Under the pieces are notes generated by a model that worked only from the letters and a program-made list of their open reading frames with translations, searched no databases and was not told the DNA's origin. DNA of 64,000 nucleotides from positions 186,001-250,000 of the forward strand of contig NZ_FMUH01000002.1 of the NCBI RefSeq assembly GCF_900101025.1. Reading direction: 5' to 3'. Below are positions 1 through 64,000 of the stretch, piece after piece. The DNA is from Klenkia marina (GTDB lineage: Bacteria; Actinomycetota; Actinomycetes; Mycobacteriales; Geodermatophilaceae). Position 1 is the first letter of the stretch, and each line of letters starts with the position of its first letter. The translations under genes and the position numbers were made by a program.

Positions 1-687
1 CGCGCACTGGGCTACGAGGCCGCCTACGCGGGCACGTCGTTCGCGACCGTCGACAAGCTGGGCAGCCTGCAGTACGGCTCGTCGCTGATGAACGTCACCG
101 GCGACCGCACCGCCGAGCACGGCCTCTCGACCGTCGGCTTCGACGACGAGGGCGTCGCCGGCCAGCAGTGGGACATCGTGAAGGACGGCGTGCTGGTCGG
201 CTACCAGGTCGACCGCAACATGGCCCGGCTGCGGGGCATGGGCCGGTCCAACGGCTGCGCCTTCGCCGACTCGGCCGGGCACGTGCCGGTGCAGCGCATG
301 GCCAACGTCAGCCTGCAGCCGGCCCCCGACGGGCCGAGCACCGACGAGATCATCGCCGGCGTCGACCGCGGCATCTACGTCGTCGGCGACAAGAGCTGGT
401 CGATCGACATGCAGCGCTACAACTTCCAGTTCACCGGTCAGCGGTTCTACCGCATCGAGGGCGGGAAGCTGGCCGGCCAGGTGAAGGACGTCGCCTACCA
501 GGCCACCACCACCGACTTCTGGGGCTCGATGACCCGGGTCGGCGGGCCGCAGACCTACGTCCTCGGCGGCGCCTTCAACTGCGGCAAGGCCCAGCCGGGG
601 CAGGTCGCCCCGGTGAGCCACGGCTGCCCCAGCGCCCTCTTCGAGGGCACGACCATCCTCAACACGGTGCAGGAGGGCGGCCAGTGA
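1..687 (+). CDS. tldD: TldD-type metalloprotease, C-terminal part
   Basis: The reading frame is open from base 1, so the start lies upstream; 228 C-terminal residues are visible. TldD pairs with TldE to form a zinc protease that degrades unfolded peptides and matures some modified peptides (family knowledge). The visible part begins with ALGYEAAYAG, which in actinobacterial TldD normally follows the HExxxH zinc motif closely, so that motif should be just outside the window. The third zinc ligand of the family is probably the Cys of FNCGKAQPGQ near the C-terminus. The stop overlaps the start of the tldE-like gene (GTGA), which supports coupled translation and a heterodimer. The substrate is unknown, and no peptide precursor is seen nearby. 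Confidence 0.9.
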   Translation, partial: RALGYEAAYAGTSFATVDKLGSLQYGSSLMNVTGDRTAEHGLSTVGFDDEGVAGQQWDIVKDGVLVGYQVDRNMARLRGMGRSNGCAFADSAGHVPVQRMANVSLQPAPDGPSTDEIIAGVDRGIYVVGDKSWSIDMQRYNFQFTGQRFYRIEGGKLAGQVKDVAYQATTTDFWGSMTRVGGPQTYVLGGAFNCGKAQPGQVAPVSHGCPSALFEGTTILNTVQEGGQ

Positions 688-2096
688 GCGCTCAGTCGAA
701 GGCCCAGACCGGTCAGCAGATCGTCGAGGCCGCGCTCGCCGCCTCCACCGCCGACGGGGCCGTCGCCTACGTCGTCGACAGCGCCGAGGCCAACCTTCGG
801 TGGGCCGGCAACAGCCTGACCACCAACGGCGCGATGCGCTCCCGCCAGGTCGTCGTCATCTCCTTCGTCGACGGCGGTGCCGGCATGGCCGCCGGCACCG
901 TCGCCCGCACCGGCACGCCCGACGTCGCCGAACTGGTCGCGGCCAGCGAGCGGGCCGCCCGCGAGGCCGGCCCGGCCGAGGACGCGATGCCGCTGATCAG
1001 CCCGGGCGACCCGATGGCGCCGACCTCCACCGGCGACTGGGACGCCGAGCCCGCCACCACCTCGATCGAGGTCTTCCGCGACGTCGCCCCCGCGCTGGGC
1101 CAGGCCTTCGGCGAGGCCGGCGGCCGCGACGAGCTGCTCTTCGGGTTCGCCGAGCACCAGATGGCCACCACCTACCTGGGCACCTCCACCGGCCTGCGGC
1201 TGCGGCACGACCAGCCCACCGGCCGGGTCGAGCTCAACGGCAAGAGCCGCGACTTCGGCCGCTCGGTGTGGGCCGGTGTCGGCACCCGCGACTTCACCGA
1301 CGTCTCGATCGAGGCCCTCGCCGCCGACGTGCAGCGCAAGATGGAATGGTCGAAGCGCCGGGTCGAGCTCCCCGCCGGCCGGTACGAGACGCTGCTGCCG
1401 CCCTCGGCCGTCAGCGACCTGATGATCTACGCCTACTGGACCATGGAGGCGCGCGACGCCGACGAGGGCCGCAACGTCTACGCCAAGGCCGGCGGCGGCA
1501 ACCGCACCGGCGAGCGCATCTGCGGCCTCCCGCTCACCCTGCGCAGCGACCCGGCCGAGCCCGGCCTCGAGTGCGCCCCGTTCCAGACCGTCGGCGGGTC
1601 CTCCGGTGCGGCCTCGGTGTTCGACAACGGCATGGCCACCCCGGCGGTCGACTGGATCTCCGGCGGCGTGCTCACCAACCTCGTCCGGCCGCGGGCGTGG
1701 GCGCTGCAGCAGACCGCCCCGGCGGTCGCGGCGCTGGACAACCTCGTGCTCACCGACCCGCAGGCAACCGCCACCACCGACGAGATGATCGCGTCCACCG
1801 AGCGCGGCCTGCTGCTCACCACGCTCTGGTACATCCGCGAGGTCGACCCGCAGAGCCTGCTGCTCACCGGCCTGACCCGCGACGGCGTCTTCCTGGTGGA
1901 GAACGGCGAGGTCACCGGAGCGGTGAACAACTTCCGGTTCAACGAGTCGCCGGTCTCGCTGCTGGGCCGGGCCACCCAGGCCTCGCTCACCGAGCGCACC
2001 CTGCCCCGTGAGTGGAACGACTGGTTCACCCGGGCGGCGATGCCGATGCTGCGGGTCCCGGACTTCAACATGAGCTCCGTCTCGCCCGCCAGCTGA
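684..2096 (+). CDS. tldE: TldE/PmbA-family protein, partner of TldD
   Basis: 470 residues from a GTG that overlaps the tldD stop by four bases. I prefer this start to longer ones because it gives coupling and a normal family length. TldE resembles TldD but lacks the zinc-binding HExxxH motif and acts as the non-catalytic half of the protease; no HExxxH is seen here. Conserved-looking segments include AKAGGGNRTGERICG and the C-terminal MLRVPDFNMSSVSPAS, typical of modulator-of-gyrase proteins. It is followed by the glyA riboswitch leader, so this short operon probably ends here. Confidence 0.9.
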   Translation: MSAQSKAQTGQQIVEAALAASTADGAVAYVVDSAEANLRWAGNSLTTNGAMRSRQVVVISFVDGGAGMAAGTVARTGTPDVAELVAASERAAREAGPAEDAMPLISPGDPMAPTSTGDWDAEPATTSIEVFRDVAPALGQAFGEAGGRDELLFGFAEHQMATTYLGTSTGLRLRHDQPTGRVELNGKSRDFGRSVWAGVGTRDFTDVSIEALAADVQRKMEWSKRRVELPAGRYETLLPPSAVSDLMIYAYWTMEARDADEGRNVYAKAGGGNRTGERICGLPLTLRSDPAEPGLECAPFQTVGGSSGAASVFDNGMATPAVDWISGGVLTNLVRPRAWALQQTAPAVAALDNLVLTDPQATATTDEMIASTERGLLLTTLWYIREVDPQSLLLTGLTRDGVFLVENGEVTGAVNNFRFNESPVSLLGRATQASLTERTLPREWNDWFTRAAMPMLRVPDFNMSSVSPAS

Positions 2097-2135
2097 GCCC
2101 ACCGCCTACCGGTGCACGGCCGGTACCCTCGTCGC

Positions 2136-2208
2136 CGGGCCGTGACTGGCGCACAGGTGGGCCACCACCGGGGAGCGGCTCCGACATGACCGCCGCGCGC
2201 CTGGGCAC
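2136..2208 (+). ncRNA. ZTP (pfl) riboswitch upstream of glyA
   Basis: The leader contains the diagnostic conserved blocks of the pfl motif in order: cgtgactggcg, then a small stem with accaccggggagcg, then a linker and ccgcgcgcctgggca. ZTP riboswitches sense ZMP/ZTP, which accumulate when 10-formyl-tetrahydrofolate is short, and commonly control glyA and other one-carbon genes. The glyA start lies about 25 bases downstream with an SD (ggagg) between. There is no obvious separate terminator hairpin, so translational control is plausible (inference). The identification rests on sequence blocks and gene context; I could not run a covariance model. Confidence 0.9.
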
Positions 2209-2232
2209 CGAGCGATCTCCGGAGGAGCCCCG

Positions 2233-3660
2233 ATGACCACCACCCCGTCCGCCGAGAGCACCGCCTTCCAGGCGGCGCTCCAGGTGATCGCCGACGTCGA
2301 GCCGGCCGTCGCCGCCGCGATCGGCCAGGAGCTGCACGACCAGCGCGAGAGCCTCAAGCTCATCGCCAGCGAGAACTACGCCTCGCCGGCCACGCTGCTG
2401 GCGATGGGCAACTGGTTCAGCGACAAGTACGCCGAGGGCACCCCCGGCCGCCGGTTCTACGCCGCCTGCCAGAACGTCGACACCGTCGAGCGGCTGGCCG
2501 CCGAGCACGCCCGCGCGCTGTTCGGCGCCGAGTACGCCTACCCGCAGCCGCACTCGGGGATCGACGCCAACCTCGTCGCGTTCTGGGCGATCCTGGCCCA
2601 CCGGGTCGAGACCCCGGCGCTGGCCGAGGCCGGCGTCAAGAACGTCGACGCCCTCGGCGAGGCCGACTGGGCGAACCTCCGCCGCGCCCTGGGCGACCAG
2701 CGCATGCTCGGCATGAGCCTCGACGCCGGTGGTCACCTCACCCACGGCTTCCGGCCCAACATCAGCGGCAAGATGTTCCACCAGGCCAGCTACGGCACCG
2801 ACCCCGAGACCGGCCTCATCGACTACGCCGCGCTGCGCAAGCAGGCGAACGAGTTCAAGCCGCTGATCCTGGTCGCCGGCTACTCGGCGTACCCGCGACG
2901 GGTCGACTTCGCCGCCATGCGCGAGATCGCCGACGAGGTCGGCGCCACGCTCATGGTCGACATGGCCCACTTCGCCGGTCTCGTCGCGGGCAAGGTGTTC
3001 ACCGGCGACGAGGACCCGGTCCCGCACGCCCACGTCGTCACCACCACCACGCACAAGTCGTTGCGCGGCCCGCGCGGCGGCATGGTGCTGGCCACCGAGG
3101 AGTACGCGCCCTCCATCGACCGCGGCTGCCCGCTGGTGCTCGGTGGCCCGCTGGGCAACGTCATGGCCGCCAAGGCGGTCGCGTTCGCCGAGGCCCGTCG
3201 TCCCGACTTCGCCGACTACGCCCAGCGCATCGTCGACAACTCCCGTGCGCTGGCCGAGGGGCTGCTGCGCCGCGGCGTCACGCTGGTCACCGGGGGCACC
3301 GACAACCACCTGGTGCTCGCCGACGTGTCCGGCGCCGGCCTCACGGGCCGGCAGGCCGAGGCCGCGCTGCTGGAGTCGGGCCTGGTCACCAACCGCAACG
3401 CCGTCCCCGGCGACCCGAACGGCCCCTGGTACACCTCCGGCGTCCGGCTGGGCACCCCCGCGCTCACCACCCGTGGCCTGGGCACCGCCGAGCTCGCCGA
3501 GGTCGGCGACCTCATGGCCGACGTCCTCGAGGCCACCTCGGCCGTCGGCGACTCGAAGGTCAAGTTCACGATCGCCGACGGCGTGGCCGAGCGCGTGCGC
3601 GCCCGCGCCGCCGAGATCGTGGGCGCCCACCCGCTGTACCCCGGTGTCGAGCTGGTCTGA
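2233..3660 (+). CDS. glyA: Serine hydroxymethyltransferase
   Basis: 475 residues. A PLP enzyme that interconverts serine and glycine while loading tetrahydrofolate with a one-carbon unit, the main cytosolic source of C1 groups. Seen: LIASENYAS near the N-terminus, [16 protein letters not shown], the [11 protein letters not shown] block and the PLP lysine in [14 protein letters not shown] (K275). It is longer than the ~420-residue E. coli enzyme, mainly through an insert after the PHSG(I)DAN block, as in many actinobacterial versions. The ATG has a strong SD (ggagg) and sits directly behind the ZTP riboswitch. A perfect 18-bp terminator hairpin follows the stop. Confidence 0.97.
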
Positions 3661-3682
3661 CCCGTTCGTCCCGCACCGACGG

Positions 3683-3718
3683 CCGGCCCCCTCCACCAGA
3701 TCTGGTGGAGGGGGCCGG
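3683..3718. terminator. Terminator hairpin after glyA (bidirectional)
   Basis: A perfect 36-base palindrome with arms of 18 bases (ccggccccctccaccaga and its complement) lies 22 bases after the glyA stop and about 75 bases beyond the stop of the convergent repeat-protein gene. There is no T-tract, as usual in high-GC actinobacteria. It could serve both converging transcripts. Confidence 0.8.
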
Positions 3719-3791
3719 ACTCGTACGCCCCCTGGTCGGTGCCGGGGGTGGCCCGCCGTCCCGGGTCAGGGGGACGGCGGGCCCGGTGCCG

Positions 3792-5315
3792 TCAGGCGGC
3801 CGAGCGGCGACGGCCGGCCAGCGCGAGGCCGAGGCCGCCGGCCAGCGCCAGCAGGCCCAGGCCGAGGGCGTCGGTCACGTCGGCGCCGGTGTAGGCCAGC
3901 GTCGAGGGTGATGACGACGCCGCGTGGACCGTCGTCCAGCCGGCGGAGTGGCTGACCGCCGGGGTGGCACGCTGCACCGGAGCGGCAGCGGCCGGGTGCT
4001 CGGCGGCCGCGGGCTGGATCACCGGGTGGGCCGGGGCCGGGGCCGCGGGGTGGACCGGGGCGGCCGGCTGCACCGGGTGGGTGGGCGCGGTGGCCGACGG
4101 GCACGGGGTGCCCGAGGACGACGCACAGGCGTTGCCGCCGGTCACGTCACCGCTGGTGACCGGGCTGACCGAGGCGTCGCCGCCCTTGCCCCCGGGGGAG
4201 TTGTTCGTGATGGTGCTGGTCGCGGTCGAGCTGCAGTGGTTGTCGCCCTTGTAGGCGAAGCAGATGACGTAGGAGGTCACCGGCGCGCCGACCACCGAAC
4301 CGCCCTTGCCGCCGTTGCCGCCCAGGGCGAGTCCGGCGTTGTCCACCTGGTGCCCGTGGACGCTGCCGGACGCGTTGGTGGACGAGTCGACCCAGGTGTG
4401 AGCACCGCCGTCACCCGACATCCCCCACAGTCCGCCGCTGAGCCAGTGCAGGAACTCGCCGAGGGCGAGGGACTCGGCGCTGGCGGTGGTGCTGCCGCCG
4501 CCGTTGGCCGACGCGTTGCCACCCGAGACGTTGCCCGAGGTCACCGGGCTGACCGAGGCGTCGCCACCGTTGCCCCCGGGGGAGTTGTTCGTGATGGTGC
4601 TGGTCGCGGTCGAGCTGCAGTGGTTGTCGCCCTTCCAGGCGAAGCAGATCGTGCCGGAGGAGACCGGTGCGCCGAGCACGTCCCCGCCGTTCCCGCCCTG
4701 GCCGCCGGCTGCGACCCCGAGGTTGGTGACCTCGTGGCCACCGGCGGTGGCGGAGGCGTCGGTGGACGCGTCCACCGAGGTGAGGGCACCGCCGGTGCCG
4801 CCCGGGCTGGTCGCCGCCACCGCGTCCGTCGCCGGGGCGCCACTACCACCACCGGCCCCGACCGACTCGGAGGTGGCGGTCACGTCGCCGCCGCCGTCGG
4901 CACCGGCGTTGCCGCCCGTGACGTCGCCGCTGGTGACCGGTGAGACCGCAGCGCTGCCGCCGTCGCCGCCGGCACCGGTGTTCGTGACCGTGCTCTCGGC
5001 CGACGAGGACGCCGTGGTGTCCCCGTGCACCGAGCCGGCGACGACGCCGCTGGAGACGGGGGCCTGGACGACGGACCCTCCGTTCCCCCCGGCGCCGCCG
5101 ACGGCGATGCCGGCGTTGCCGACCTCGTGCCCCTCGGCGTAGCCGTCGGCGTTCGTGGAGGTGTCGACCTCGGTGACCGCGGGCCCACCCACGGACTCCG
5201 AGCTGGCGGTGGTGGTGGGGGTGCCCTCGTCCGCGGAGGCGACCGCGGAGCCGAGCAGGAAGATCCCCCCGGCCATGGTGGCGACGGCGAGGCCGTTGCG
5301 CACAGTTCGGTTCAT
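3792..5315 (-). CDS. Secreted repeat protein with LAXTG-type cell-wall anchor
   Basis: 507 residues. Residues 1-28 form a signal peptide ending SAVASA. Then come three tandem ~130-residue units (about 48-165, 177-300, 305-400), each with GH(E/Q)V(x)N(x)G, a Gly/Asn run, (Q/G)APV(S/T)S and SPVTSG(D/N)V(T/S)GGNA. Units 2 and 3 also carry a CFA(W/Y)KGDNHC cysteine pair that unit 1 lacks. A Pro/Ala-rich stalk of ~70 residues leads to LAYTG (473-477), a hydrophobic helix and RRRSAA. LAXTG is the signal of class E sortases, which replace LPXTG sortases in many high-GC actinobacteria. The likely role is a wall-linked surface or aerial-structure protein; the function is unknown. It is not a canonical chaplin or rodlin by eye. 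Part of the repeat is nearly identical at DNA level. Confidence 0.85.
   Translation of the reverse strand: MNRTVRNGLAVATMAGGIFLLGSAVASADEGTPTTTASSESVGGPAVTEVDTSTNADGYAEGHEVGNAGIAVGGAGGNGGSVVQAPVSSGVVAGSVHGDTTASSSAESTVTNTGAGGDGGSAAVSPVTSGDVTGGNAGADGGGDVTATSESVGAGGGSGAPATDAVAATSPGGTGGALTSVDASTDASATAGGHEVTNLGVAAGGQGGNGGDVLGAPVSSGTICFAWKGDNHCSSTATSTITNNSPGGNGGDASVSPVTSGNVSGGNASANGGGSTTASAESLALGEFLHWLSGGLWGMSGDGGAHTWVDSSTNASGSVHGHQVDNAGLALGGNGGKGGSVVGAPVTSYVICFAYKGDNHCSSTATSTITNNSPGGKGGDASVSPVTSGDVTGGNACASSSGTPCPSATAPTHPVQPAAPVHPAAPAPAHPVIQPAAAEHPAAAAPVQRATPAVSHSAGWTTVHAASSSPSTLAYTGADVTDALGLGLLALAGGLGLALAGRRRSAA
4161..4265 (-). repeat. Direct DNA repeat, copy 1 (inside repeat-protein gene)
   Basis: About 105 bases nearly identical to 4545-4649, offset by 384 bases (128 codons). 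It encodes the CFAYKGDNHC...TITNNSPGG...SPVTSG stretch of repeat unit 3. Only a few third-position and Trp/Tyr changes are visible. Confidence 0.9.
4545..4649 (-). repeat. Direct DNA repeat, copy 2 (inside repeat-protein gene)
   Basis: The partner of 4161-4265, encoding CFAWKGDNHC...TITNNSPGG...SPVTSG of repeat unit 2. The DNA identity is higher than among other parts of the protein repeats, which suggests recent duplication or gene conversion within the gene. Confidence 0.9.
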
Positions 5316-5516
5316 GACTGCGTTCCTTGTCGCTGGTGTGCGTCGTTGCGCACGAGCTGGTGGTGCGGGATGGGTGGCGCAGGGTGGAGCGGTCGTGAGC
5401 CCCCGTGGCGGCTGTGGACCCGTGGAGCGGCGCTGCCGAGTTCTGCTCGGGACGAGCGGGGCGTGGCGCGGTGCGGTGATCCGGGCTGGCCAGGCCGGGA
5501 AGGGATCGCCCGCCGT

Positions 5517-5539
5517 GGTGTGCCCCCCGTGGGCACACC
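5517..5539 (-). terminator. Terminator hairpin after secreted Ser/Thr/Pro-rich gene
   Basis: ggtgtgccc and gggcacacc form a perfect 9-bp stem with a 5-base loop, 31 bases past the stop of the 5571-6716 gene. The rest of the 255-base gap (5316-5570) holds the leader of the repeat-protein gene, with an SD-like aaggaacg before its ATG. I see no clear -35/-10 pair. Confidence 0.6.
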
Positions 5540-5570
5540 CGGGGCGGGGCTGGACCGCGCGGTGTCGGTG

Positions 5571-6716
5571 CTAGTCGGGGCGGGAGCCCGGGTCGTCGTC
5601 GGCGTCGACGACGGCTGCCACGGCGGCGGTGACGCACGCGGTGGCGCTCCCGGCCCGGTGGGCGGGGAGGTCTGCGGTGAGGACGGCGGTCGGCGCGCCG
5701 GGGCCCGTGGCGGTGCGGCCCGCGCCCGAGCCGGTCGAGCTGCCGCAGGGCGCGGGGACGGCGACGGGGGCCTCCGGGCTGCCAGGAGCCGGCAGCGGAT
5801 CGGGGGCGCCCGGCGTGACGGGGACGTCGCCCGCGGCGGATGCCACCGGGTCCGCGCCGGCCGGCACCACCAGGGTGGGGCGGGTCGGTCCCGCCGGGCC
5901 GACCGCCGGTCGCGGGGCACCGGCGGCGCGGGGGGCGCGGCTGACGGCGGGGACCTCCGAGCCGCAGGCCGGGCCGGTGCCGATCGTGCTGACCGGGACG
6001 GTGACCGCGCCGGGGCCGGCCACCGGCTCGGGCCCCACGGCGCTGACCGGCGCGGACCTGGGGACGGCGGTGGCCGTCGTCGCGGTGGTGGCCGAGCCGG
6101 CACCGGCCGACGCCGTGCCGGAGGTGTCGACGGGCCCGGTGACCGGAGCGCCGGGGGGCGTGGTGGTCGTGCTGCCCGACCCGCTGGTGTCGCTCGTGGT
6201 GCGGCCGTCGGTCGTCCCGTCGCCGGCCGACGTGGACCCGGCCACGGCCGCGTCGCTCCCCGCGGACGTGCTGGTCCCGGAGGACTCGGAGGTGGACGCG
6301 CCGCCGGTCGCGGAGGTGGTCGCGGAGGCGGTCAGGGCCGGGTCGGGGGTCGGTGCGCCGTCCGGGGGTGCGGGGTCCCCGCCGGCTCCGGTCGTGTCCT
6401 CGGGTGTCGACGCGGCGTCGCCCTGGGCGGCGGTCGTCGTGGTCGCCGGACCGGGGTCGGCGAACGGTGCCTCCGCGGCCGACGGCTCGGTGGCCCGTTC
6501 GCTGGCCGACGTGGTCGTGACGTCGTCGGCGGGCGGGGCCTCGGTGACGGCGGTCGGCGTCGTGCCGCCTATCTCGTCGGCCGACGCGGTGCCGGTGAGG
6601 ACGAGGAACGCGCCCACCGCACCGAGGCCGAGGGCGGCGCCGGCGACGACGCGACGCACCCACGGCTGACCCTGGGACGGCGTTGCGCCGTCGGCGGGGA
6701 GGTCGGCCCTGGGCAT
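5571..6716 (-). CDS. Secreted Ala/Thr/Pro/Ser-rich low-complexity protein
   Basis: 381 residues from an ATG chosen because it places a classical signal peptide at the N-terminus (WVRRVVAGAALGLG...TGTASA, cleavage after about residue 46). A longer in-frame start at 6851 would bury the signal. The mature part is low complexity, rich in Thr, Ala, Pro, Ser and Asp, with no recognisable domain, no sortase motif and an acidic C-terminus (DADDDPGSRPD). It lies immediately upstream of the LAXTG repeat-protein gene on the same strand, 255 bases apart and separated by a hairpin. Function unknown; possibly an extended cell-envelope or matrix protein. Confidence 0.7.
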   Translation of the reverse strand: MPRADLPADGATPSQGQPWVRRVVAGAALGLGAVGAFLVLTGTASADEIGGTTPTAVTEAPPADDVTTTSASERATEPSAAEAPFADPGPATTTTAAQGDAASTPEDTTGAGGDPAPPDGAPTPDPALTASATTSATGGASTSESSGTSTSAGSDAAVAGSTSAGDGTTDGRTTSDTSGSGSTTTTPPGAPVTGPVDTSGTASAGAGSATTATTATAVPRSAPVSAVGPEPVAGPGAVTVPVSTIGTGPACGSEVPAVSRAPRAAGAPRPAVGPAGPTRPTLVVPAGADPVASAAGDVPVTPGAPDPLPAPGSPEAPVAVPAPCGSSTGSGAGRTATGPGAPTAVLTADLPAHRAGSATACVTAAVAAVVDADDDPGSRPD

Positions 6717-6917
6717 GCGGCGAAAGCTAGGAGCCCAGGCGGCCTCACGGCCAGGTTCCGGTTCGGATCCGCGCCGGAACGGCGTCACGTCGGCGAGTTG
6801 ATGGACGGAACGTTCCGACTCGGTCACTCCGCGTACGAGGGTGGGCAACAAGTGTGACCGGTGCCACCATGGGTGGTATCACCGCGGGGGACGGGACGGA
6901 CGTGCTGGGAGCGGCAC

Positions 6918-7130
6918 ATGGCCATGACGTTGCGGTTGTCCGGTGCGCAGACCGAGGCTCTGCGCGCCCAGGCCCGCGTCGAGCGGGTCTCGATGCAGGA
7001 GGTCGCCAAGCGGGCCGTCGACGAGTACCTCGACCTGCATGTCCGGGCGACCCCGCTGGACCTCGTCCTGGACGTCGAGCTCGAGCGCTACGGCGCCGCA
7101 CTGGGAGCGCTGTTGCGGTGGCGGGACTGA
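6918..7130 (+). CDS. Small antitoxin-like DNA-binding protein (Phd/RHH type)
   Basis: 70 residues from the ATG at 6918 with ggga upstream; a longer frame exists but lacks an SD. The sequence MTLRLSGAQTEALRAQARVE followed by VSMQEVAKRAVDEYL has the strand-helix-helix layout of ribbon-helix-helix antitoxins. It overlaps the next gene by 13 bases, the classic antitoxin-first arrangement. It presumably neutralises and co-represses with the downstream protein. Confidence in the exact fold is moderate because the protein is short. Confidence 0.75.
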   Translation: MAMTLRLSGAQTEALRAQARVERVSMQEVAKRAVDEYLDLHVRATPLDLVLDVELERYGAALGALLRWRD

Positions 7131-7558
7131 CCCTCGACGACCTCCTGCAGGTCGCCGCCCGGGTGGTGGGCCCCGACGTCGTCGTGGCCGACCCCGGGCT
7201 GCTGGTGGCCGGGCTCGCCCGGGCGTCGGCGGTGTCCGACGGTCGGGACGTCTACCCGACACCGGCCGAGAAGGCCGCGGCCCTCCTGCACACCCTGGCG
7301 ACCGGCGGACCGCTGGCGACCGGGAACCGGCCCTTCGCCCTGGCCGCGGCCCTCGCCCTGATGGGCCTGCTCGACGCGCCTGCGCAGATCGCGCCCGACG
7401 CGGCCGTGGACCTGGTCACCGACGTCGTCACCGGCCGCACCGAGTCCGTCGCCGAGATCGCTGCGGCCCTGCGGGGGGACCCACCAGGGGCGGTGCGGAC
7501 CCGGCGGTCGACCCCGTCGGGCTGGTCGCCGACGACGGGCGGTGACCACCCGGTGTGA
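7118..7558 (+). CDS. Doc/Fic-like toxin with degenerate active-site motif
   Basis: 146 residues from a GTG overlapping the antitoxin gene by 13 bases. The N-terminal LTLDDLLQVAARVVG, the YPTPAEKAAALLHTLA block and the following helix match small Doc-type Fic proteins in actinobacteria. Doc toxins transfer phosphate onto EF-Tu using the Fic motif HPFxxGNxR. Here the aligned segment reads GPLATGNRPFALAAAL: GN is kept, but the catalytic His and the usual Asp/Lys/Arg pattern are absent. It may be an inactivated toxin, or a variant that works differently. The motif alignment is mine and should be confirmed by a profile search. Confidence 0.7.
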   Translation: MAGLTLDDLLQVAARVVGPDVVVADPGLLVAGLARASAVSDGRDVYPTPAEKAAALLHTLATGGPLATGNRPFALAAALALMGLLDAPAQIAPDAAVDLVTDVVTGRTESVAEIAAALRGDPPGAVRTRRSTPSGWSPTTGGDHPV

Positions 7559-7599
7559 CGGCTGGGGCAGGTGGGACGGACACACCTCGGCATGTCCCT

Positions 7600-7676
7600 G
7601 TCGACACGCAGTGACCTCGTTACGTTGCGTGTCGACCCGCTCGGAGACGGCGCCGCTTCCCCGGTGCGCGAGCGGG
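7600..7676 (+). promoter_or_regulatory. Two stem-loops in the leader of the NlpC/P60 gene
   Basis: Arms gtcgacacgca (7600-7610) and tgcgtgtcgac (7626-7636) form a perfect 11-bp stem with a 15-base loop, gtgacctcgttacgt. A second stem, cccgctcg/cgagcggg (7636-7643 and 7669-7676), starts where the first ends. Such leaders are common before peptidoglycan hydrolase genes, but this one lacks the conserved blocks of the c-di-AMP riboswitch. It could be a structured leader or a regulator site; the function is not established. Confidence 0.5.
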
Positions 7677-7692
7677 ACCCGGAGGGGCTCCC

Positions 7693-8736
7693 ATGACACC
7701 GCGCTCGACCGCACGCCGCTGGGCCAGGGTCGCCGTCCCGGCTGCCGTCACCGGAGTCCTGCTGACCGTCGTCGTCGCCCCGGCGTCGGCTGCGCCCGAC
7801 GACGCCCAGCCCACCACCGCCGCCGACGCCGCCCGGGCCGTCGCCGACACCGCGCACCAGATCGAGGCGCTGGGCGAGCAGGTCAACGACGCCGAGCTGG
7901 CGCTCACCGACCTGCAGACCGCCGCGGCCGACGCCGACGCCACCGCCGACCAGGCCGATGCGCAGGTCGCCGCGCTGCAGCCGCAGGTCGACGCCATCGT
8001 GCTCACCGGCTTCGTCGACGGGGTGCCCTCCGGCCTGGAGACCGTGCTGACCAGCGGGTCGGCCGACGAGATGCTCCAGCGCTGGTCGACGATCAACCAG
8101 CTCACCGACCACACCGACGCCGTCCTCGCCGAGCTCGCCGCCGCCCAGCAGGCCGCGGCCGCTGCCCGGTCGGCCGCCGACCAGGCCGAGGCGACCGCCG
8201 CCGCGTCGCTGGACGCGCTGCAGACCCAGCAGGACGAGCTGCAGACCCAGCTGGCCGCCTACCGGTCCACCTACGCCCAGCTGGCCGCGCCCCAGCGTGC
8301 TGCGGTCTCCACCGCGGTCGGGGGCCCCGAGCTGTCCGCCGCCGCGATGGCCGACGCCGCCTACGCCGCCCCGGCCGCGGCGCCGTCGGAGGCCGCCGCC
8401 GCCGCGATCCAGACCGCCTTGGCCCAGGTGGGCAAGCCCTACGTGGTCGGCGCCGCCGGCCCCGACGGGTTCGACTGCTCCGGCCTCACCCAGTTCGCCT
8501 ACGCCGCGGCCGGCATCTCGCTGCCGCACTCGAGCCGCGCCCAGTCGGGCCTGGGCACCGCCGTGGCCCGCGCCGACCTGCAGCCCGGCGACCTGGTGGT
8601 CTTCTACTCACCGGTCAGCCACGTCGGCATGTACATCGGCAACGGCCAGATGGTGCACGCCAGCGTCAGCGGTCGCCCGGTCGCCGTCACCAGCGTCGAC
8701 CAGCGCGGCTACGCCGGGGCGCGCCGCGTCGCCTGA
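7693..8736 (+). CDS. Secreted NlpC/P60 peptidoglycan hydrolase (RipA-like)
   Basis: 347 residues. There is a signal peptide (RRWARVAVPAAVTGVLL...PASAAP), an Ala/Gln-rich coiled coil (about 45-215) that resembles the autoinhibitory or FtsEX-binding segment of RipA-type proteins, and a C-terminal NlpC/P60 domain. Catalytic residues seen: Cys262 in FDCSGL, His in SHVGMY and a polar or His residue in MVHAS. These enzymes cut D-Glu-meso-DAP bonds in peptidoglycan stems and help daughter-cell separation. The start has ggaggg nearby and a structured leader upstream. It is probably monocistronic. Confidence 0.92.
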   Translation: MTPRSTARRWARVAVPAAVTGVLLTVVVAPASAAPDDAQPTTAADAARAVADTAHQIEALGEQVNDAELALTDLQTAAADADATADQADAQVAALQPQVDAIVLTGFVDGVPSGLETVLTSGSADEMLQRWSTINQLTDHTDAVLAELAAAQQAAAAARSAADQAEATAAASLDALQTQQDELQTQLAAYRSTYAQLAAPQRAAVSTAVGGPELSAAAMADAAYAAPAAAPSEAAAAAIQTALAQVGKPYVVGAAGPDGFDCSGLTQFAYAAAGISLPHSSRAQSGLGTAVARADLQPGDLVVFYSPVSHVGMYIGNGQMVHASVSGRPVAVTSVDQRGYAGARRVA

Positions 8737-8737
8737 C

Positions 8738-9949
8738 TCAGCCGCCCTCGCGCATCCCCCAGGGGGAGCCGTACTCGGTGAGCAGGTCGAGGAACGGCAC
8801 GCTGTCCAGGGCCTCCGGGCCGAGCACACCGGCGCCGGCCCAGGTGCCGGCGGCGACGAGCTCGAGGGCCACGACGGGGTTGACCGCGGTCTGCCAGACC
8901 ACGGCCTGGTGGCCGTACTCGCGCATCGACCACTCGTTGTCGACCACGTGGTACAGGTAGACCTGCCGGGGCTCGCCGTCCTTCCCGGTGCCCGTCACCC
9001 ACAGCCCGGCGCAGGTCTTGCCGGTCATGCGGTCGCCCAGCCGGGCGGGGTCGGGCAGGCACGCGGCGACGACGTCGCGCGGTGACACCTGGACGCCCTT
9101 CACGGTGACGGGGTCGGTGCGGTCCAGGCCCACCTTGTGCAGGGCCTTGAGGACGTCGATGAACTCGGTGCCCAGGCCGTACTTGAAGGTGACCCGGCCG
9201 GCGTCCACCCAGCGCGGCATGAGGAGCACCTCCTCGTGCTCCACGTTCACGCACTCGACCGGCCCGATGCCCTCGGGGAACTCGAACACCTCGGGCTCGC
9301 TGAACGGCGGCGTCGTGAAGAACCCGCGGGCCTTCTCGTAGACCACCGGCGGGTTCAGGCACTCCTCGATCGTCGTCCAGATGCTGAAGGAGGGGGCGAA
9401 GTCGTAGCCCTCGACCTCGAGGTTCGCACCGTCCCGCACGCCGAGCTCGTCGATGGCGGAGAACAGGTGGTCGGCGGCGTAGCGGGCGAAGACGTCGGAG
9501 AGCCCGGGCTCGACGCCCATGCCCACCAGCGCCAGCTGGCCCGCCGCCTCCCACTCGCCGGCCATCGCGAACTGCTCGTCGCCCAGCTTGACCCCGGTCT
9601 CGGAGTGGGGCCGCTCGGGGTGGGGGTGCGACAGCGACATGGCCATGTCCACGTACGTCACCCCGCCGGCCAGCGCGGCCCGGAACAGCGGCATCACGAA
9701 CCGCGGGTCGACGGCGTTCATGAGCACGTCGCAGCGGTGCTCGGCCAGCAGGGCGGCCACCGCGTCGGCGTCGCCGGCGTCCACCGACCCGGCGCTGCTG
9801 AACCGGTCGTCGCCGACGGCGGAGGCCGTGGCGTCGGCCCGGGCGCCGTCGTAGTCGGTGACCACCAGGGCCTCGAAGAAGCCGCGCCGGGCGGCGATGG
9901 CGGCGAAGGCGCTGCCGACGCCACCGGCGCCGACCAGGAGGATCCGCAT
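8738..9949 (-). CDS. Saccharopine dehydrogenase-like oxidoreductase
   Basis: 403 residues with an N-terminal Rossmann motif (VGAGGVGSAF), the MNAVDPRFVMPLF region and a C-terminal substrate domain of the saccharopine dehydrogenase (carboxynorspermidine/homospermidine/lysine-dehydrogenase) superfamily. Members oxidise or reduce C-N bonds of lysine-derived or polyamine intermediates with NAD(P). It is divergent from an APC-family amino-acid permease 134 bases away, with an aminotransferase further on, so a role in amine or amino-acid breakdown is likely. The exact substrate cannot be read from sequence. Confidence 0.85.
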   Translation of the reverse strand: MRILLVGAGGVGSAFAAIAARRGFFEALVVTDYDGARADATASAVGDDRFSSAGSVDAGDADAVAALLAEHRCDVLMNAVDPRFVMPLFRAALAGGVTYVDMAMSLSHPHPERPHSETGVKLGDEQFAMAGEWEAAGQLALVGMGVEPGLSDVFARYAADHLFSAIDELGVRDGANLEVEGYDFAPSFSIWTTIEECLNPPVVYEKARGFFTTPPFSEPEVFEFPEGIGPVECVNVEHEEVLLMPRWVDAGRVTFKYGLGTEFIDVLKALHKVGLDRTDPVTVKGVQVSPRDVVAACLPDPARLGDRMTGKTCAGLWVTGTGKDGEPRQVYLYHVVDNEWSMREYGHQAVVWQTAVNPVVALELVAAGTWAGAGVLGPEALDSVPFLDLLTEYGSPWGMREGG

Positions 9950-10083
9950 GCTGACCTGCTCTCGGGAGGGGTGGCCGGGAGCCTAGGTGACGACGGCCAC
10001 CGGCGCGACGGCTTCCGTCGCCGCGCGAACTCGTGACACGGGAAACCCTTGTGGAGCGGCTGTCCACCTGCGATAACCGTGGC

Positions 10084-11616
10084 ATGACGGAACCAGTGAG
10101 CCGGTCGACGGACCAGCCGCAGCTCAAGTCGGGGGCCATCGGGTTCGTCGACGCCCTGGTCATCGGCCTGGCGTCGACCTCGCCGGCCTACTCGCTGGCC
10201 GCGGTCGTCGGCGCCGTGGTGGCGCTCGTCGGCGTGTACGCCCCCGGCGTCTTCCTGGCCTCGTTCGTGCCGATGCTGCTCATCGCCTCGGCCTTCTACT
10301 ACCTGAACAAGGCCGACCAGGACTGCGGGACGACGTTCTCCTGGGTCACCCGGGCCATGGGGCCGTGGGTGGGCTGGATGGGCGGCTGGGCCATCTCGAT
10401 GACCGGTGTGCTGGTCATCGGCTCGCTGGCCGACACCGGCGTGCGGTTCGGCCTGTTGGCCCTGCAGCTCGACGGCCTGGCCGAGAACACCTTCCTGGTG
10501 CGCACGCTGACCGTGCTGCTCATCTTCGCGATGACCTGGATCTGCGTCATCGGCACCGAGACCAGCGCCAAGCTGCAGAACGGCCTGATCATCGCCCAGG
10601 TCGGCGCGCTGCTGGTGTTCGCCGTCGTCGCCCTGGTCGCCGGGCTCTCGGGCAACGGCGAGGCCGACGGCGGCAACCTCACCCCGTCGATCGACTGGCT
10701 GAACCCCTTCGGTGCCGGTGGTGCCGCGCTCACCGGGGGGCTGCTGCTCGGCGTCTTCATCTACTGGGGCTGGGAGTCCGCGGTCAACCTGACCGAGGAG
10801 ACGTCGGACGCCGAGTCCACCCCCGGCAAGGCGGCCATCGTCTCGACCGTCGTGCTGCTGGTGACCTACCTGGGCGTCACGATCGCGATCCTCAGCTACT
10901 TCGGCACCGACTTCCTGGCCTCCCGCGAGGACGAGGCCGAGACGATCTTCGCGACGATGGCCACGCAGGTGCTCGGGGGCTGGGACTGGGTGCTGCTGCT
11001 GGCCGTGGCCACCTCGGCCATCGCCTCGACCCAGACCACCATCCTGCCGGCGTCGCGCACCGGGCTGTCGATGGCCCGGCGGCACGCGATGCCGAAGGCG
11101 CTGGCCCGCATCCACCCGCGCTTCCGCACGCCCGACGTCTCCACCTGGCTGGTCGCGGTCATCGCCGCGGCCTGGTACGTCGTGGTCAACCTGATCAGCG
11201 AGAACGCGCTGTTCGACTCGCTGACGGCGCTGTCGCTGCTGATCGCCTTCTACTACTCGCTGACCGGCATCGCGTGCGCGGTGTTCCACCGCAAGCAGCT
11301 GACCCGCAGCGCGAAGGACCTCCTGCTCATCGGCGTCGGCCCGCTGATCGGGTCGGCGCTGCTGATCTGGCTGCTGGTCGAGTCGATCGGCGACCTCGCC
11401 GACCCGGCGAACTCCGACCTGGGCACCGCCTGGTTCGGCCTGGGCCCGCCGCTGGTGATGGGCATCGCCATCTTCCTGGTCGGCGTCCTCTTCATGCTCT
11501 TCTGGCGGTTCAAGGACCGCCGGTTCTGGGCCGAGAAGACCACCACGGCCGAGCGCCTGCAGGCCGACATCGCCGCCGGCCGCACGGCCGCCGCCGTCGA
11601 GGACCCCGCCCCGTGA
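10084..11616 (+). CDS. APC-family amino acid/amine permease
   Basis: 510 residues. I chose the ATG at 10084 (MTEPVSR), which follows a short leader and puts about 35 hydrophilic residues before TM1. About 12 membrane segments are visible. TM1 contains VDALVIGLASTSPAYSLAA, the unwound-helix signature of amino acid/polyamine/organocation transporters. A later WGWESAVNLTEE resembles TM6 of the same fold. It is divergent from the saccharopine-dehydrogenase-like gene and 19 bases upstream of a UspA gene. It is probably the uptake component of the amine or amino-acid catabolic group; substrate unknown. Confidence 0.88.
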   Translation: MTEPVSRSTDQPQLKSGAIGFVDALVIGLASTSPAYSLAAVVGAVVALVGVYAPGVFLASFVPMLLIASAFYYLNKADQDCGTTFSWVTRAMGPWVGWMGGWAISMTGVLVIGSLADTGVRFGLLALQLDGLAENTFLVRTLTVLLIFAMTWICVIGTETSAKLQNGLIIAQVGALLVFAVVALVAGLSGNGEADGGNLTPSIDWLNPFGAGGAALTGGLLLGVFIYWGWESAVNLTEETSDAESTPGKAAIVSTVVLLVTYLGVTIAILSYFGTDFLASREDEAETIFATMATQVLGGWDWVLLLAVATSAIASTQTTILPASRTGLSMARRHAMPKALARIHPRFRTPDVSTWLVAVIAAAWYVVVNLISENALFDSLTALSLLIAFYYSLTGIACAVFHRKQLTRSAKDLLLIGVGPLIGSALLIWLLVESIGDLADPANSDLGTAWFGLGPPLVMGIAIFLVGVLFMLFWRFKDRRFWAEKTTTAERLQADIAAGRTAAAVEDPAP

Positions 11617-11635
11617 CCCATCTGGAGAACCGACC

Positions 11636-12055
11636 GTGAGCATCGTGCTCGGCTACGACGAGTCCCCGGGCGCCCGCCGCGCCCTCGACCTGGCCGTCGA
11701 CCTGGCCGCCCGGCTCGAGGAGCCGCTGGTGCTGGTCTTCGGCGCCGCCCCGCCGGGGACGGTGGGCGAGGAGGCCGGTGCGCACGCGCAGGCCCTCGCC
11801 GAGATCGGCGGGACGGCGGTCGGGCACGCCGTCGAGGTCGCCGACGCCGCGGGCGTGCGCACCGTGGTGGAGGTGCTGCCGGCCAAGCCGGTCGACGCCC
11901 TGCTCGACGCCGCCGACCGGCACGACGCCCGGGTGATCGTCGTCGGCACCTACGGCGAGACCCCGCTGCGCGGCGCGATCCTCGGCTCGGTGCCGCACAA
12001 GCTGCTGCACCTGTCCGCCCGCCCCGTTCTCTGCGTCCCCGCCGAGCAGGAGTGA
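11636..12055 (+). CDS. Universal stress protein (UspA family)
   Basis: 139 residues from a GTG with ggag eight bases upstream. An N-terminal SIVLGYDESPGARRALDLA and C-terminal GTYGETPLRGAILGSVPHKLL match the ATP-binding Usp fold (G-2x-G-9x-G-S/T pattern). It is very likely co-transcribed with the preceding permease (19-base gap). Usp proteins next to transporters often bind the transporter or ATP as sensors; whether that holds here is inference. It is followed by a terminator. Confidence 0.9.
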   Translation: MSIVLGYDESPGARRALDLAVDLAARLEEPLVLVFGAAPPGTVGEEAGAHAQALAEIGGTAVGHAVEVADAAGVRTVVEVLPAKPVDALLDAADRHDARVIVVGTYGETPLRGAILGSVPHKLLHLSARPVLCVPAEQE

Positions 12056-12104
12056 CCCCGGGCGCGGGCCCGTCCGCGCAGCGTTGATCAGGGCCCCTGA
12101 TCGA

Positions 12105-12146
12105 AGTCCGTCCCCCTCCACGAACGTCGGTGGAGGGGGACGGACT
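12105..12146. terminator. Terminator between uspA and aminotransferase (convergent)
   Basis: agtccgtccccctccac and gtggagggggacggact form a perfect 17-bp stem with an 8-base loop. A second small palindrome, gatcagggcccctgatc (12085-12101), lies just before it. It sits between two convergent genes and can terminate both. Confidence 0.8.
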
Positions 12147-12168
12147 CCCGTGGAGGAGGACGCCTCCC

Positions 12169-13557
12169 TCAGAGCCGCGCCCAGGCCTCGGTGAGGACGC
12201 CGCGGAGGATCTGCTCGATCTCGTCGAACTCGGCCTGGCCGGCGATGAGCGGCGGGGCGAGCTGGACGACTGGGTCGCCGCGGTCGTCGGCGCGGCAGTA
12301 GAGGCCCGCGTCGAACAGGGCGCCGGAGAGGAACCCGCGCAGCAGCCGCTCGCTCTCGTCGGCGTCGAAGGTCTCCTTGGTCGCCTTGTCCTTGACCAGC
12401 TCGATCCCGTAGAAGAACCCGTCGCCGCGGACGTCGCCCACGATCGGCAGGTCGGTCAGCTTCTCCAGCGTGCGGCGGAAGTCGTGCTCGGTGTCCAGCA
12501 CGTGCTGGTTGAGGCCCTCGCGCTCGAAGACGTCCAGGTTCGCCAGGCCGACGGCCGCCGAGACGGGGTGCCCGCCGAAGGTGTAGCCGTGCGGGAAGGT
12601 GACGCCGGGGCGCAGGAAGGGCTCCATCACCCTGTCGCTGGCGATCATCGCGCCGATGGGCGAGTAGCCCGAGGTCATGCCCTTGGCGCAGGTGATCATG
12701 TCGGGCACGTAGCCGAACTTCTCGCAGGCGAACGTGGTGCCCAGCCGGCCGAAGGCGCAGATGACCTCGTCGCTGACCAGTAGCACGTCGTGCCGGTCGC
12801 AGATCTCGCGCACCCGGTCGAAGTAGCCGGGCGGGGGCGGGAAGCAGCCGCCGGCGTTCTGCACCGGCTCCAGGAACACCGCGGCCACGGTGTCGGGGCC
12901 CTCGAACAGGATCGCCTGCTCGATCTGGTCGGCCGCCCACTGGCCGAACGCCTTCGGGTCGTCGCCGAAGTAGGGGGCCCGGTAGATGTTGGTGTTGGCC
13001 GCCCGGAAGGCGCCGGGCACCAGGGGCTCGAAGTCCTGCTTGAGCGCGGGCAGCCCGGTGATGGACAGGGCCCCCTGGGTCGTGCCGTGGTAGGCGATGG
13101 CCCGGCTGATCACCTTGTGCTTGGCCGGCTTGCCGACCAGCTTGAAGTACTGCTTGGCCGCCTTCCACGCCGTCTCGACCGCCTCGCCGCCGCCGGTGGT
13201 GAAGAAGACCCGGTTGAGGTCGCCGGGCGCGGCGGCGGCCAGCCGCTTCGACAGCTCGATGGCACTGGGGTGGGCGTAGGACCAGATCGGGAAGAACGCC
13301 AGCTCCTCGGCCTGCTTCGCGGCGGCCTGCGCCAGCTCGCGGCGGCCGTGCCCGGCCTGGACGACGAACAACCCGGCCAGCCCGTCGAGGTACCTGCGCC
13401 CGCGGTCGTCCCAGAGGTAGCAGCCCTCGCCCTTCACGATCACCGGCGGGGCCTGCTCGCCGTAGCTCCCCATGCGGGAGAAGTGCAGCCACAGGTTGTC
13501 CACGTCCCGTGGGCCGTAGTGGCCCGGCTCGGTGACCGGCTGCTCGGTGGTGGTCAT
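12169..13557 (-). CDS. Class III PLP aminotransferase (omega-amino acid/diamine type)
   Basis: 462 residues from the ATG at 13557. The PLP lysine lies in ITCAKGMTSGYSP (K292), with the LVSDEVICAFGR cofactor-binding Asp block before it and FPHGYTFGGHP after. The N-terminal LWLHFSRMGSY and FVVQAGHGRRELA segments resemble actinobacterial relatives of putrescine/beta-alanine:pyruvate aminotransferases. It transfers a terminal amino group to a keto acid, giving an aldehyde or semialdehyde. With the permease and saccharopine-dehydrogenase-like genes it suggests a pathway for a diamine or omega-amino acid, but no semialdehyde dehydrogenase is present in the window. Confidence 0.88.
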   Translation of the reverse strand: MTTTEQPVTEPGHYGPRDVDNLWLHFSRMGSYGEQAPPVIVKGEGCYLWDDRGRRYLDGLAGLFVVQAGHGRRELAQAAAKQAEELAFFPIWSYAHPSAIELSKRLAAAAPGDLNRVFFTTGGGEAVETAWKAAKQYFKLVGKPAKHKVISRAIAYHGTTQGALSITGLPALKQDFEPLVPGAFRAANTNIYRAPYFGDDPKAFGQWAADQIEQAILFEGPDTVAAVFLEPVQNAGGCFPPPPGYFDRVREICDRHDVLLVSDEVICAFGRLGTTFACEKFGYVPDMITCAKGMTSGYSPIGAMIASDRVMEPFLRPGVTFPHGYTFGGHPVSAAVGLANLDVFEREGLNQHVLDTEHDFRRTLEKLTDLPIVGDVRGDGFFYGIELVKDKATKETFDADESERLLRGFLSGALFDAGLYCRADDRGDPVVQLAPPLIAGQAEFDEIEQILRGVLTEAWARL

Positions 13558-13648
13558 GGCGGTACCCCCTGCGGCTGCGGATTCCGTCGTCCGACGACGG
13601 TTCGACACCCGGGAGCGTAGCCAGAACAGGTCGCGGAAAGCGAGACCG

Positions 13649-14221
13649 TCAGTGCGGCGTCCTGCCCTCGGCAAGCATCGTCACCAGGGTGTCGATCTTC
13701 CTGGCCCGGGTGCGGTCGTTCGCCGCGACGGCCACGCGGTGCAGCACGGCGTAGCGGTCGGTGCCGTCCAGGGCGTCGAAGGCCGCACGGGCGGCGGGGA
13801 CGGCGTCGAGCGCGGCGGCGAGGTCGTCGGGCACGGTCATCGTGGCCGGACCGGCGTAGGCGCGCTCCCACCGGCCGTCGGCCTGCGCGGCCTCGACCTG
13901 GGCCAGCCCGGCCGGGCGCATCCGGCCCGACGCGACCAGCTCGGCGACGGTGGCGACGTTCTTGGCCGACCAGATGCTGCGCGGACGGCGGGGCGTGACC
14001 CGGATGGTCCAGCTCGTGTCGTCGTACCGGTTGGCCCGGCCGTCGATCCAGCCGTGGCAGAGCAAGCCCTCGACCAGCTGGGCCCAGGTGACCGACGCGA
14101 AGACGGCCCCCTTCTTCGCCAGCCGCACGTACAGCCCGGGGGCCGAGGCGCCGTTCTCCGCCAGCCAGGCGTCGAGCTCGTCGCCGTCGGCGAACGACCG
14201 CACCTCGAATTCACGCTCCAC
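13649..14221 (-). CDS. YdeI/OmpD-associated family protein
   Basis: 190 residues from a GTG at 14221. Conserved family segments: ELDAWLAENG, GLYVRLAKKG, WAQLVEGLLCHGWIDG, TPRRPRSIWSAKN and a C-terminal helical YdhG/YdeI-like tail with AAFDALDGTDRYAVLHRVAVA. The molecular role of this family is not known; one member is reported to protect against cationic antimicrobial peptides. It is divergent from the histidine phosphatase gene with 87 bases between starts. Confidence 0.85.
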   Translation of the reverse strand: MEREFEVRSFADGDELDAWLAENGASAPGLYVRLAKKGAVFASVTWAQLVEGLLCHGWIDGRANRYDDTSWTIRVTPRRPRSIWSAKNVATVAELVASGRMRPAGLAQVEAAQADGRWERAYAGPATMTVPDDLAAALDAVPAARAAFDALDGTDRYAVLHRVAVAANDRTRARKIDTLVTMLAEGRTPH

Positions 14222-14308
14222 GCCGACATCGTGGCGCTTCTGCCCGGTTCGGCGTGCACCGAGTGGGGCCGGCGTTTCGGAACCCCCGCGGGCGGTCACG
14301 GGTCGACG

Positions 14309-15031
14309 GTGACCCGACGCGTGCCCGGACCGGACCAGCTCTGGCTGGTGCGGCACGGGGAGAGCCAGGGCAACCTCGCCGACGCCCGCGCCCACGCCCT
14401 CGGCGTCGACCGGCTCGAGCTCGACGTCCGCGACCCCGACGTGCCGCTGTCGCCCACGGGGGAGCAGCAGGCCGATGCGCTGGGCTGCCACCTCGCCGGG
14501 CTCGACGAGCGGCCGACCGCCGTCCTGGCCTCGCCGTTCACCCGGGCCGCCGAGACCGCTCGGCGGGCCGCGACCGGGCTGGACCTGCCCGTGCGGTGCG
14601 ACGAGCGGCTGCGCGAGCGCGACTTCGGGGCCTTCGACGGCATGACGGCGCAGGGGATCCGCGAGCGGTACCCGGAGGAGGCCGAGCGCCGGCGGCTGCT
14701 GGGCAAGTTCTGGTACCGCCCGCCGGGCGGCGAGAGCTGGGCCGACGTCGCCCTGCGGGTGCGCAGCGTGCTGGCCACCGAGGCGCTGCGGTACGACGGC
14801 GACCGGTTGCTCGTGGTCGCCCACCAAGCCGTGGTCATGGTCTTCCGCTACGTCCTCGAGGAGCTGTCGGAGGAGCGCCTGCTCGAGGTCGACCGCACCG
14901 AGCAGGTCGCCAACGCATCCCTCACCCGGTACCGCGCCGCGGGCCACGGGTGGGAGCTGCAGGAGTTCAACGCCGTCGAGCACCTGGCGGACGTCACCGT
15001 CACCGAGGAGCCCGATGTCCCGCACCCCTGA
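14309..15031 (+). CDS. Histidine phosphatase family protein (phosphoglycerate-mutase-like)
   Basis: 240 residues. The GTG at 14309 leaves the catalytic LVRHGES near the N-terminus (His16). The second acid/base region (RERDFGAFDGMTAQ) and the C-terminal VVAHQAVVMVFRY histidine are present. The protein is shorter than dPGM mutases and lacks an obvious mutase-specific loop, so a broad phosphatase role is likely. The gene overlaps the next one by 17 bases, so translation is coupled to the NAD(P)HX dehydratase gene. Confidence 0.88.
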   Translation: MTRRVPGPDQLWLVRHGESQGNLADARAHALGVDRLELDVRDPDVPLSPTGEQQADALGCHLAGLDERPTAVLASPFTRAAETARRAATGLDLPVRCDERLRERDFGAFDGMTAQGIRERYPEEAERRRLLGKFWYRPPGGESWADVALRVRSVLATEALRYDGDRLLVVAHQAVVMVFRYVLEELSEERLLEVDRTEQVANASLTRYRAAGHGWELQEFNAVEHLADVTVTEEPDVPHP

Positions 15032-15902
15032 GGACGCCGCACCCGCACTCGTCACCCCGCAGCTGCTGCGCGACTGGCGGCTGCCCGAACCCACCGGGGG
15101 CAAGGACGCCCGCGGCTCGGTGCTCGTCGTCGGCGGGAGCACCGAGACCCTGGGGGCCGTCCTGCTGGCCGCCGAGGCCGCGCTGCGGTCGGGCGCGGGC
15201 AAGCTGCAGGTCGCCGTCCCGCGGAGCCTGGCACCGGTGACGTCGTCCGCGCTGCCGGAGGCGCTGGTGCGCGGGTTGGCCGAGACCGACGAGGGCGCGG
15301 TGCGGGCCGACGCCGCCGAGCGCGTGCTGGACCTCGCGCAGCAGGCGGCCGCCGTCCTGGTCGGGCCCGGGATGGTCGACGAACCGCAGACCCGTGAGCT
15401 GGTCGAGCGGTTGCTGCCCGAGCTGCGCGGTCCGCTGGCCCTCGACGCCCTCGGTCTGGCCGCGGTCACGGCGGACCCCTCCTGCCTGCACCACCTCGAG
15501 GGCCGGGTGGTGCTGACCCCCAACCCGACCGAGCTGGCCTTCGGGTTGCACGTGGAACAGGTCGACGACCCGGCTGCCGCCGCGGTGGAGATGGCGGACC
15601 GGGCACAGGCCGTGGTGGCCCTCGGCGGGGCGACGAGCTGGGTCGCGGCCCCCGACGGCCGGTTGTGGCGCGACGAGAGCGGGGGCGCCGGCCTCGGCGT
15701 GTCCGGATCGGGTGACGTGCGGGCCGGGGTGGTGGCCGGGCTGCTGGCCCGGGGGGCGGAGCCTGCCCAGGCGGCCGTGTGGGCAGCGCACCTGCACGGC
15801 CGGGCGGGCGAGCGGTTGGCCGCCTCGGTCGGCCGGCTGGGCTTCCTGGCCCGCGAGCTCCCCCCGGAGCTGCCGCGCGTGCTCAGCGAGGTCGACCTCT
15901 AG
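15015..15902 (+). CDS. nnrD: ADP-dependent NAD(P)H-hydrate dehydratase
   Basis: 295 residues, matching the C-terminal (dehydratase) domain of Nnr proteins; the epimerase domain is absent. It repairs hydrated NADH/NADPH (NADHX/NADPHX) in the cytosol using ADP or ATP. Seen: KDARGSVLVVGGS near the N-terminus, TPNPTELAF and the catalytic GSGDVRAGVVAGLLARG. Usual members have GxGDVLaG, so the Arg is a small deviation. The ATG overlaps the phosphatase gene by 17 bases. Its stop shares the four-base ctag with the stop of the convergent CGNR regulator. Confidence 0.9.
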   Translation: MSRTPEDAAPALVTPQLLRDWRLPEPTGGKDARGSVLVVGGSTETLGAVLLAAEAALRSGAGKLQVAVPRSLAPVTSSALPEALVRGLAETDEGAVRADAAERVLDLAQQAAAVLVGPGMVDEPQTRELVERLLPELRGPLALDALGLAAVTADPSCLHHLEGRVVLTPNPTELAFGLHVEQVDDPAAAAVEMADRAQAVVALGGATSWVAAPDGRLWRDESGGAGLGVSGSGDVRAGVVAGLLARGAEPAQAAVWAAHLHGRAGERLAASVGRLGFLARELPPELPRVLSEVDL

Positions 15903-16453
15903 CCCCGGGCAGCCGCCCGACGGGCGCGGTAGGCCGCGGCGTGGGTGCGGTTGGCGCACGCGGTGTCGCAGAACCGGCGAGAGCGGTTCTTGGTCAGGTC
16001 GACCAGTGCGGCTCCGCAGCCCTCGGCCTCGCACCGGCTCAGCCGGTCCAGCTCCTCGGCGCGCACGAGGTCGGCCACGGCCATGGCGGCCTCGACCGCC
16101 ATGCGGTGGGCCAGGGGGGCGTGCGGCTCGGTGGCGTGCACGTGCCACCCCCAGTCGTCGTGCCGCACCAGCTGGGGCTGGGCGTCGCCGTCGCGCAGCA
16201 GCCGGTTGACGACGGCGACGACGCCGTCGGTGTCGTCGTCCCACATCTCGGCCAGGCGGGCCCGCAGCCGGTGCACCGCGGCCAGCTCGGCGTCGTCGCC
16301 GGCGCGGTGGCCGGTGAAGCCCCAGGTGTCCAGGAAGGCGGCGAGCGCGGGCGGGTCGGGGAGCAGCTCGGTGCCGGTGCCCGAGCCGCTGGCGGTGTTC
16401 ACCAGGCCCGCGGCGGCCTGCAGGCCGACCTCGGTGTCATGGGCGAAGAGCAT
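15899..16453 (-). CDS. CGNR zinc-finger (ABATE-type) transcriptional regulator
   Basis: 184 residues. The N-terminal ABATE domain begins MLFAHDTEVGLQAAAGLVNT. The C-terminal zinc finger has Cys at SRCEAEGCG and RRFCDTACANR, followed by an Arg-rich tail. CANR replaces the CGNR signature. These are stress- or antibiotic-linked regulators, often next to a transporter. The ATG lies immediately beside one arm of a 12-bp inverted repeat, and the gene is divergent from an EamA-type exporter, suggesting it represses both. The start at 16453 is preferred to longer frames that would run through the operator. Confidence 0.88.
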   Translation of the reverse strand: MLFAHDTEVGLQAAAGLVNTASGSGTGTELLPDPPALAAFLDTWGFTGHRAGDDAELAAVHRLRARLAEMWDDDTDGVVAVVNRLLRDGDAQPQLVRHDDWGWHVHATEPHAPLAHRMAVEAAMAVADLVRAEELDRLSRCEAEGCGAALVDLTKNRSRRFCDTACANRTHAAAYRARRAAARG

Positions 16454-16455
16454 GT

Positions 16456-16494
16456 TGCTCCTGACGTCTGCTACGGTGCGACACGTCAGGAGCA
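16456..16494. promoter_or_regulatory. 12-bp inverted repeat operator between CGNR regulator and EamA gene
   Basis: tgctcctgacgt (16456-16467) and acgtcaggagca (16483-16494) are perfect inverted repeats with a 15-base spacer, in the only gap between the divergent genes. One arm lies two bases from the regulator start codon. It is probably the binding site of the CGNR protein; the binding is inferred. Confidence 0.7.
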
Positions 16495-16533
16495 TACGAC
16501 CCGTCGGTCCTGACCTCATCCGTGGAGGACACC

Positions 16534-17526
16534 GTGCTGGATCGCCGTGCCGGGCTCACCGGTCTGCTGCTCGCCCTGGCGTCGGCCGCCGCCTTCGGCA
16601 CGTCGGGGGTGTTCGCCTCCAGCCTGCTGGCCTCGGGGTGGAGCGCCGCGGCGGCCGTGACCGTGCGGGTCGGGCTGGCGGCGCTGGTGCTCACCGTGCC
16701 GGCGCTGGTGCAGCTGCGTGGCCGCTGGTCGCTGCTGCGGGCCAACGTCGGGTCGGTGCTCGCCTTCGGGCTGCTGGCCGTGGCCGGCTGCCAGCTGGCC
16801 TACTTCCTGGCCATCGGCCGGCTGTCGGTGGGGGTCGCGCTGCTCCTGGAGTACTCCGGGGTCGTCCTCGTGGTGCTGTGGATGTGGCTGCGGCACGCCC
16901 AGCGGCCCTCCCGCACCACCACGGCCGGCGTCGCGGTGGCCGTGCTGGGCCTCGTGCTCGTGCTCGACGTGCTCAGCGGGGCCGAGGTCGACCTGCTCGG
17001 CGTGTTCTGGGGGCTGCTGGCCGCGGTCGGGCTGGCCGTCTACTTCGTGGTGTCCGGGCGCACCGACGGCGCGCTGCCCCCGCTGGTCAGCGCCTGGGGC
17101 GGGCTGGGCGTGGGCGCGGTCGCCCTGGGGCTGGCCGCCGCCGTCGGGGTCGTGCCCTGGCGCACCGCGACGGCCGACGTCGACCTGGCCGGCGTGCAGG
17201 TCAGCTGGCTGGTGCCGGTGCTGGGGCTGTCCCTGGTGGCCGCGGCCTTCGCCTACGCCAGCGGGGTCGCCGCGATCCGCCGCCTGGGCTCGCGCACCAG
17301 CTCTTTCGTCGGGCTGACCGAGGTGCTGTTCGCCGTCCTCTTCGCCTGGTTGCTGCTGGGGCAGGCGCCCGGGGTCGTGCAGCTGGTCGGCGGCGTGGTC
17401 GTGCTCGCCGGGATCGTGCTGGTGCGGATGGGCGAGGACCGGGTGCCGCCGGCGCCCGTCGAGACCCTGCCCGAGGGGACCGCGCCCGCACCCGGGGACC
17501 GGCCCCAGCGAGTCCGCACGACGTAA
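16534..17526 (+). CDS. EamA/RhaT-family DMT transporter
   Basis: 330 residues from a GTG with ggagg five bases upstream; an earlier GTG at 16522 contains that SD and is less likely. Ten membrane segments form two EamA repeats: LLLALASAAAFGTSGVFAS in the first and VFWGLLAAVGLAVYFVVSG opening the second. Members export amino acids and small metabolites. It is divergent from the CGNR regulator with the inverted repeat between, so its expression is probably under that regulator. Confidence 0.88.
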   Translation: MLDRRAGLTGLLLALASAAAFGTSGVFASSLLASGWSAAAAVTVRVGLAALVLTVPALVQLRGRWSLLRANVGSVLAFGLLAVAGCQLAYFLAIGRLSVGVALLLEYSGVVLVVLWMWLRHAQRPSRTTTAGVAVAVLGLVLVLDVLSGAEVDLLGVFWGLLAAVGLAVYFVVSGRTDGALPPLVSAWGGLGVGAVALGLAAAVGVVPWRTATADVDLAGVQVSWLVPVLGLSLVAAAFAYASGVAAIRRLGSRTSSFVGLTEVLFAVLFAWLLLGQAPGVVQLVGGVVVLAGIVLVRMGEDRVPPAPVETLPEGTAPAPGDRPQRVRTT

Positions 17527-17554
17527 GGGCAGGTCGGGCGCCTATCGTGGGGTG

Positions 17555-17833
17555 ATGACCGGCACCTCAGACACCACAGACGCAGCCGTCGCAGCGATCC
17601 GGGTGGCCGACGCCGAGCGTCAGGCCGCCCAGTCCGCCGCCCGCGAGGCCCAACGGCGCTGGGAGGCGGCCCTCGTCGATGCCGTCGAGGCCGGTCATGC
17701 CCCCTCGGCCGTCGCGCGCGAGGCCGGCGTGACCCGCAACCGGGTGTCCCAGCTGGTGTCGGCGCGCCGGGCGGCGGGGCAGGCCGACCGGGCCCCGCGC
17801 ACCCCCCGCATCGTGCCCAGCCCGTTCCACTGA
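17555..17833 (+). CDS. Small helix-turn-helix-like protein, function unknown
   Basis: 92 residues from the ATG at 17555; a GTG directly before is possible. The sequence is Ala-rich and helical, with PSAVAREAGVTRNRVSQLVSAR resembling a sigma-region-4 or MerR-type helix-turn-helix. The C-terminus is basic and Pro-rich. It is flanked by the transporter and rbpA, 28 and 84 bases away. It may bind DNA; no function is assigned. Confidence 0.6.
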   Translation: MTGTSDTTDAAVAAIRVADAERQAAQSAAREAQRRWEAALVDAVEAGHAPSAVAREAGVTRNRVSQLVSARRAAGQADRAPRTPRIVPSPFH

Positions 17834-17857
17834 GATCCTCGACTGCGTAAACGGCGT

Positions 17858-17884
17858 TTGAACCTCGGGCTGACCGGCTAGACC
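17858..17884 (+). promoter_or_regulatory. Possible promoter of rbpA
   Basis: ttgaac (17858-17863) and tagacc (17879-17884) lie 34 bases before the rbpA start, a reasonable distance for a short leader. The 15-base spacing is short for a sigma-70 promoter. It does not match the GGAAT-GTT form of sigma-R promoters known for rbpA in Streptomyces. Confidence 0.3.
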
Positions 17885-17917
17885 CGAGCAGACGCCACAG
17901 CGAGCGAGGAGGCTCCC

Positions 17918-18307
17918 GTGCCCGACAACCTGCGCGGATCCCGGATGGGCTCGACGAGCCTGGAGACCGTCCGCGGCGCGACCTTCGCGGAGTCCGCCAC
18001 CCACGTCTACGCCTGCGAGCAGGGCCACGACGTCCCGATCACGTTCGCGGCCGACGCGATCCCGCCGTCCACCTGGGCGTGCCCGCGGCACGGCAGCCCG
18101 GCCGCCCTGGTGGTGACGCCGGACACCCCGGTCGCCGAGCCCGCCGACGAGGACGACGCCCCGCGGGGCCGAGCGCGCAAGACCGGGCCGCCCCGGGTCA
18201 GCAAGACCCCCTGGGAGATGCTGCTGGAGCGGCGGGAGATCGCCGACCTCGACGAGCTGCTGGCCGAGCGGCTCGAGGTGCTGCGGGCCCGGCGCACGCG
18301 GGCCTGA
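17918..18307 (+). CDS. rbpA: RNA polymerase-binding protein RbpA
   Basis: 129 residues. Essential actinobacterial transcription factor that binds the sigma-A/RNA polymerase holoenzyme and stabilises open complexes. Seen: RGSRMGSTSLET N-terminal tail, the core with YACEQGHD and PSTWACPRHG (zinc/structural cysteines), an acidic basic linker (GRARKTGPPRVSKT) and the sigma-interaction domain PWEMLLERREIADLDELLAERL. The GTG has gaggagg upstream. Lineage evidence: the gene is confined to actinobacteria. Confidence 0.97.
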   Translation: MPDNLRGSRMGSTSLETVRGATFAESATHVYACEQGHDVPITFAADAIPPSTWACPRHGSPAALVVTPDTPVAEPADEDDAPRGRARKTGPPRVSKTPWEMLLERREIADLDELLAERLEVLRARRTRA

Positions 18308-18310
18308 GCC

Positions 18311-18574
18311 TCAGCGGTCCGGGTCGACCACCAGCTCGACCTCGACCTCGTCGCCGGCACCGCGGCCGGTGGCCTTGCGCGTCGCGGCGTTGAACGACAC
18401 CAGGTAGCGGCCACCCATGACGCCGATCGTGGTGGTGTAGGTGAAGCCGCCGTCGACGGTCACGACGACGGGCACCCGCTTGCCCCGGCCGAAGCCGAGC
18501 TCGACGTCCTCGGGCACGACGATGCCGACGTTGTTGCCCCCGGTCGCCTCGAGGGTGGTGCGGAACGTGGTCAT
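18311..18574 (-). CDS. DUF1905 domain protein
   Basis: 87 residues. FRTTLEATGGNNVGIVVPEDV opens the domain; later segments are GGFTYTTTIGVMGGRYLVSFN and GAGDEVEVELV, which fit the small beta-barrel DUF1905 fold. Function unknown; family members are often encoded near YdeI-like proteins. It is convergent with rbpA, three bases apart. Confidence 0.85.
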   Translation of the reverse strand: MTTFRTTLEATGGNNVGIVVPEDVELGFGRGKRVPVVVTVDGGFTYTTTIGVMGGRYLVSFNAATRKATGRGAGDEVEVELVVDPDR

Positions 18575-18622
18575 GGCCGGTGATGATGCCGCGCCCGGCC
18601 GCCGTGCGGTAGGCAGGTGGGC

Positions 18623-19153
18623 ATGACCGCACCGTTGATCGCCGCCCTCGGGGACCGGGTCCCCGCCGTCGACCCCACCGCGTTCGTCGCGCCGACCGCC
18701 GTCGTGGTCGGCGACGTCGCGCTCGGGCCCCGCGCCTCGGTCTGGTACGGCGCGGTCGTGCGCGCCGACGCCGAGTCCATCCGCATCGGTGCGGACTCCA
18801 ACGTGCAGGACGGCTCGACGCTGCACAGCGACCCCGGGTCCCCGCTGGTGCTCGGCGACCGGGTCACGGTCGGCCACCGGGTGGTGCTGCACGGTGCCCG
18901 CGTGGACGACGACGTGCTCGTCGGCATGGGCGCGGTGGTGATGAACGGTGCCCACATCGGCTCGGGGTCGATCGTCGCTGCCGGCGCCGTGGTCACCGAG
19001 GGGATGGTCGTGGCGCCCGGCTCGCTGGTCGCGGGTGTGCCGGCCAGGGTCGTCAAGGACCTCGGTGGCGCCGCCGTCGAGCGCATCCGGGCCAACGCGA
19101 CCAGCTACACCGACCGCATCCAGCAACACCGAAGTCTTCGAGTTCTCGACTGA
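18623..19153 (+). CDS. Gamma carbonic anhydrase family protein
   Basis: 176 residues from the ATG at 18623. Hexapeptide repeats of a left-handed beta-helix run through the centre (VVGDVALGPRASVWYGAVVRAD...). The zinc histidines typical of the family are visible in LHSDPG and VGHRVVLHG. Members hydrate CO2 or act as acyl-CoA-linked transferases, usually as trimers. It is divergent from the DUF1905 gene. The 68 bases before the convergent prfC hold a GC-rich, imperfect hairpin. Confidence 0.9.
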   Translation: MTAPLIAALGDRVPAVDPTAFVAPTAVVVGDVALGPRASVWYGAVVRADAESIRIGADSNVQDGSTLHSDPGSPLVLGDRVTVGHRVVLHGARVDDDVLVGMGAVVMNGAHIGSGSIVAAGAVVTEGMVVAPGSLVAGVPARVVKDLGGAAVERIRANATSYTDRIQQHRSLRVLD

Positions 19154-19221
19154 TGGAACGGCCCGGTCGCAGGGGCCCGCCCCGCGCGGAGCGTGGGGTG
19201 GGGGGCGATCGGGTCCTTCTG

Positions 19222-20802
19222 TCACGCGAGTTGAGCTGCCACCAGCGGGGTGAGGGTGAGGTGGGGCTTGTTCTGCTCGAGCGCCCGCAGCGCCCACTTG
19301 TCGGTGAACACCGCCAGGACCTCGCCGTCGGGCCGGGTCATGATCTCCGCGCCCCGGGCCTTGGCGATCTCGGGCGCGGACTCGGCGTCGGTGATGCGGG
19401 CGACCGAGTAGGGCAGCATCTCGATGCTGATCCGCGAGCCGAACTCGTGCTCCATGCGGTGGGTGGCCACCTCGAACTGCATGGGGCCGACGACGGCGAG
19501 CACCGGGGCGCCGTCGCCGCGCCGCTCGGAGACCAGCACCTGGACGACGCCCTCGCCCGCCAGCGTGTCCATGCCCTTGCGGAACTGCTTGTACTTGCTG
19601 GTGTCCGCCGCCCGGGCCACCGCGAAGTGCTCGGGGGCGAACGTGGTGATGGGGGGATACGTCACGGGCGCATCCACGTACAGGGTGTCGCCCACCCCGA
19701 GGGCGCTGGCGTTGACCAGGCCCACGACGTCGCCGGGGTAGGCGGTCTCGATGGTCTCGCGGTCGCGGCCGAACACCTGCTGGGCGTACTTGGTCGCGAA
19801 CGGTCGCCCGTTGGACGCGTTGGTGACCACCATGCCGCGCTCGAACACGCCCGTGCAGATGCGGATGTAGGCCAGCCGGTCGCGGTGACCGGTGTCCATG
19901 CCGGCCTGCACCTTGAACACGAAGGCGCTGAAGGGGTCGTCGAGGGCGCGGGGCTTGCCGTCGGCGTCGGGCCGGTCGGCCGGCGGGGGAGCGAGGTCGA
20001 CCAGGGTGTCCAGCAGCGCCGCGACCCCGAAGTTCGACACCGCGGACGCGAACAGCACCGGGGTGGTGGCGCCGGCGAGGAAGAGCTCCTGGTCGTGCTC
20101 GGCGCCCGAGGCCTCCAGCAGCTCGCTCTCCTCGAGCGCCGTGGTCCAGGCGTCGCCCTCCTGGGCCAGCGCGGCGTCGGCGTCCATGACCTCCTCCGGG
20201 GCGATGGTTGCGCCGCCGGCGGTGCGGGTGAAGTGCCGGTAGCTGCCGTCGCGGCGGTCGAGCACGCCGCGGAAGTCACCGGCGATGCCGACCGGCCAGG
20301 TGAGCGGGGTGGGCTGCAGGCCGGTGCGCTCGGCGATCTCGTCCATGAGGGCCAGCGCCTCGTTGCCGGGCCGGTCCCACTTGTTGATGACCGTGATGAT
20401 GGGGATGCCGCGGTGCTTGCAGACCGCGAACAGCTTCATGGTCTGGGTCTCGAGGCCCTTGGCGGCGTCGACCAGCATCACCGCGGCGTCGACGGCGGTG
20501 AGCACCCGGTAGGTGTCCTCGGAGAAGTCGGCGTGGCCGGGGGTGTCCAGCAGGTTCACCACGGCGTCGCGGTAGGCGAACTGCAGTGCGGCGCTGGTGA
20601 TGGAGATGCCGCGGGCCTTCTCCATGTCCATCCAGTCGGACACGGTGGCCCCGCGGCCGGCCTTGCCGTGCACCGCGCCGGCCCGCCCGATCACGTGGGC
20701 GTGCAGGGCCAGGGCCTCGGTGAGGGTGCTCTTGCCTGCGTCGGGGTGGCTGATGACGGCGAAGGTCCGACGGCGCGCGGCCTCGCCGGCGGCGGTGCTC
20801 AT
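19222..20802 (-). CDS. prfC: Peptide chain release factor 3
   Basis: 526 residues. GTPase that recycles RF1/RF2 from the ribosome after termination. Seen: G1 SHPDAGKST, switch region ARGISITSAAL, G3 LDTPGHADFSED and G4 INKWDRPG; domains II and III follow. The length matches the family. The ATG at 20802 follows a long gap with several gaatggt motifs (see 20860-21060). It is divergent from cheA. Confidence 0.95.
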   Translation of the reverse strand: MSTAAGEAARRRTFAVISHPDAGKSTLTEALALHAHVIGRAGAVHGKAGRGATVSDWMDMEKARGISITSAALQFAYRDAVVNLLDTPGHADFSEDTYRVLTAVDAAVMLVDAAKGLETQTMKLFAVCKHRGIPIITVINKWDRPGNEALALMDEIAERTGLQPTPLTWPVGIAGDFRGVLDRRDGSYRHFTRTAGGATIAPEEVMDADAALAQEGDAWTTALEESELLEASGAEHDQELFLAGATTPVLFASAVSNFGVAALLDTLVDLAPPPADRPDADGKPRALDDPFSAFVFKVQAGMDTGHRDRLAYIRICTGVFERGMVVTNASNGRPFATKYAQQVFGRDRETIETAYPGDVVGLVNASALGVGDTLYVDAPVTYPPITTFAPEHFAVARAADTSKYKQFRKGMDTLAGEGVVQVLVSERRGDGAPVLAVVGPMQFEVATHRMEHEFGSRISIEMLPYSVARITDAESAPEIAKARGAEIMTRPDGEVLAVFTDKWALRALEQNKPHLTLTPLVAAQLA

Positions 20803-21175
20803 TCCCGCGAGTCTACGGCGCGGCCGGACCGGGGGCCCCGGCCCGGCCGGGGAATGGTCGGCGGCGTGGGTCCGGGAATGGCGCGGACCATTGTCGACAC
20901 GGGTGCCGGTCATCGCCCGGAATGGTGTCGACATCTCGACGGCGAGGGGGTGCGACCGGCGGCCCCGAGTCGACATCCAGCGTCGCGACCTGGGGTTTTG
21001 GTCTCACCCCTTCGGGTGGGAGGGTGGTCGTCGACCATTCACCGAATGGTGACCCGTGCCGCCGACAAAAATGCAGCGGAACGGCTCGGGTTCGAGTGAA
21101 CAACGTGGGGGCCGTGCCGTAATCGAGCCTGACGGTCGGGGGATGTCCCCGCGGAGGAGCAGGAAGAGGACGAGC
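20803..21175. promoter_or_regulatory. Long divergent gap between prfC and cheA with gaatggt repeats
   Basis: 373 bases without a gene. It holds several short repeats built on gaatggt/accattc: 20871-20940 has gaatggcgcggaccattgtcgacac and gaatggtgtcgaca, and 21034-21053 has accattc-acc-gaatggt, a perfect 7-bp inverted repeat. gtcgac is repeated nearby. gccgacaa at 21061-21068 looks like the -10 of a sigma-28 promoter but has no fitting -35. The stretch before cheA ends with an SD (gaggacgagc) for a GTG start. Probably a regulatory region; no known operator matches by eye. Confidence 0.5.
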
Positions 21176-23587
21176 GTGGACGGCTTGGACGACATCGTCG
21201 AGGACTTCCTCGTCGAGAGCCACGAGAACCTGGACCAGCTGGACCGGGACCTGGTGGCGCTCGAGCAGGAGCCCAACTCGCGGGAGCGGCTCTCGAGCAT
21301 CTTCCGCACGATCCACACGATCAAGGGCACCAGCGGCTTCCTGGCCTTCGGGAAGCTGGAGAAGGTCGCCCACGTCGGGGAGAACATGCTGTCGCGGCTG
21401 CGCGACGGCGCTCTGCAGCTGACCCCCCGCCGCACCGACGCGCTGCTCACGATGGTCGACACGGTCCGCGAGCTGCTGCAGTCGATCGAGACCACCGGTG
21501 GCGAGGGCGCGGTCGACGTCGAGCTCGCCGTCGAGCTCATCAGCGCGGCACTCGAGGAGCCGGCGGACGGCGCCGAGGAGACCTCCGCCGAGGTCCCTGC
21601 CGAGGAGCCCGCCGTCGAGGCCGTCGAGGCCGTCGCGGCCGTCGCGGCCGTCGAGGTGCCCGAGGCCCCCCAGGCCGCCGCCGAGGAGCCCGCCCCGGCG
21701 CCGGTCGCCGCCGCGGCTCCCGCGCCGGTCGCCGTCCCGGCCCCGGCCCCCGTGCCGGTCCCGGCGGCCGCCCCTGCCGCCCCGGCCCCGGTGGCGGCCA
21801 AGGCCGCCGCCCCCGTGGCGACCAAGGCCGCCGGCGCGGCCGAGGAGGGCGAGGCCCCCCGTCGGGCGGTCGCCGACTCCACCATCCGCGTGGACGTCGA
21901 CCTGCTCGACGCCCTCATGCAGCTGGTCGGCGAGCTCGTGCTGACCCGCAACCAGATCGTGCAGTACGTCTCGCGGCAGGCCGACACCGATCTGGTGCGC
22001 GCCGGGCAGCGGCTCAACCTGATCGCCAGCGAGCTGCAGGAGGGCGTCATGAAGACGCGCATGCAGCCCATCGACCACATCTGGTCCAAGCTGCCCCGCG
22101 TCGTCCGGGACCTCGGCATGCAGTGCAGCAAGACCGTGCGGCTGGCCATGGAGGGCAACGAGACCGAGCTCGACAAGACCCTGCTCGAGGCGGTCAAGGA
22201 CCCGCTGACCCACCTCGTGCGCAACTCCGTCGACCACGGCATCGAGACCCCCGACGCCCGCCGCGCGGCCGGCAAGCCCGGTGAGGGCGTGCTGAGCCTG
22301 CGGGCGCGCCACGAGTCCGGCCAGGTCGTGGTCGAGGTCATCGACGACGGCGCCGGCATCGACCCGGTCAAGATCGGCGAGAGCGCGCTGCGCAAGGGCC
22401 TCGTGACCTCGGACCAGCTGGCCCGCATGGCCACCGCGGACATCCTGCAGCTGATCTTCGCCCCGGGCTTCTCCACCGCCGCCGCGGTCACCAACGTGTC
22501 CGGTCGCGGGGTCGGGATGGACGTCGTCAAGACCAACATCGAGGCCATCGGCGGCACCATCGAGATCGAGTCCGAGCCCGGCCGCGGCACCTGCACCCGC
22601 CTGCGCATCCCGCTGACCCTGGCCATCGTGCCCGCGCTGACCATCGAGTGCGCCGGCGACCGGTACGCCATCCCGCAGGTCAGCCTGCAGGAGCTGGTCA
22701 GCCTGGACGCCGAGAAGGCGGCCACCGCGGTCGAGGAGATCGGCGGCGCGCAGGTCTACCGCCTGCGCGGCGAGCTGCTGCCGCTGGTGCAGCTGGCCGA
22801 CGTCTTCGGCACCAGCTCCGAGCGGCACGACGGGCACGTGGTCATCGCCGTCCTGCGGTCCGAGGGCCGCCGCTTCGGCCTGGTCGTCGACCGGGTCATC
22901 AACACCGAGGAGATCGTCGTGAAGGCAGTCGGCGCCCAGCTCAAGTCCATCGGCCTCTACTCCGGGGCCACCGTCCTCGGCGACGGCACCGTCGCCCTCA
23001 TCCTCGACGTCCAGGCCCTCGCCCGGCGGGCCCTGCGGGCCGAGACCATGGAGCGCGCCGACCAGCGCAGCGCCGCGGCCGCCGCAGCCAGCACCACCGC
23101 TGCCTCGGCCGACCGCTCGCGGATGCTGCTGGCCGCCATCGGCGGGGGACGGCGGGTCGCGATCCCGCTGGACACCGTCACTCGGCTGGAGCAGATCAAG
23201 ACGGCCACGGTGGAACGGGTCGGCTCCCGCGAGGTGGTGCAGTACCGCGGCGCCATCCTGCCGATCGTCCGGCTGGACCAGCACCTGGGTGCGTCGTCCT
23301 CCTACGGCTACGGCGAGGAGACGGTCAAGGACACCCTCGAGGTCATCGTCTACGCCGACCGTGACCGCAGCGTGGCCATCGTCGTCGAGGAGATCCTCGA
23401 CATCATCGACGACAGCGAGGCCAAGCACAGCGACATCGACGACATGGGCCTGCTCGGATCCGCCGTCTTCGGCGACAAGGTCACCGAGCTGCTCGACGTG
23501 CGCGCCGCGATCCTCGCGGCCGACCCCGGCTTCTACGCCTTCGACACGACCGCCCCGGCGGCCTCCGACGACCTGATGGCGGTCTGA
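21176..23587 (+). CDS. cheA: Chemotaxis histidine kinase CheA with two CheW-like domains
   Basis: 803 residues; the GTG at 21176 has gagga five bases upstream. The HPt domain carries the phospho-histidine in FRTIHTIKGTSGF (His47). A long Ala/Pro/Glu linker (about 120-235) takes the place of a P2 domain. Then come the dimer helices (DSTIRVDVDLLDALMQL), the ATPase with VRNSVDHGIE (about 347) and DDGAGID, and two P5/CheW-like domains (about 475-620 and 640-790). CheA autophosphorylates when MCPs signal and passes phosphate to CheY and CheB. Tandem P5 domains are unusual; most CheAs have one. It leads the operon-like run into cheW and the MCPs. Confidence 0.95.
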   Translation: MDGLDDIVEDFLVESHENLDQLDRDLVALEQEPNSRERLSSIFRTIHTIKGTSGFLAFGKLEKVAHVGENMLSRLRDGALQLTPRRTDALLTMVDTVRELLQSIETTGGEGAVDVELAVELISAALEEPADGAEETSAEVPAEEPAVEAVEAVAAVAAVEVPEAPQAAAEEPAPAPVAAAAPAPVAVPAPAPVPVPAAAPAAPAPVAAKAAAPVATKAAGAAEEGEAPRRAVADSTIRVDVDLLDALMQLVGELVLTRNQIVQYVSRQADTDLVRAGQRLNLIASELQEGVMKTRMQPIDHIWSKLPRVVRDLGMQCSKTVRLAMEGNETELDKTLLEAVKDPLTHLVRNSVDHGIETPDARRAAGKPGEGVLSLRARHESGQVVVEVIDDGAGIDPVKIGESALRKGLVTSDQLARMATADILQLIFAPGFSTAAAVTNVSGRGVGMDVVKTNIEAIGGTIEIESEPGRGTCTRLRIPLTLAIVPALTIECAGDRYAIPQVSLQELVSLDAEKAATAVEEIGGAQVYRLRGELLPLVQLADVFGTSSERHDGHVVIAVLRSEGRRFGLVVDRVINTEEIVVKAVGAQLKSIGLYSGATVLGDGTVALILDVQALARRALRAETMERADQRSAAAAAASTTAASADRSRMLLAAIGGGRRVAIPLDTVTRLEQIKTATVERVGSREVVQYRGAILPIVRLDQHLGASSSYGYGEETVKDTLEVIVYADRDRSVAIVVEEILDIIDDSEAKHSDIDDMGLLGSAVFGDKVTELLDVRAAILAADPGFYAFDTTAPAASDDLMAV

Positions 23588-23588
23588 C

Positions 23589-24035
23589 ATGAGCACCCTG
23601 ACCACGCCGGGCACCGGCACCGCGCAGCTGGCCACCTTCTGGCTGGACGGCGACCTCTACGGGGTCGAGGTGGAGCACGTGCAGGAGGTGCTCCGGGCCC
23701 AGAAGCTCACCCGGGTGCCGCTGGCCCCGCCGGCCGTGGCCGGCCTGATCAACCTCCGCGGCCAGGTGGTCACCGCCATCGAGCTGCGCGAGCGGCTGGG
23801 CCGCCCGGCCCGCGGGGACGACGCCGAGAGCGTGGTGATCGTCGTCCGCATGCACGGGGAGGCCGTCAGCTTCCTGGTCGACGGCATCGCCGACGTCGTG
23901 CACGTCGAGGCCGCGGACTTCGAGCAGCCGCCGGACACCCTGGACGGCCGCGCCCGCGACCTCATCCGCGGTGCCTACAAGCTGGACGGCCGGCTGCTGC
24001 TGGCCCTCGACGTCGCCCGCGCCGTCGCGGCCTGA
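23589..24035 (+). CDS. cheW: Chemotaxis adaptor CheW
   Basis: 148 residues. A single CheW/SH3-like domain: LATFWLDGDLYGVEVEHVQEVL, then VPLAPPAVAGLINLRGQVV and FLVDGIADVVHVEAADFE, as in CheW proteins that join MCP tips to CheA. It starts one base after the cheA stop, so coupled expression is expected. A strong hairpin follows 60 bases after its stop. Confidence 0.95.
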   Translation: MSTLTTPGTGTAQLATFWLDGDLYGVEVEHVQEVLRAQKLTRVPLAPPAVAGLINLRGQVVTAIELRERLGRPARGDDAESVVIVVRMHGEAVSFLVDGIADVVHVEAADFEQPPDTLDGRARDLIRGAYKLDGRLLLALDVARAVAA

Positions 24036-24057
24036 TCCCGCAGGCAGCCCGCACCAC

Positions 24058-24093
24058 CCCTCGCACGAACCCTCGCACGACCCCTTGCACGAC
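24058..24093 (+). repeat. Three 12-bp tandem repeats after cheW
   Basis: ccctcgcacgaa, ccctcgcacgac and cccttgcacgac are consecutive 12-base units with one or two changes each. They lie between the cheW stop and the hairpin at 24096-24134. Function unknown. Confidence 0.85.
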
Positions 24094-24095
24094 CC

Positions 24096-24134
24096 GACCG
24101 GATCGCCGACGACCTGCTCGCCGGCGATCCGGTC
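24096..24134 (+). terminator. Strong stem-loop between cheW and first MCP gene
   Basis: gaccggatcgccg and cggcgatccggtc are perfect 13-bp arms around a 13-base loop. There is no T-run. It could terminate or attenuate transcription so that receptor genes are expressed at a different level from cheA-cheW. The remaining 160 bases before the MCP start show no clear -35/-10 pair. Confidence 0.65.
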
Positions 24135-24293
24135 CCACCCCTGCCCTGGCCGGAGCTCGGCCAGCACCCCGGGTGACACGGACGTCACCCGGCATCACCG
24201 GCGCCCCCGGCGCCGCGGGCGCGACCTGCCCAAGAGCGTCGCCATCTCCACCTGTCGACCCACCGCCCGCCGCCGTGAGCTTGGAGCCCCCCC

Positions 24294-25895
24294 ATGACCG
24301 CCCCGCAGCAGACCTCCCGCCGATGGGCAGCCGACCTGCCGATCGCGATGAAGATCGGCGCCGCCGTCGTCACCCTGGCCCTGGTGGCCGTGGGCCTGGC
24401 CGTGCTCGCCACCGTCAACATCGGGTCGCTCCGTGACTCCGGCCAGACCCTGTACCGGGGCACCGTCGTCCCGCTCATCGAGCTCTCTGAGATCCAGCGC
24501 AGCTACCAGGGCGACCGCGCCCGGGTGATCCAGTACGGCATCGCCGACGCCGACGTCCGCGCCGAGCTGCGCACCGACCTCACCGAGCGCCGCGGCGAGA
24601 TCGAGGACCTCATCACGGCCTACGCCCCGGCGGCGGCGGACCCGGACTCGTTCCAGCAGTTCCGCACCCAGCTCGAGGCCTACTACGACCTCGCCGAGAA
24701 CACGTTGTTCCCGCTCGCCGACGCCGGCGACGAGGCCGGGTTCGGCGCGCTGTTCCAGGAGCAGGTGCGCCCCGCGACCACCGCCGTCGTGGAGCCGCTG
24801 CAGGCCGAGGCCGACGCCCAGGCCGCCCTGGCGCAGACCCGGGCCGACGCCGGGGTCGCGCAGGCGTCGACGTCCTTCACCACCATCTGGGTCGCGCTCG
24901 CCGGCGGCCTGTTCGTGGCCAGCGCCCTGACCGTGCTGGTGGTGCGCCGCATGCTCCGGGCGCTCCGCTCGCTGCAGGGCTCCATCGCCGCGCTGGCGGC
25001 CGGTGACCTCACCACCGAGCCCGAGGTGCTCTCGCAGGACGAGCTGGGCCGCACGGCGGACGCGCTGCGGGGTGCGCTGGCCGACCTCCGGGCGCTCATG
25101 ACCACCGTGGTCGGCTCGGCGGACGCAGTGGCGGCCTCCAGCGAGGAGCTCTCGGCCTCGGCGGCGCAGATCTCGGCGTCGTCGGAGGAGACCTCGGCGC
25201 AGTCGACCGTCGTGTCCGGTGCCGCGGACGAGGTGTCGCGGTCGGTGGCCACGGTGGCTGCCGGCGCCGAGGAGATGAGTGCCTCGATCCGGGAGATCGC
25301 GCAGAACGCCAACGAGGCGGCCCGGGTCGCGGCCACCGCGGTGAGCGAGGCCGAGGCCACCAACGCCACCATCGCCAAGCTGGGTGAGTCGTCGAAGGAG
25401 ATCGGCGACGTCATCAAGGTCATCACCAGCATCGCCGAGCAGACGAACCTGCTGGCCCTCAACGCCACGATCGAGGCCGCCCGCGCAGGTGAGGCGGGCA
25501 AGGGCTTCGCCGTGGTGGCCAACGAGGTCAAGGAGCTGGCGCAGGAGACCGCCCGGGCCACCGAGGACATCGCCCGCCGGGTCGAGGCCATCCAGGCCGA
25601 CACCACCGGGGCGACCGAGGCCATCGCCCGCATCGGCACCGTCATCGGCGAGATCAACGACTACCAGCTGACCATCGCCAGCGCCGTCGAGGAGCAGACC
25701 GCCACGACGAACGAGATGTCGCGCAGCGTGGCCGAGGCCGCCGGTGGCACCACCGAGATCGCCGCGAACATCACCGGCGTCTCGACCGCGGCCAACTCGA
25801 CCACCCAGGCGCTCTCCCAGACCCGGGTCGCGGTGGACGAGCTCTCGCGCATGGCCACGGACCTCCGGTCCACCGTCGGCCGCTTCACCCACTGA
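24294..25895 (+). CDS. Methyl-accepting chemotaxis protein 1 of a tandem set of four
   Basis: 533 residues. TM1 at about 19-40, an extracytoplasmic helical region of ~155 residues rich in Arg/Glu (four-helix-bundle type), TM2 at about 195-220 ([20 protein letters not shown]), a HAMP domain, then a signalling hairpin with the tip [23 protein letters not shown]. No CheR-tethering pentapeptide is seen; the C-terminus is GRFTH. Ligand unknown. It follows cheW across a hairpin, and its signalling domain is nearly identical to those of the next three genes. Confidence 0.93.
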
Positions 25896-25944
25896 CCCGC
25901 CGACCCGCCGCCCCCGAGACGACCACCGAGACGAGGACCTGGAC

Positions 25945-27567
25945 ATGACCACGACCACCCGAGGGCGCCGCTTCGGCATCCGCTCGCAGGTGCTCGCCGT
26001 CGGTGCCGCGGGCATCGTCGCGGCGGCAGCCGTCGGCACCGTCGCGCTGACCAGCCTGACCACGGCCGGTGATCGGCTGGACGCGGTGCTCGAGCTGGAG
26101 ACCGCGCTCGACGTGTCCCGCCAGATCCAGACCGCCGACGCCGACATCAGCGGTTGGCAGGTCGCCTACGCCTGGGACGCACGTCGGGTCGGCCCGCTCG
26201 CGGCCGTCGACCCGACCAGCGTCAACCGGGCCGGCTTCGTGGCCTCCTCCGAGGCCCTGGACGCCACCCTGGCCGCGATGCCGCGGGAGGTGCTGACCGC
26301 CGAGGAGCAGTCCACCTACGACCAGATCCTCAGCACGTGGGACGACTTCTTCGCCGCCGACGACCAGGCGGTGGCTGCCTACGCGCTGAACACGCCGGAG
26401 GGCACCGACGCCGGCGACGCCGTCATCCTCGGGCAGGTCTACGACGCGTACTACCAGCTGCTGCAGATGACCGCCGACCTGCACGCCTCCCTCGCCGACC
26501 GGGTCGACGCGGAGACCGCCGCGGCGGACGCCGCGCAGACGCGGGCCACCTGGCTGGTGGGCATCGCGCTGGCGCTGGCCGTGGTCGTCGTCCTCGGGCT
26601 GGCCCTGTGGACGTCCGGCCGGATGGTCACGGCGCTGCGCAGGCTGCGCCACAGCGCCGTCGCCCTCGCCTCGGGGGACCTCACGACGGCGACCGGCGTG
26701 CAGCGCAACGACGAGGTCGGCGACACCGCGGGGGCCCTCGACGAGGCGCTGGGCAACCTGCGGTCGCTGATGTCCTCCGTGGTCGGCTCGGCCGACGCGG
26801 TCGGGGCCTCCAGCAAGGAGCTCTCCGCGTCGGCCGCGCAGATCGCGGAGTCGGCGGGCCGGACCAGTGCCCAGTCGGCGGTGGTGTCGGGCTCGGCCGA
26901 CGAGGTGTCGCGCAGCGTGGCCACCGTGGCCGCCGGCGCCGAGCAGATGAGCGCCTCGATCCGGGAGATCGCGCAGAACGCCAACGAGGCCGCCCGGGTG
27001 GCGGCGGAGGCGGTCAGCGAGGCGGAGTCGACGAACCAGACCATCCAGAAGCTGGGGTTGTCGTCCAAGGAGATCGGCGACGTCGTCAAGGTCATCACCT
27101 CCATCGCGGAGCAGACGAACCTGCTGGCGCTGAACGCCACGATCGAGGCGGCGCGTGCCGGTGAGGCGGGCAAGGGCTTCGCGGTGGTGGCCAACGAGGT
27201 GAAGGAGCTGGCGCAGGAGACCGCCCGGGCGACCGAGGACATCGCCCGCCGGGTCGAGGCCATCCAGCATGACACCGGTGGTGCCGTCGAGGCGATCGGG
27301 CGCATCGGCACGGTGATCGGCCAGATCAACGACTACCAGCTGACCATCGCCAGCGCGGTGGAGGAGCAGACGGCGACGACGAACGAGATGTCGCGCAGCG
27401 TCGCCGAGGCCGCCGGTGGCACCACCGAGATCGCCGGCACCATCACCGGCGTCTCCGGCGCCGCCGAGTCCACCACCCAGGCCCTGACCCAGACCCGGGT
27501 CGCCGTCGACGAGCTGTCCCGCATGGCCACCGATCTGCGCAGCAGCGTCGCCGCGTTCACCTATTGA
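25945..27567 (+). CDS. Methyl-accepting chemotaxis protein 2 of the tandem set
   Basis: 540 residues from the ATG at 25945, which has gagga upstream and places TM1 ([18 protein letters not shown]) at the N-terminus; a longer frame runs back into the previous gene. The sensor region (about 36-200) contains [18 protein letters not shown], a helical segment also found in MCP4 ([12 protein letters not shown]) but not in 1 or 3, so the ligand type may differ. TM2 is at about 202-224, followed by HAMP and the shared signalling hairpin. C-terminus AAFTY. Confidence 0.93.
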
Positions 27568-27573
27568 TCCACC

Positions 27574-27621
27574 CCGGGGAGGCACCGAGCCTCTCCCGGG
27601 CCGGGTGACGACGTCGCCCGG
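27574..27621 (+). terminator. Two tandem stem-loops between MCP2 and MCP3 genes
   Basis: ccggggaggc/gcctctcccgg (one bulged base) and ccgggtgacg/cgtcgcccgg (one G-U pair) sit side by side just after the MCP2 stop. They may partially terminate transcripts or protect 3' ends within the receptor run. Confidence 0.45.
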
Positions 27622-27669
27622 GGTCCGCGACGCAGTGGACACCCCCGCACAGTCCCCCAGGAGCAGCTC

Positions 27670-29280
27670 ATGACCACCACCCGGACCCGACTCAGCTCCC
27701 TGAGCGTCCGCACCAAGATCCTCTCGGCCGTGCTCGTCGCGGCCGCGGCCGCCACGGCGGTCGGGGCGGTCGGCCTGTCGGCGCTGTCGGACTCGGCCGA
27801 CCGCACCCAGGAGGTCTACGCCGACGACGTGCGGGGCGTGCAGCTGGCGCAGGAGATGCGCTACCAGCTCGTCGCCATCCGCTTCGCCCAGTCCAGCCGC
27901 ACCAACGCCACGAAGTCCGGCGACACCGAGGCCCTGGCGCAGTGGACGGAGTCGCGCGGCGAGGCCGTCGACGGCCTCACCGCAGCCGGCGAGGACATGC
28001 TGTCCTCGGTGGACCTCAGCGACGCCAACCGTGACGTGGTGCAGGGCGCCGTCGACGGGGTGGACCAGTACATCGCTCTGACCGGACAGCTCGACGCGCT
28101 GACCGCCGCCGGCGACACCGCAGGGTGGACGCAGCTGCGCAACTCGCAGGTGACGCCCCTGATGACCGGTCTCGTCGACTCGCTCGACACCCTGGCGCAG
28201 GACCGCACCGCCGCCGCCGCCGACGACGCGGCCGCTGCCGCGGCCGCCTACACCAGCACCCGCAACGTGCTGCTGGCCACGCTGGTGGTCGGGCTGCTGC
28301 TGGCCCTCGGTCTGGGCGTGGTCGTCGCACGGTCGATCGTCTCGCGCCTGCGCAAGCTGCAGGCCGCGGTGACCGGCCTGGCTGCCGGTGACCTGACCGT
28401 CTCGACCGGCGTCGACAGCCAGGACGAGGTCGGGCAGACCGCCGCCCTGCTCGACAGCGCCCTGGCCGACCTGCGCGGTCTGATGTCGACCGTGGTCGGC
28501 TCGGCCGACGCGGTGGCGGCCTCCAGCGAGGAGCTGTCGGCCTCGGCGGCGCAGATCTCGGCGTCGTCGGAGGAGACCTCGGTCCAGTCGACGGTGGTCT
28601 CGGGTGCTGCCGACGAGGTGTCGCGCAGCGTGGCCACGGTGGCCGCGGGTGCCGAGGAGATGTCGGCGTCGATCCGGGAGATCGCCCAGAACGCCAACGA
28701 GGCCGCCCGCGTCGCCGCGGAGGCCGTGAACGAGGCCGAGACGACGAACCAGACGATCCAGAAGCTGGGGCTGTCGAGCAAGGAGATCGGCGACGTCGTC
28801 AAGGTCATCACGAGCATCGCCGAGCAGACGAACCTGCTCGCGCTCAACGCCACCATCGAGGCCGCCCGGGCCGGCGAGGCCGGCAAGGGCTTCGCCGTCG
28901 TGGCCAACGAGGTCAAGGAACTGGCCCAGGAGACCGCCCGGGCCACCGAGGACATCGCCCGCCGGGTCGAGGCCATCCAGCACGACACCACCGGCGCCGT
29001 CGACGCCATCGGCCGGATCGGCACCGTGATCGGCCAGATCAACGACTACCAGCTGACCATCGCCTCGGCGGTGGAGGAGCAGACCGCGACGACCAACGAG
29101 ATGTCGCGCAGCGTGGCCGAGGCCGCCGGCGGCACCACCGAGATCGCCGCCAACATCACCGGTGTCTCGACCGCGGCCGGCTCCACGACCCAGGCCCTCG
29201 GCCAGACCCGGGTCGCGGTCGACGAGCTCTCGCGCATGGCCACGGACCTCCGGTCCACGGTCGGCCGCTTCACCTACTGA
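27670..29280 (+). CDS. Methyl-accepting chemotaxis protein 3 of the tandem set
   Basis: 536 residues. TM1 at about 15-36, a helical sensor region beginning [21 protein letters not shown], in the style of four-helix-bundle MCP sensors, TM2 at about 200-222 ([20 protein letters not shown]), HAMP and the shared hairpin. Compared with MCP1 the HAMP-proximal segment and almost all of the signalling domain are the same, while the sensor differs. C-terminus VGRFTY. Confidence 0.93.
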
Positions 29281-29316
29281 CCACCGACCCCGGACGACGA
29301 GACGAGAGGGACCGCC

Positions 29317-30930
29317 ATGACCCTGCGTGACCTCCGGCTGCGCACCCGCCTCGGCCTCGCCTTCGGCGCGGTGGCCGGGCTGCTGCTGGGCTGCGCCGTC
29401 GGCGGCGTCGCCGCGGTGGCCCAGCAGCGCCACCTGGCCGAGCAGGTCAGCGCCGTCGACGGCGTGCTCCGCAACGCGGAGACCATGCGCTTCCAGATCG
29501 CCGACGCCACCGGCTGGCAGGGCTTCGTGCTCGCCGACGTCGCCGCCTTCGGCCCCGAGCAGGCGCTGGCCGACGACGCCTACAACCGCGCCGGGTTCCT
29601 CGACAGCAAGGCGACGGTGTACGCCTGGCTGGACGGGGTGGACACCGACGCCATGGACGCCACCGAACGGGCCGCCTTCGACCAGCTGCGCCCGGCGTGG
29701 GACAGCTACTTCGCCTGGGACGACCAGGTGGTCGAGTGGGTCCGACCCGGCACCCAGGCGGGGCTGGCCACCGCGCAGACCTCCATCAACGGCGGGGAGG
29801 CCGGCGAGGGCTACACCGTCGTGCTCGGGCTGGCCGACACCATCGCCGGGTCTGCGCAGGGCCGGCTCGACGGACTGGCCGCCGCGCAGGCGGCCGCCCA
29901 GGACCGGGCCACCTGGCTGCTCTGGGCGGCCGGGCTCGGCGGGCTGCTGCTCGCGGCTCTGCTGGCCTGGCGGACCACCCGCGGCCTGGTGCGCCCGCTC
30001 GACCGGGTACGTCAGGTGGCCGAGGGCATCGGGGCCGGCGACCTGACCCGGCGGACCGGGCTCACCTCCGGTGACGAGATGGGCCGGGCCGGTGCCGCCC
30101 TCGACGCCGCCGCGGCGCAGCTGCAGGGCGTGCTGGGCACCGTCGTCCGGTCCGCCGACGCGGTCGCCGCGGCCAGCCAGCAGCTGTCGGCGGCGTCGGC
30201 CCAGATCTCGGCGTCCTCGGCGGACACCGCCGACCAGTCGGGCCTGGTCTCCGCGGCCGCCGACGAGGTCTCGCGCTCGGTGGCCACCGTCGCCGCCGGT
30301 GCCGAGCAGATGTCGGCGTCCATCCGGGAGATCGCCCAGAACGCCGACGAGGCGGCCCGGGTGGCCGGCGAGGCGGTCACCGAGGCCGAGCAGACCAACG
30401 CCACCATCGGCCGGCTCGGGGAGTCCTCCCAGGAGATCGGCGAGGTCGTCAAGCTCATCAGCACCATCGCCGGCCAGACCAACCTGCTCGCCCTCAACGC
30501 GACCATCGAGGCCGCCCGCGCCGGCGAGGCCGGCAAGGGCTTCGCCGTGGTCGCCGACGAGGTGAAGGAGCTCGCCCGGGCGACCGCCCGGGCGACCCAG
30601 GACATCGCCCGCCGGGTCGAGGCCATCCAGGCCGACACCGGGGGCGCGGTGGCCGCGATCGGCCGCATCGGCGAGGTCATCGGGCAGATCAACGACTACC
30701 AGCTGACCATCGCCAGCGCGGTGGAGCAGCAGACCGCCACCACCAACGAGATGTCGCGCAGCGTGGCCGAGGCGGCCACGGGCACCACCGAGATCGCGGC
30801 CAACACCGAGGGCGTCTCGCGGGCGGCCGCGGCCACCACCGAGGCCCTCGGGCAGGCCCGCGTCTCGGTCGACGACCTGTCCCGCATGGCCGGGGACCTC
30901 AACGCCGCCGTGCGCGGCTTCACCTACTAG
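29317..30930 (+). CDS. Methyl-accepting chemotaxis protein 4 of the tandem set
   Basis: 537 residues. TM1 at about 12-35, sensor with [21 protein letters not shown] (similar to the MCP2 sensor), TM2 at about 198-220, HAMP and signalling hairpin. Its hairpin is the most diverged of the four: [23 protein letters not shown] instead of SIAEQTNLL, and [12 protein letters not shown] instead of [12 protein letters not shown]. It starts 36 bases after MCP3, so it is probably co-transcribed. C-terminus RGFTY. Confidence 0.93.
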
Positions 30931-30943
30931 GACCGGGGTCCCC

Positions 30944-31852
30944 GTGCCGTACTCGCTGGTCAGCGCCGCCACCCTCGGCTTCGACCTCGTCCGCCTGCCC
31001 GGCGGTCCCGACGTCGCCGCCGTGCTCCTGGCCGGCCTGGGCGCCACCCCCGAGCACCTGCGGGGGTGGGCCGCCCACCACCCGGTCGTCAGCGGGTCGG
31101 CCGCGCAGCGCACCCGCTGGAGCGACCGGGCGGCCCGCATCCGCGAGACGGCCGCCGCCGGGGTGGTCGACCTGCGCACCGCCCGCGCCCACCCCGAGGC
31201 GCGCACCGAGGCGCTGGTCGCGCTCCTCGAGCAGGGCACCATCGGCGACGCCGCCTCCCTCGAGCGCCTGCTCCGGGAGGACGTGCTCGGTCCGGAGTCG
31301 GCGGCCGCCGTCGAGGTGGGCACCGACGTGCGCGAGCTGGCTGCCGACGTCCTCGCCGACGCCGCCGTGGCCGGCTGGGCCGCCGCGGCGGTGGCCGACC
31401 GCGACCGCAGGGCCGCCACCGCGCTGGTGGAGAAGGCCGGCCCCGTGCCGCCCCCGGACCTCGGCCCGGCGACGGGCGCCCTGCTGGAGCTCGCCGACGG
31501 CATGGCCGCCTCCGACGAGGTGCGCCGCGGGCGCTGGCGCGTCGCCGTCGACGAGGTGCGGGAAGCGCGCCGGTCGTGGGCGGCCGCCATGCACGGCGCG
31601 GCCTGGGCCGCGCACGTGTCCGGCCGCACCCGTGCCCTGGGCACGTCCCAGCTGCTGGCCGTCGGCGCCTTCCGGGCGGCCGGTTTCACCCCCGGCGACG
31701 GCGCCCGCGGGGTGTGGAACGCCTTCTCCGGCGTGGTGCAGGGCGTGGCCATGGCCGACCTGCTGGACACCGCCGCCCTCGAGCAGCTGCTGCTGCCGTG
31801 GCTGCTGGCCGAGGGCTCCCACCCGACGGGGGTGCACCCCACCAGCAGCTGA
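30944..31852 (+). CDS. Unknown 302-residue protein inside the chemotaxis operon
   Basis: 302 residues from a GTG 13 bases after MCP4; gggg precedes it. No domain I recognise. It is Ala-, Arg- and Asp-rich, appears mostly helical and soluble, with no signal peptide or transmembrane segment. Possible landmarks: LGFDLVRLPGGPDVAAVLLAGLG near the N-terminus, WSDRAARIRE, and a C-terminal VGAFRAAGFTPGDGARGVWNAFSG. Position between the receptors and cheB implies co-expression with the chemotaxis system. It may be a lineage-specific accessory protein; no function is assigned. Confidence 0.7.
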   Translation: MPYSLVSAATLGFDLVRLPGGPDVAAVLLAGLGATPEHLRGWAAHHPVVSGSAAQRTRWSDRAARIRETAAAGVVDLRTARAHPEARTEALVALLEQGTIGDAASLERLLREDVLGPESAAAVEVGTDVRELAADVLADAAVAGWAAAAVADRDRRAATALVEKAGPVPPPDLGPATGALLELADGMAASDEVRRGRWRVAVDEVREARRSWAAAMHGAAWAAHVSGRTRALGTSQLLAVGAFRAAGFTPGDGARGVWNAFSGVVQGVAMADLLDTAALEQLLLPWLLAEGSHPTGVHPTSS

Positions 31853-31939
31853 GCTCCCCGGCTCAACCCGGGCCACCGCAGTGCCGATGAGAAGACCATT
31901 GCCCGCCCCCCGGCCGGCACCAGCAGAGAGCAGGATGCC

Positions 31940-33022
31940 GTGCCCCCGATCCGCGTGATGGTGGTGGACGACTCGATCGTCGTCCGCAAGATCGTCACCG
32001 ACGTCCTCGCCGAGGACCCCGCCATCGAGGTGGTGGGCACGGCCGTCAACGGCAAGGTCGCGCTCGCGAAGGTCGACGCCCTGCGGCCGGACCTCATCAC
32101 GATGGACATCGAGATGCCGGAGATGAACGGCATCGAGGCGGTGACCGCCATCCGCCGGACCGGGCGGCGCACCCCGATCATCATGTTCTCCACGCTGACC
32201 GAGCGGGGCGCCACCGCCACCCTCGACGCCCTCGCCGCCGGGGCCGACGACTACGTCACCAAGCCCGCCAACGTCGGCAGCGTGCAGCAGTCCAAGGAGA
32301 GCGTGCGCGAGCAGCTCATCCCGCGGATCAAGGTGCTCACCGGCCGGCCGCTCACCCCCGCCGCCGCGCCGCGCACCGCCGTCCCCCCGCCGCCGCCCGC
32401 CCCGCGCGGGGCACGCAGGACCCCGGCCGTGCTGGTCATCGGGTCCTCCACCGGTGGACCCGACGCGCTCACCAAGGTCATCCCGCGCCTGCCGCGGGAC
32501 TACCCGCTCCCGATCCTGGTCGTGCAGCACATGCCGCCGGTCTTCACCAAGCAGTTCGCCGGCCGGCTCGACCGGCTGAGCGCGCTCACCGTCGTGGAGG
32601 CCACGGCCGGGGTGCCGATCGCCCCGGGCACGGTGCACATCGCCCCCGGCGACTTCCACCTCACGGTGGCCCCCGGTGCCGGCGTCCGGCGCACGGCCCT
32701 GGACCAGGCCGCGCCGGAGAACTTCTGCCGCCCCGCCGTCGACGTCCTGTTCCGCTCGGCCGCCAAGGCCTACGACGGCGCGGTGCTGGCCGTCGTCCTG
32801 ACCGGCATGGGGTCCGACGGGAAGATCGGCACCGGCCAGATCCGTGCCGCCGGCGGCACCGTCGTCGCCCAGGACCAGGCCAGTTCGGTGGTCTGGGGCA
32901 TGCCCGGGGCCGTCACGCAGGCCGGCCACGCCGACGAGGTGGTCCCGCTCGACCGGGTCACCGACACGATCCTCCGCCTGACCGCCACCCGTCCCTCGAC
33001 CCTGGTCGGAGCCCGTCCATGA
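31940..33022 (+). CDS. cheB: Chemotaxis methylesterase CheB
   Basis: 360 residues from a GTG. A receiver domain (VMVVDDS, phospho-Asp in TMDIEMPEMNG, about D56, Lys in TKPAN) is joined by a Pro-rich linker to the methylesterase. Catalytic triad seen: Ser in GSSTGGPDAL (about S170), His in VVQHMPP (about H197) and Asp in GMGSDG (about D293). CheB removes methyl groups, and deamidates Gln, on MCPs after phosphorylation by CheA. It opens a tight gene run in which every pair overlaps or is one base apart. Confidence 0.96.
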   Translation: MPPIRVMVVDDSIVVRKIVTDVLAEDPAIEVVGTAVNGKVALAKVDALRPDLITMDIEMPEMNGIEAVTAIRRTGRRTPIIMFSTLTERGATATLDALAAGADDYVTKPANVGSVQQSKESVREQLIPRIKVLTGRPLTPAAAPRTAVPPPPPAPRGARRTPAVLVIGSSTGGPDALTKVIPRLPRDYPLPILVVQHMPPVFTKQFAGRLDRLSALTVVEATAGVPIAPGTVHIAPGDFHLTVAPGAGVRRTALDQAAPENFCRPAVDVLFRSAAKAYDGAVLAVVLTGMGSDGKIGTGQIRAAGGTVVAQDQASSVVWGMPGAVTQAGHADEVVPLDRVTDTILRLTATRPSTLVGARP

Positions 33023-33849
33023 CCACTGCACTCGCCACGTCCGGCTTCGACTGGGTCTGCCAGCTCGTGCGCCGGGAGTCGGCCATCGTGCTCGCCCCGG
33101 GCAAGGAGTACCTGGTCGAGGCCAGGCTCATGCCGCTGGCCCGGCAGATGGGTCTGCCCGGCGTCGCCGAGCTCGTCGACCGCGTGCGGGCCCGTCCCGA
33201 CCCGGTCGCGATCCGGGGCATCGTCGAGGCGCTGACCACGAACGAGACCTCCTGGTTCCGTGACGGCGACCCCTTCACCACCCTCACCAGCACGGTGGTC
33301 CCGGCCCTCCAGGCCGCCCGCCGACCCACCGAGGACATCAAGATCTGGTCGGCGGCCTGCTCCAGCGGGCAGGAGGCCTACACGATCGGCATGCTGCTCG
33401 CCGACGCGCTGCCCAGCGCCGCGAGCCGGGTGAAGATCACCGCCACCGACATCTCGCGGGCGATGGTCGAGCGCACCCGCGCCGGGCGGTTCAGCCAGCT
33501 CGAGGTCAACCGCGGCCTGCCCGCCCCGATGCTGATCCGGCACTTCACCCGGGTCGGCACCGAGTGGGAGATCGCGCCGGCCCTCCGCGGGATGGTGACC
33601 GCCAGCGAGCTCAACCTCGCCGGCCCGCTGCCCCGGCTCGGCCCGTTCGACGTGGTCTACCTGCGCAACGTCCTCATCTACTTCGACCCGCCGACCAAGC
33701 GCGACATCCTGCGCAAGGTCCGGCAGGTCATGCGCCCCGACGGCTGGCTCTTCCTGGGCGCCGCCGAGACGACCTTGGGTGTCGACGACACCTGGGAGCG
33801 GGTCCCCTGCGGCCGCGGCTCCGCCTACCGACCGACGAAGGGGAACTGA
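33019..33849 (+). CDS. cheR: Chemotaxis receptor methyltransferase CheR
   Basis: 276 residues. It overlaps cheB by four bases (ATGA). The N-terminal helical domain ends at TTNETSWFRD, typical of CheR. The SAM-binding motif IWSAACSSGQEAYTIGM follows, then TDISRAMVERTRAGRF, and YLRNVLIYFDPPTKRDILRKV. It methylates glutamates on MCPs for adaptation with CheB. No tetratricopeptide or pentapeptide-binding extension is seen, which fits receptors lacking a tether. Confidence 0.96.
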   Translation: MTTALATSGFDWVCQLVRRESAIVLAPGKEYLVEARLMPLARQMGLPGVAELVDRVRARPDPVAIRGIVEALTTNETSWFRDGDPFTTLTSTVVPALQAARRPTEDIKIWSAACSSGQEAYTIGMLLADALPSAASRVKITATDISRAMVERTRAGRFSQLEVNRGLPAPMLIRHFTRVGTEWEIAPALRGMVTASELNLAGPLPRLGPFDVVYLRNVLIYFDPPTKRDILRKVRQVMRPDGWLFLGAAETTLGVDDTWERVPCGRGSAYRPTKGN

Positions 33850-33850
33850 C

Positions 33851-34234
33851 ATGCGAGCGCTGGTGATCGACGACTCCCGCGCCATGCGCCGGATCGTCGC
33901 CTCGATCCTCGAAGGGTTCGGGTACGAGACCCGCCCCGCCGGTCACGGCCGCGAGGCCCTGGACGTCCTCGAGGAGGGCTGGGTCCCCGACCTGGCCTGC
34001 ATCGACTGGAACATGCCCGTCATGGACGGGTTGCAGTTCGTCTCCGTCGTCCGGGCCAACCCGGCCTGGCGCTCGGTGACGCTGATGATGGTCACCACCG
34101 AGAGCGAGCACGGCCAGATCGTCAAGGCGCTGGCCGCCGGTGCCCACGAGTACGTCATCAAGCCCTTCACCGCCGACGCGATCGGCGACAAGCTGGCCCT
34201 CCTGGGCCTGATGCCCACGGGGGTCCCGGCATGA
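33851..34234 (+). CDS. CheY-like response regulator (first copy)
   Basis: 127 residues, single receiver domain. DDSRAMRRIV holds the acidic pair, phospho-Asp is at about D52 in CIDWNMPVMDG, Thr in VTTESE, and Lys in IKPFT. The layout fits CheY family proteins that bind the flagellar switch or act as a phosphate sink. It sits one base after cheR and overlaps cheX by four bases. It differs clearly from the second receiver at 34719, so the two probably have different partners. Confidence 0.92.
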   Translation: MRALVIDDSRAMRRIVASILEGFGYETRPAGHGREALDVLEEGWVPDLACIDWNMPVMDGLQFVSVVRANPAWRSVTLMMVTTESEHGQIVKALAAGAHEYVIKPFTADAIGDKLALLGLMPTGVPA

Positions 34235-34722
34235 GCGCGCCCATCACCCACCTGCTCGACGGCGAGACGGTCACCGCGGTGGCCGGCGAGGTCTGGAGCG
34301 CCCTGGTCGGCGAGGAGGAGTACCTCCTGCCCGGCTTCGGCCCGGTCGGGCCCGCCGTCGCCGGCCCCAGCTCCTGGGTCACCGTCACCGGCCCCTGGAA
34401 CGGCGTCGTCGTGCTCACCTGCGAGCAGAGCGGCACCGCCGACCTGACCCGCTCGGTGCTGCAGATGCGCGCCGACGAGGAGCCCACCGAGGAGGACGTC
34501 GACGACGTGCTCCGCGAGCTGGCCAACATCCTCGGCGGCAACGTGAAGTCCCTGCTCCCCGGCCCGTCGACGCTGGGCCTGCCCGAGACCGGCACCCCGC
34601 CGGTGCGGGCCGACGACGAGGACACCTGCCGGGTCAGCGCGAGCTGGCGCGGTCACGACCTCGCCATCACCATCCAGGGCGCCTCGGAGGCGCCCGCAAC
34701 CACCACGGAGGTCAACAAGTGA
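34231..34722 (+). CDS. cheX: CheX-type chemotaxis phosphatase
   Basis: 163 residues. The CheX/CheC signature E-x-x-N is seen in RELANILGGN (E96, N99). The surrounding EDVDDVLRE helix and C-terminal strands match small CheX proteins that dephosphorylate CheY-P. It overlaps both neighbours by four bases (cheY on each side), a context that fits a phosphatase acting on one or both receivers. N-terminal VTVTGPWNGVVVLTCEQ resembles the CheC/X beta-strand repeat. Confidence 0.85.
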   Translation: MSAPITHLLDGETVTAVAGEVWSALVGEEEYLLPGFGPVGPAVAGPSSWVTVTGPWNGVVVLTCEQSGTADLTRSVLQMRADEEPTEEDVDDVLRELANILGGNVKSLLPGPSTLGLPETGTPPVRADDEDTCRVSASWRGHDLAITIQGASEAPATTTEVNK

Positions 34723-35081
34723 AGATCCTGGTCGCCGACGACAGCCGTGTCATGCGGCAGATCGTCGTCCGCACGCTCCGCCAGGCCGGCTACGACGACG
34801 TGGACATCGTCGAGGCCGAGGACGGCGCCGACTGCCTGGCCAAGGTCGGCACGGAGTCGCCGGACCTGGTCCTGTCGGACTGGAACATGCCGAACATGCT
34901 GGGCATCGACTGCCTGCGCGCGCTGCGTGCGCAGGGGTCCTCGGTCCCCTTCGGCTTCGTCACCTCGGAGGGCTCGCCCGAGATGCGCGACGAGGCCGCC
35001 GCGGCCGGCGCCCTGTTCCTGATCGCCAAGCCGTTCACCGCGGACACCTTCCGCGACGCGCTGGACCCGGTGCTGGCATGA
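34719..35081 (+). CDS. cheY: CheY response regulator (second copy)
   Basis: 120 residues from a GTG that overlaps cheX by four bases. Acidic pair in VADDSRVMRQIV, phospho-Asp D54 in LSDWNMPNMLG, Thr/Ser in VTSEGS, Lys in IAKPFTAD. Compact CheY size. It may be the motor-directed receiver, with the 33851 copy as a sink, or the reverse; sequence does not decide. It overlaps the following unknown gene by four bases. Confidence 0.92.
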   Translation: MKILVADDSRVMRQIVVRTLRQAGYDDVDIVEAEDGADCLAKVGTESPDLVLSDWNMPNMLGIDCLRALRAQGSSVPFGFVTSEGSPEMRDEAAAAGALFLIAKPFTADTFRDALDPVLA

Positions 35082-35566
35082 GCGCCCCGGTCGCGACGTC
35101 GCTGCCGAGCAACAAGGCCGTCCTGGACCTGCTCCAGGGGCTGCTCGGCCGCGACGTCACCCTCGGCCCGGGCGCCCCGGTCACGCCGAGCGCATCGCGG
35201 CCGGCCGCGATGGCCACCTACGTCGACCCGACGTACGGGCTGAACGCGATCATCCTCATCGACCTGCCGCTGTCGGCCTGGTGCGCCGGGGCCCTGGCCC
35301 TGCTGCCCAAGGGCGGCTGCGAGGACTCGGTGGAGGAGGGCGAGCTCACCGGCATGCAGGTCGAGGTGCTGCACGAGGTCGTCAACGTGGCCGCGTCGCT
35401 GTTCAACGCCGGCGGGGTGCTGCACTCCAAGCTGGACAAGCTGTACGCGCCGGGCGAGGCGTTCCCCGCCGACCTCGCCGGGCTCACGGCGTCCACCAAC
35501 CGCGTCGACCTCGACGTCACGGTGGGCGGCTACGGCTCGGGATCGCTCTCGATCATCCTGGCGTGA
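35078..35566 (+). CDS. Unknown chemotaxis-operon protein with ExxN motif (CheX-like?)
   Basis: 162 residues. It overlaps cheY by four bases. No established domain is evident by eye, but LHEVVNVAASLFNAGG contains E100-V-V-N103, the same spacing as the ExxN catalytic pair of CheX/CheC/FliY phosphatases. ELTGMQVEVLHEV just before could be the matching helix. The protein is otherwise beta-rich (VDLDVTVGGYGSGSLSIILA at the end). It may be a diverged phosphatase or a scaffold. It ends the operon: a 17-bp terminator follows. Confidence 0.7.
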   Translation: MSAPVATSLPSNKAVLDLLQGLLGRDVTLGPGAPVTPSASRPAAMATYVDPTYGLNAIILIDLPLSAWCAGALALLPKGGCEDSVEEGELTGMQVEVLHEVVNVAASLFNAGGVLHSKLDKLYAPGEAFPADLAGLTASTNRVDLDVTVGGYGSGSLSIILA

Positions 35567-35584
35567 CCGTCGCCTGAGACACCC

Positions 35585-35624
35585 CACGACGACCCCGCAG
35601 GCCCCGGCCTGCGGGGTCGTCGTG
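35585..35624 (+). terminator. Terminator after the che operon
   Basis: cacgacgaccccgcagg and cctgcggggtcgtcgtg form a perfect 17-bp stem with a 6-base loop, 18 bases after the last che gene. It separates the cheB-to-unknown operon from the fifth MCP gene. Confidence 0.88.
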
Positions 35625-35694
35625 CGTCCAGGGACGGGCGCGGGTCGACAAGTCGAGGCCCCGGGACGGCGACCTGACCAATTCCTGGACCGGC

Positions 35695-35722
35695 TCAAGC
35701 CCGGTCGCGCCCCGGCCGAACC
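35695..35722 (+). promoter_or_regulatory. Possible sigma-28-like promoter of fifth MCP gene
   Basis: tcaa (35695-35698) is followed after 16 bases by gccgaacc (35715-35722), close to the FliA/WhiG consensus TAAA-N15-GCCGATAA. The MCP start is 49 bases downstream. The match is partial and GC-rich background makes chance hits likely. Confidence 0.35.
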
Positions 35723-35770
35723 TCGGAGCGATCCGGGGAACACCCGGTTCCCTCCGATGCGGGAGCCCCG

Positions 35771-37741
35771 ATGCCCACGTTCCTCCGCAGCGCAAAGACC
35801 CGCCTCGTCGGTGGGCTGGTCGTGCTGCTCGTCCTCTGCCTCACCGTGCTGGCCGTCGTCCTCACCGTCCAGGTCCAGGACTCCTCCCGCAGCCAGGCCG
35901 AGGCCTACGCGACCGCCCTGGCCGGCCGCGGCGCCGACGCCGCCGGCACGCAGGTGACCGACGCCCTCTCCGTCGCCCGCGACCTGTCCGGTGCCGTCGT
36001 GCCGCTGCGTGCGGCGACCGACGCCCGCGCCCTCGCCGACGCCACGCTGCAGGGCGTGCTCACCGCCAACCCCGGCCTGGCCGGCGTCTGGGCGGTCTTC
36101 GAGCCGAACGCCTTCGACGGCCGCGACGCCGACTTCGTGGACACCCCGATGTCCGACGCCACCGGCCGGTACATCTCCTACTGGTTCCGCAGCGACGGGG
36201 CGATCGACGGGCGCGGCTGCCGCGGCTACGCCGACCCGGGTGCCGCCGGCGCCTGGTACAGCGAGCCCCTGACCACGGGCCAGGACCAGGTCATCGAGCC
36301 CTACACCTACGAGGTGGGGGGTGCGGACCTGCTGCTGACCAGCGTCACCGTCCCCGTCGTGGTCGACGGCACCACGATCGGCGTCGTCGGCGCGGACATC
36401 GACGTCACCGCCCAGCAGGACACCGTCTCCCGGATCCGGCCCTTCGGCACCGGCACCGCGACCCTGGTCTCCACCGCCGGCGCCGTGATCGGCTCCGGGG
36501 CGGGGCTGGAGCAGGGCGCGCCCCTGGCCGACCAGGACGCCACGCTGGCCGACCTCATCACCTCGGCCGGCGGCCAGGCCGCCGACCGGTGGATCGACGA
36601 CGACGGCGAGCGCACGTTCACCACCGTGCAGCCGCTGTCGTTCACCCCCAGCGACACCTGGGCCCTGGCCGTGTCGGTGCCCGAGTCCTCGGTGCTGGCC
36701 TCGGCGCACGAGGCCCGCAACCAGCTGGTCCTGCTGGCCGCGCTCACCGTGCTGGTGGCCGCCGTCGGCACCTGGCTGCTGGTGCGGTCGGTCTTCCGGC
36801 CCTTCCTGGTGGCCCGCGACCGCATGCGCGAGATCGCCCAGGGCGAGGGCGACCTGACCGTGCGCCTGGACGACCAGCGCTCCGACGAGGCCGGTGAGCT
36901 CGGCGCCGCCTTCAACGAGTTCACCGCCAAGGTGGCCACCACCGTGCGGGCCATCCACGAGTCCTCCGGCCGGCTGCGCGACTCGGCGACCGGTCTGACG
37001 TCGACCGCCGACCGGCTCAGCAGCGAGGCCGAGGACTGCGCTGCCCGCGCCGAGAGCGCGGTCGTCTCCACGGGCACGGTGCAGGAGGAGGTGGCCGGTC
37101 TGTCGGCGGCCGGCGAGGAGATGTCCTCGTCGATCTCGGAGATCGCCCGCAGCGCCAGCCGCGCCTCGGAGATCACCAGCGAGGCCGTGGAGCGCACCCG
37201 GGCCGCCGCCGAGGAGGTGCGCGGGGTGCGCGAGGACGCCTCCGCCGTGGGCGTCGCCGTCCAGCTGGTCACCGCGATCGCCCAGCAGACCAACCTGCTG
37301 GCGCTCAACGCCACCATCGAGGCCGCCCGCGCCGGCGAGTTCGGCCGCGGCTTCGGCGTCGTCGCCGAGGAGGTCAAGGAGCTGGCCCAGCAGACCGCCC
37401 GGGCCACCGAGGAGATCGCCGCCCGCGTCGCGGCCATCACCGACAGCACGGCGTCGGCGGTGCGGTCGATCGAGGAGATCCAGGGCATCGTCGACCAGGT
37501 CGACGAGGTGAGCGCCAGCCTGGCCGGCGCGGTGGAGGAGCAGAGCGCCACCACGCAGGAGATGGCCCGGTTGACCGCCTCGGCCAACACCGCCTCGGGC
37601 GGGATCGTCCGCTCGATCGACGCGGTCGCCCAGGTCACCACCAGCACCACGGCCCGGGCCCGGGACACCCGCAGCGCGGCCGAGGACCTGTCGGCGATCT
37701 CGCAGGAGCTCGACGGCCTGGTGGGCACCTTCCGGGTCTGA
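35771..37741 (+). CDS. Methyl-accepting chemotaxis protein with large (dCache-like) sensor
   Basis: 656 residues, the largest receptor in the window. TM1 at about 12-35, an extracytoplasmic domain of ~285 residues with the tandem-PAS (dCache) look ([39 protein letters not shown]), TM2 at about 318-340, HAMP, then a signalling hairpin with [28 protein letters not shown]. The hairpin differs from the four tandem MCPs. The ligand is unknown; it lacks the contiguous R-x-W-Y motif used by amino-acid sensors. It has its own leader behind the che terminator. Confidence 0.92.
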
Positions 37742-37750
37742 CCCCGCAGG

Positions 37751-38764
37751 TCAGCCGGCGAGGAGTTCCCGGACGAGGTCGCCGACGGCGTCGACCTCGA
37801 CCAGGAAGCCGTCGTGCCCGTACGGGCTCTCGACGACGCGCAGGCCGACGCCGAGGGCGTCGGCGACCCGCTGCTGCTCCTCGATGCGGTACAACCGGTC
37901 GGAGTCGATGCCGGCCACCAGGCTGCGGGCGGTCACCCGGGCCAGGGCGGCCTCGACGCCACCGCGCCCGCGGCCGACGTCCCAGGTGTTCATGGCCTGG
38001 GTGAGCAGCACGTAGCTGTGCGGGTCGAACCGGCGGGCCAGCTTGGTGCCGTGGTGCTCCAGGTAGCTGGCGACGGCGAAGCGCCCGTCGTCCTGCAGGC
38101 CGTTGCCGAAGCGGGTGCCGAGCTCGAAGGCGCTGCGGTAGGTGAGGTGGGCGATCCGGCGGGCGACCTCGAGCCCGCGGGCCGGGTCGAGGGCGACGGC
38201 GGCCTGCTGGGTGGTCTGGGTGCCGATCTGGTCGGCCGTGGCCACCGCGCCGGAGGCCAGGAAGAACAGCCGCTCGACCTGGGCGGGGCGCGACACCGCC
38301 CACTCCAGCGCCCGCATGCCGCCCATCGAGCCGCCGATGACCGCGGCCCAGCGCTCGATGCCCAGGTGCGCGGCCAGCCGGGCCTCGACCTCGACCTGGT
38401 CGGCGATGGTGATCTCGGGGAAACGGGCGCCCCACGGCCGGCCGTCGGGGGCGTCGTCGGCGGGTCCGGTGGTCCCCTGGCAGCCACCCAGCACGTTCGC
38501 GCACACGACGAAGTGCCCCGCCAGCGGCCCGGCCAGGCCCTCCCACCACCCGGGCGTCGGGTGGCCGGGCCCGACCGGGCCGAGCAGGTGGCTGTCGCCG
38601 GTCAGTGCGTGCTCGACCAGCACCGCGGGGTCGCTGGGCGACCCCCAGGTCTCGTAGGCCACCCGGACGGCGGGCAGCGACCCGCCCCGCTCGAGGTCGA
38701 GCGGGGCGAGGTCGGCGAAGCGGCGGTCGCCGGGCGGGTCGCCGACCCGCCAGGCGGCCGCCAC
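37751..38764 (-). CDS. metX: Homoserine O-acetyltransferase
   Basis: 337 residues from a GTG at 38764. Alpha/beta-hydrolase fold enzyme that acetylates homoserine with acetyl-CoA in methionine synthesis. Catalytic triad seen: Ser in IGGSMGGMRAL, Asp in AGIDSDRLY, His in YGHDGFLVE. VRVAYETWG opens the domain. One base separates its start from the stop of metY upstream, so both are translated from one mRNA controlled by the SAM riboswitch. Confidence 0.94.
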   Translation of the reverse strand: MAAAWRVGDPPGDRRFADLAPLDLERGGSLPAVRVAYETWGSPSDPAVLVEHALTGDSHLLGPVGPGHPTPGWWEGLAGPLAGHFVVCANVLGGCQGTTGPADDAPDGRPWGARFPEITIADQVEVEARLAAHLGIERWAAVIGGSMGGMRALEWAVSRPAQVERLFFLASGAVATADQIGTQTTQQAAVALDPARGLEVARRIAHLTYRSAFELGTRFGNGLQDDGRFAVASYLEHHGTKLARRFDPHSYVLLTQAMNTWDVGRGRGGVEAALARVTARSLVAGIDSDRLYRIEEQQRVADALGVGLRVVESPYGHDGFLVEVDAVGDLVRELLAG

Positions 38765-38765
38765 C

Positions 38766-40052
38766 TCAGGCGCTCTTCGCCGCGCGGAAGCCGGCGTCGA
38801 GGTCGGCCAGGATGTCCTCGATGCCCTCCAGGCCCACGGCCAGGCGCACCAGGCCGGGGGTGACGCCGGTGGTGAGCTGCTCCTCGGGGGTCAGCTGCGA
38901 GTGCGTGGTCGACGCGGGGTGGATGACCAGGCTGCGCACGTCGCCGATGTTGGCCACGTGGCTGTGCAGCTCGAGGGCCTCCACGAAGGCCTTGCCGGCC
39001 TCGACCCCGCCGGCGATCTCGAAGGCGAGCACGGCGCCGGGGCCCTTGGGGGAGTACTTCCTCGCCGCGGCGTGCCAGGGGGACGACGGCAGACCGGCGT
39101 AGTGCACCGACTCGACCTCGTCGCGGGCCTCGAGCCACTCGGCCACCCGCTGGGCGTTGGCCACGTGCCGGTCCAGCCGCAGCGACAGGGTCTCGATGCC
39201 CTGCACCACGAGGAAGGCGTTGAACGGGCTGATCGCCGGGCCGAGGTCGCGCAGCAGCTGCACCCGGGCCTTGAGCGCGTAGGCCGGCGCACCGAGGTCG
39301 GCGTAGACCACGCCGTGGTAGGTCGGGTCGGCGGTGGTGAACATCGGGTGCTTGCCGCCGCGCCAGTCGAAGTTGCCGCTGTCGACGATGACCCCGGCGA
39401 CCGCGGTGCCGTGCCCGCCCAGGTACTTGGTGGCCGAGTGCACGACGACGTCGGCACCGAACTCGATCGGCCGGATCAGGTACGGGGTGGCGATCGTGTT
39501 GTCGACGATGAGCGGCACGCCGTTGCGGTGCGCGACCTCGCTGACCGCGGAGATGTCCAGGACGTCGCCCTTGGGGTTGCCGATGGTCTCGGCGTAGAAG
39601 GCGCGGGTGTTGTCCTGCACCAGGGCCTGCCAGGCCTGCGGGTCGTCGGGGTCCTCGACGAACGAGACCGTGATGCCCAGCTTGGGCAGCGAGTGGTGCA
39701 GCAGGTTGTAGGTGCCGCCGTACAGGCTGGCGGAGGCGACGACGTGGTCGCCGGCCTCGGCCAGGTTGAGGATCGACAGCGTCTCGGCCGCCTGGCCGCT
39801 GGCCACGGCGAGCGCGGCGACGCCGCCCTCGAGCGAGGCCACGCGCTGCTCGAGCGCGTCCTGCGTCGGGTTCATGATCCGGGTGTAGATGTTGCCCATC
39901 TCGGCGAGGGCGAACAGGTCCGCGGCGTGCTGGGAGTCGCGGAACTGGTAGCTGGTGGTCGCGTAGATCGGCAGCGCCCGCGCCCCGGTGGTGGGGTCGG
40001 GGCTGGCTCCGGCGTGGATCTGCCGGGTCTCGAAGCTCCAGGATCCGCTCAT
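38766..40052 (-). CDS. metY: O-acetylhomoserine sulfhydrylase
   Basis: 428 residues. PLP enzyme that makes homocysteine from O-acetylhomoserine and sulfide, the step after MetX. Seen: FETRQIHAGASPDP start, PLP lysine in HSATKYLGGHGTAVAG, FDWRGGKHP insertion typical of this family, and NIGDVRSLVIHPASTTHSQL near the end. The length fits. It is the first gene behind the SAM riboswitch, so methionine/SAM levels should control it. Confidence 0.95.
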   Translation of the reverse strand: MSGSWSFETRQIHAGASPDPTTGARALPIYATTSYQFRDSQHAADLFALAEMGNIYTRIMNPTQDALEQRVASLEGGVAALAVASGQAAETLSILNLAEAGDHVVASASLYGGTYNLLHHSLPKLGITVSFVEDPDDPQAWQALVQDNTRAFYAETIGNPKGDVLDISAVSEVAHRNGVPLIVDNTIATPYLIRPIEFGADVVVHSATKYLGGHGTAVAGVIVDSGNFDWRGGKHPMFTTADPTYHGVVYADLGAPAYALKARVQLLRDLGPAISPFNAFLVVQGIETLSLRLDRHVANAQRVAEWLEARDEVESVHYAGLPSSPWHAAARKYSPKGPGAVLAFEIAGGVEAGKAFVEALELHSHVANIGDVRSLVIHPASTTHSQLTPEEQLTTGVTPGLVRLAVGLEGIEDILADLDAGFRAAKSA

Positions 40053-40098
40053 GTGCGCCGTCCTCCTCGGTGTCGGGAGGGCCCGGGCGCTCGGGCAC

Positions 40099-40131
40099 TC
40101 CGTCGGTTGTCCACCGGCGGGCGCCGACGGA
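40099..40131 (-). terminator. Stem-loop between SAM riboswitch and metY (expression platform?)
   Basis: tccgtcgg and ccgacgga form an 8-bp stem with a 17-base loop just downstream of the riboswitch core on the minus strand. It may be the attenuator or part of an SD-sequestering switch; the actual platform is not determined. Confidence 0.5.
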
Positions 40132-40133
40132 CC

Positions 40134-40215
40134 GGCTCTTCCCCTGGGAGCACCGCAGACGGAGTAGCGGTTGCCGGGCAGCAAGCCAGGTGCTTGTCGC
40201 TGCCTCTCGTGAGCC
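40134..40215 (-). ncRNA. SAM-IV-type riboswitch (SAM-I/IV clan) upstream of metY-metX
   Basis: On the minus strand the leader has the clan blocks in order: cacgagaggcagcgac, gcttgctgcccggcaac (including the conserved GGCAAC-type internal loop), and gcggtgctcccaggg. ggctc...gagcc closes the structure as P1. SAM-IV riboswitches are found mainly in actinomycetes before methionine genes. The final ggggaagagcc differs from the more usual ggGUGAugacc of SAM-IV, so it may be the SAM-I/IV variant. Binding S-adenosylmethionine should turn off metY-metX. Confidence 0.82.
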
Positions 40216-40247
40216 AGGTCCGATCGTAGAGGGGGCCCGGGCCGGTG

Positions 40248-40688
40248 TCACCCGAGGGTCGTGGAGTGCCCCAGCTCGGCGACGACCCGCTCGATCTCGG
40301 CGCGGTCGACGGACCGGACGGCGACGAGCGGGTAGGCGTCGGAGTCCTCGGCGAGGTGCACCAGGCAGAGCCCCGCGGGGGCGAGCACCTCGTCGGCGAC
40401 CTGCACCGCCCGCGCCACGTCGCCGTCGGTGTCGGTGACCCGGCCCAGGTCGAGCCGGGCGTCACGGACCCGCGGCACCCCGGCCAGGGCCTCGGCCAGC
40501 TCGCTGCCCTGGTCGTCGTGGTCCAGGTAGGCCAGCGCGCCGGCGTCGTCCAGGCCGTCCAGCAGGGCCGTCCAGGGGTCGGCCGGCGGGTCCTCGAGGG
40601 TGGCCTGCACCGAGGGCCACAGCTCGGGGTCGTCGTCCAGCAGCGCGCAGAGGCGTTCCCAGCGGGCGAGATCGGCTGCGTCGGTCAC
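40248..40688 (-). CDS. Conserved protein of unknown function (possibly DUF6630)
   Basis: 146 residues from a GTG. Acidic, soluble, with WERLCALLDDDPELWPSVQ, DPWTALLDGLDDAGALAYLDHDDQGSEL and LAEDSDAYPLVAVRS. The pattern recalls DUF6630 proteins, but I cannot confirm the family. It is divergent from the membrane-protein gene, with the inverted repeats at 40732-40752 between. The metY leader lies downstream on the same strand. Confidence 0.65.
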   Translation of the reverse strand: MTDAADLARWERLCALLDDDPELWPSVQATLEDPPADPWTALLDGLDDAGALAYLDHDDQGSELAEALAGVPRVRDARLDLGRVTDTDGDVARAVQVADEVLAPAGLCLVHLAEDSDAYPLVAVRSVDRAEIERVVAELGHSTTLG

Positions 40689-40731
40689 CCGGACGACCGT
40701 AGCGCGGGGCCGCGGCGAGGGCAGTGCGCTT

Positions 40732-40752
40732 GTTCCGGAACATGTGTTCCGG
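40732..40752. promoter_or_regulatory. Palindromic operator before membrane protein-TetR pair
   Basis: gttccggaac (40732-40741) is a perfect palindrome, overlapping ccggaaca-tg-tgttccgg (40735-40752), a perfect 8-bp inverted repeat. The site lies before a membrane protein gene and TetR gene, so it is a good candidate for TetR binding. Confidence 0.65.
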
Positions 40753-40784
40753 CATGGTGGGTGCATGGCCGCCCGGAGTTCGCC

Positions 40785-41351
40785 GTGATCCCCGCCCTCG
40801 TCGTCGGCGCCGAGGTCGCCTTCTGGGTGGTGCTGGTGGCCGGCCTGCTGACCCGCTACGCGCTGCGCCGACCACGCCTGGGCGCCCTGCTGCTGCTGTG
40901 CGTACCGCTGGTCGACGTCGTCCTGCTCGCGGTCGTGGCCCTCGACCTGGCCCGCGGAGCCGCACCGGACGGGACGCACACCCTCGCCGCGCTGTACCTG
41001 GGCGTCACCGTGGCGTTCGGGCACCCCCTGGTGCGCTGGGCCGACGCCCGCGTGGCGCACCGGTTCGGCGGAGCGCCGCCGCCGACCCGGCCCGAGCGGG
41101 GCAGCCGGGCGTACGTGCGGTCGCTGTGGGTCGAGTGGGGGCGGGTGGTGCTGGCCGCCGTCCTCGCCGTCGCGGTCCTCGCCGGTCTCGGGCTGGTGGC
41201 CGGGACCGGGGCGTTCCCCTCCAGCACGTCCGACGTCCCGGCGAACCCGCTGTGGGCGCCGATGGGGGTGCTGCCGGTCGTCGTCGGCATCTGGTTCCTG
41301 GCGGGCCCGGCCTTCGCCCGGGTGACGGTGCCGGCGTCGGCGCAGCGCTGA
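40785..41351 (+). CDS. Conserved actinobacterial membrane protein
   Basis: 188 residues from a GTG with cggag at good spacing. Five membrane helices are suggested: VVGAEVAFWVVLVAGLL, LGALLLLCVPLVDVVLLAVVAL, TLAALYLGVTVAFG, VVLAAVLAVAVLAGLGLV and LPVVVGIWFLAGPAF. VRWADARVAHRFGG between helices 3 and 4 is a recognisable element of this uncharacterised family. It is 16 bases before the TetR gene, in one operon, and is probably repressed by it. Confidence 0.75.
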   Translation: MIPALVVGAEVAFWVVLVAGLLTRYALRRPRLGALLLLCVPLVDVVLLAVVALDLARGAAPDGTHTLAALYLGVTVAFGHPLVRWADARVAHRFGGAPPPTRPERGSRAYVRSLWVEWGRVVLAAVLAVAVLAGLGLVAGTGAFPSSTSDVPANPLWAPMGVLPVVVGIWFLAGPAFARVTVPASAQR

Positions 41352-41367
41352 GCGGCAGGATGGAGCC

Positions 41368-41937
41368 GTGCCCCGCACCGTGGACGTCGACGCGCGCCGG
41401 GACCGGCTGGTCGCCGCGGTGTGCGAGGTCGCCGTCCGCGACGGGCTGGACGCGGTGACCGCACGGTCGGTGGCCGCGGCGGCGGGCCTCTCGCTGGGCG
41501 CGGTGACCCGCACCTTCGCCAGCCAGGAGCAGCTCCACGCCGCAGCGATGCGAGCCGTCGCCGAACGGGTGGCCGCACGGTCGGCGGCCGTGCCCCGCAT
41601 CGGCGACCCGGTGCGCTGCGCCCTCGCGCTGCTGGACCAGGTCATGCCCTTCGCCGAGGAGACCCGGGCCGAGGCGCAGGTGTACTACGCCTACGTGGCC
41701 CGGGCCCGGGCCGTCCCGGCACTGGCCGCCATCGCCGACGAGGTCGACGCCGCCCTGCTCGCCTCGTGCGCCGAGGTCGTGGCCCTGGTCGCCCCCGGGG
41801 CGCGGCCGGCTGCGGTGGTCGAGCTGCACGCGCTGACCGAGGGGATCGCGTTCGGGCTGGTCACCTGGCCGCACCGCCGGGACGCCGCGGAGCAGCGCCA
41901 GGTGCTGGCGGACTGGCTGGTGCGGGCGTGCGGGTGA
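41368..41937 (+). CDS. TetR-family transcriptional regulator
   Basis: 189 residues from a GTG. N-terminal HTH: RLVAAVCEVAVRDGLDAVTARSVAAAAGLSLGAVTRTF. The C-terminal ligand domain has AEAQVYYAYVARARAVPALA and a HALTEGIAFGLV helix, typical of a TetR_C type near membrane proteins. The ligand is unknown. It overlaps or touches the following DUF167 gene (41928) and follows the membrane protein, so the three form one unit. Confidence 0.85.
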   Translation: MPRTVDVDARRDRLVAAVCEVAVRDGLDAVTARSVAAAAGLSLGAVTRTFASQEQLHAAAMRAVAERVAARSAAVPRIGDPVRCALALLDQVMPFAEETRAEAQVYYAYVARARAVPALAAIADEVDAALLASCAEVVALVAPGARPAAVVELHALTEGIAFGLVTWPHRRDAAEQRQVLADWLVRACG

Positions 41938-42188
41938 CGGTGCGGGTGCGACCGGGGTCGGGGCGCACCGTGGTGGCCGGCTCGCACGACGGGGCCCTCG
42001 TCGTCCGCGTGGCCGCCCGCGCGGTCGACGGGGCCGCCACCGACGCCGCCCTGGCCGCGCTCGCCGACGCCTTCGGGGTGCGTCGCCGTCAGGTCGCGCT
42101 GGTCACCGGGGCGACGTCGCGGACCAAGGTGGCCGAGGTCGACGGCGGCGACCCCGACCGGCTCACCGCCCTGCTGGCCGGACCCTAG
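41928..42188 (+). CDS. DUF167 (YggU-like) protein
   Basis: 86 residues. The GTG at 41928 gives VRVTVRVRPGSGRT, a normal start for this family; 41934 is an alternative. Conserved GALVVRVAARAVDGAATDAAL, VRRRQVALVTGATSRTKVAEV. Small alpha/beta protein of unknown function, found in most bacteria. Its tag stop shares ctag with the stop of the convergent ABC exporter. Confidence 0.88.
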   Translation: MRVTVRVRPGSGRTVVAGSHDGALVVRVAARAVDGAATDAALAALADAFGVRRRQVALVTGATSRTKVAEVDGGDPDRLTALLAGP

Positions 42189-43984
42189 GCCGGGACGGCA
42201 GCCGCTCCGGTGGGGGAGCCGGCCAGCGCGGCGTACCGGCCACCGGCGGCGACCAGCTCGTCGTGGGTGCCCTGCTCGACCACCCGGCCGTGCGACAGGA
42301 CGGCGATCGAGTCGGCGTCGCGGACCGTGGACAGCCGGTGGGCGATCGTGATCGTCGTCCGGCCCTTCGCGACCTCGTCGAGGGCGGCCTGGACCGCGCG
42401 CTCGGTCTCGTTGTCCAGTGCGCTGGTGGCCTCGTCGAGCACCAGCACCCGGGGGTCGCGCAGCAGGGTGCGGGCGATGGCCAGCCGCTGCTTCTCCCCG
42501 CCGGAGAACCGGTGCCCGCGGGAGCCGACCATCGTGTCGTAGCCGTCGGGCAGGGCGACCAGGACGTCGTGCACCTGGGCCCGCCGGGCGGCGTCCTCGA
42601 TCTCGACGTCGGTGGCGTCGGGCCGGGCGTACCGCAGGTTCTCGCGCACCGTGGTGTGCAGCAGGTAGGTCTCCTGGCTGACCACGCCGACCACCTGGGC
42701 CAGCTCGGCGAGCGTGAGGTCGCGGACGTCGACCCCGTCGATGGTCACGCGGCCGGTGGTGACGTCGTTGAGCCGGCTGACCAGCGAGGCGAGCGTGGAC
42801 TTGCCCGACCCGGTCTCCCCGACCAGGGCCAGCGTGCTGCCGGCCGGCACGACGAGGTCGACGTCGGCCAGGGCGGGCCGGTCGCCGTCGTAGCTGAACC
42901 CGACGTGCTCCAGGCGCACCTCGCCGCTGGCCGCGCCCAGGGTGCGCGGCCTCGCGGGGTCGTCGATGTCGACCGGCAGGTCGAGGTACTCGAACACCCG
43001 GCTGAACAGGGCCATCGAGGTGATCAGCTGCCCGCCGACGTCGAGCAGGCCCATGAGCGGCCGGAACAGCGTGCCCTGCAGCGCGGTGAACGCGACCAGG
43101 GTGCCGATCGTCATCCCGCCCGACGTCGCCGGGAGACCGGCGAACAGGTAGATCAGCGCCGGGATGCCGGCGAAGACGATGCTCATGCTGGCCATGCGCC
43201 AGCGGCCGGCCAGCTGCGAGCGGACCTCGAGCCCGACCAGCTCCTGCGAGGTGGCGGCGAAGCGGGCCGACTGCGCCGGGCCGGTGCCCAGGGTCTTGCC
43301 CAGTTGCACGCCGGAGATCGACAGGCCCTCCTCGACCTGGGTCTGCATGTCGGCCATGCGGGCCTGCCGCTGCGCGGTGACCTCCCGGCGCATGAGCGCG
43401 ACCTTGCGGGTCAGCCAGACCGCCGGCGGGAGGACGACGAGGGACAGCAGCGACAGCCGCCAGCTCAGCGCGGCCATCGCGACGGCCGTGCCGGCGACGG
43501 TGGTGGCGTTGGACGCCAGGCTGGTCGCGGTGGTGGTGACCACCGACTGCATGGAGCCGATGTCGTTGGTCAGCCGCGACTGCACCTCACCGCCGCGGGT
43601 GCGGGTGAAGAAGCCCAGCGACTGGCGCTGGAGGTGGCTGAAGACGGCGGTGCGCAGGCCGTGCATGACGCGCTGGCCGACCGTGGTGGACAGCCAGGTC
43701 TGCACGACGCCGAGCAGGGCGGTGGTGGCGGCGACGGCGACCATGGCGGCCACGCACCAGGCCAGCAGGGCGACGTCCTGCTGGGGGATCGCGTCGTCGA
43801 TGACGGTGCGCACGAGGAACGGGGTGGCCAGGGCCACCACGGAGCTCACGACGATGAGCGCCACGACGGTGCCCACCTGGGGCCGGTAGGGCGCGAAGAG
43901 CGCAAGCACCCGCCGGAGGGACACCGGGGAGCGCTGCAGCTGCGTCGTGTCGGCCGGGTTCGGCCGGGTCTCGGGGCGTGGCAT
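42185..43984 (-). CDS. ABC exporter, fused membrane and ATPase domains
   Basis: 599 residues from the ATG at 43984. Six TM helices (ALFAPYRPQVGTVVALIVVSS... opens the first) precede an ATPase with Walker A GETGSGKST, signature FSGGEKQRLAIART, Walker B VLVLDEATSALD and the H-loop in IAHRLST. The half-transporter should dimerise, or pair with another half. It exports drugs, lipids or peptides; substrate unknown. It is divergent from a MarR regulator across a 27-bp palindrome, suggesting MarR repression. Confidence 0.92.
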   Translation of the reverse strand: MPRPETRPNPADTTQLQRSPVSLRRVLALFAPYRPQVGTVVALIVVSSVVALATPFLVRTVIDDAIPQQDVALLAWCVAAMVAVAATTALLGVVQTWLSTTVGQRVMHGLRTAVFSHLQRQSLGFFTRTRGGEVQSRLTNDIGSMQSVVTTTATSLASNATTVAGTAVAMAALSWRLSLLSLVVLPPAVWLTRKVALMRREVTAQRQARMADMQTQVEEGLSISGVQLGKTLGTGPAQSARFAATSQELVGLEVRSQLAGRWRMASMSIVFAGIPALIYLFAGLPATSGGMTIGTLVAFTALQGTLFRPLMGLLDVGGQLITSMALFSRVFEYLDLPVDIDDPARPRTLGAASGEVRLEHVGFSYDGDRPALADVDLVVPAGSTLALVGETGSGKSTLASLVSRLNDVTTGRVTIDGVDVRDLTLAELAQVVGVVSQETYLLHTTVRENLRYARPDATDVEIEDAARRAQVHDVLVALPDGYDTMVGSRGHRFSGGEKQRLAIARTLLRDPRVLVLDEATSALDNETERAVQAALDEVAKGRTTITIAHRLSTVRDADSIAVLSHGRVVEQGTHDELVAAGGRYAALAGSPTGAAAVPA

Positions 43985-44015
43985 GCACGACCCCCTCTCT
44001 GTCGGGACTGATGCT

Positions 44016-44042
44016 GAGGTTACCTCACGGTGAGGCAACCTC
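44016..44042. promoter_or_regulatory. 27-bp near-perfect palindrome between ABC exporter and marR
   Basis: gaggttacctcac-g-gtgaggcaacctc has one mismatch between 13-base arms and lies 31 bases from the exporter start and 24 bases from the marR start. This is a typical placement for a MarR-family operator. It also resembles the T-rich iron boxes only weakly. Confidence 0.75.
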
Positions 44043-44066
44043 GCCGAGGTCGCTACCATTCCCGGC

Positions 44067-44489
44067 GTGGGCGGACCCGGGACCGACGACGTCGGCGAGC
44101 TGCTGCTGCGGGCCGCCCGGTCGTTGCGGGGTCGCTGGCGCGAGGTGCTGGAACCGTGGGACCTGTCCCCGCACCACGCCCGTGCCCTGCTCGTGGTCGC
44201 CCGGTCGCAGGGCATGCGGTTGTCCGAGCTCGCCGGCGCGCTGCACATCGCCCCGCGGTCGGCCACCGAGGTCGTCGACGCCCTCGTCGAGCGCGGCCTG
44301 GTCGAGCGGGCGCCCGACCCGGCCGACCGCCGCGCCGTGCGGGTGCAGTTGACCGACGAGGGCCAGCGGGTGCAGGCCGAGGTGCACGCCGCCCGCCGGG
44401 CCGACTCCCGGGCCCTGATGGCCCGGCTGCCCGCCGACGAGCGCGCCGAGCTGGCCCGCCTGCTCCGCCGGTTGCTCGCCGACAGCTGA
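44067..44489 (+). CDS. MarR-family transcriptional regulator
   Basis: 140 residues from a GTG. Winged [35 protein letters not shown], then [16 protein letters not shown] wing. It is divergent from the ABC exporter and likely represses it and itself through the 27-bp palindrome. Inducing ligand unknown, as usual for exporter-linked MarR proteins. Confidence 0.9.
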
Positions 44490-44530
44490 CCCACGGGTTC
44501 CTCGCAGCCGCGGCTGGCACCCTGGGGGGC

Positions 44531-44833
44531 ATGAACCTGGGTGCACCGGAGATCGCGCTCATCGTCCTGGCGGTGTTCGTCCTGTTCGGCTACAAGAAGC
44601 TGCCCGACGCGACCCGGTCCCTCGGGCGCTCGCTGCGCATCTTCAAGGGCGAGATGAAGGGCATGGCCGACGACGGCCGCCCGACCGCCGCACAGCCCGT
44701 GCGCCCGGGGGCGGTCGGCACCACCGAGCCGTCGAGCCCCGAGGCGCTGGAGGTCGCCGCCGCCGAGGCCGAGGCCGCCGCGCTGGAGGCCCGCACCCGC
44801 GCCGCCCGCGCCCGCGCCGACGCCCAGCGGTAG
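44531..44833 (+). CDS. tatA: Twin-arginine translocase TatA-type protein
   Basis: 100 residues. One N-terminal membrane helix ([15 protein letters not shown]) followed by [22 protein letters not shown], the amphipathic helix with the conserved FG-KLP of TatA/TatE. The C-terminal tail is Ala/Glu rich. TatA forms the pore that carries folded, twin-arginine proteins across the membrane. tatB and tatC are not in the window, as often in actinobacteria. Confidence 0.92.
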
Positions 44834-44847
44834 GGCATCCTCGGCGC

Positions 44848-45876
44848 GTGCGCGCGCTGGTGTTCGAGGAGTTCGGTGGCCCGCTGACCGTGCGGGAGGT
44901 GCCCGACCCGACCCCCGCGCCCGACGGCGTCGTCGTCACCGTGGGGGCCACCGGGGTCTGCCGCAGCGACTGGCACGCCTGGTCGGGCCACGACCCGGAC
45001 GTCGTCCTGCCGCACGTGCCCGGCCACGAGCTCGCCGGCACCGTGGCCGCCGTCGGTGCGCGGGTGCGCGGCTGGTCGGTGGGCGACCGGGTCACCGCGC
45101 CGTTCGTGTGCGCCTGCGGCACCTGCCCGCCGTGCCGCGAGGGCGCCGGCCAGGTGTGCCTGCGCCAGACGCAGCCCGGCTTCACCCACTGGGGCTCGTT
45201 CGCCGAGTACGTCGCCCTCGACGCCGCCGACATCAACCTGGTCGCGCTGCCCGAGGAGCTGTCCACCGCGACCGCCGCGGCGCTGGGTTGCCGGTACGCC
45301 ACCGCCTTCCGGGCCGTCACCGGGGTCGGTCGGGTGGCGCCGGGGGAGTGGGTGCTGGTCGTCGGCTGCGGCGGGGTGGGGCTGTCGGCGGTCCAGGTCG
45401 CGGTCGCCGTCGGGGCGCGGGTGGTCGCCGTCGACCCCTCGCCCGGGGCGCGCGAGCTGGCTGCGGCGACGGGCGCCGAGCACGTGCTCGACTCGGCCGA
45501 CGGCTTCGTCGAGCTGGCCGTCGAGCTGACCGGCGGCGGCGTGCACGTGGGCCTGGACTGCCTGGGCTCGCCGGCCACCTGCGAGGCCTCGATCCGGGCG
45601 CTGCGCCCGCGCGGCCGGCACGTGCAGGTGGGGCTGCTGCCGCCCGCGCAGGGCCGGGCGGTGGTGCCGATGGAGCTGGTGGTCGCCCGCGAGCTCGCGG
45701 TGCTGGGCAGCCACGGCATGGCCGCCGCCGACTACCCGGCGATGCTGTCGATGATCGCCGCCGGCCGCCTGCGTCCCCAGGACCTCGTGACCCGCGAGCT
45801 GTCCCTGGACGACGCCGCCGAGGCCCTGGTCGCCGTCGGCCGCACCCCCGGCATCGCGGTCATCACCCGGTTCTGA
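44848..45876 (+). CDS. Zinc-dependent alcohol dehydrogenase family protein
   Basis: 342 residues from a GTG. MDR superfamily: catalytic Cys in GVCRSDWHAW, PGHELAGTVAAVG, structural zinc cysteines CACGTCPPCREGAGQVC, and nucleotide-binding GCGGVGLSAVQVA. It oxidises an alcohol or reduces an aldehyde with NAD(P); substrate unknown. It begins 14 bases after tatA. Confidence 0.88.
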   Translation: MRALVFEEFGGPLTVREVPDPTPAPDGVVVTVGATGVCRSDWHAWSGHDPDVVLPHVPGHELAGTVAAVGARVRGWSVGDRVTAPFVCACGTCPPCREGAGQVCLRQTQPGFTHWGSFAEYVALDAADINLVALPEELSTATAAALGCRYATAFRAVTGVGRVAPGEWVLVVGCGGVGLSAVQVAVAVGARVVAVDPSPGARELAAATGAEHVLDSADGFVELAVELTGGGVHVGLDCLGSPATCEASIRALRPRGRHVQVGLLPPAQGRAVVPMELVVARELAVLGSHGMAAADYPAMLSMIAAGRLRPQDLVTRELSLDDAAEALVAVGRTPGIAVITRF

Positions 45877-45975
45877 CCACGCTGCGAGCGCACCGCCCCG
45901 GCCACTGCGCGTGCAGGCGGCTCACCTCGGCCCGTCACCCGCGTGCGGGCGCACCGCCGCGTGCACGGCGTCCGG

Positions 45976-45998
45976 GGTGCGGCCCCGGGCGCCGCACC
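45976..45998. terminator. Possible terminator between convergent genes
   Basis: ggtgcggc and gccgcacc form an 8-bp stem around a 7-base loop, between the alcohol dehydrogenase and the convergent Thr-rich protein gene. The 133-base gap holds no other feature I recognise. Confidence 0.5.
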
Positions 45999-46009
45999 GG
46001 CGTGGGCCG

Positions 46010-46579
46010 TCAGCCGGTGGGGACGGCGGTGGTGGGCGGGGCCTGGGTGGTGGGGGGCGCGGTCGTCGTGGGGGCCGGGGCCGTCGTGGTCGGCGCGGGC
46101 GTGGTGGTGGGGGTCGACTCGTCGTCCGGTGTCGTCGTCGAGGGCGCCGAGGTGGTCGTCCGGGGCGTCGTCGAGGGCGCGGTGGTGGTCGGCGTCCCGG
46201 TGCTGGTCGGCGCCGTCGGCTCGGTCGGGGCGGTCGGCGTCGTCGGCTCGGTGGGCTCGGTGGGCACCACGGACTGCTCGGTGGACGCCGGCGCCGGATC
46301 GCTGATCGACGTCGTCATCAGCCGCGGGTCCCAGGTGAAGAAGGCGGCCACGAACACCAGCGCCAGGACCACGGTCGAGGTGCGGGCGCGACCGATGCGG
46401 GAGGGCACCCGGCGCGGCCACAGGCGCGAGCGGCGGCGGGTGGCGGGTGCGGCCGTGACGGTCGGACCGCTGGTGGCGCCCGGGTCCGCGGTGACCGTCG
46501 GCAGCTGCGTGGTCGGCTGCTCGGCGGCGCGGGCGTCGGGGGCGTCGGGGGCCCGGTCGTCGGCGGGGCGGTCGGTCAC
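46010..46579 (-). CDS. Thr/Pro-rich single-pass membrane protein
   Basis: 189 residues from a GTG. The first ~65 residues are soluble and hydrophilic (cytoplasmic), one helix follows (STVVLALVFVAAFFTW), and the rest is a Thr/Pro-rich extracellular stalk with repeats of PTTTAP and TEPT. No enzymatic domain. Its GTG overlaps the mscS stop by four bases, so it is translationally coupled to the MscS channel and may form a wall-spanning partner. Function unknown. Confidence 0.75.
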   Translation of the reverse strand: MTDRPADDRAPDAPDARAAEQPTTQLPTVTADPGATSGPTVTAAPATRRRSRLWPRRVPSRIGRARTSTVVLALVFVAAFFTWDPRLMTTSISDPAPASTEQSVVPTEPTEPTTPTAPTEPTAPTSTGTPTTTAPSTTPRTTTSAPSTTTPDDESTPTTTPAPTTTAPAPTTTAPPTTQAPPTTAVPTG

Positions 46580-47481
46580 GAGCTCACCTCGCGCGGGTCG
46601 TGGGCGGTCACGGGCTCCTCGGGGCTCTGCGGCCGGACGACGATCCCCTCCCGCCGGAAGGCCAGGGCGATGCGCGAGCGCAGGTCGCGGCCGACGTCGA
46701 ACTGCTTGCCCGGCAGGGTGCGGGCCACGATGCGCACGTTGACCTCGTCGAGCCCGAGGCTGGTGACGCCCATGACGCTGGGGGCGTCCAGCAGCAGCTT
46801 GGTCAGGTGCTCGTCGGCGAAGGCCTCCTCGCCGACCTCGCGCAGCACGTCCTGGACGTGGCTGACGTCGGTGCTGGCGGGCACGGGGACGTCGATGACC
46901 GCCCGGGCCCAGTCGCGCGAGAGGTTGATGACCTTGACGATCTGCCCGTTCGGGATGATCACCACCTCGCCGTTCATCGACCGCATGCGGGTGATGCGCA
47001 GCGTCACGTCCTCGACGGTGCCCTCGGCCGGGTCCCCACCGCCGACCACGGCGATCGAGACGACGTCGCCGAAGCCGTACTGCCGCTCGGTGATGAGGAA
47101 GAACCCGGCCAGCACGTCCTGCACGATGCGCTGGGCGCCGAAGCCCAGGCCGACGCCGAGCACGGTGGCCGGCGCGACCAGGCTGGTGACCGGCAGGCCC
47201 AGCGTGGAGAGCACGGTGACGGTGGCGACCGTGTAGATCACGACGACGGCGACCCACTGCAGCACCTGGGTGAGCGAGTGCCGGTGCTTGGCCGCCTCCG
47301 AGCGCACCAGGGCGTCGCCGCCGGAGGCCCCGGCGTCGATGCGGCTGGTGATCTTGCCGCCCAGCCAGGTGACGAAGCGGGCCAGCAGCACGGCGCCGAC
47401 CACGATCATCACGACGGCCAGGCCACGGCCCCGGACCCAGTCGGTCAGGTTCGACAGCGGAGCGATCGCGAGGACATCCAT
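46576..47481 (-). CDS. MscS-family mechanosensitive channel
   Basis: 301 residues from the ATG at 47481. Three N-terminal membrane helices (GLAVVMIVVGAVLLARFV; VLQWVAVVVIYTVATVTVL), a TM3 pore segment with VLGVGLGFGAQRIVQDVLAG, and the MscS beta domain with VEDVTLRITRMRSMNGEVVIIPNG. C-terminal alpha/beta domain. It opens under membrane tension to release solutes on osmotic downshock. Translationally coupled to the Thr/Pro-rich protein downstream. It is divergent from an acyl-CoA-dehydrogenase-like gene, 44 bases apart. Confidence 0.92.
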   Translation of the reverse strand: MDVLAIAPLSNLTDWVRGRGLAVVMIVVGAVLLARFVTWLGGKITSRIDAGASGGDALVRSEAAKHRHSLTQVLQWVAVVVIYTVATVTVLSTLGLPVTSLVAPATVLGVGLGFGAQRIVQDVLAGFFLITERQYGFGDVVSIAVVGGGDPAEGTVEDVTLRITRMRSMNGEVVIIPNGQIVKVINLSRDWARAVIDVPVPASTDVSHVQDVLREVGEEAFADEHLTKLLLDAPSVMGVTSLGLDEVNVRIVARTLPGKQFDVGRDLRSRIALAFRREGIVVRPQSPEEPVTAHDPREVSS

Positions 47482-47525
47482 CGCGATCCAGTGTGCCGCG
47501 GCCGGTGGCGGGGCAGCATGGCCGG

Positions 47526-48548
47526 GTGTCCGACATCGTCGCCCGCGCCCGGGCCCTCGCCGACGACCTGCTCTTCCCCGGTGCGGGTGGGGTCGACGCC
47601 GCCGGTGCGGTCCCCACCGCCGTCCTCGACGCACTGGCCGACGCCGGTCTCTACGGGCTGACCGGACCGGTCGCGCACGGCGGGCTGGCCGCCGACCCGG
47701 GCACGGTGCACGCGGTGGCCGAGGCGCTCGCCGGCGGTGACCTGTCCACCGCCTTCGTCTGGCTGCAGCACCTCACCGTGCCCGCGATGGTCGCCGGGTC
47801 GCCGCTGGCCGAGGAGTACCTGTCCGACCTCTGCGCCGGGCGGGTGCGGTCGGGCATCGCGCTGCTCGCGGCCACCCGCCCGCAGCCGGTCGCGATCACC
47901 GCCCGCCGCGAGGGCGAGGTGTTCGTGCTCGACGGCGGGGTGCCGTGGGTGACCGGCTGGGACCACGTCGACGTCGTGCTGGTCGCCGCCCGGGACGACG
48001 CCGACGTCGTCCACTTCCTGCTGGTGGACGCCGTCGCCGGCCCGACGCTCGAGGCCGTGCAGCAGCAGCTGGTCGCGGTGCAGGCCAGCTCGACGGTCGA
48101 GCTCCGGCTGCAGGGGCACGAGGTGCCGGCGTCCCGGCTGGTGCGCTCGGTGCCGCTGGCCGAGTGGCAGGCCGCCGACCCCGGCAACCTGCGCACCAAC
48201 GGGTCGCTGGCCCTGGGCCTGGTCGGCCGGTGCACCCGGCTGGCCGACCTGCCCGGGCTGGCCGCCGACCTCACCGACACCCGCGCCCGCCTGGACGCCG
48301 CGGGCCCGGCCGACCTGCCCGGCGCACGGGCCGAGGCGGCGGCGCTCGCGCACCGGGCGGCGGGGCTGCTGGCGGTGGCCACGGGCAGCCGGTCGGTGTC
48401 GCGCGGCCACCCCGCCGAGCGGCTCACCCGGGAGGCCCTGTTCCTGCTCGTGTTCGGGTCCCGGCCGGCCATCCGGGCGGCGCTGCTCGACCGGTTGGGC
48501 GCATCACGATCCGGTCTCGGCGCTGGTCAGGACGCCGCGGGCAGGTGA
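47526..48548 (+). CDS. Acyl-CoA dehydrogenase-like protein
   Basis: 340 residues from a GTG. Similar to the acyl-CoA dehydrogenase fold: N-terminal helical domain with DALADAGLYGLTGP and VAEALAGGDLSTAFVWLQHL, middle beta domain with VLDGGVPWVTGWDHVD. It is shorter than usual (about 380) and the C-terminal helical region lacks the catalytic-Glu motif seen in the 56406 paralogue (IFEGTN). It may be a diverged member with a different reaction. Function unknown. It ends 39 bases before the siderophore-binding gene. Confidence 0.75.
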   Translation: MSDIVARARALADDLLFPGAGGVDAAGAVPTAVLDALADAGLYGLTGPVAHGGLAADPGTVHAVAEALAGGDLSTAFVWLQHLTVPAMVAGSPLAEEYLSDLCAGRVRSGIALLAATRPQPVAITARREGEVFVLDGGVPWVTGWDHVDVVLVAARDDADVVHFLLVDAVAGPTLEAVQQQLVAVQASSTVELRLQGHEVPASRLVRSVPLAEWQAADPGNLRTNGSLALGLVGRCTRLADLPGLAADLTDTRARLDAAGPADLPGARAEAAALAHRAAGLLAVATGSRSVSRGHPAERLTREALFLLVFGSRPAIRAALLDRLGASRSGLGAGQDAAGR

Positions 48549-48564
48549 GGCTGTCCTAACCGAC
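48546..48564 (+). promoter_or_regulatory. Iron-box-like site before siderophore-binding protein gene
   Basis: tgaggctgtcctaaccgac resembles the IdeR/DtxR box (TTAGGTTAGSCTAACCTAA), matching mainly in tgagg and cctaacc. It lies 24 bases before the SBP start, overlapping the end of the previous gene. IdeR with Fe2+ would repress uptake when iron is plentiful. Confidence 0.6.
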
Positions 48565-48587
48565 GTCCTGATCCACCGAGGAGAACC

Positions 48588-49619
48588 GTGTCCCGCCGCT
48601 CCACCCTGGCCGCGCTCGCCGCCGTCACCGCCCTCGCCCTGACCGCCTGCGGCGGCTCCTCCGACGACGACGCCGCGGGTTCCTCGGCCGGCTCGGGGTC
48701 GGCCGACGGCGCCTTCCCGGTGACCATCCCCAACGCCTTCGGCGAGACCACGATCGAGACCGCCCCCGAGCGCATCGTCGTCATCGGCTACACCGACGTC
48801 GACCCGCTGCTGGCCCTCGGCGTCCAGCCGGTCGCCTTCCAGGAGTTCGTCACCTTCCCCGACGCCGCCGTCCCCGCGCTGGGCCCCTGGGCCGAGGACC
48901 TCGCCGGCGAGGCCGAGATGCAGGTCTTCCCGGTGGCCGAGACGCCCAGCGTCGAGGAGGTGCTCGCCCTGAAGCCCGACCTCGTGGTCGCCGTCAGCAG
49001 CGGCATCGAGCAGGAGGAGTACGACCAGCTGTCGGCCCTGGTGCCCGTCCTGGCCCGGCCGGAGGGCTCGACGGCCTACCTGGTCGACCGCGACGAGGCC
49101 ACGCTGGCCATCGGCAAGGCCGTCGGCCAGGAGGACGAGGCCCAGGAGCTGGTGGACGGCGTCGACCAGGCCTTCGCCGACGCCCGGGACGCCAACCCCG
49201 ACTTCGCCGGCAAGACCGTGGTCGTCGCGCTCCCGGCCACCGACGGCAGCGGCGGCTACTCCGCCTACGTCGAGGGCGACACCCGCACGCAGTTCTTCAC
49301 CGACCTCGGCTTCGAGCTGACCCCGGGCATCGCCGACCTCGACGCCGAGGGTGGGTTCTTCGTCACGGTCTCGGCCGAGCAGGTGCAGCTGCTGGACTCC
49401 GACCTGGTCGTCGTCCTGGCGCTGGAGAGCGTCGAGGAGACCCGCGCCACGCTCGAGGCCGACCCGGTGTTCGGCAGCGTCCCGGCGGTGCAGGCGGGCC
49501 GGATCGTCTACGTCGACCCGCTCACCGGCGGCGGTGCGATCAGCTACAACGACGTGCTCAGCGTGCCTTTCGCGCTCGACCAGCTCGTGCCGCAGATCCG
49601 GACCGCACTGGCCGGCTGA
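48588..49619 (+). CDS. Iron-siderophore ABC transporter substrate-binding lipoprotein
   Basis: 343 residues from a GTG with gaggaga upstream. A lipoprotein signal peptide ends LALTAC-GGSSDD (Cys20 lipidated). The mature protein has the FecB/FepB fold: PERIVVIGYTDVDPLLALGVQPV, VEEVLALKPDLVVAVSSG and a C-terminal NDVLSVPFALDQLVPQ. It captures ferric siderophore outside the membrane. The permease and ATPase genes lie 3 kb away on the other strand (52574-55670), so the system is split by the BCCT gene. Confidence 0.92.
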   Translation: MSRRSTLAALAAVTALALTACGGSSDDDAAGSSAGSGSADGAFPVTIPNAFGETTIETAPERIVVIGYTDVDPLLALGVQPVAFQEFVTFPDAAVPALGPWAEDLAGEAEMQVFPVAETPSVEEVLALKPDLVVAVSSGIEQEEYDQLSALVPVLARPEGSTAYLVDRDEATLAIGKAVGQEDEAQELVDGVDQAFADARDANPDFAGKTVVVALPATDGSGGYSAYVEGDTRTQFFTDLGFELTPGIADLDAEGGFFVTVSAEQVQLLDSDLVVVLALESVEETRATLEADPVFGSVPAVQAGRIVYVDPLTGGGAISYNDVLSVPFALDQLVPQIRTALAG

Positions 49620-49817
49620 CCCCGCCGCTGCGTCCCCGAGCGCCCCGTCCCGGACCCCGGGCCGGGGCGATCGGCACATCACGGAAGAGTTGCACCTGAC
49701 GGTCTCGGTTTGCGTCGAAGGCCCTCGCAGCGGACGGTGGGTGGTCGGTCCACGTCTCCCACCTGCGCAGACGTGGGCGGACCTGCACCCGAGACCGGAG
49801 GGAGGGCGCCCGAGACC

Positions 49818-49838
49818 ATGCGGCGTACCCGACTGTGA
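49818..49838 (+). CDS. Possible six-residue leader peptide overlapping the BCCT start
   Basis: ATG-CGG-CGT-ACC-CGA-CTG-TGA encodes MRRTRL. Its TGA overlaps the GTG start of the BCCT gene, so a ribosome ending here could restart. A purine-rich ggagggaggg lies 11 bases before the ATG, and no good SD sits before the BCCT GTG itself. Expression is not proven; it could be chance. Confidence 0.4.
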   Translation: MRRTRL

Positions 49839-51706
49839 CCACGACTGCACCCCGACCCGAGAGCGCGTCCGAGCACCCCGAGCCACGCCCGACCGACACC
49901 GGCGAGCACCCGGCGATCGCCGAGCCGCCACCTACGGTCGCGGACGAGAAGGGCCACCTGGACACGGTCGTGTTCGGCGTCTCCGCCGCGCTCGCGCTGG
50001 CGTTCGTGGCGTGGGGCTTCCTGAGCCCGACCGGCCTGGGGACGGCGAGCTCGAGCGCGCTGGGCTGGATCGAGACCAACCTCGGCTGGTTCTTCGTGCT
50101 GGCCGCCTCGGGCTTCGTGGTGTACGTGATCTGGCTGGCCGCGTCGCGCTACGGGCGCATCCCCCTGGGCCGTGACGACGAGGGCCCGGAGTTCCGGACC
50201 GTCTCGTGGATCGCGATGATGTTCAGCGCCGGCATGGGCATCGGCCTCATGTTCTTCGGCGTCGCCGAGCCGGTGGCGCACTACGCGTCACCGCCCCCGG
50301 GCACGGTCGACGCCGAGAGCGCCGCCGCCGTCTCGACCGCCATGGCGACCACGCTCTTCCACTGGACGCTGCACCCGTGGGCCATCTACGCCGTCGTCGG
50401 GCTGGCCATCGCCTACGGCACCTTCCGCCGCGGCCGCAAGCAGCTGATCAGCGCGGCGTTCGCCCCGCTGCTGGGTGAGCGCCGCACCGAGGGCCCGGCC
50501 GGCAAGGTCATCGACGTCCTGGCCATCTTCGCCACGCTGTTCGGGTCGGCCGCCTCGCTGGGCCTGGGCGCCCTGCAGATCGGCTCGGGCGTCGAGATCC
50601 TGGGCTGGGCCGGCGACGTCGGCAACGGCGTGCTGGTCGTGATCATCGCCGTGCTGACCATGGCGTTCGTCGCCTCGGCCGTCTCGGGCATCTCGCGCGG
50701 CATCCAGTGGCTGTCCAACACCAACATGGTGCTGGCCCTGGTGCTGGCCGTCTTCGTGTTCGTCGTCGGCCCGACCGTGCTGATCCTCAACCTGATCCCG
50801 ACCGCGCTGGGCAGCTACTTCAGCGAGCTCGGCGAGATGGCCGCCCGCACCGAGGCCTCCGGCGGCGACGCCATGGCCACCTGGCTGCAGGGCTACACGG
50901 TCTTCTACTGGGCCTGGTGGATCAGCTGGACGCCGTTCGTCGGCCTGTTCATCGCCCGGATCAGCCGCGGCCGCACCATCCGGCAGTTCGTCACCGGCGT
51001 GCTGCTGGTGCCCAGCGCCGTCAGCCTGGTCTGGTTCGCCGTGTTCGGCGGGGCCGGCATCGCCGCCCAGCAGGACGGCGGGGCGATCGCGGGGCAGGAC
51101 ACGTCGGAGGGGCAGCTGTTCGCCGTCCTCGAGCGGTACCCGCTGGCCACGGCGGCGACCGTGCTGGTGATGGTGCTCGTCGCCATCTTCTTCGTCTCCG
51201 GCGCCGACGCCGCCTCGATCGTCATGGGCTCGCTCAGCCAGCGCGGCACGCTGGAGCCCTCGCGCTGGGTGGTCGTGTTCTGGGGCGTCGTCATGGGGTC
51301 GGTCGCGGCGATCATGCTGATCATCGGTGGTGACGCCGGCCTCGAGGGGCTGCAGAACCTCACGATCATCGTGGCGCTGCCGTTCGTCCTCGTGATGATC
51401 GGCCTGGCCGTCTCGCTGGCCAAGGACCTGCGCAGCGACCCGATGATGCTGCGCAGCGTGGTGGCCACCGAGGCGGTGGAGCAGGCCGTCGTCCACGGGC
51501 TGCAGACGCACGGCGACGACTTCGTCCTCAGCGTCCAGCACGCCCCGGACGAGGACGGCGACGGCGTGGCCGACGGCCCGACGCCCAGCCGCACGGTGGC
51601 CGCGCGCACGCCCGGCGGGCTGACCGCCCGCGAGGTGGGCTCGCCCCTGCCCCGCCCGTCCGAGCAGCCGCTCGGCGCCGGTCGGCCGCAGGAGCCGCGG
51701 GACTGA
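49835..51706 (+). CDS. BCCT-family osmolyte transporter
   Basis: 623 residues from a GTG. Twelve membrane helices of the betaine/choline/carnitine transporter family. Seen: IAMMFSAGMGIGLMFFGVAEP (glycine-rich TM3 segment), TLFHWTLHPWAIYAVVGLAIAY and the aromatic WAWWISWTPFVGLFIARISRG box. A C-terminal cytoplasmic tail of ~100 residues includes acidic DEDGDGVADG. It imports compatible solutes under salt stress. An unusual leader precedes it. A long perfect hairpin follows it. Confidence 0.92.
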   Translation: MTTTAPRPESASEHPEPRPTDTGEHPAIAEPPPTVADEKGHLDTVVFGVSAALALAFVAWGFLSPTGLGTASSSALGWIETNLGWFFVLAASGFVVYVIWLAASRYGRIPLGRDDEGPEFRTVSWIAMMFSAGMGIGLMFFGVAEPVAHYASPPPGTVDAESAAAVSTAMATTLFHWTLHPWAIYAVVGLAIAYGTFRRGRKQLISAAFAPLLGERRTEGPAGKVIDVLAIFATLFGSAASLGLGALQIGSGVEILGWAGDVGNGVLVVIIAVLTMAFVASAVSGISRGIQWLSNTNMVLALVLAVFVFVVGPTVLILNLIPTALGSYFSELGEMAARTEASGGDAMATWLQGYTVFYWAWWISWTPFVGLFIARISRGRTIRQFVTGVLLVPSAVSLVWFAVFGGAGIAAQQDGGAIAGQDTSEGQLFAVLERYPLATAATVLVMVLVAIFFVSGADAASIVMGSLSQRGTLEPSRWVVVFWGVVMGSVAAIMLIIGGDAGLEGLQNLTIIVALPFVLVMIGLAVSLAKDLRSDPMMLRSVVATEAVEQAVVHGLQTHGDDFVLSVQHAPDEDGDGVADGPTPSRTVAARTPGGLTAREVGSPLPRPSEQPLGAGRPQEPRD

Positions 51707-51715
51707 GCTCCTCGA

Positions 51716-51757
51716 CAGGACGGGTGAGGTCAGGTTAGCCTGACCTCACCCGTCCTG
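51716..51757 (+). terminator. 42-base perfect hairpin containing an iron-box-like core
   Basis: 19-bp arms (caggacgggtgaggtcagg and its complement) flank a ttag loop. The inner sequence tcaggttagcctgacctca (51730-51748) matches the IdeR/DtxR box in most positions. The right arm touches the SD (ggagg) of the next gene. It may act as terminator of the BCCT gene, as the operator of the next gene, or both. Confidence 0.75.
51730..51748. promoter_or_regulatory. IdeR/DtxR-type iron box
   Basis: tcaggttagcctgacctca compared with TTAGGTTAGSCTAACCTAA has about three mismatches and a fully matching aggttagcct core. It lies 22 bases before the start of the degenerate ABC-ATPase-like gene and inside a perfect hairpin. 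Confidence 0.7.
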
Positions 51758-51769
51758 GAGGTCCGTCCC

Positions 51770-52192
51770 GTGCCGTTGAAGCTGCCCGTCGCGTCCGTCG
51801 TCGCCCTGGCGGGTCCGGACGCCGTCCGCGCCGCCGTGTGCGCAGCGCTCGACGAGGACAGCGCTCGCTGCAGTGCCGGGCACGCGAACCTGCGCGTGGC
51901 GCGGCTGGGCGCCCGACCGGGGCTGACGCTGGCCGAGCGCATGACGATGCTGGCCGAGGCGACCACCCCGGTGGTGCTGGTCGACCGGCTGACCGACGGC
52001 CTCACGTCGACCCAGCGCCGCACGGTGCTGGCCGGCCTGCGTGCCCTGGCCGACCGGGGCGCGACCGTGGTGGTCGACGACGCCGACCCGGTGGCGGCGC
52101 TGGCCGTGGCCGACGCGGCGCTGCGGGTCGACGCGACCGGTCGGGTCGAGCTCGAGGAGCTCCCCGACGTCGCAGCTCTGCTGGCCGGGTAG
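51770..52192 (+). CDS. Degenerate ABC-ATPase-like protein under iron box
   Basis: 140 residues from a GTG with ggagg eight bases upstream. TPVVLVDRLTDGLTSTQRRTVLAGLRALADRGATVVVDD resembles the Walker B to H-loop region of ABC ATPases (LLDEPTDGLD...RRTVLxxLRxLADRGATVVV), but the Glu after Asp is Arg and there is no Walker A or signature motif. It is therefore likely not an active ATPase. It may be a remnant or a repurposed regulator. Its iron box and neighbourhood link it to iron uptake. Function unknown. Confidence 0.7.
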   Translation: MPLKLPVASVVALAGPDAVRAAVCAALDEDSARCSAGHANLRVARLGARPGLTLAERMTMLAEATTPVVLVDRLTDGLTSTQRRTVLAGLRALADRGATVVVDDADPVAALAVADAALRVDATGRVELEELPDVAALLAG

Positions 52193-52229
52193 TGGCCGCT
52201 CTGCTGGCCGGCAGGTCAGCAGCGGGCGG

Positions 52230-52520
52230 TCAGCGCGCCGAGTAGGTGAGGCAGTCGGCCTTGTCGGCGGCGGCACCGACCTGCACCGACGCCGCGGTGC
52301 ACTCGAGCTTCTCGTTGTGCGCGCAGTCGGCGCGGTGACACGCGCCGACCACGCCGGTGCGCTCGAGGCCCGAGCGGAACGAGATCTCGACGAAGGTGCC
52401 GCAGTGGGCGTGGTCGCCGCCGACGGTGATCGCACCGGCGTGGCAGCTGTGCTCGGCGTTGTAGGAACAGCTGCTCACGGAGCAGTCCTGGACCTGGGGC
52501 ATCTGCTGGGTGCTCGTCAT
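52230..52520 (-). CDS. DUF1540 cysteine-rich protein
   Basis: 96 residues with two DUF1540-like repeats: VQDCSVSSCSYNAEHSCHAGAI and CHRADCAHNEKLECTAASV. The Cys patterns (CxxxxCxYNxxxxC and CxxxxCxHNxxxxC) suggest metal or Fe-S binding. It lies 53 bases downstream of the siderophore ATPase gene on the same strand, so it may be the last gene of that operon and help handle iron. This link is inference. Confidence 0.85.
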   Translation of the reverse strand: MTSTQQMPQVQDCSVSSCSYNAEHSCHAGAITVGGDHAHCGTFVEISFRSGLERTGVVGACHRADCAHNEKLECTAASVQVGAAADKADCLTYSAR

Positions 52521-52573
52521 GCCGGTCAGGGTGGCAGCGGTCGCCCCGGTCCGCCACGAAGCGGAGGCTTGCC

Positions 52574-53407
52574 TCAGCGCAGGCGGCGCACCGGGACGAC
52601 CATCGGGGTGCCCGACACCGGGTCGTCGATCACCCGGGCCTCGAGGTCGAAGACGTCGGCGAGCAGCTGCTCGGTGAGCACCTCGTGCGGGGTGCCCGAG
52701 GCGACGACGACGCCGTCCTTCATGGCCACGAGCCGCTGGGCGTACCGGGCGGCCAGGTTGAGGTCGTGCAGCACCACGGCCACGGTGCGGCCGCGCTCGG
52801 CGTGCAGCCGGGCGACCAGCTCGAGCACGTCGATCTGGTGCGAGAGGTCGAGGTAGGTGGTGGGCTCGTCGAGCAGCAGCAGGTCGGTGCCCTGCGCCAG
52901 CGCCATCGAGATCCAGGCGCGCTGCCGCTGCCCGCCCGAGAGGGCGTCGACCGGCCGGTCGGCGAGCTCGGCCATGTCGGTCCAGGCCAGCGCCTCGGCC
53001 ACGACGTCCTCGTCGTCGTGCGACCACTGGCGCAGCCACGACTGGTGCGGGTGCCGGCCACGCGCGACCAGGTCGGCGACGGTCAACCCCTCGGGGGCGA
53101 CCGGGGTCTGCGGCAGCATGCCGAGGGTGCGGGCGACCTCGCGGGTGGGGGTCTTCGCGATCGGCTTGCCGTCGAGCACCACCTGGCCGGAGTCCGGGCG
53201 CAGCAGCCGGCCCAGCGCCTTGAGCAGCGTGGACTTGCCGCACCCGTTGGGGCCCACGACCACGGTGAACGAGCCGTCGAGCAGCTCGATGTCCAGGTCG
53301 TCGACGACCACGTGGTCGCCGTAGGCCAGCCGCACGCGCTCGGCGGCCAGTCGCACCCGCGGTGCGGTGCTGCGCAGGTCGGTCGGGTGGCTCAGGACAG
53401 CGGTCAC
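52574..53407 (-). CDS. Ferric-siderophore ABC transporter ATPase (FecE-like)
   Basis: 277 residues from a GTG. Walker A GPNGCGKST, Q-loop LGMLPQTPVAP, signature LSGGQRQRAWISMA, Walker B LLLLDEPTTYLD and H-loop VVLHDLNLA. FecE/FepC subfamily. It powers the two permeases encoded upstream. The gap of 92 bases to the permease is larger than between the two permeases. A C-terminal ~20 residues (SGTPMVVPVRRLR) are typical of the group. Confidence 0.93.
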   Translation of the reverse strand: MTAVLSHPTDLRSTAPRVRLAAERVRLAYGDHVVVDDLDIELLDGSFTVVVGPNGCGKSTLLKALGRLLRPDSGQVVLDGKPIAKTPTREVARTLGMLPQTPVAPEGLTVADLVARGRHPHQSWLRQWSHDDEDVVAEALAWTDMAELADRPVDALSGGQRQRAWISMALAQGTDLLLLDEPTTYLDLSHQIDVLELVARLHAERGRTVAVVLHDLNLAARYAQRLVAMKDGVVVASGTPHEVLTEQLLADVFDLEARVIDDPVSGTPMVVPVRRLR

Positions 53408-53499
53408 GAGGGGTACCTCATTCCGGTGGTGGTTCGGCCGGCGTGCAGGGGCCCGCTGCGAGCGGAGCGAGTGGTGGGGGGCACGGGGTCCTTCTCCTC

Positions 53500-54585
53500 C
53501 TACGTCAGTGCGCGGCGGCCGCGGACGAGCAGCCAGAGCAGGTAGGGGGCCCCGACGACGGCGGTGACGATGCCGACCGGGAGGGCCACGGGCAGGACGG
53601 TGCGGGTGAGCAGGTCGGCCGAGACGACGAGCAGGGCGCCCAGCAGGGCCGAGGCCAGCAGCGGCGGCCGCGAGCCGCCGACCAGCCGGACGGCGACCTG
53701 CGGCACGACGAGCGCGACGAAGGCCACCGGCCCGGCCGCGGACACCGAGACCGCGGCCAGCGCGACCGCCACCAGGACGACGACGGCCTGGGTGGGCCCG
53801 ACCCGCACGCCCAGCGCACGGGCGGTCTCCTCGCCGAACTGCAGGACGCCGAGCTGCCGGGAGCAGGCCAGCGCCACCGGCACGAGCACCAGCAGCACGA
53901 GCCCCAGCGGCCAGGCCTGGTCCCAGGTGCGCCCGTTGAGCGAGCCGGTGAGCCAGACGGTGGCGGCGGTGGCGTCCTGGATGGTCGAGCGGGTGAGCAG
54001 GTAGTCGACCGCGGCGATGCCGACCGCCGACAGGCCGATGCCGACGAGGATCAGCCGGTAGCCGTCGACGCCCTTGCGCCAGGCGAGCCCGAAGATCAGC
54101 AGCGCGGTGGTCAGACCGCCGAGCAGCGCAGCCAGCGGCAGGCCGAGCCCGCCCAGGAGCTGGCCGCCGCCCGCGGTCCCACCGCCGAGCACGATGACCG
54201 CCACGGCTGCGGCCGAGGCGCCGGCGTTGATGCCCAGGGTGTCGGGGGAGGCCAGCGGGTTGCGGGCGAAGGTCTGGATCAGCGCCCCGGACAGCCCCAG
54301 CGCGAGCCCGACCAGCACGCCGACGACGACGCGCGGCGCGCGCAGCTCGGTGACGATGAACTGCTGGGTGGGGTCGCCGAGGCCGACCAGGGTGCGCAGC
54401 ACGTCGACCACGCCGATCGGGTAGTCGCCGCGGCCCATGCTGACCGCGCTGACGACCACGACGGCGACCAGGGCGACCACGGGGACGAGGAGCTGCCGGG
54501 TGCGCACGACGCCGGAGAACGGGCCGATGCGCACGGCGCGGCGCTTGTCCGGGCCCAGCCGCGGCCGGGTGAGGGTGGGGCTCAC
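53500..54585 (-). CDS. Siderophore ABC transporter permease (FecD/FepG-like)
   Basis: 361 residues from a GTG overlapping the upstream permease by four bases. About ten membrane helices with FecCD family blocks: RAPRVVVGVLVGLALGLSGALIQ, NPLASPDTLGINAGASAA and ALGVRVGPTQAVVVL. It pairs with the FecC-like permease to form the channel. Co-transcribed with it and probably with the ATPase. Confidence 0.93.
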   Translation of the reverse strand: MSPTLTRPRLGPDKRRAVRIGPFSGVVRTRQLLVPVVALVAVVVVSAVSMGRGDYPIGVVDVLRTLVGLGDPTQQFIVTELRAPRVVVGVLVGLALGLSGALIQTFARNPLASPDTLGINAGASAAAVAVIVLGGGTAGGGQLLGGLGLPLAALLGGLTTALLIFGLAWRKGVDGYRLILVGIGLSAVGIAAVDYLLTRSTIQDATAATVWLTGSLNGRTWDQAWPLGLVLLVLVPVALACSRQLGVLQFGEETARALGVRVGPTQAVVVLVAVALAAVSVSAAGPVAFVALVVPQVAVRLVGGSRPPLLASALLGALLVVSADLLTRTVLPVALPVGIVTAVVGAPYLLWLLVRGRRALT

Positions 54586-55670
54586 ACCGCCACCAGCTTG
54601 CGGCGGCGCACGAGCGCGATGAAGAACGGGGCGCCGACCAGGGCGAGCACGATGCCGACCTGCAGCTCGCCCGGGCGGGCGACCACGCGGCCCACGACGT
54701 CGGCGCCCAGCAGCAGCACCACGCCCAGCAGCGCGGAGTAGGGCACCAGCCAGCGGTGGTCGGGCCCGGTGATCGCCCGGGCCACGTGCGGCACGACCAG
54801 GCCGACGAAGCCGATCGGCCCGCAGGCGGCCGTGGCGGCGCCGGTGAGCAGGGTGATGCCGGCGATGCCCACCACCCGGGCGAGCAGCACGTTCTGGCCC
54901 AGCCCCCGGGCGACGTCCTCGCCGAGACCGAGCAGGTTGAGCGCGGGCGAGTTGGCGAGCGCGAGCACCAGGCCGACGACGATGAACGGCAGCACCTGCC
55001 AGGCGATCGAGGCGTCGCGGCCCGACAGCGACCCGACCACCCAGAAGCGGTAGCTGTCCAGGGTCGAGGAGTCGGTGATCAGCACCGCCCGCACCAGGGC
55101 GAACAGCAGGGCGGAGAGGGCGGCGCCGGCCAGGGCCAGGCTGATCGGGGTGGCCCCGCCGCGACCGCTGGAGCCGATGGCGAACACCGCCACCGAACCC
55201 AGCATCGCGCCCAGGAAGGCGAACCAGACGTACCCGGACGGGCTGCCGATGCCGAGCAGGAAGATCGCCAGGACGACGGCGGCCGACGCCCCGGCGGCGA
55301 CGCCGAGCAGCCCGGGGTCGCCGAGCGGGTTGCGGGTGTGGCCCTGCATGAGGGCACCCGCCGCGCCCAGCGACAGGCCGACCAGCACGCCGAGCAGGGT
55401 GCGCGGGATGCGCAGCTCGCGGATGACCACCGCGTCGTCGCCGGTGAACCCGGTGTCGGTGAGGGTCTGCCAGACGGTGCCGAACGGGATCGCCCGGCTG
55501 CCGACGGCGATGCTGAGCCCGCACACGACCGCGACCAGGACCAGCAGCAGCCACAGCCCGCCGATCCGGGTGGCCGGGCCGCGCAGCAGGCCGCGCCGGC
55601 GGTGCTCGCGCTCGGCCTCGGCGACCAGCTGCTCGGGAGCCCGGCGCGACTGCACGGCGGGCTCGGGCAC
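54582..55670 (-). CDS. Siderophore ABC transporter permease (FecC/FepD-like)
   Basis: 362 residues from a GTG with ggaggag at good spacing. Ten-helix FecCD permease: RIPRTLLGVLVGLSLGAAGALMQG, NPLGDPGLLGVAAGASAAV and GLGEDVARGLGQN. First gene of the permease-permease-ATPase-DUF1540 unit. An iron-box-like site lies 48 bases before it. Its N-terminal ~30 residues are charged, as in many actinobacterial members. Confidence 0.93.
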   Translation of the reverse strand: MPEPAVQSRRAPEQLVAEAEREHRRRGLLRGPATRIGGLWLLLVLVAVVCGLSIAVGSRAIPFGTVWQTLTDTGFTGDDAVVIRELRIPRTLLGVLVGLSLGAAGALMQGHTRNPLGDPGLLGVAAGASAAVVLAIFLLGIGSPSGYVWFAFLGAMLGSVAVFAIGSSGRGGATPISLALAGAALSALLFALVRAVLITDSSTLDSYRFWVVGSLSGRDASIAWQVLPFIVVGLVLALANSPALNLLGLGEDVARGLGQNVLLARVVGIAGITLLTGAATAACGPIGFVGLVVPHVARAITGPDHRWLVPYSALLGVVLLLGADVVGRVVARPGELQVGIVLALVGAPFFIALVRRRKLVAV

Positions 55671-55717
55671 GAGCGACTCCTCCGGGCGGTCAGCGGGGCG
55701 GCCCCGGAGGACCTTGA

Positions 55718-55736
55718 TCGGTAAGCCTCACCTTAC
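55718..55736 (-). promoter_or_regulatory. Iron-box-like site before the permease operon
   Basis: On the minus strand gtaaggtgaggcttaccga resembles the IdeR/DtxR box (aggtgaggcttacc against aggttaggctaacc). It sits 48 bases upstream of the permease gene and between it and the TetR gene. Confidence 0.65.
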
Positions 55737-55756
55737 CCACGCTGCACCCGTCCAGG

Positions 55757-56344
55757 TCAAGGGCGGTGGAGGCCCCCGACGACCAGGGCGGCCAGCTCGG
55801 CGTAGGCGGCGGCGTCGTCGAGGTCGGTCGCTGCCGCGATGCGCCCGGCGTGGATGGCCGACATGACCTCGGTGACCGCGGCACCCACGAACGAGGCGTG
55901 CACCGGGCGCAGCGTGCCGGCCGCGACGCCCTCGTCGACCAGCTGCTGCACCCGCCGGGCCGCCGTCCGGGTGTTGCGGGCGTAGACCTCGCCCGCCGGG
56001 GCGAACGCGGCCAGGTCGGCGAAGAACGCGGCCGAGGCGGGGCGCAGCTGCTCGCTCACGGCCAGCAGGTAGGCCTCGATGCGCGCGCCGGCGTCCGCCG
56101 GCTGCGCGGCCCGGGCCTCGACGGCCTCGGTGGCCCGGGCGAAGAACCGCCGGACGGCGGCCACCACCAGCTGCTCCTTGCTCGCCGCGACCGCGTAGAG
56201 CGTGCTCTTGGAGCAGTGCAGGCGGCGGGCGAGGTCGTCGAGGGTGCAGGCGGCGAACCCCTCGGCGAGGAACAGCTCGACCAGGTCGTCGAGCACGGCG
56301 GCGCGGCGGGCGGGCCCACGGGTCGCCGTTCTCGCGCTGGTCAC
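55757..56344 (-). CDS. TetR-family transcriptional regulator
   Basis: 195 residues from a GTG. HTH: LVELFLAEGFAACTLDDLARRLHCSKSTLYAVAASKEQL. The C-terminal domain has VYARNTRTAARRVQQLVDEG and FVGAAVTEVMSAIHAGRI. It is divergent from an acyl-CoA dehydrogenase with an inverted repeat between, so it likely represses that gene and itself. Ligand is possibly an acyl-CoA (inference from the neighbour). It ends about 20 bases before the iron box. Confidence 0.88.
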   Translation of the reverse strand: MTSARTATRGPARRAAVLDDLVELFLAEGFAACTLDDLARRLHCSKSTLYAVAASKEQLVVAAVRRFFARATEAVEARAAQPADAGARIEAYLLAVSEQLRPASAAFFADLAAFAPAGEVYARNTRTAARRVQQLVDEGVAAGTLRPVHASFVGAAVTEVMSAIHAGRIAAATDLDDAAAYAELAALVVGGLHRP

Positions 56345-56360
56345 GCCGTCCAGGCTATCT

Positions 56361-56390
56361 TCGGTACTGAGAAGCGTCCTGCAGTACCGA
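56361..56390. promoter_or_regulatory. Inverted repeat between TetR and acyl-CoA dehydrogenase genes
   Basis: tcggtact (56361-56368) and agtaccga (56383-56390) are perfect 8-bp arms with a 14-base spacer, placed midway between the divergent starts. Candidate TetR operator. Confidence 0.7.
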
Positions 56391-56405
56391 TGAGAGGTGC
56401 CCGTC

Positions 56406-57596
56406 ATGCCGGTCCAGCGTCTGGTCCCCACGCAGGAGGCGGCCGACCTGCTCGACCTCACCCGCGAGATCGCCCGCGACGAGCTGGCGCCGAAGGTGGC
56501 CGCGGCCGAGGCCGACGAGCAGTTCCCCCGCGAGGTGTTCCGCACCCTGGGCCGGGCCGGCCTGCTGGGCCTGCCCTACGGCGAGGAGTTCGGCGGCGGC
56601 GGGCAGCCCTACGAGGTCTACCTGCAGGTGCTCGAGGAGATCGCCGCGGTGTGGGCCAGCGTCGGCGTCGGGGTGAGCGTGCACGGGCTCTCGTGCTTCG
56701 GGCTGGCGACGAAGGGCACCGACGAGCAGAAGCAGCGGCTGCTGCCCGACATGCTCGGCGGTGAGCTGCTCGGCGCCTACTGCCTGAGCGAGCCGCACGC
56801 CGGCTCCGACCCGGCCGCGATGCGCACGAAGGCCGTCCGCGACGGCGACTCGTACGTGCTCACCGGCGAGAAGGCCTGGACGACGCACGGCGGGCAGGCC
56901 GACTTCTACAAGGTCATGGCGCGCACCTCGGACCACCGCTCGCGCGGCATCTCCTGCTTCCTGGTGCCGGCCGACGCCCCCGGCCTCGTGGCCGACCCGG
57001 CCGAGCGGAAGATGGGCCTGACCGGCTCGACCACCGCGCTCATGCGCTTCGAGGGCGTACGGGTCGACGCCGACCGCCGCCTCGGCGAGGAGGGCGAGGG
57101 CCTGCCGATCGCGCTCGCCGGGCTGGACGCCGGCCGGCTGGGCATCGCCGCGGTCGCCGTCGGGCTGGCCCAGGGGGCGCTGGAGGACGCGCTGGCCTAC
57201 GCCCAGGAGCGCGAGACCTTCGGGGTGCCGATCATCGAGCACCAGGGGCTGGGCTTCCTGCTCGCCGACATGGCCGCGGGCACCGAGACCGCCCGGGCGA
57301 TGACCCTGCACGCCGCGCGGCTCAAGGACGCCGGCCTGCCGTACTCGCAGCAGGCCTCGATCGCCAAGCTCGTGGCCACCGACAACGCGATGAAGGTGAC
57401 CACGGACGCCGTCCAGGTGCTCGGTGGGTACGGCTACACGCGCGACTTCCCGGTCGAGCGGTACATGCGCGAGGCCAAGGTCATGCAGATCTTCGAGGGC
57501 ACCAACCAGATCCAGCGGCTGGTGATCAGCCGGGCGCTGGCCAAGGGCGGCGCGGTGACGACGGCGGTGGCCCCGGCGGAGTTCGCCCTGGCCTGA
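56406..57596 (+). CDS. Acyl-CoA dehydrogenase
   Basis: 396 residues from the ATG at 56406; an earlier GTG lies in the SD. The full fold is visible: AYCLSEPHAGSDPAAM (FAD/substrate contact), KAWTTHGGQADFYKV, and the catalytic Glu in MQIFEGTNQIQRLVISR with QVLGGYGYTRDFPVERYMR before it. It oxidises an acyl-CoA to the enoyl-CoA with FAD, passing electrons to ETF. Divergent from TetR, likely its target. Substrate chain length not determined. Confidence 0.95.
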   Translation: MPVQRLVPTQEAADLLDLTREIARDELAPKVAAAEADEQFPREVFRTLGRAGLLGLPYGEEFGGGGQPYEVYLQVLEEIAAVWASVGVGVSVHGLSCFGLATKGTDEQKQRLLPDMLGGELLGAYCLSEPHAGSDPAAMRTKAVRDGDSYVLTGEKAWTTHGGQADFYKVMARTSDHRSRGISCFLVPADAPGLVADPAERKMGLTGSTTALMRFEGVRVDADRRLGEEGEGLPIALAGLDAGRLGIAAVAVGLAQGALEDALAYAQERETFGVPIIEHQGLGFLLADMAAGTETARAMTLHAARLKDAGLPYSQQASIAKLVATDNAMKVTTDAVQVLGGYGYTRDFPVERYMREAKVMQIFEGTNQIQRLVISRALAKGGAVTTAVAPAEFALA

Positions 57597-57625
57597 GCGG
57601 GTGCGGGCGGCCTAGCGTGACGGGC

Positions 57626-57895
57626 ATGTGCCGCAACATCAGGGTCCTGCACAACCTCGAGCCGGCCACCACGCCCGACGAGGTCGACGCCGCCGCGCTG
57701 CAGTTCGTGCGCAAGGTGAGCGGTTCGGTGAAGCCGTCGCAGGCCAACCAGGAGGCCTTCGACCGGGCGGTCGCCGAGATCGCGCACGCCACGAGGCACC
57801 TGCTGGCCGACCTGGTGACCGCGGCCCCGCCGCGCGACCGCGAGGTGTTGGCCGCCCGCGCCCGCGAGAAGGCCGCCGCGAGGTACGCCCGCTGA
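57626..57895 (+). CDS. DUF2277 family protein
   Basis: 89 residues from the ATG at 57626. The family hallmark MCRNIRVLHNLEPATTPDEV opens the protein; FVRKVSGSVKPSQANQEAF follows. Small soluble protein of unknown function found in actinobacteria and proteobacteria. It is 29 bases after the acyl-CoA dehydrogenase and may share its transcript. Confidence 0.88.
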   Translation: MCRNIRVLHNLEPATTPDEVDAAALQFVRKVSGSVKPSQANQEAFDRAVAEIAHATRHLLADLVTAAPPRDREVLAARAREKAAARYAR

Positions 57896-57935
57896 TCCTC
57901 CGCCGGGCGGCGTGGATCAGCTGGGTTCACGGATG

Positions 57936-57973
57936 TCCGTCCTGGCTCACCGACGCCGGTGAGCCAGGACGGA
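57936..57973. terminator. Terminator with nested outer repeat between convergent genes
   Basis: A perfect 17-bp stem (tccgtcctggctcaccg and its complement) has a 4-base loop. An outer 12-bp inverted repeat (cgtggatcagct 57911-57922, agctgatccacg 57988-57999) encloses it, and gatcagctgagctgatc (57978-57994) is a further palindrome. It serves DUF2277 and the convergent alcohol dehydrogenase. Confidence 0.85.
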
Positions 57974-58008
57974 GTTCGATCAGCTGAGCTGATCCACGCC
58001 GTGGCCGA

Positions 58009-59130
58009 TCAGTCGAAGACGATGACGCCGCGGATGTTCTTGCCCTCGTGCATGTCCTGGTAGGCCTCGGTGACCTGGTCGAGGGTGTACTCCTTGGTGA
58101 TCAGCTCGTCGAGCTTGAGCTGACCGGCCTGGTACATGCGCAGCAGCTTCGGGATGTCCGAGTGCGGCGACTGCGCGCCGATGATCGCGCCCTGCAGCCG
58201 CTTCTGCATCAGGGTCAGGTCGAAGGCCGAGATCGGCGTGGTCTCGGTCATGCTGCCCAGGCCGGTGACGACGACGGTGCCGCCCTTGCGGATCGAGGCC
58301 AGGCCCTGGGCCGGGTGCTCGGGCTTGAGCACGCCCACGGTGATTAGGCAGACGTCGGCGCCCTGGCCCTGGGTGATCGACTGGGCGAACTCGGTGGCCT
58401 TCTCCATGTCCTCGAACACGTCGGTGGCGCCGAACTCCTGCGCCATCTCGCGCTTGAAGGGCACCGGGTCGACGGCGATGACGTTGGTGGCGCCGGCGTG
58501 GGCAGCACCCTGGACGGCGTTGATGCCGATGCCGCCGATGCCCATGACGATCACGACGTCGCCGGGCTTGACGTCGCCGGCCTTGACCGCGGTGCCGAAG
58601 CCGGTGGGTACGCCGCAGCCGACCAGCGCGGCGGACTTGAGCGGGATGTCCTTGTCGATCTTGATGACCGAGGCGACGTCGGCGACGGTGTACTCGGAGA
58701 AGGTCGAGATGCCGCACATCTGGCCGACGTTCTGGCCGTCGAGCTTCATGCGGAAGTCCTCGGCGTCGTCGGCGCGCGAGCCGACCAGCAGCAGGGCGCC
58801 CTTGTCGCAGAGGTTGAAGTCGCCGCGGCGACAGGCCATGCACTGCCCGCACGAGGGGACGAAGGAGAAGACGACGTGGTCGCCCTCCTCGAAGCCCGGG
58901 GTGTCGGGGCCGACCTTGGTGATGACGCCGGAGCCCTCGTGGCCGCCGCAGAACGGGTAGGTCATCACCTGGAGGTCGCCGGTCTGCAGGTGGTCGTCGG
59001 AGTGGCACAACCCGGAGGCGGCCAGCTTGACCATGACCTCGCCCTTCTTCGGGTCGTCGAGCTCCAGGGTGACGGTCTCGTACTCGCCCGGGGACTGGCG
59101 GATGATCGAGGCGCGGGTGGTGGTGGGCAT
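58009..59130 (-). CDS. NDMA-dependent-type alcohol dehydrogenase
   Basis: 373 residues. Zn-dependent MDR enzyme: catalytic Cys in GLCHSDDHLQ, GGHEGSGVI, CGQCMACRRGDFNLC for structural zinc, VMGIGGIGINAVQGAAHAG nucleotide site. The overall sequence closely recalls the Rxyl_3153 / NDMA-dependent class of actinobacterial alcohol dehydrogenases, whose cofactor is tightly bound and reoxidised by another acceptor. Substrate likely an alcohol such as methanol or a longer one. The start at 59130 precedes a 140-base gap to the SDR gene. Confidence 0.88.
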   Translation of the reverse strand: MPTTTRASIIRQSPGEYETVTLELDDPKKGEVMVKLAASGLCHSDDHLQTGDLQVMTYPFCGGHEGSGVITKVGPDTPGFEEGDHVVFSFVPSCGQCMACRRGDFNLCDKGALLLVGSRADDAEDFRMKLDGQNVGQMCGISTFSEYTVADVASVIKIDKDIPLKSAALVGCGVPTGFGTAVKAGDVKPGDVVIVMGIGGIGINAVQGAAHAGATNVIAVDPVPFKREMAQEFGATDVFEDMEKATEFAQSITQGQGADVCLITVGVLKPEHPAQGLASIRKGGTVVVTGLGSMTETTPISAFDLTLMQKRLQGAIIGAQSPHSDIPKLLRMYQAGQLKLDELITKEYTLDQVTEAYQDMHEGKNIRGVIVFD

Positions 59131-59260
59131 CGTTGCTCTCCTGCTTCGCTCGGCCTTCGGCACTCGGTGTCACGTGCCGGTGTGACCATAAACGCATTCG
59201 TCAGACGATGGTGACGCCGATCACGATGAATTGCGGTCGTGCAACCTCCCGCAACGGTCC

Positions 59261-60007
59261 CTACAGCCCGCCGGCCACCCTCAGCACGGTGCCGGTGACG
59301 TAGCCGGCCTCGGGCCCCAGCAGCCAGACGACGGCCGGGGCGATCTCGTCGGGTTCCCCGGCGCGGCCCATCGGCACCCGGCCGCTGACCCGCTCCAGCC
59401 GTCCGGGGTCGCCGGCGCCGGCGTGGATGCCGGTGCGCACCAGGCCGGGCGCGACCCCGTTCACCCGCACCCCGGCGGTGGCCAGCTCCTTGGCCAGGCC
59501 TACCACGAGTGCGTCGACACCGGCCTTCGCCGCGGCGTAGTGCACGTACTCGTGCGCCGACCCCAGCGTCGCCGCCGCGGACGAGACGCAGACGACCGAC
59601 CCGCCGGCGCCACCCCGGTCGGTGGCCATCACCTGCGCGGCCCGGCGGCAGCACAGGACGACGCCGAGCAGGTTGGTGTCCAGCACGGTGCGCACGACGT
59701 CGACCGGGGTGTCGGCCAGGTCGCCGAGGTGGGCGGTCAGCCCCGCGTTGGCCACCAGACCGGTGGGGGTGCCCAGCGCGGTGGCGAAGAGCCGGTCGAC
59801 GTCCGCGGGGTCGGTGACGTCGGCCCGCACGGCCACCGCCCGCACCCCGACCGCCTCGGCGCCGGCCACCACGGCGGCGGCGTCGTCGGCACCCGAGCGG
59901 TACCCGACGACGACGTCGTGCCCGGCCCGGGCGAGGGCGGCGACGGTGGCCGCCCCGATGCCGCGGCTCCCCCCGGTGACGACGGTGACCGGCCGAGAAG
60001 TGCTCAT
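59261..60007 (-). CDS. Short-chain dehydrogenase/reductase (SDR)
   Basis: 248 residues from the ATG at 60007. GGSRGIGAAT binds NAD(P), LVANAGLT, Ser in VCVSSAAATLG, and the catalytic YVHYAAAK. C-terminal VTGTVLRVAGGL completes a classical SDR (3-oxoacyl-reductase type). It is upstream of the alcohol dehydrogenase on the same strand with a 130-base gap, so they may or may not be co-transcribed. Substrate unknown. Confidence 0.9.
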   Translation of the reverse strand: MSTSRPVTVVTGGSRGIGAATVAALARAGHDVVVGYRSGADDAAAVVAGAEAVGVRAVAVRADVTDPADVDRLFATALGTPTGLVANAGLTAHLGDLADTPVDVVRTVLDTNLLGVVLCCRRAAQVMATDRGGAGGSVVCVSSAAATLGSAHEYVHYAAAKAGVDALVVGLAKELATAGVRVNGVAPGLVRTGIHAGAGDPGRLERVSGRVPMGRAGEPDEIAPAVVWLLGPEAGYVTGTVLRVAGGL

Positions 60008-60073
60008 GCCGCCCATCCTCCCCCGCCGCCTCGCACCCCCTGCCTCGGCGGGGACGGGGCCGGCGGGAACGCA

Positions 60074-60112
60074 CAGCGGCCCCCGGTTCCGCTGGGGAAC
60101 CGGGGGCCGCTG
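60074..60112 (-). terminator. Terminator after mannitol PTS gene
   Basis: cagcggcccccggttcc and ggaaccgggggccgctg form a perfect 17-bp stem with a 5-base loop, 14 bases past the PTS gene stop on the minus strand. Confidence 0.88.
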
Positions 60113-60125
60113 GTGGGGCCGGGTG

Positions 60126-62105
60126 CTACGCGGGCTGCATGGCGCCCAGGACGGCGAGGACGTCGTCCGCGGTGCGCGCCTGCTCGAGGCGGGCGACCTG
60201 CGCCTGGTCGCTGAACACCTCGGCGATGCGGGCCAGCAGCGCCAGGTGGTCGTCGCCGGCGCCGGCGATGCCGATCACGAAGCGCACCTCGCGGCCGTTC
60301 CAGTCCACACCCTGCGGGAAGCGGACGAAGGAGATCGCCGACCGGCGGATCGAGGGCTTGGCCTCGTTGGTGCCGTGCGGGATCGCCAGCAGGTTGCCCA
60401 TGTAGGTCGACACCGACGTCTCCCGCTCGTGCATGGACCGCACGTAGGACTCGTCGACCGACCCGGCGGCCACGAGCAGCTCACCGGCCTGCTGGATCGC
60501 CGCGGCCCGGTCGCCCGAGGCGTCCAGCACGATCGACTCGCGGGCCAGCAGGCCGCTGGCCCCACCGGCGGCCGGGGCCGCGGCGGCCCCGCCCGCGCCG
60601 GAGCCGTTGCGCTCGCGGAGCAGCTCGACGATCTCGTCGTAGCGCGGGCTGCCCATGAAGTTCTCCACCGAGACGTGCGCCGCGGAGGGGGACTGCTTGC
60701 GGGCGCGGTCGGTGAGGTCCTGGTGGGTGACCACGAGGTCGACGTCGTCGCGCAGGTTGGAGATCGCCTTGTTCACGACCGTGACGTCGGAGAACCCGGC
60801 GCCCTGCACCTTCTTGCGCAGCACCGAGGCGCCCATGGCCGAGGAGCCCATGCCGGCGTCGCAGGCGAAGACGATCGAGCGGATCGGGCCGGACGACGCC
60901 GCGGAGCCGCCGAGCATCCCGGAGACCGAGGACTTCTTGCCCTTGTTGGCCTCCATCTGCGCGGTGGCGGCCGCGAGGTCGCCGTCGTCGTCGCTCTTGT
61001 CGATCTTGAGCAGGAAGGCGGCGACGACGAAGCAGACGGCCGCGGCCACGACCACCGAGGCGGTGACGCCCAGCAGGCTGCTCGGCGGGGAGGACGCCCA
61101 CACGGCGATGATCGAGCCGGGCGAGGCCGGGGAGCGCAGGCCCGAGCCGAAGGCCAGGTTGGTGGCCACGCCGGCCATGCCGCCGAGGATCACCGCGGCG
61201 ATCAGCTTCGGCTTGGCCAGCACGTAGGGGAAGTAGATCTCGTGGATGCCGCCGATGAACTGGATGAGGATCGCGCCGGGGGCCGACGACTTCGCCGCGC
61301 CCTTGCCGAAGACCGCGAAGGCGAGCAGCAGGCCCAGGCCGGGGCCGGGGTTGGCCTCGAGCAGGAAGAGGATCGACTGACCGGCGCTGGCCGCCTCGTT
61401 GGTGCCCAGCGGGGTGAGGATGCCCTGGTTGATCGCGTTGTTGAGGAAGAGGATCTTGGCCGGCTCGATGAAGATCGAGGTCAGCGGCAGCAGGTTGCGC
61501 TCGACCAGGAAGTCGACGACGTTGCCGGCGAAGGTGCTGAAGCCCTGCACGAACGGCCCGGCGAGCACGAAGCCGACGACGGCGAGGAAGCCGCCCCAGA
61601 TGCCGGCGGAGAAGTTGTTGACCAGCATCTCGAAGCCGGGGCGGATCTTGTGCGCCCACAGCGCGTCGAGCTTCTTCATCGACCAGCCGCCGAGCGGGCC
61701 CATGATCATGGCGCCCAGGAACATCGGCACGCTGGCGCCGGCGATGGCGCCCATGGTGGCGATGGCGCCGACGACGCCGCCGCGCAGGTTGTCGTTGTAG
61801 ACCATCCGCCCGCCGGTGTAGCCGATGAGCAGCGGCAGCAGGTAGGTGATCATCGGGCCGACGATGCCGCCGCCCGGGGTGCCGTCCCAGTTGCCCAGCT
61901 GCTCGACGAAGCCGTAGCCGCCCTCGTAGCCGAGGGCGTCGCCGATGAGCTTGATCCAGCCCGTGCTGATGAACAGGGCCGTGATCAGGCCCCAGGCGAT
62001 GAACGCGCCGATGTTGGGCAGGACCATGTTCGACAGGAACGTGCCGAACCGCTGGACCCGCAGCCGGGCGCTGGTGCGCTGCGCCCCGTCCGTGGTGGTG
62101 GCCAT
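60126..62105 (-). CDS. mtlA: PTS mannitol-type transporter EIICBA
   Basis: 659 residues. EIIC (LRVQRFGTFLSNMVLPNIGAFIAWGL..., GGIHEIYFPYVLAKPKL) is followed by an Ala/Ser linker, EIIB with phospho-Cys in VFACDAGMGSSAMGAS (C415), and EIIA with phospho-His in LAIPHGTNEAK (H577). It takes up a hexitol, most likely mannitol, and phosphorylates it with phosphate from HPr. HPr and EI are not in the window. It is divergent from a zinc dehydrogenase across a CRP-like site, a plausible sugar-alcohol unit. Confidence 0.93.
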   Translation of the reverse strand: MATTTDGAQRTSARLRVQRFGTFLSNMVLPNIGAFIAWGLITALFISTGWIKLIGDALGYEGGYGFVEQLGNWDGTPGGGIVGPMITYLLPLLIGYTGGRMVYNDNLRGGVVGAIATMGAIAGASVPMFLGAMIMGPLGGWSMKKLDALWAHKIRPGFEMLVNNFSAGIWGGFLAVVGFVLAGPFVQGFSTFAGNVVDFLVERNLLPLTSIFIEPAKILFLNNAINQGILTPLGTNEAASAGQSILFLLEANPGPGLGLLLAFAVFGKGAAKSSAPGAILIQFIGGIHEIYFPYVLAKPKLIAAVILGGMAGVATNLAFGSGLRSPASPGSIIAVWASSPPSSLLGVTASVVVAAAVCFVVAAFLLKIDKSDDDGDLAAATAQMEANKGKKSSVSGMLGGSAASSGPIRSIVFACDAGMGSSAMGASVLRKKVQGAGFSDVTVVNKAISNLRDDVDLVVTHQDLTDRARKQSPSAAHVSVENFMGSPRYDEIVELLRERNGSGAGGAAAAPAAGGASGLLARESIVLDASGDRAAAIQQAGELLVAAGSVDESYVRSMHERETSVSTYMGNLLAIPHGTNEAKPSIRRSAISFVRFPQGVDWNGREVRFVIGIAGAGDDHLALLARIAEVFSDQAQVARLEQARTADDVLAVLGAMQPA

Positions 62106-62183
62106 CGAGGACCTTCTTCTGATGAGGGGTGAGCCGCCACCGCCCCCGTGCGGACGGTGTCGGACCGGATCGTAGGCACAGCC

Positions 62184-62199
62184 TGTGACAGCTGTCACG
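62184..62199. promoter_or_regulatory. CRP/GlxR-like site between mtlA and dehydrogenase
   Basis: tgtgacagctgtcacg matches TGTGA-N6-TCACA with one end base different, and the inner gtgacagctgtcac is a perfect palindrome. It lies in the 258-base divergent gap. Also in the gap: tcact-ac-agtga at 62311-62322 and ttcgtg...cacgaa at 62228-62257, possible sites for a local repressor. No regulator gene is present beside it. Confidence 0.7.
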
Positions 62200-62363
62200 G
62201 ATCTGTGAATGCGTTTGTATACGCCGTTTCGTGCCCGGTCAAGAGGGGTTTCACGAACGACATGGGCCCGATCGGACCCGGATGCGTACGCTCCGATGCG
62301 AGCGGCCCCGTCACTACAGTGATTCCGGGCACACCGGAGCGGTCGACACCCCGTGGAGGACAC

Positions 62364-63422
62364 ATGAAGGCACTGCGTTTCTACGCCCCCGAGGACGTCC
62401 GCCTGGAGGACGTCGCCGAGCCCGAGTGCGGCCCGGGCGAGGTCAAGATCAAGGTCAAGAACTGCTCCACCTGCGGCACCGACGTCAAGATCTTCCACAA
62501 CGGGCACCAGAACCTGACCCCGCCGCGCACCATCGGCCACGAGGTCGCCGGCGAGGTCGTCGAGGTCGGCGCCGACGTGAACAGCACCTACGGCAGCAGC
62601 TGGGCCCCCGGCGACCGTGTGCAGGTCATCGCCGCCGTCCCGTGCGGTGAGTGCCACGAGTGCCGCAAGGGCTGGATGGCGGTCTGTGCGAACCAGACCT
62701 CGGTCGGCTACCAGTACGACGGCGGCTTCGCCGAGTACATGGTCGTGCCGCAGCAGGTGCTCAAGGTCGACGGCCTCAACCGCATCCCCGACAACGTGGG
62801 CTACGACGAGGCCTCGGCCGCCGAGCCCTTCGCCTGCGCGATCAACGCCCAGGAGCTGCTGGGCATCGAGGAGGGCGACACCCTCGTCGTCTTCGGCGCC
62901 GGCCCGATCGGCTGCATGCACATCCGCATCGCCCGCGGCGTGCACAAGGTCGGCAAGGTCTACCTGGTCGACGTCAACGCGGAGCGGCTGCAGATGAGCG
63001 CCGACGCGGTGCAGCCCGACGAGGTGATCAACGGCGCCGAGGTCGACGTCGTCGAGCGCGTCATGGAGCTCACCGGTGGCCGCGGGGCCGACGTGGTCAT
63101 CACCGCGACCGCCGCGAACGTGACCCAGGAGCAGGCCATCGCCATGGCGGCCCGCAACGGCCGCATCTCCTTCTTCGGCGGGCTGCCCAAGACCAACCCC
63201 ACCATCACCTGCGACTCCAACGTCGTGCACTACCGCCAGCTGCACATCCACGGCGCCAACGGCTCGGCCCCCTCGCACAACAAGCGGGCCCTGGAGTACA
63301 TCTCCACCGGCCAGGTGCCGGTCAAGGACCTCATCACCGAGCACATCCCGCTCGACCGCGCGCTCGAGGCCTTCGACATCGTCAAGAGCGGCAAGGCGAT
63401 CAAGGTCACCGTCGAGCCGTGA
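62364..63422 (+). CDS. Zinc-dependent dehydrogenase, likely polyol or polyol-phosphate
   Basis: 352 residues from the ATG at 62364 (ggagga directly upstream); longer frames start far upstream with no SD. MDR fold: catalytic Cys in STCGTDVKIFHNG, GHEVAGEVVEVG, four Cys in VPCGECHECRKGWMAVC, and GAGPIGCMHIRIARG. A group resembling sorbitol/L-iditol and galactitol-phosphate dehydrogenases. Divergent from mtlA, so it may oxidise the imported hexitol-phosphate to a ketose-phosphate. This pairing is inference. Confidence 0.85.
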   Translation: MKALRFYAPEDVRLEDVAEPECGPGEVKIKVKNCSTCGTDVKIFHNGHQNLTPPRTIGHEVAGEVVEVGADVNSTYGSSWAPGDRVQVIAAVPCGECHECRKGWMAVCANQTSVGYQYDGGFAEYMVVPQQVLKVDGLNRIPDNVGYDEASAAEPFACAINAQELLGIEEGDTLVVFGAGPIGCMHIRIARGVHKVGKVYLVDVNAERLQMSADAVQPDEVINGAEVDVVERVMELTGGRGADVVITATAANVTQEQAIAMAARNGRISFFGGLPKTNPTITCDSNVVHYRQLHIHGANGSAPSHNKRALEYISTGQVPVKDLITEHIPLDRALEAFDIVKSGKAIKVTVEP

Positions 63423-63579
63423 CCGGCGGCGGGGTGCTCGCCGGGCGCAGCAGCGACCCGTCCTGCACCCCGCGCCCGGTGCGGGACACGCTGCGCCCCG
63501 CTCGGCGCGGAGGCATGCTGGACCGGACGGAACGGTCCGGTCCGACATCGGCCGCCGACGAACGACCCCGAGGAGCAGC

Positions 63580-63822
63580 ATGAGCACCGGATGGTGGGCG
63601 GTCGTCTTCTTCGCCGTCGTGGCGGTCGTCGCCGCGGTCTGGGTGGGCAACACCCTGCGGTGGACCAGGGCCAACGACAACCTGGCCCGCCGCGGCACCA
63701 AGGCGGTCGGGCGCGGCACGGGTGCGCGGCGCCGCGGTTTGCCGCTGGTCGTCGGCATCGTCGTCACCGGGATCTCGGTGGTCGCCCTGGTCTGGTCGAT
63801 CCTCTACGCCACGGCGAACTGA
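63580..63822 (+). CDS. Small two-helix membrane protein
   Basis: 80 residues from the ATG at 63580 with aggag four bases upstream. Two hydrophobic segments: WWAVVFFAVVAVVAAVWVGN and LPLVVGIVVTGISVVALVW, with an Arg/Lys-rich loop (RRGTKAVGRGTGARRR) between, so both termini likely lie outside. Unknown function. The 157 bases before it contain no recognised feature. Confidence 0.65.
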   Translation: MSTGWWAVVFFAVVAVVAAVWVGNTLRWTRANDNLARRGTKAVGRGTGARRRGLPLVVGIVVTGISVVALVWSILYATAN

Positions 63823-63868
63823 CGGCCGGACGGTCGACAAGGGTGGTGACCCCGGTCATCATCGGCCC

Positions 63869-64000
63869 GTGCACGCCTCCGGACCCGCGCAGCAGGTGCT
63901 GACCTGCGGTGCGGCGGGACCCGAGGCCTTCGAGCACTGGCGGGCGCTCATCTCGGACACCTTCGTGCCGCTCACCGCGGTGCCGACCACCGACCGGCCC
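63869..64000 (+). CDS. AraC-family regulator, N-terminal fragment
   Basis: 44 residues of a gene cut by the window edge, starting at a GTG. VHASGPAQQVLTCGAAGPEAFEHWRALISDTFVPLTAVP fits the N-terminal 'AraC-binding-like' domain (xxFxxWRxLIxxxFVPL) that precedes the HTH in regulators such as those near alcohol metabolism. It is not recognisable without that pattern. DNA-binding domain lies beyond the edge. Confidence 0.65.
   Translation, partial: MHASGPAQQVLTCGAAGPEAFEHWRALISDTFVPLTAVPTTDRP

Follow-up and report, generated by a model that had tools for sequence, protein, structure and literature searches.

The stretch of the Klenkia marina genome analysed here (64,000 nucleotides, hereafter the window) encodes a 507-residue protein with three tandem repeat units, which is probably a hydrophilic, disulfide-clamped surface brush or adhesin anchored by a class E sortase (SrtE) and encoded in a two-gene cell-envelope locus of the Geodermatophilaceae. 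The gene is present as one copy only in the Klenkia genome (4.22 Mb, 14 contigs), and its features are collected in Table 1 together with those of the adjoining leader and upstream gene.

Table 1. Features of the three-repeat protein locus; positions are those of the window.
Feature	Position	Strand	Basis
Gene of the putatively LAYTG-anchored three-repeat protein	3792..5315	(-)	ORF, 507 aa
Signal peptide, residues 1-28 (MNRTVRNGLAVATMAGGIFLLGSAVASA)	5232..5315	(-)	sequence and relatives
Repeat unit 1, residues 35-148, without cysteine	4872..5213	(-)	hmmsearch unit profile and Cys count
Repeat unit 2, residues 165-279, Cys pair 224/233	4479..4823	(-)	unit profile and Cys count
Repeat unit 3, residues 290-406, Cys pairs 352/361 and 397/405	4098..4448	(-)	unit profile and Cys count
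Predicted short helix in the linker of units 2 and 3, residues 285-296 in GEFLHWLSGGLW	4428..4463	(-)	linker sequences and low-confidence AlphaFold helix
Pro/Ala/His-rich stalk, residues 407-472	3900..4097	(-)	sequence
Sorting signal (LAYTG, hydrophobic segment, RRR), residues 473-507	3795..3899	(-)	sequence
Second hairpin, GTGCG-CAACGA-CGCAC, directly before the ribosome-binding site	5338..5353	(-)	sequence
Conserved hairpin element GGTGTGCCCACGGGGGGCACACC, 23 nt, 35 nt past the upstream gene stop	5517..5539	(-)	cross-genome scans and leader comparison
Upstream secreted Thr/Ser/Pro/Ala-rich (mucin-like) protein, ending ...DPGSRPD	5571..6851, start codon uncertain	(-)	ORF

Architecture of the three-repeat protein

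The repeat is visible in the DNA itself, where self-comparison yields three in-register copies of 282 nt, spaced 384 and 393 nt and with 80% and 66% identity to the reference copy. At the protein level, an hmmsearch profile of the unit scores units 1, 2 and 3 at 74, 95 and 110 bits, respectively; because 3 of the 24 units from which this profile was built come from the window protein, independent support for the repeat is provided by the DNA copies and the relatives. All of these agree with the three units proposed in the initial annotation, with a core of about 115 residues and a period of about 128-131 residues. The stalk and the LAYTG-helix-RRR end described there are likewise found in the ORF, the stalk being rich in Pro, Ala and His, and LAYTG occupying residues 473-477, followed by a hydrophobic stretch and by RRR near the C-terminal end. 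The signal peptide is kept across the family and ends in ...AVASA-DEG, and its A-x-A pattern suggests cleavage after residue 28. The cysteine pairs first noticed in units 2 (CFAWKGDNHC, Cys 224/233) and 3 (CFAYKGDNHC, Cys 352/361) are present and unit 1 has none, but the pair C397/C405, which closes unit 3, had been overlooked. The helix predicted between units 2 and 3 overlaps the start of the unit 3 profile match, and the mature protein is hydrophilic (GRAVY -0.10), with a Gly/Ser/Thr/Ala composition.

Neither the Pfam nor the NCBIfam scan of the 507-residue protein matched any family, and a profile search of the PDB returned a TetR regulator as its best match (E=0.55), that is, no relative of solved structure. 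The chaplin model PF03777, searched against the protein up to E=10, gave no match either, so the earlier view of a repeat without a known family match still stands for these databases. Membership in the NCBIfam LAXTG small-protein model NF058583 was rejected, as its match (E=0.015) covers the sorting signal only and reaches 15 bits against a cut-off of 65.

The Klenkia repeat family and its locus

Within the genus, every other near-complete genome (7/7) has one orthologue (the one genome without a match, G008, is 73% complete). Matches to the unit alignment were obtained in Klenkia brasiliensis, K. taihuensis, K. soli, K. terrae, Klenkia sp. PcliD-1-E and Modestobacter sp. Leaf380, and together these account for six of the seven relatives in the genus. 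Querying the named genomes with only the window protein gave no relative; the six were reached with a unit alignment that included a K. brasiliensis sequence. The eight genus proteins carry 3 (window), 4, 4, 4, 5, 5, 6 and 6 units and share a strict cysteine rule, in which the first unit has no cysteine, inner units have one pair, and the last unit has one pair followed by another at its end or slightly beyond (8/8 proteins). Since the cysteine-free first unit is kept in all eight, it is a rule rather than a quirk of the window protein. In every one of them units 2 and 3 are separated by a hydrophobic segment of the FLxWL or a related type (GEFLHWLSGGLW in the window protein), and the unit has the conserved motif V-x-C-F-N-Y-K-S-x-N-N-C. 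The Klenkia CFxYKxxNxC repeat family is defined here by the unit profile, the cysteine rule, the segment between units 2 and 3 and the pmbA-side locus, all of which the window protein shows (its own sequences being part of that profile). Mean unit identity is 64% inside one protein against 44% between species, which fits a repeat evolving in concert. The repeat-profile search suggested earlier gave 0 matches in 395 other genomes sampled across Actinomycetota; judged by sequence, the CFxYKxxNxC repeat was found only in the genus Klenkia.

The surroundings of the gene are conserved as well. Two genes that we take to be pmbA and tldD, named from family knowledge, adjoin the orthologue in 7/7 relatives, and a presumed glyA does so in 6/7. 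Between the convergent glyA and three-repeat protein genes, a long palindrome at 3680-3722 of the window (GGCCGGCCCCCTCCACCAGATCTGGTGGAGGGGGCCGG) is probably a shared terminator, lacking a T run. On the other side, a same-strand ORF ending in ...(R/P/S)PD precedes all 21 genes with the leader element, the window gene included; its full-length examples combine a signal peptide with a Thr/Ser/Pro/Ala-rich body. The window copy matched no family in a Pfam scan. This upstream protein is kept at the locus across genera, and it is only the fixed neighbourhood that ties it to the repeat protein.

In two further Geodermatophilaceae genera (g11 and g12), the proteins have a near-identical signal peptide (MNRSVRNGLAIAGMAGG...) and sorting signal (QLAYTGAE...), and between them quite different Asn/Gly/Asp-rich repeats, including NNAxAGNG-type ones, which cannot be aligned with the Klenkia unit. 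In most of these proteins the cysteines sit in the last third of the sequence that precedes LAYTG; L103 and L104 are exceptions with a pair close to the middle, and a masked protein also has earlier ones. Because the Klenkia unit profile matched none of the repeats of relatives outside the genus, homology is claimed for the frame only, and the link between genera is drawn from the signal peptide, sorting signal, partner gene and hairpin element that they have in common. Tandem family genes in two or three copies were also observed in other Geodermatophilaceae genomes (L098, L099, L100, L097 and L037). Altogether, a two-gene locus with rapidly changing repeats recurs across the Geodermatophilaceae, and appears undescribed.

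The conserved hairpin, GGTGTGCC(C)ACGGGGGGCACAYC, lies 34-38 nt after the upstream ORF stop in 21/21 genes, that of the window included. A family-wide scan found its 23-nt form at 16 sites in 15 of 112 genomes (reversed control pattern, 0), each directly upstream of a family gene by coordinates, with the gene start masked in G073; among 397 order-wide genomes a single further site turned up, which belongs to another family and has two mismatches. In the window genome, the Klenkia form has one exact copy. Read as a stem, 97.7% of alignment cells pair, and one pair changes from UA to CG in 2 of 11 distinct sequences; the covariation score was matched by 26 of 500 shuffles, making RNA stem covariation suggestive but not proof. 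Stem pairing is not decisive here, because a palindromic DNA site would look alike, and the element may be a terminator, an RNA leader or an operator. A CRP-type operator was set aside, since the arm spacing varies between genera. Rfam gave no match at the element; its one match in the leader search, to a microRNA and spurious, fell on the palindrome that separates the convergent genes. In the alignment of relatives, the second hairpin is represented in other genera by GCGCGTCAC...GTGACGCGC-type stems with changes on both sides, as judged by eye.

Probable class E anchoring and competing readings

The initial annotation had made its reading depend on a class E sortase, and the Klenkia genome encodes a single one among its five sortase matches (G000:C14:178123-178545; NF033747, 254 bits, cut-off 160). 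Neither of the two results named there as refuting, a hit to a known repeat family or a genome lacking this sortase class, was obtained. Of the others, one class F sortase exceeds the class F cut-off (181 vs 166 bits) and three class F-like sortases fall under it (164, 118 and 81 bits). Class E sortases take LAXTG (PMC5148588), and the three-repeat protein combines the N-terminal signal peptide, C-terminal LAYTG, hydrophobic helix and basic tail of such substrates. On these sequence features, Klenkia very likely attaches it to the cell wall. Elsewhere in the same genome, outside the window, no fewer than five additional proteins (L053-L058) end in LAXTG or a similar L-x-x-TG tail, one of them with IPT/TIG-like and one with RCC1-like repeats by eye. 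A 417-residue LAYTG protein outside the window (L052:358-1611, contig C14) has several VDVPVxxCGNGIGLLG chaplin-like repeats; it reaches 27 bits with PF03777 (cut-off 21), has a mature GRAVY of +0.27 and is, by sequence, a chaplin-like long protein. A genome-wide PF03777 search returned nothing, though L052 carries this domain; as that scan missed L052, its blank is not taken as absence.

An unlikely alternative is a disordered wall protein without a folded repeat, to which matrix or polysaccharide could hold at the surface of the cell or zoospore. It would follow SspA of Actinoplanes missouriensis, an SrtE-anchored, disordered protein required for rigid sporangia, for which AlphaFold gives no fold (PMC13293333). 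The Gly/Ser/Thr/Ala composition fits, as does the AlphaFold run that the initial annotation had suggested, which was carried out on one and two units and proved uninformative. The pLDDT was 41 for two units (16-row alignment) and 37 for one unit (24-row alignment), values obtained on shallow, low-complexity alignments, where failure is weak evidence of disorder. In the two-unit model the Cys motif has strands on either side and FLHWL is helical, whereas the one-unit model arranges them otherwise, and neither was relied on because of this difference. Against disorder, the invariant cysteines, the conserved unit motif and the unit periodicity favour some fold; moreover, SspA is far shorter, with no tandem Cys repeats reported, and is thus set apart from the Klenkia protein by description.

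More improbable still is an amyloid-like or beta-solenoid fibre former whose alternating small and polar repeats polymerise into surface fibrils. A fibre had been suggested in the initial annotation, and the idea is in keeping with the alternating V/T and N/G repeats of the window protein and the NNAxAGNG-type repeats of its relatives. The PDB search offers it no structural match, AlphaFold produced no confident solenoid, and covalent wall anchoring makes polymerisation unnecessary.

Least probable is a hydrophobic coat like that of chaplins or of CwpA/CwpB, SrtE-anchored and water-repellent and aiding morphogenesis. The same sortase class and sorting signal speak for it; against it are the lack of a PF03777 match and the hydrophilic mature protein. 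GRAVY is negative in the relatives too (-0.06 to -0.76 overall), ranging from -0.06 to -0.43 within the genus and falling below that in the two other-genus proteins measured, in contrast to the positive value of L052. Chaplin membership was dropped on the same grounds, with L052 as the control that does match PF03777. Of the fibre or coat suggested at the outset, a sortase-anchored surface protein is retained by sequence, and the hydrophilicity argues against a hydrophobic coat. The long chaplins ChpA-C of Streptomyces (PF03777) share with the Klenkia protein a signal peptide, Cys-containing repeats, LAXTG and, presumably, a class E sortase, but the Klenkia protein lacks GN-motif repeats and is hydrophilic, and the chaplin-like L052 is a separate protein. 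CwpA/CwpB of A. missouriensis (PMC13251363) are hydrophobic with no such repeat described, and are set apart by these descriptions. The best account is a hydrophilic repeat protein displayed on the wall that works like other class E substrates and is not a chaplin.

Proposed mode of action and significance

Architecture, conservation, gene neighbourhood, the presence of the sortase and hydrophilicity are observed; for the hydrophilic brush or adhesin that we favour, the anchoring, disulfides, partner and role that we infer are as follows. The protein would be exported by Sec and cut after ASA-28, whereupon the single class E sortase would link LAYT|G to peptidoglycan, with the Pro/Ala/His stalk crossing the wall and the Gly/Ser/Thr/Asn-rich units forming a hydrophilic brush outside, either beta-rich or partly disordered. 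Wall-proximal units would be held by one or two disulfides, leaving the cysteine-free outermost unit flexible, although the Cys pairs could serve a non-disulfide purpose, such as metal binding or redox. The FLxWL-type segment between units 2 and 3 would be the likely contact site, touching the cell surface itself, some adjacent molecule or the upstream mucin-like protein. By elimination, the protein would most likely serve in adhesion, aggregation or the conditioning of surfaces in soil and rock biofilms, with the number of repeats (3-6) setting the reach.

Characterised class E sortase substrates are very few, those known for Streptomyces being only ChpA-C according to PMC13293333 and those of Actinoplanes dating from 2026, and a literature search found no paper joining the Geodermatophilaceae, a family of soil and rock surfaces, with sortases. 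More speculatively, and only as a tentative proposal, the locus may be a fast-diversifying surface system of the family, in which mucin-like and SrtE-anchored proteins cooperate, the signal and sorting parts are fixed, the displayed repeat is replaced as a whole from genus to genus, and an RNA or DNA hairpin specific to the locus controls expression or relative dose. With its fixed frame, interchangeable displayed repeat, constant partner gene and near-invariant, locus-exclusive leader element, the locus offers a clear target for studying surface construction and its regulation in this family, and it shows that anchor and signal can be kept while the exposed part turns unrecognisable.
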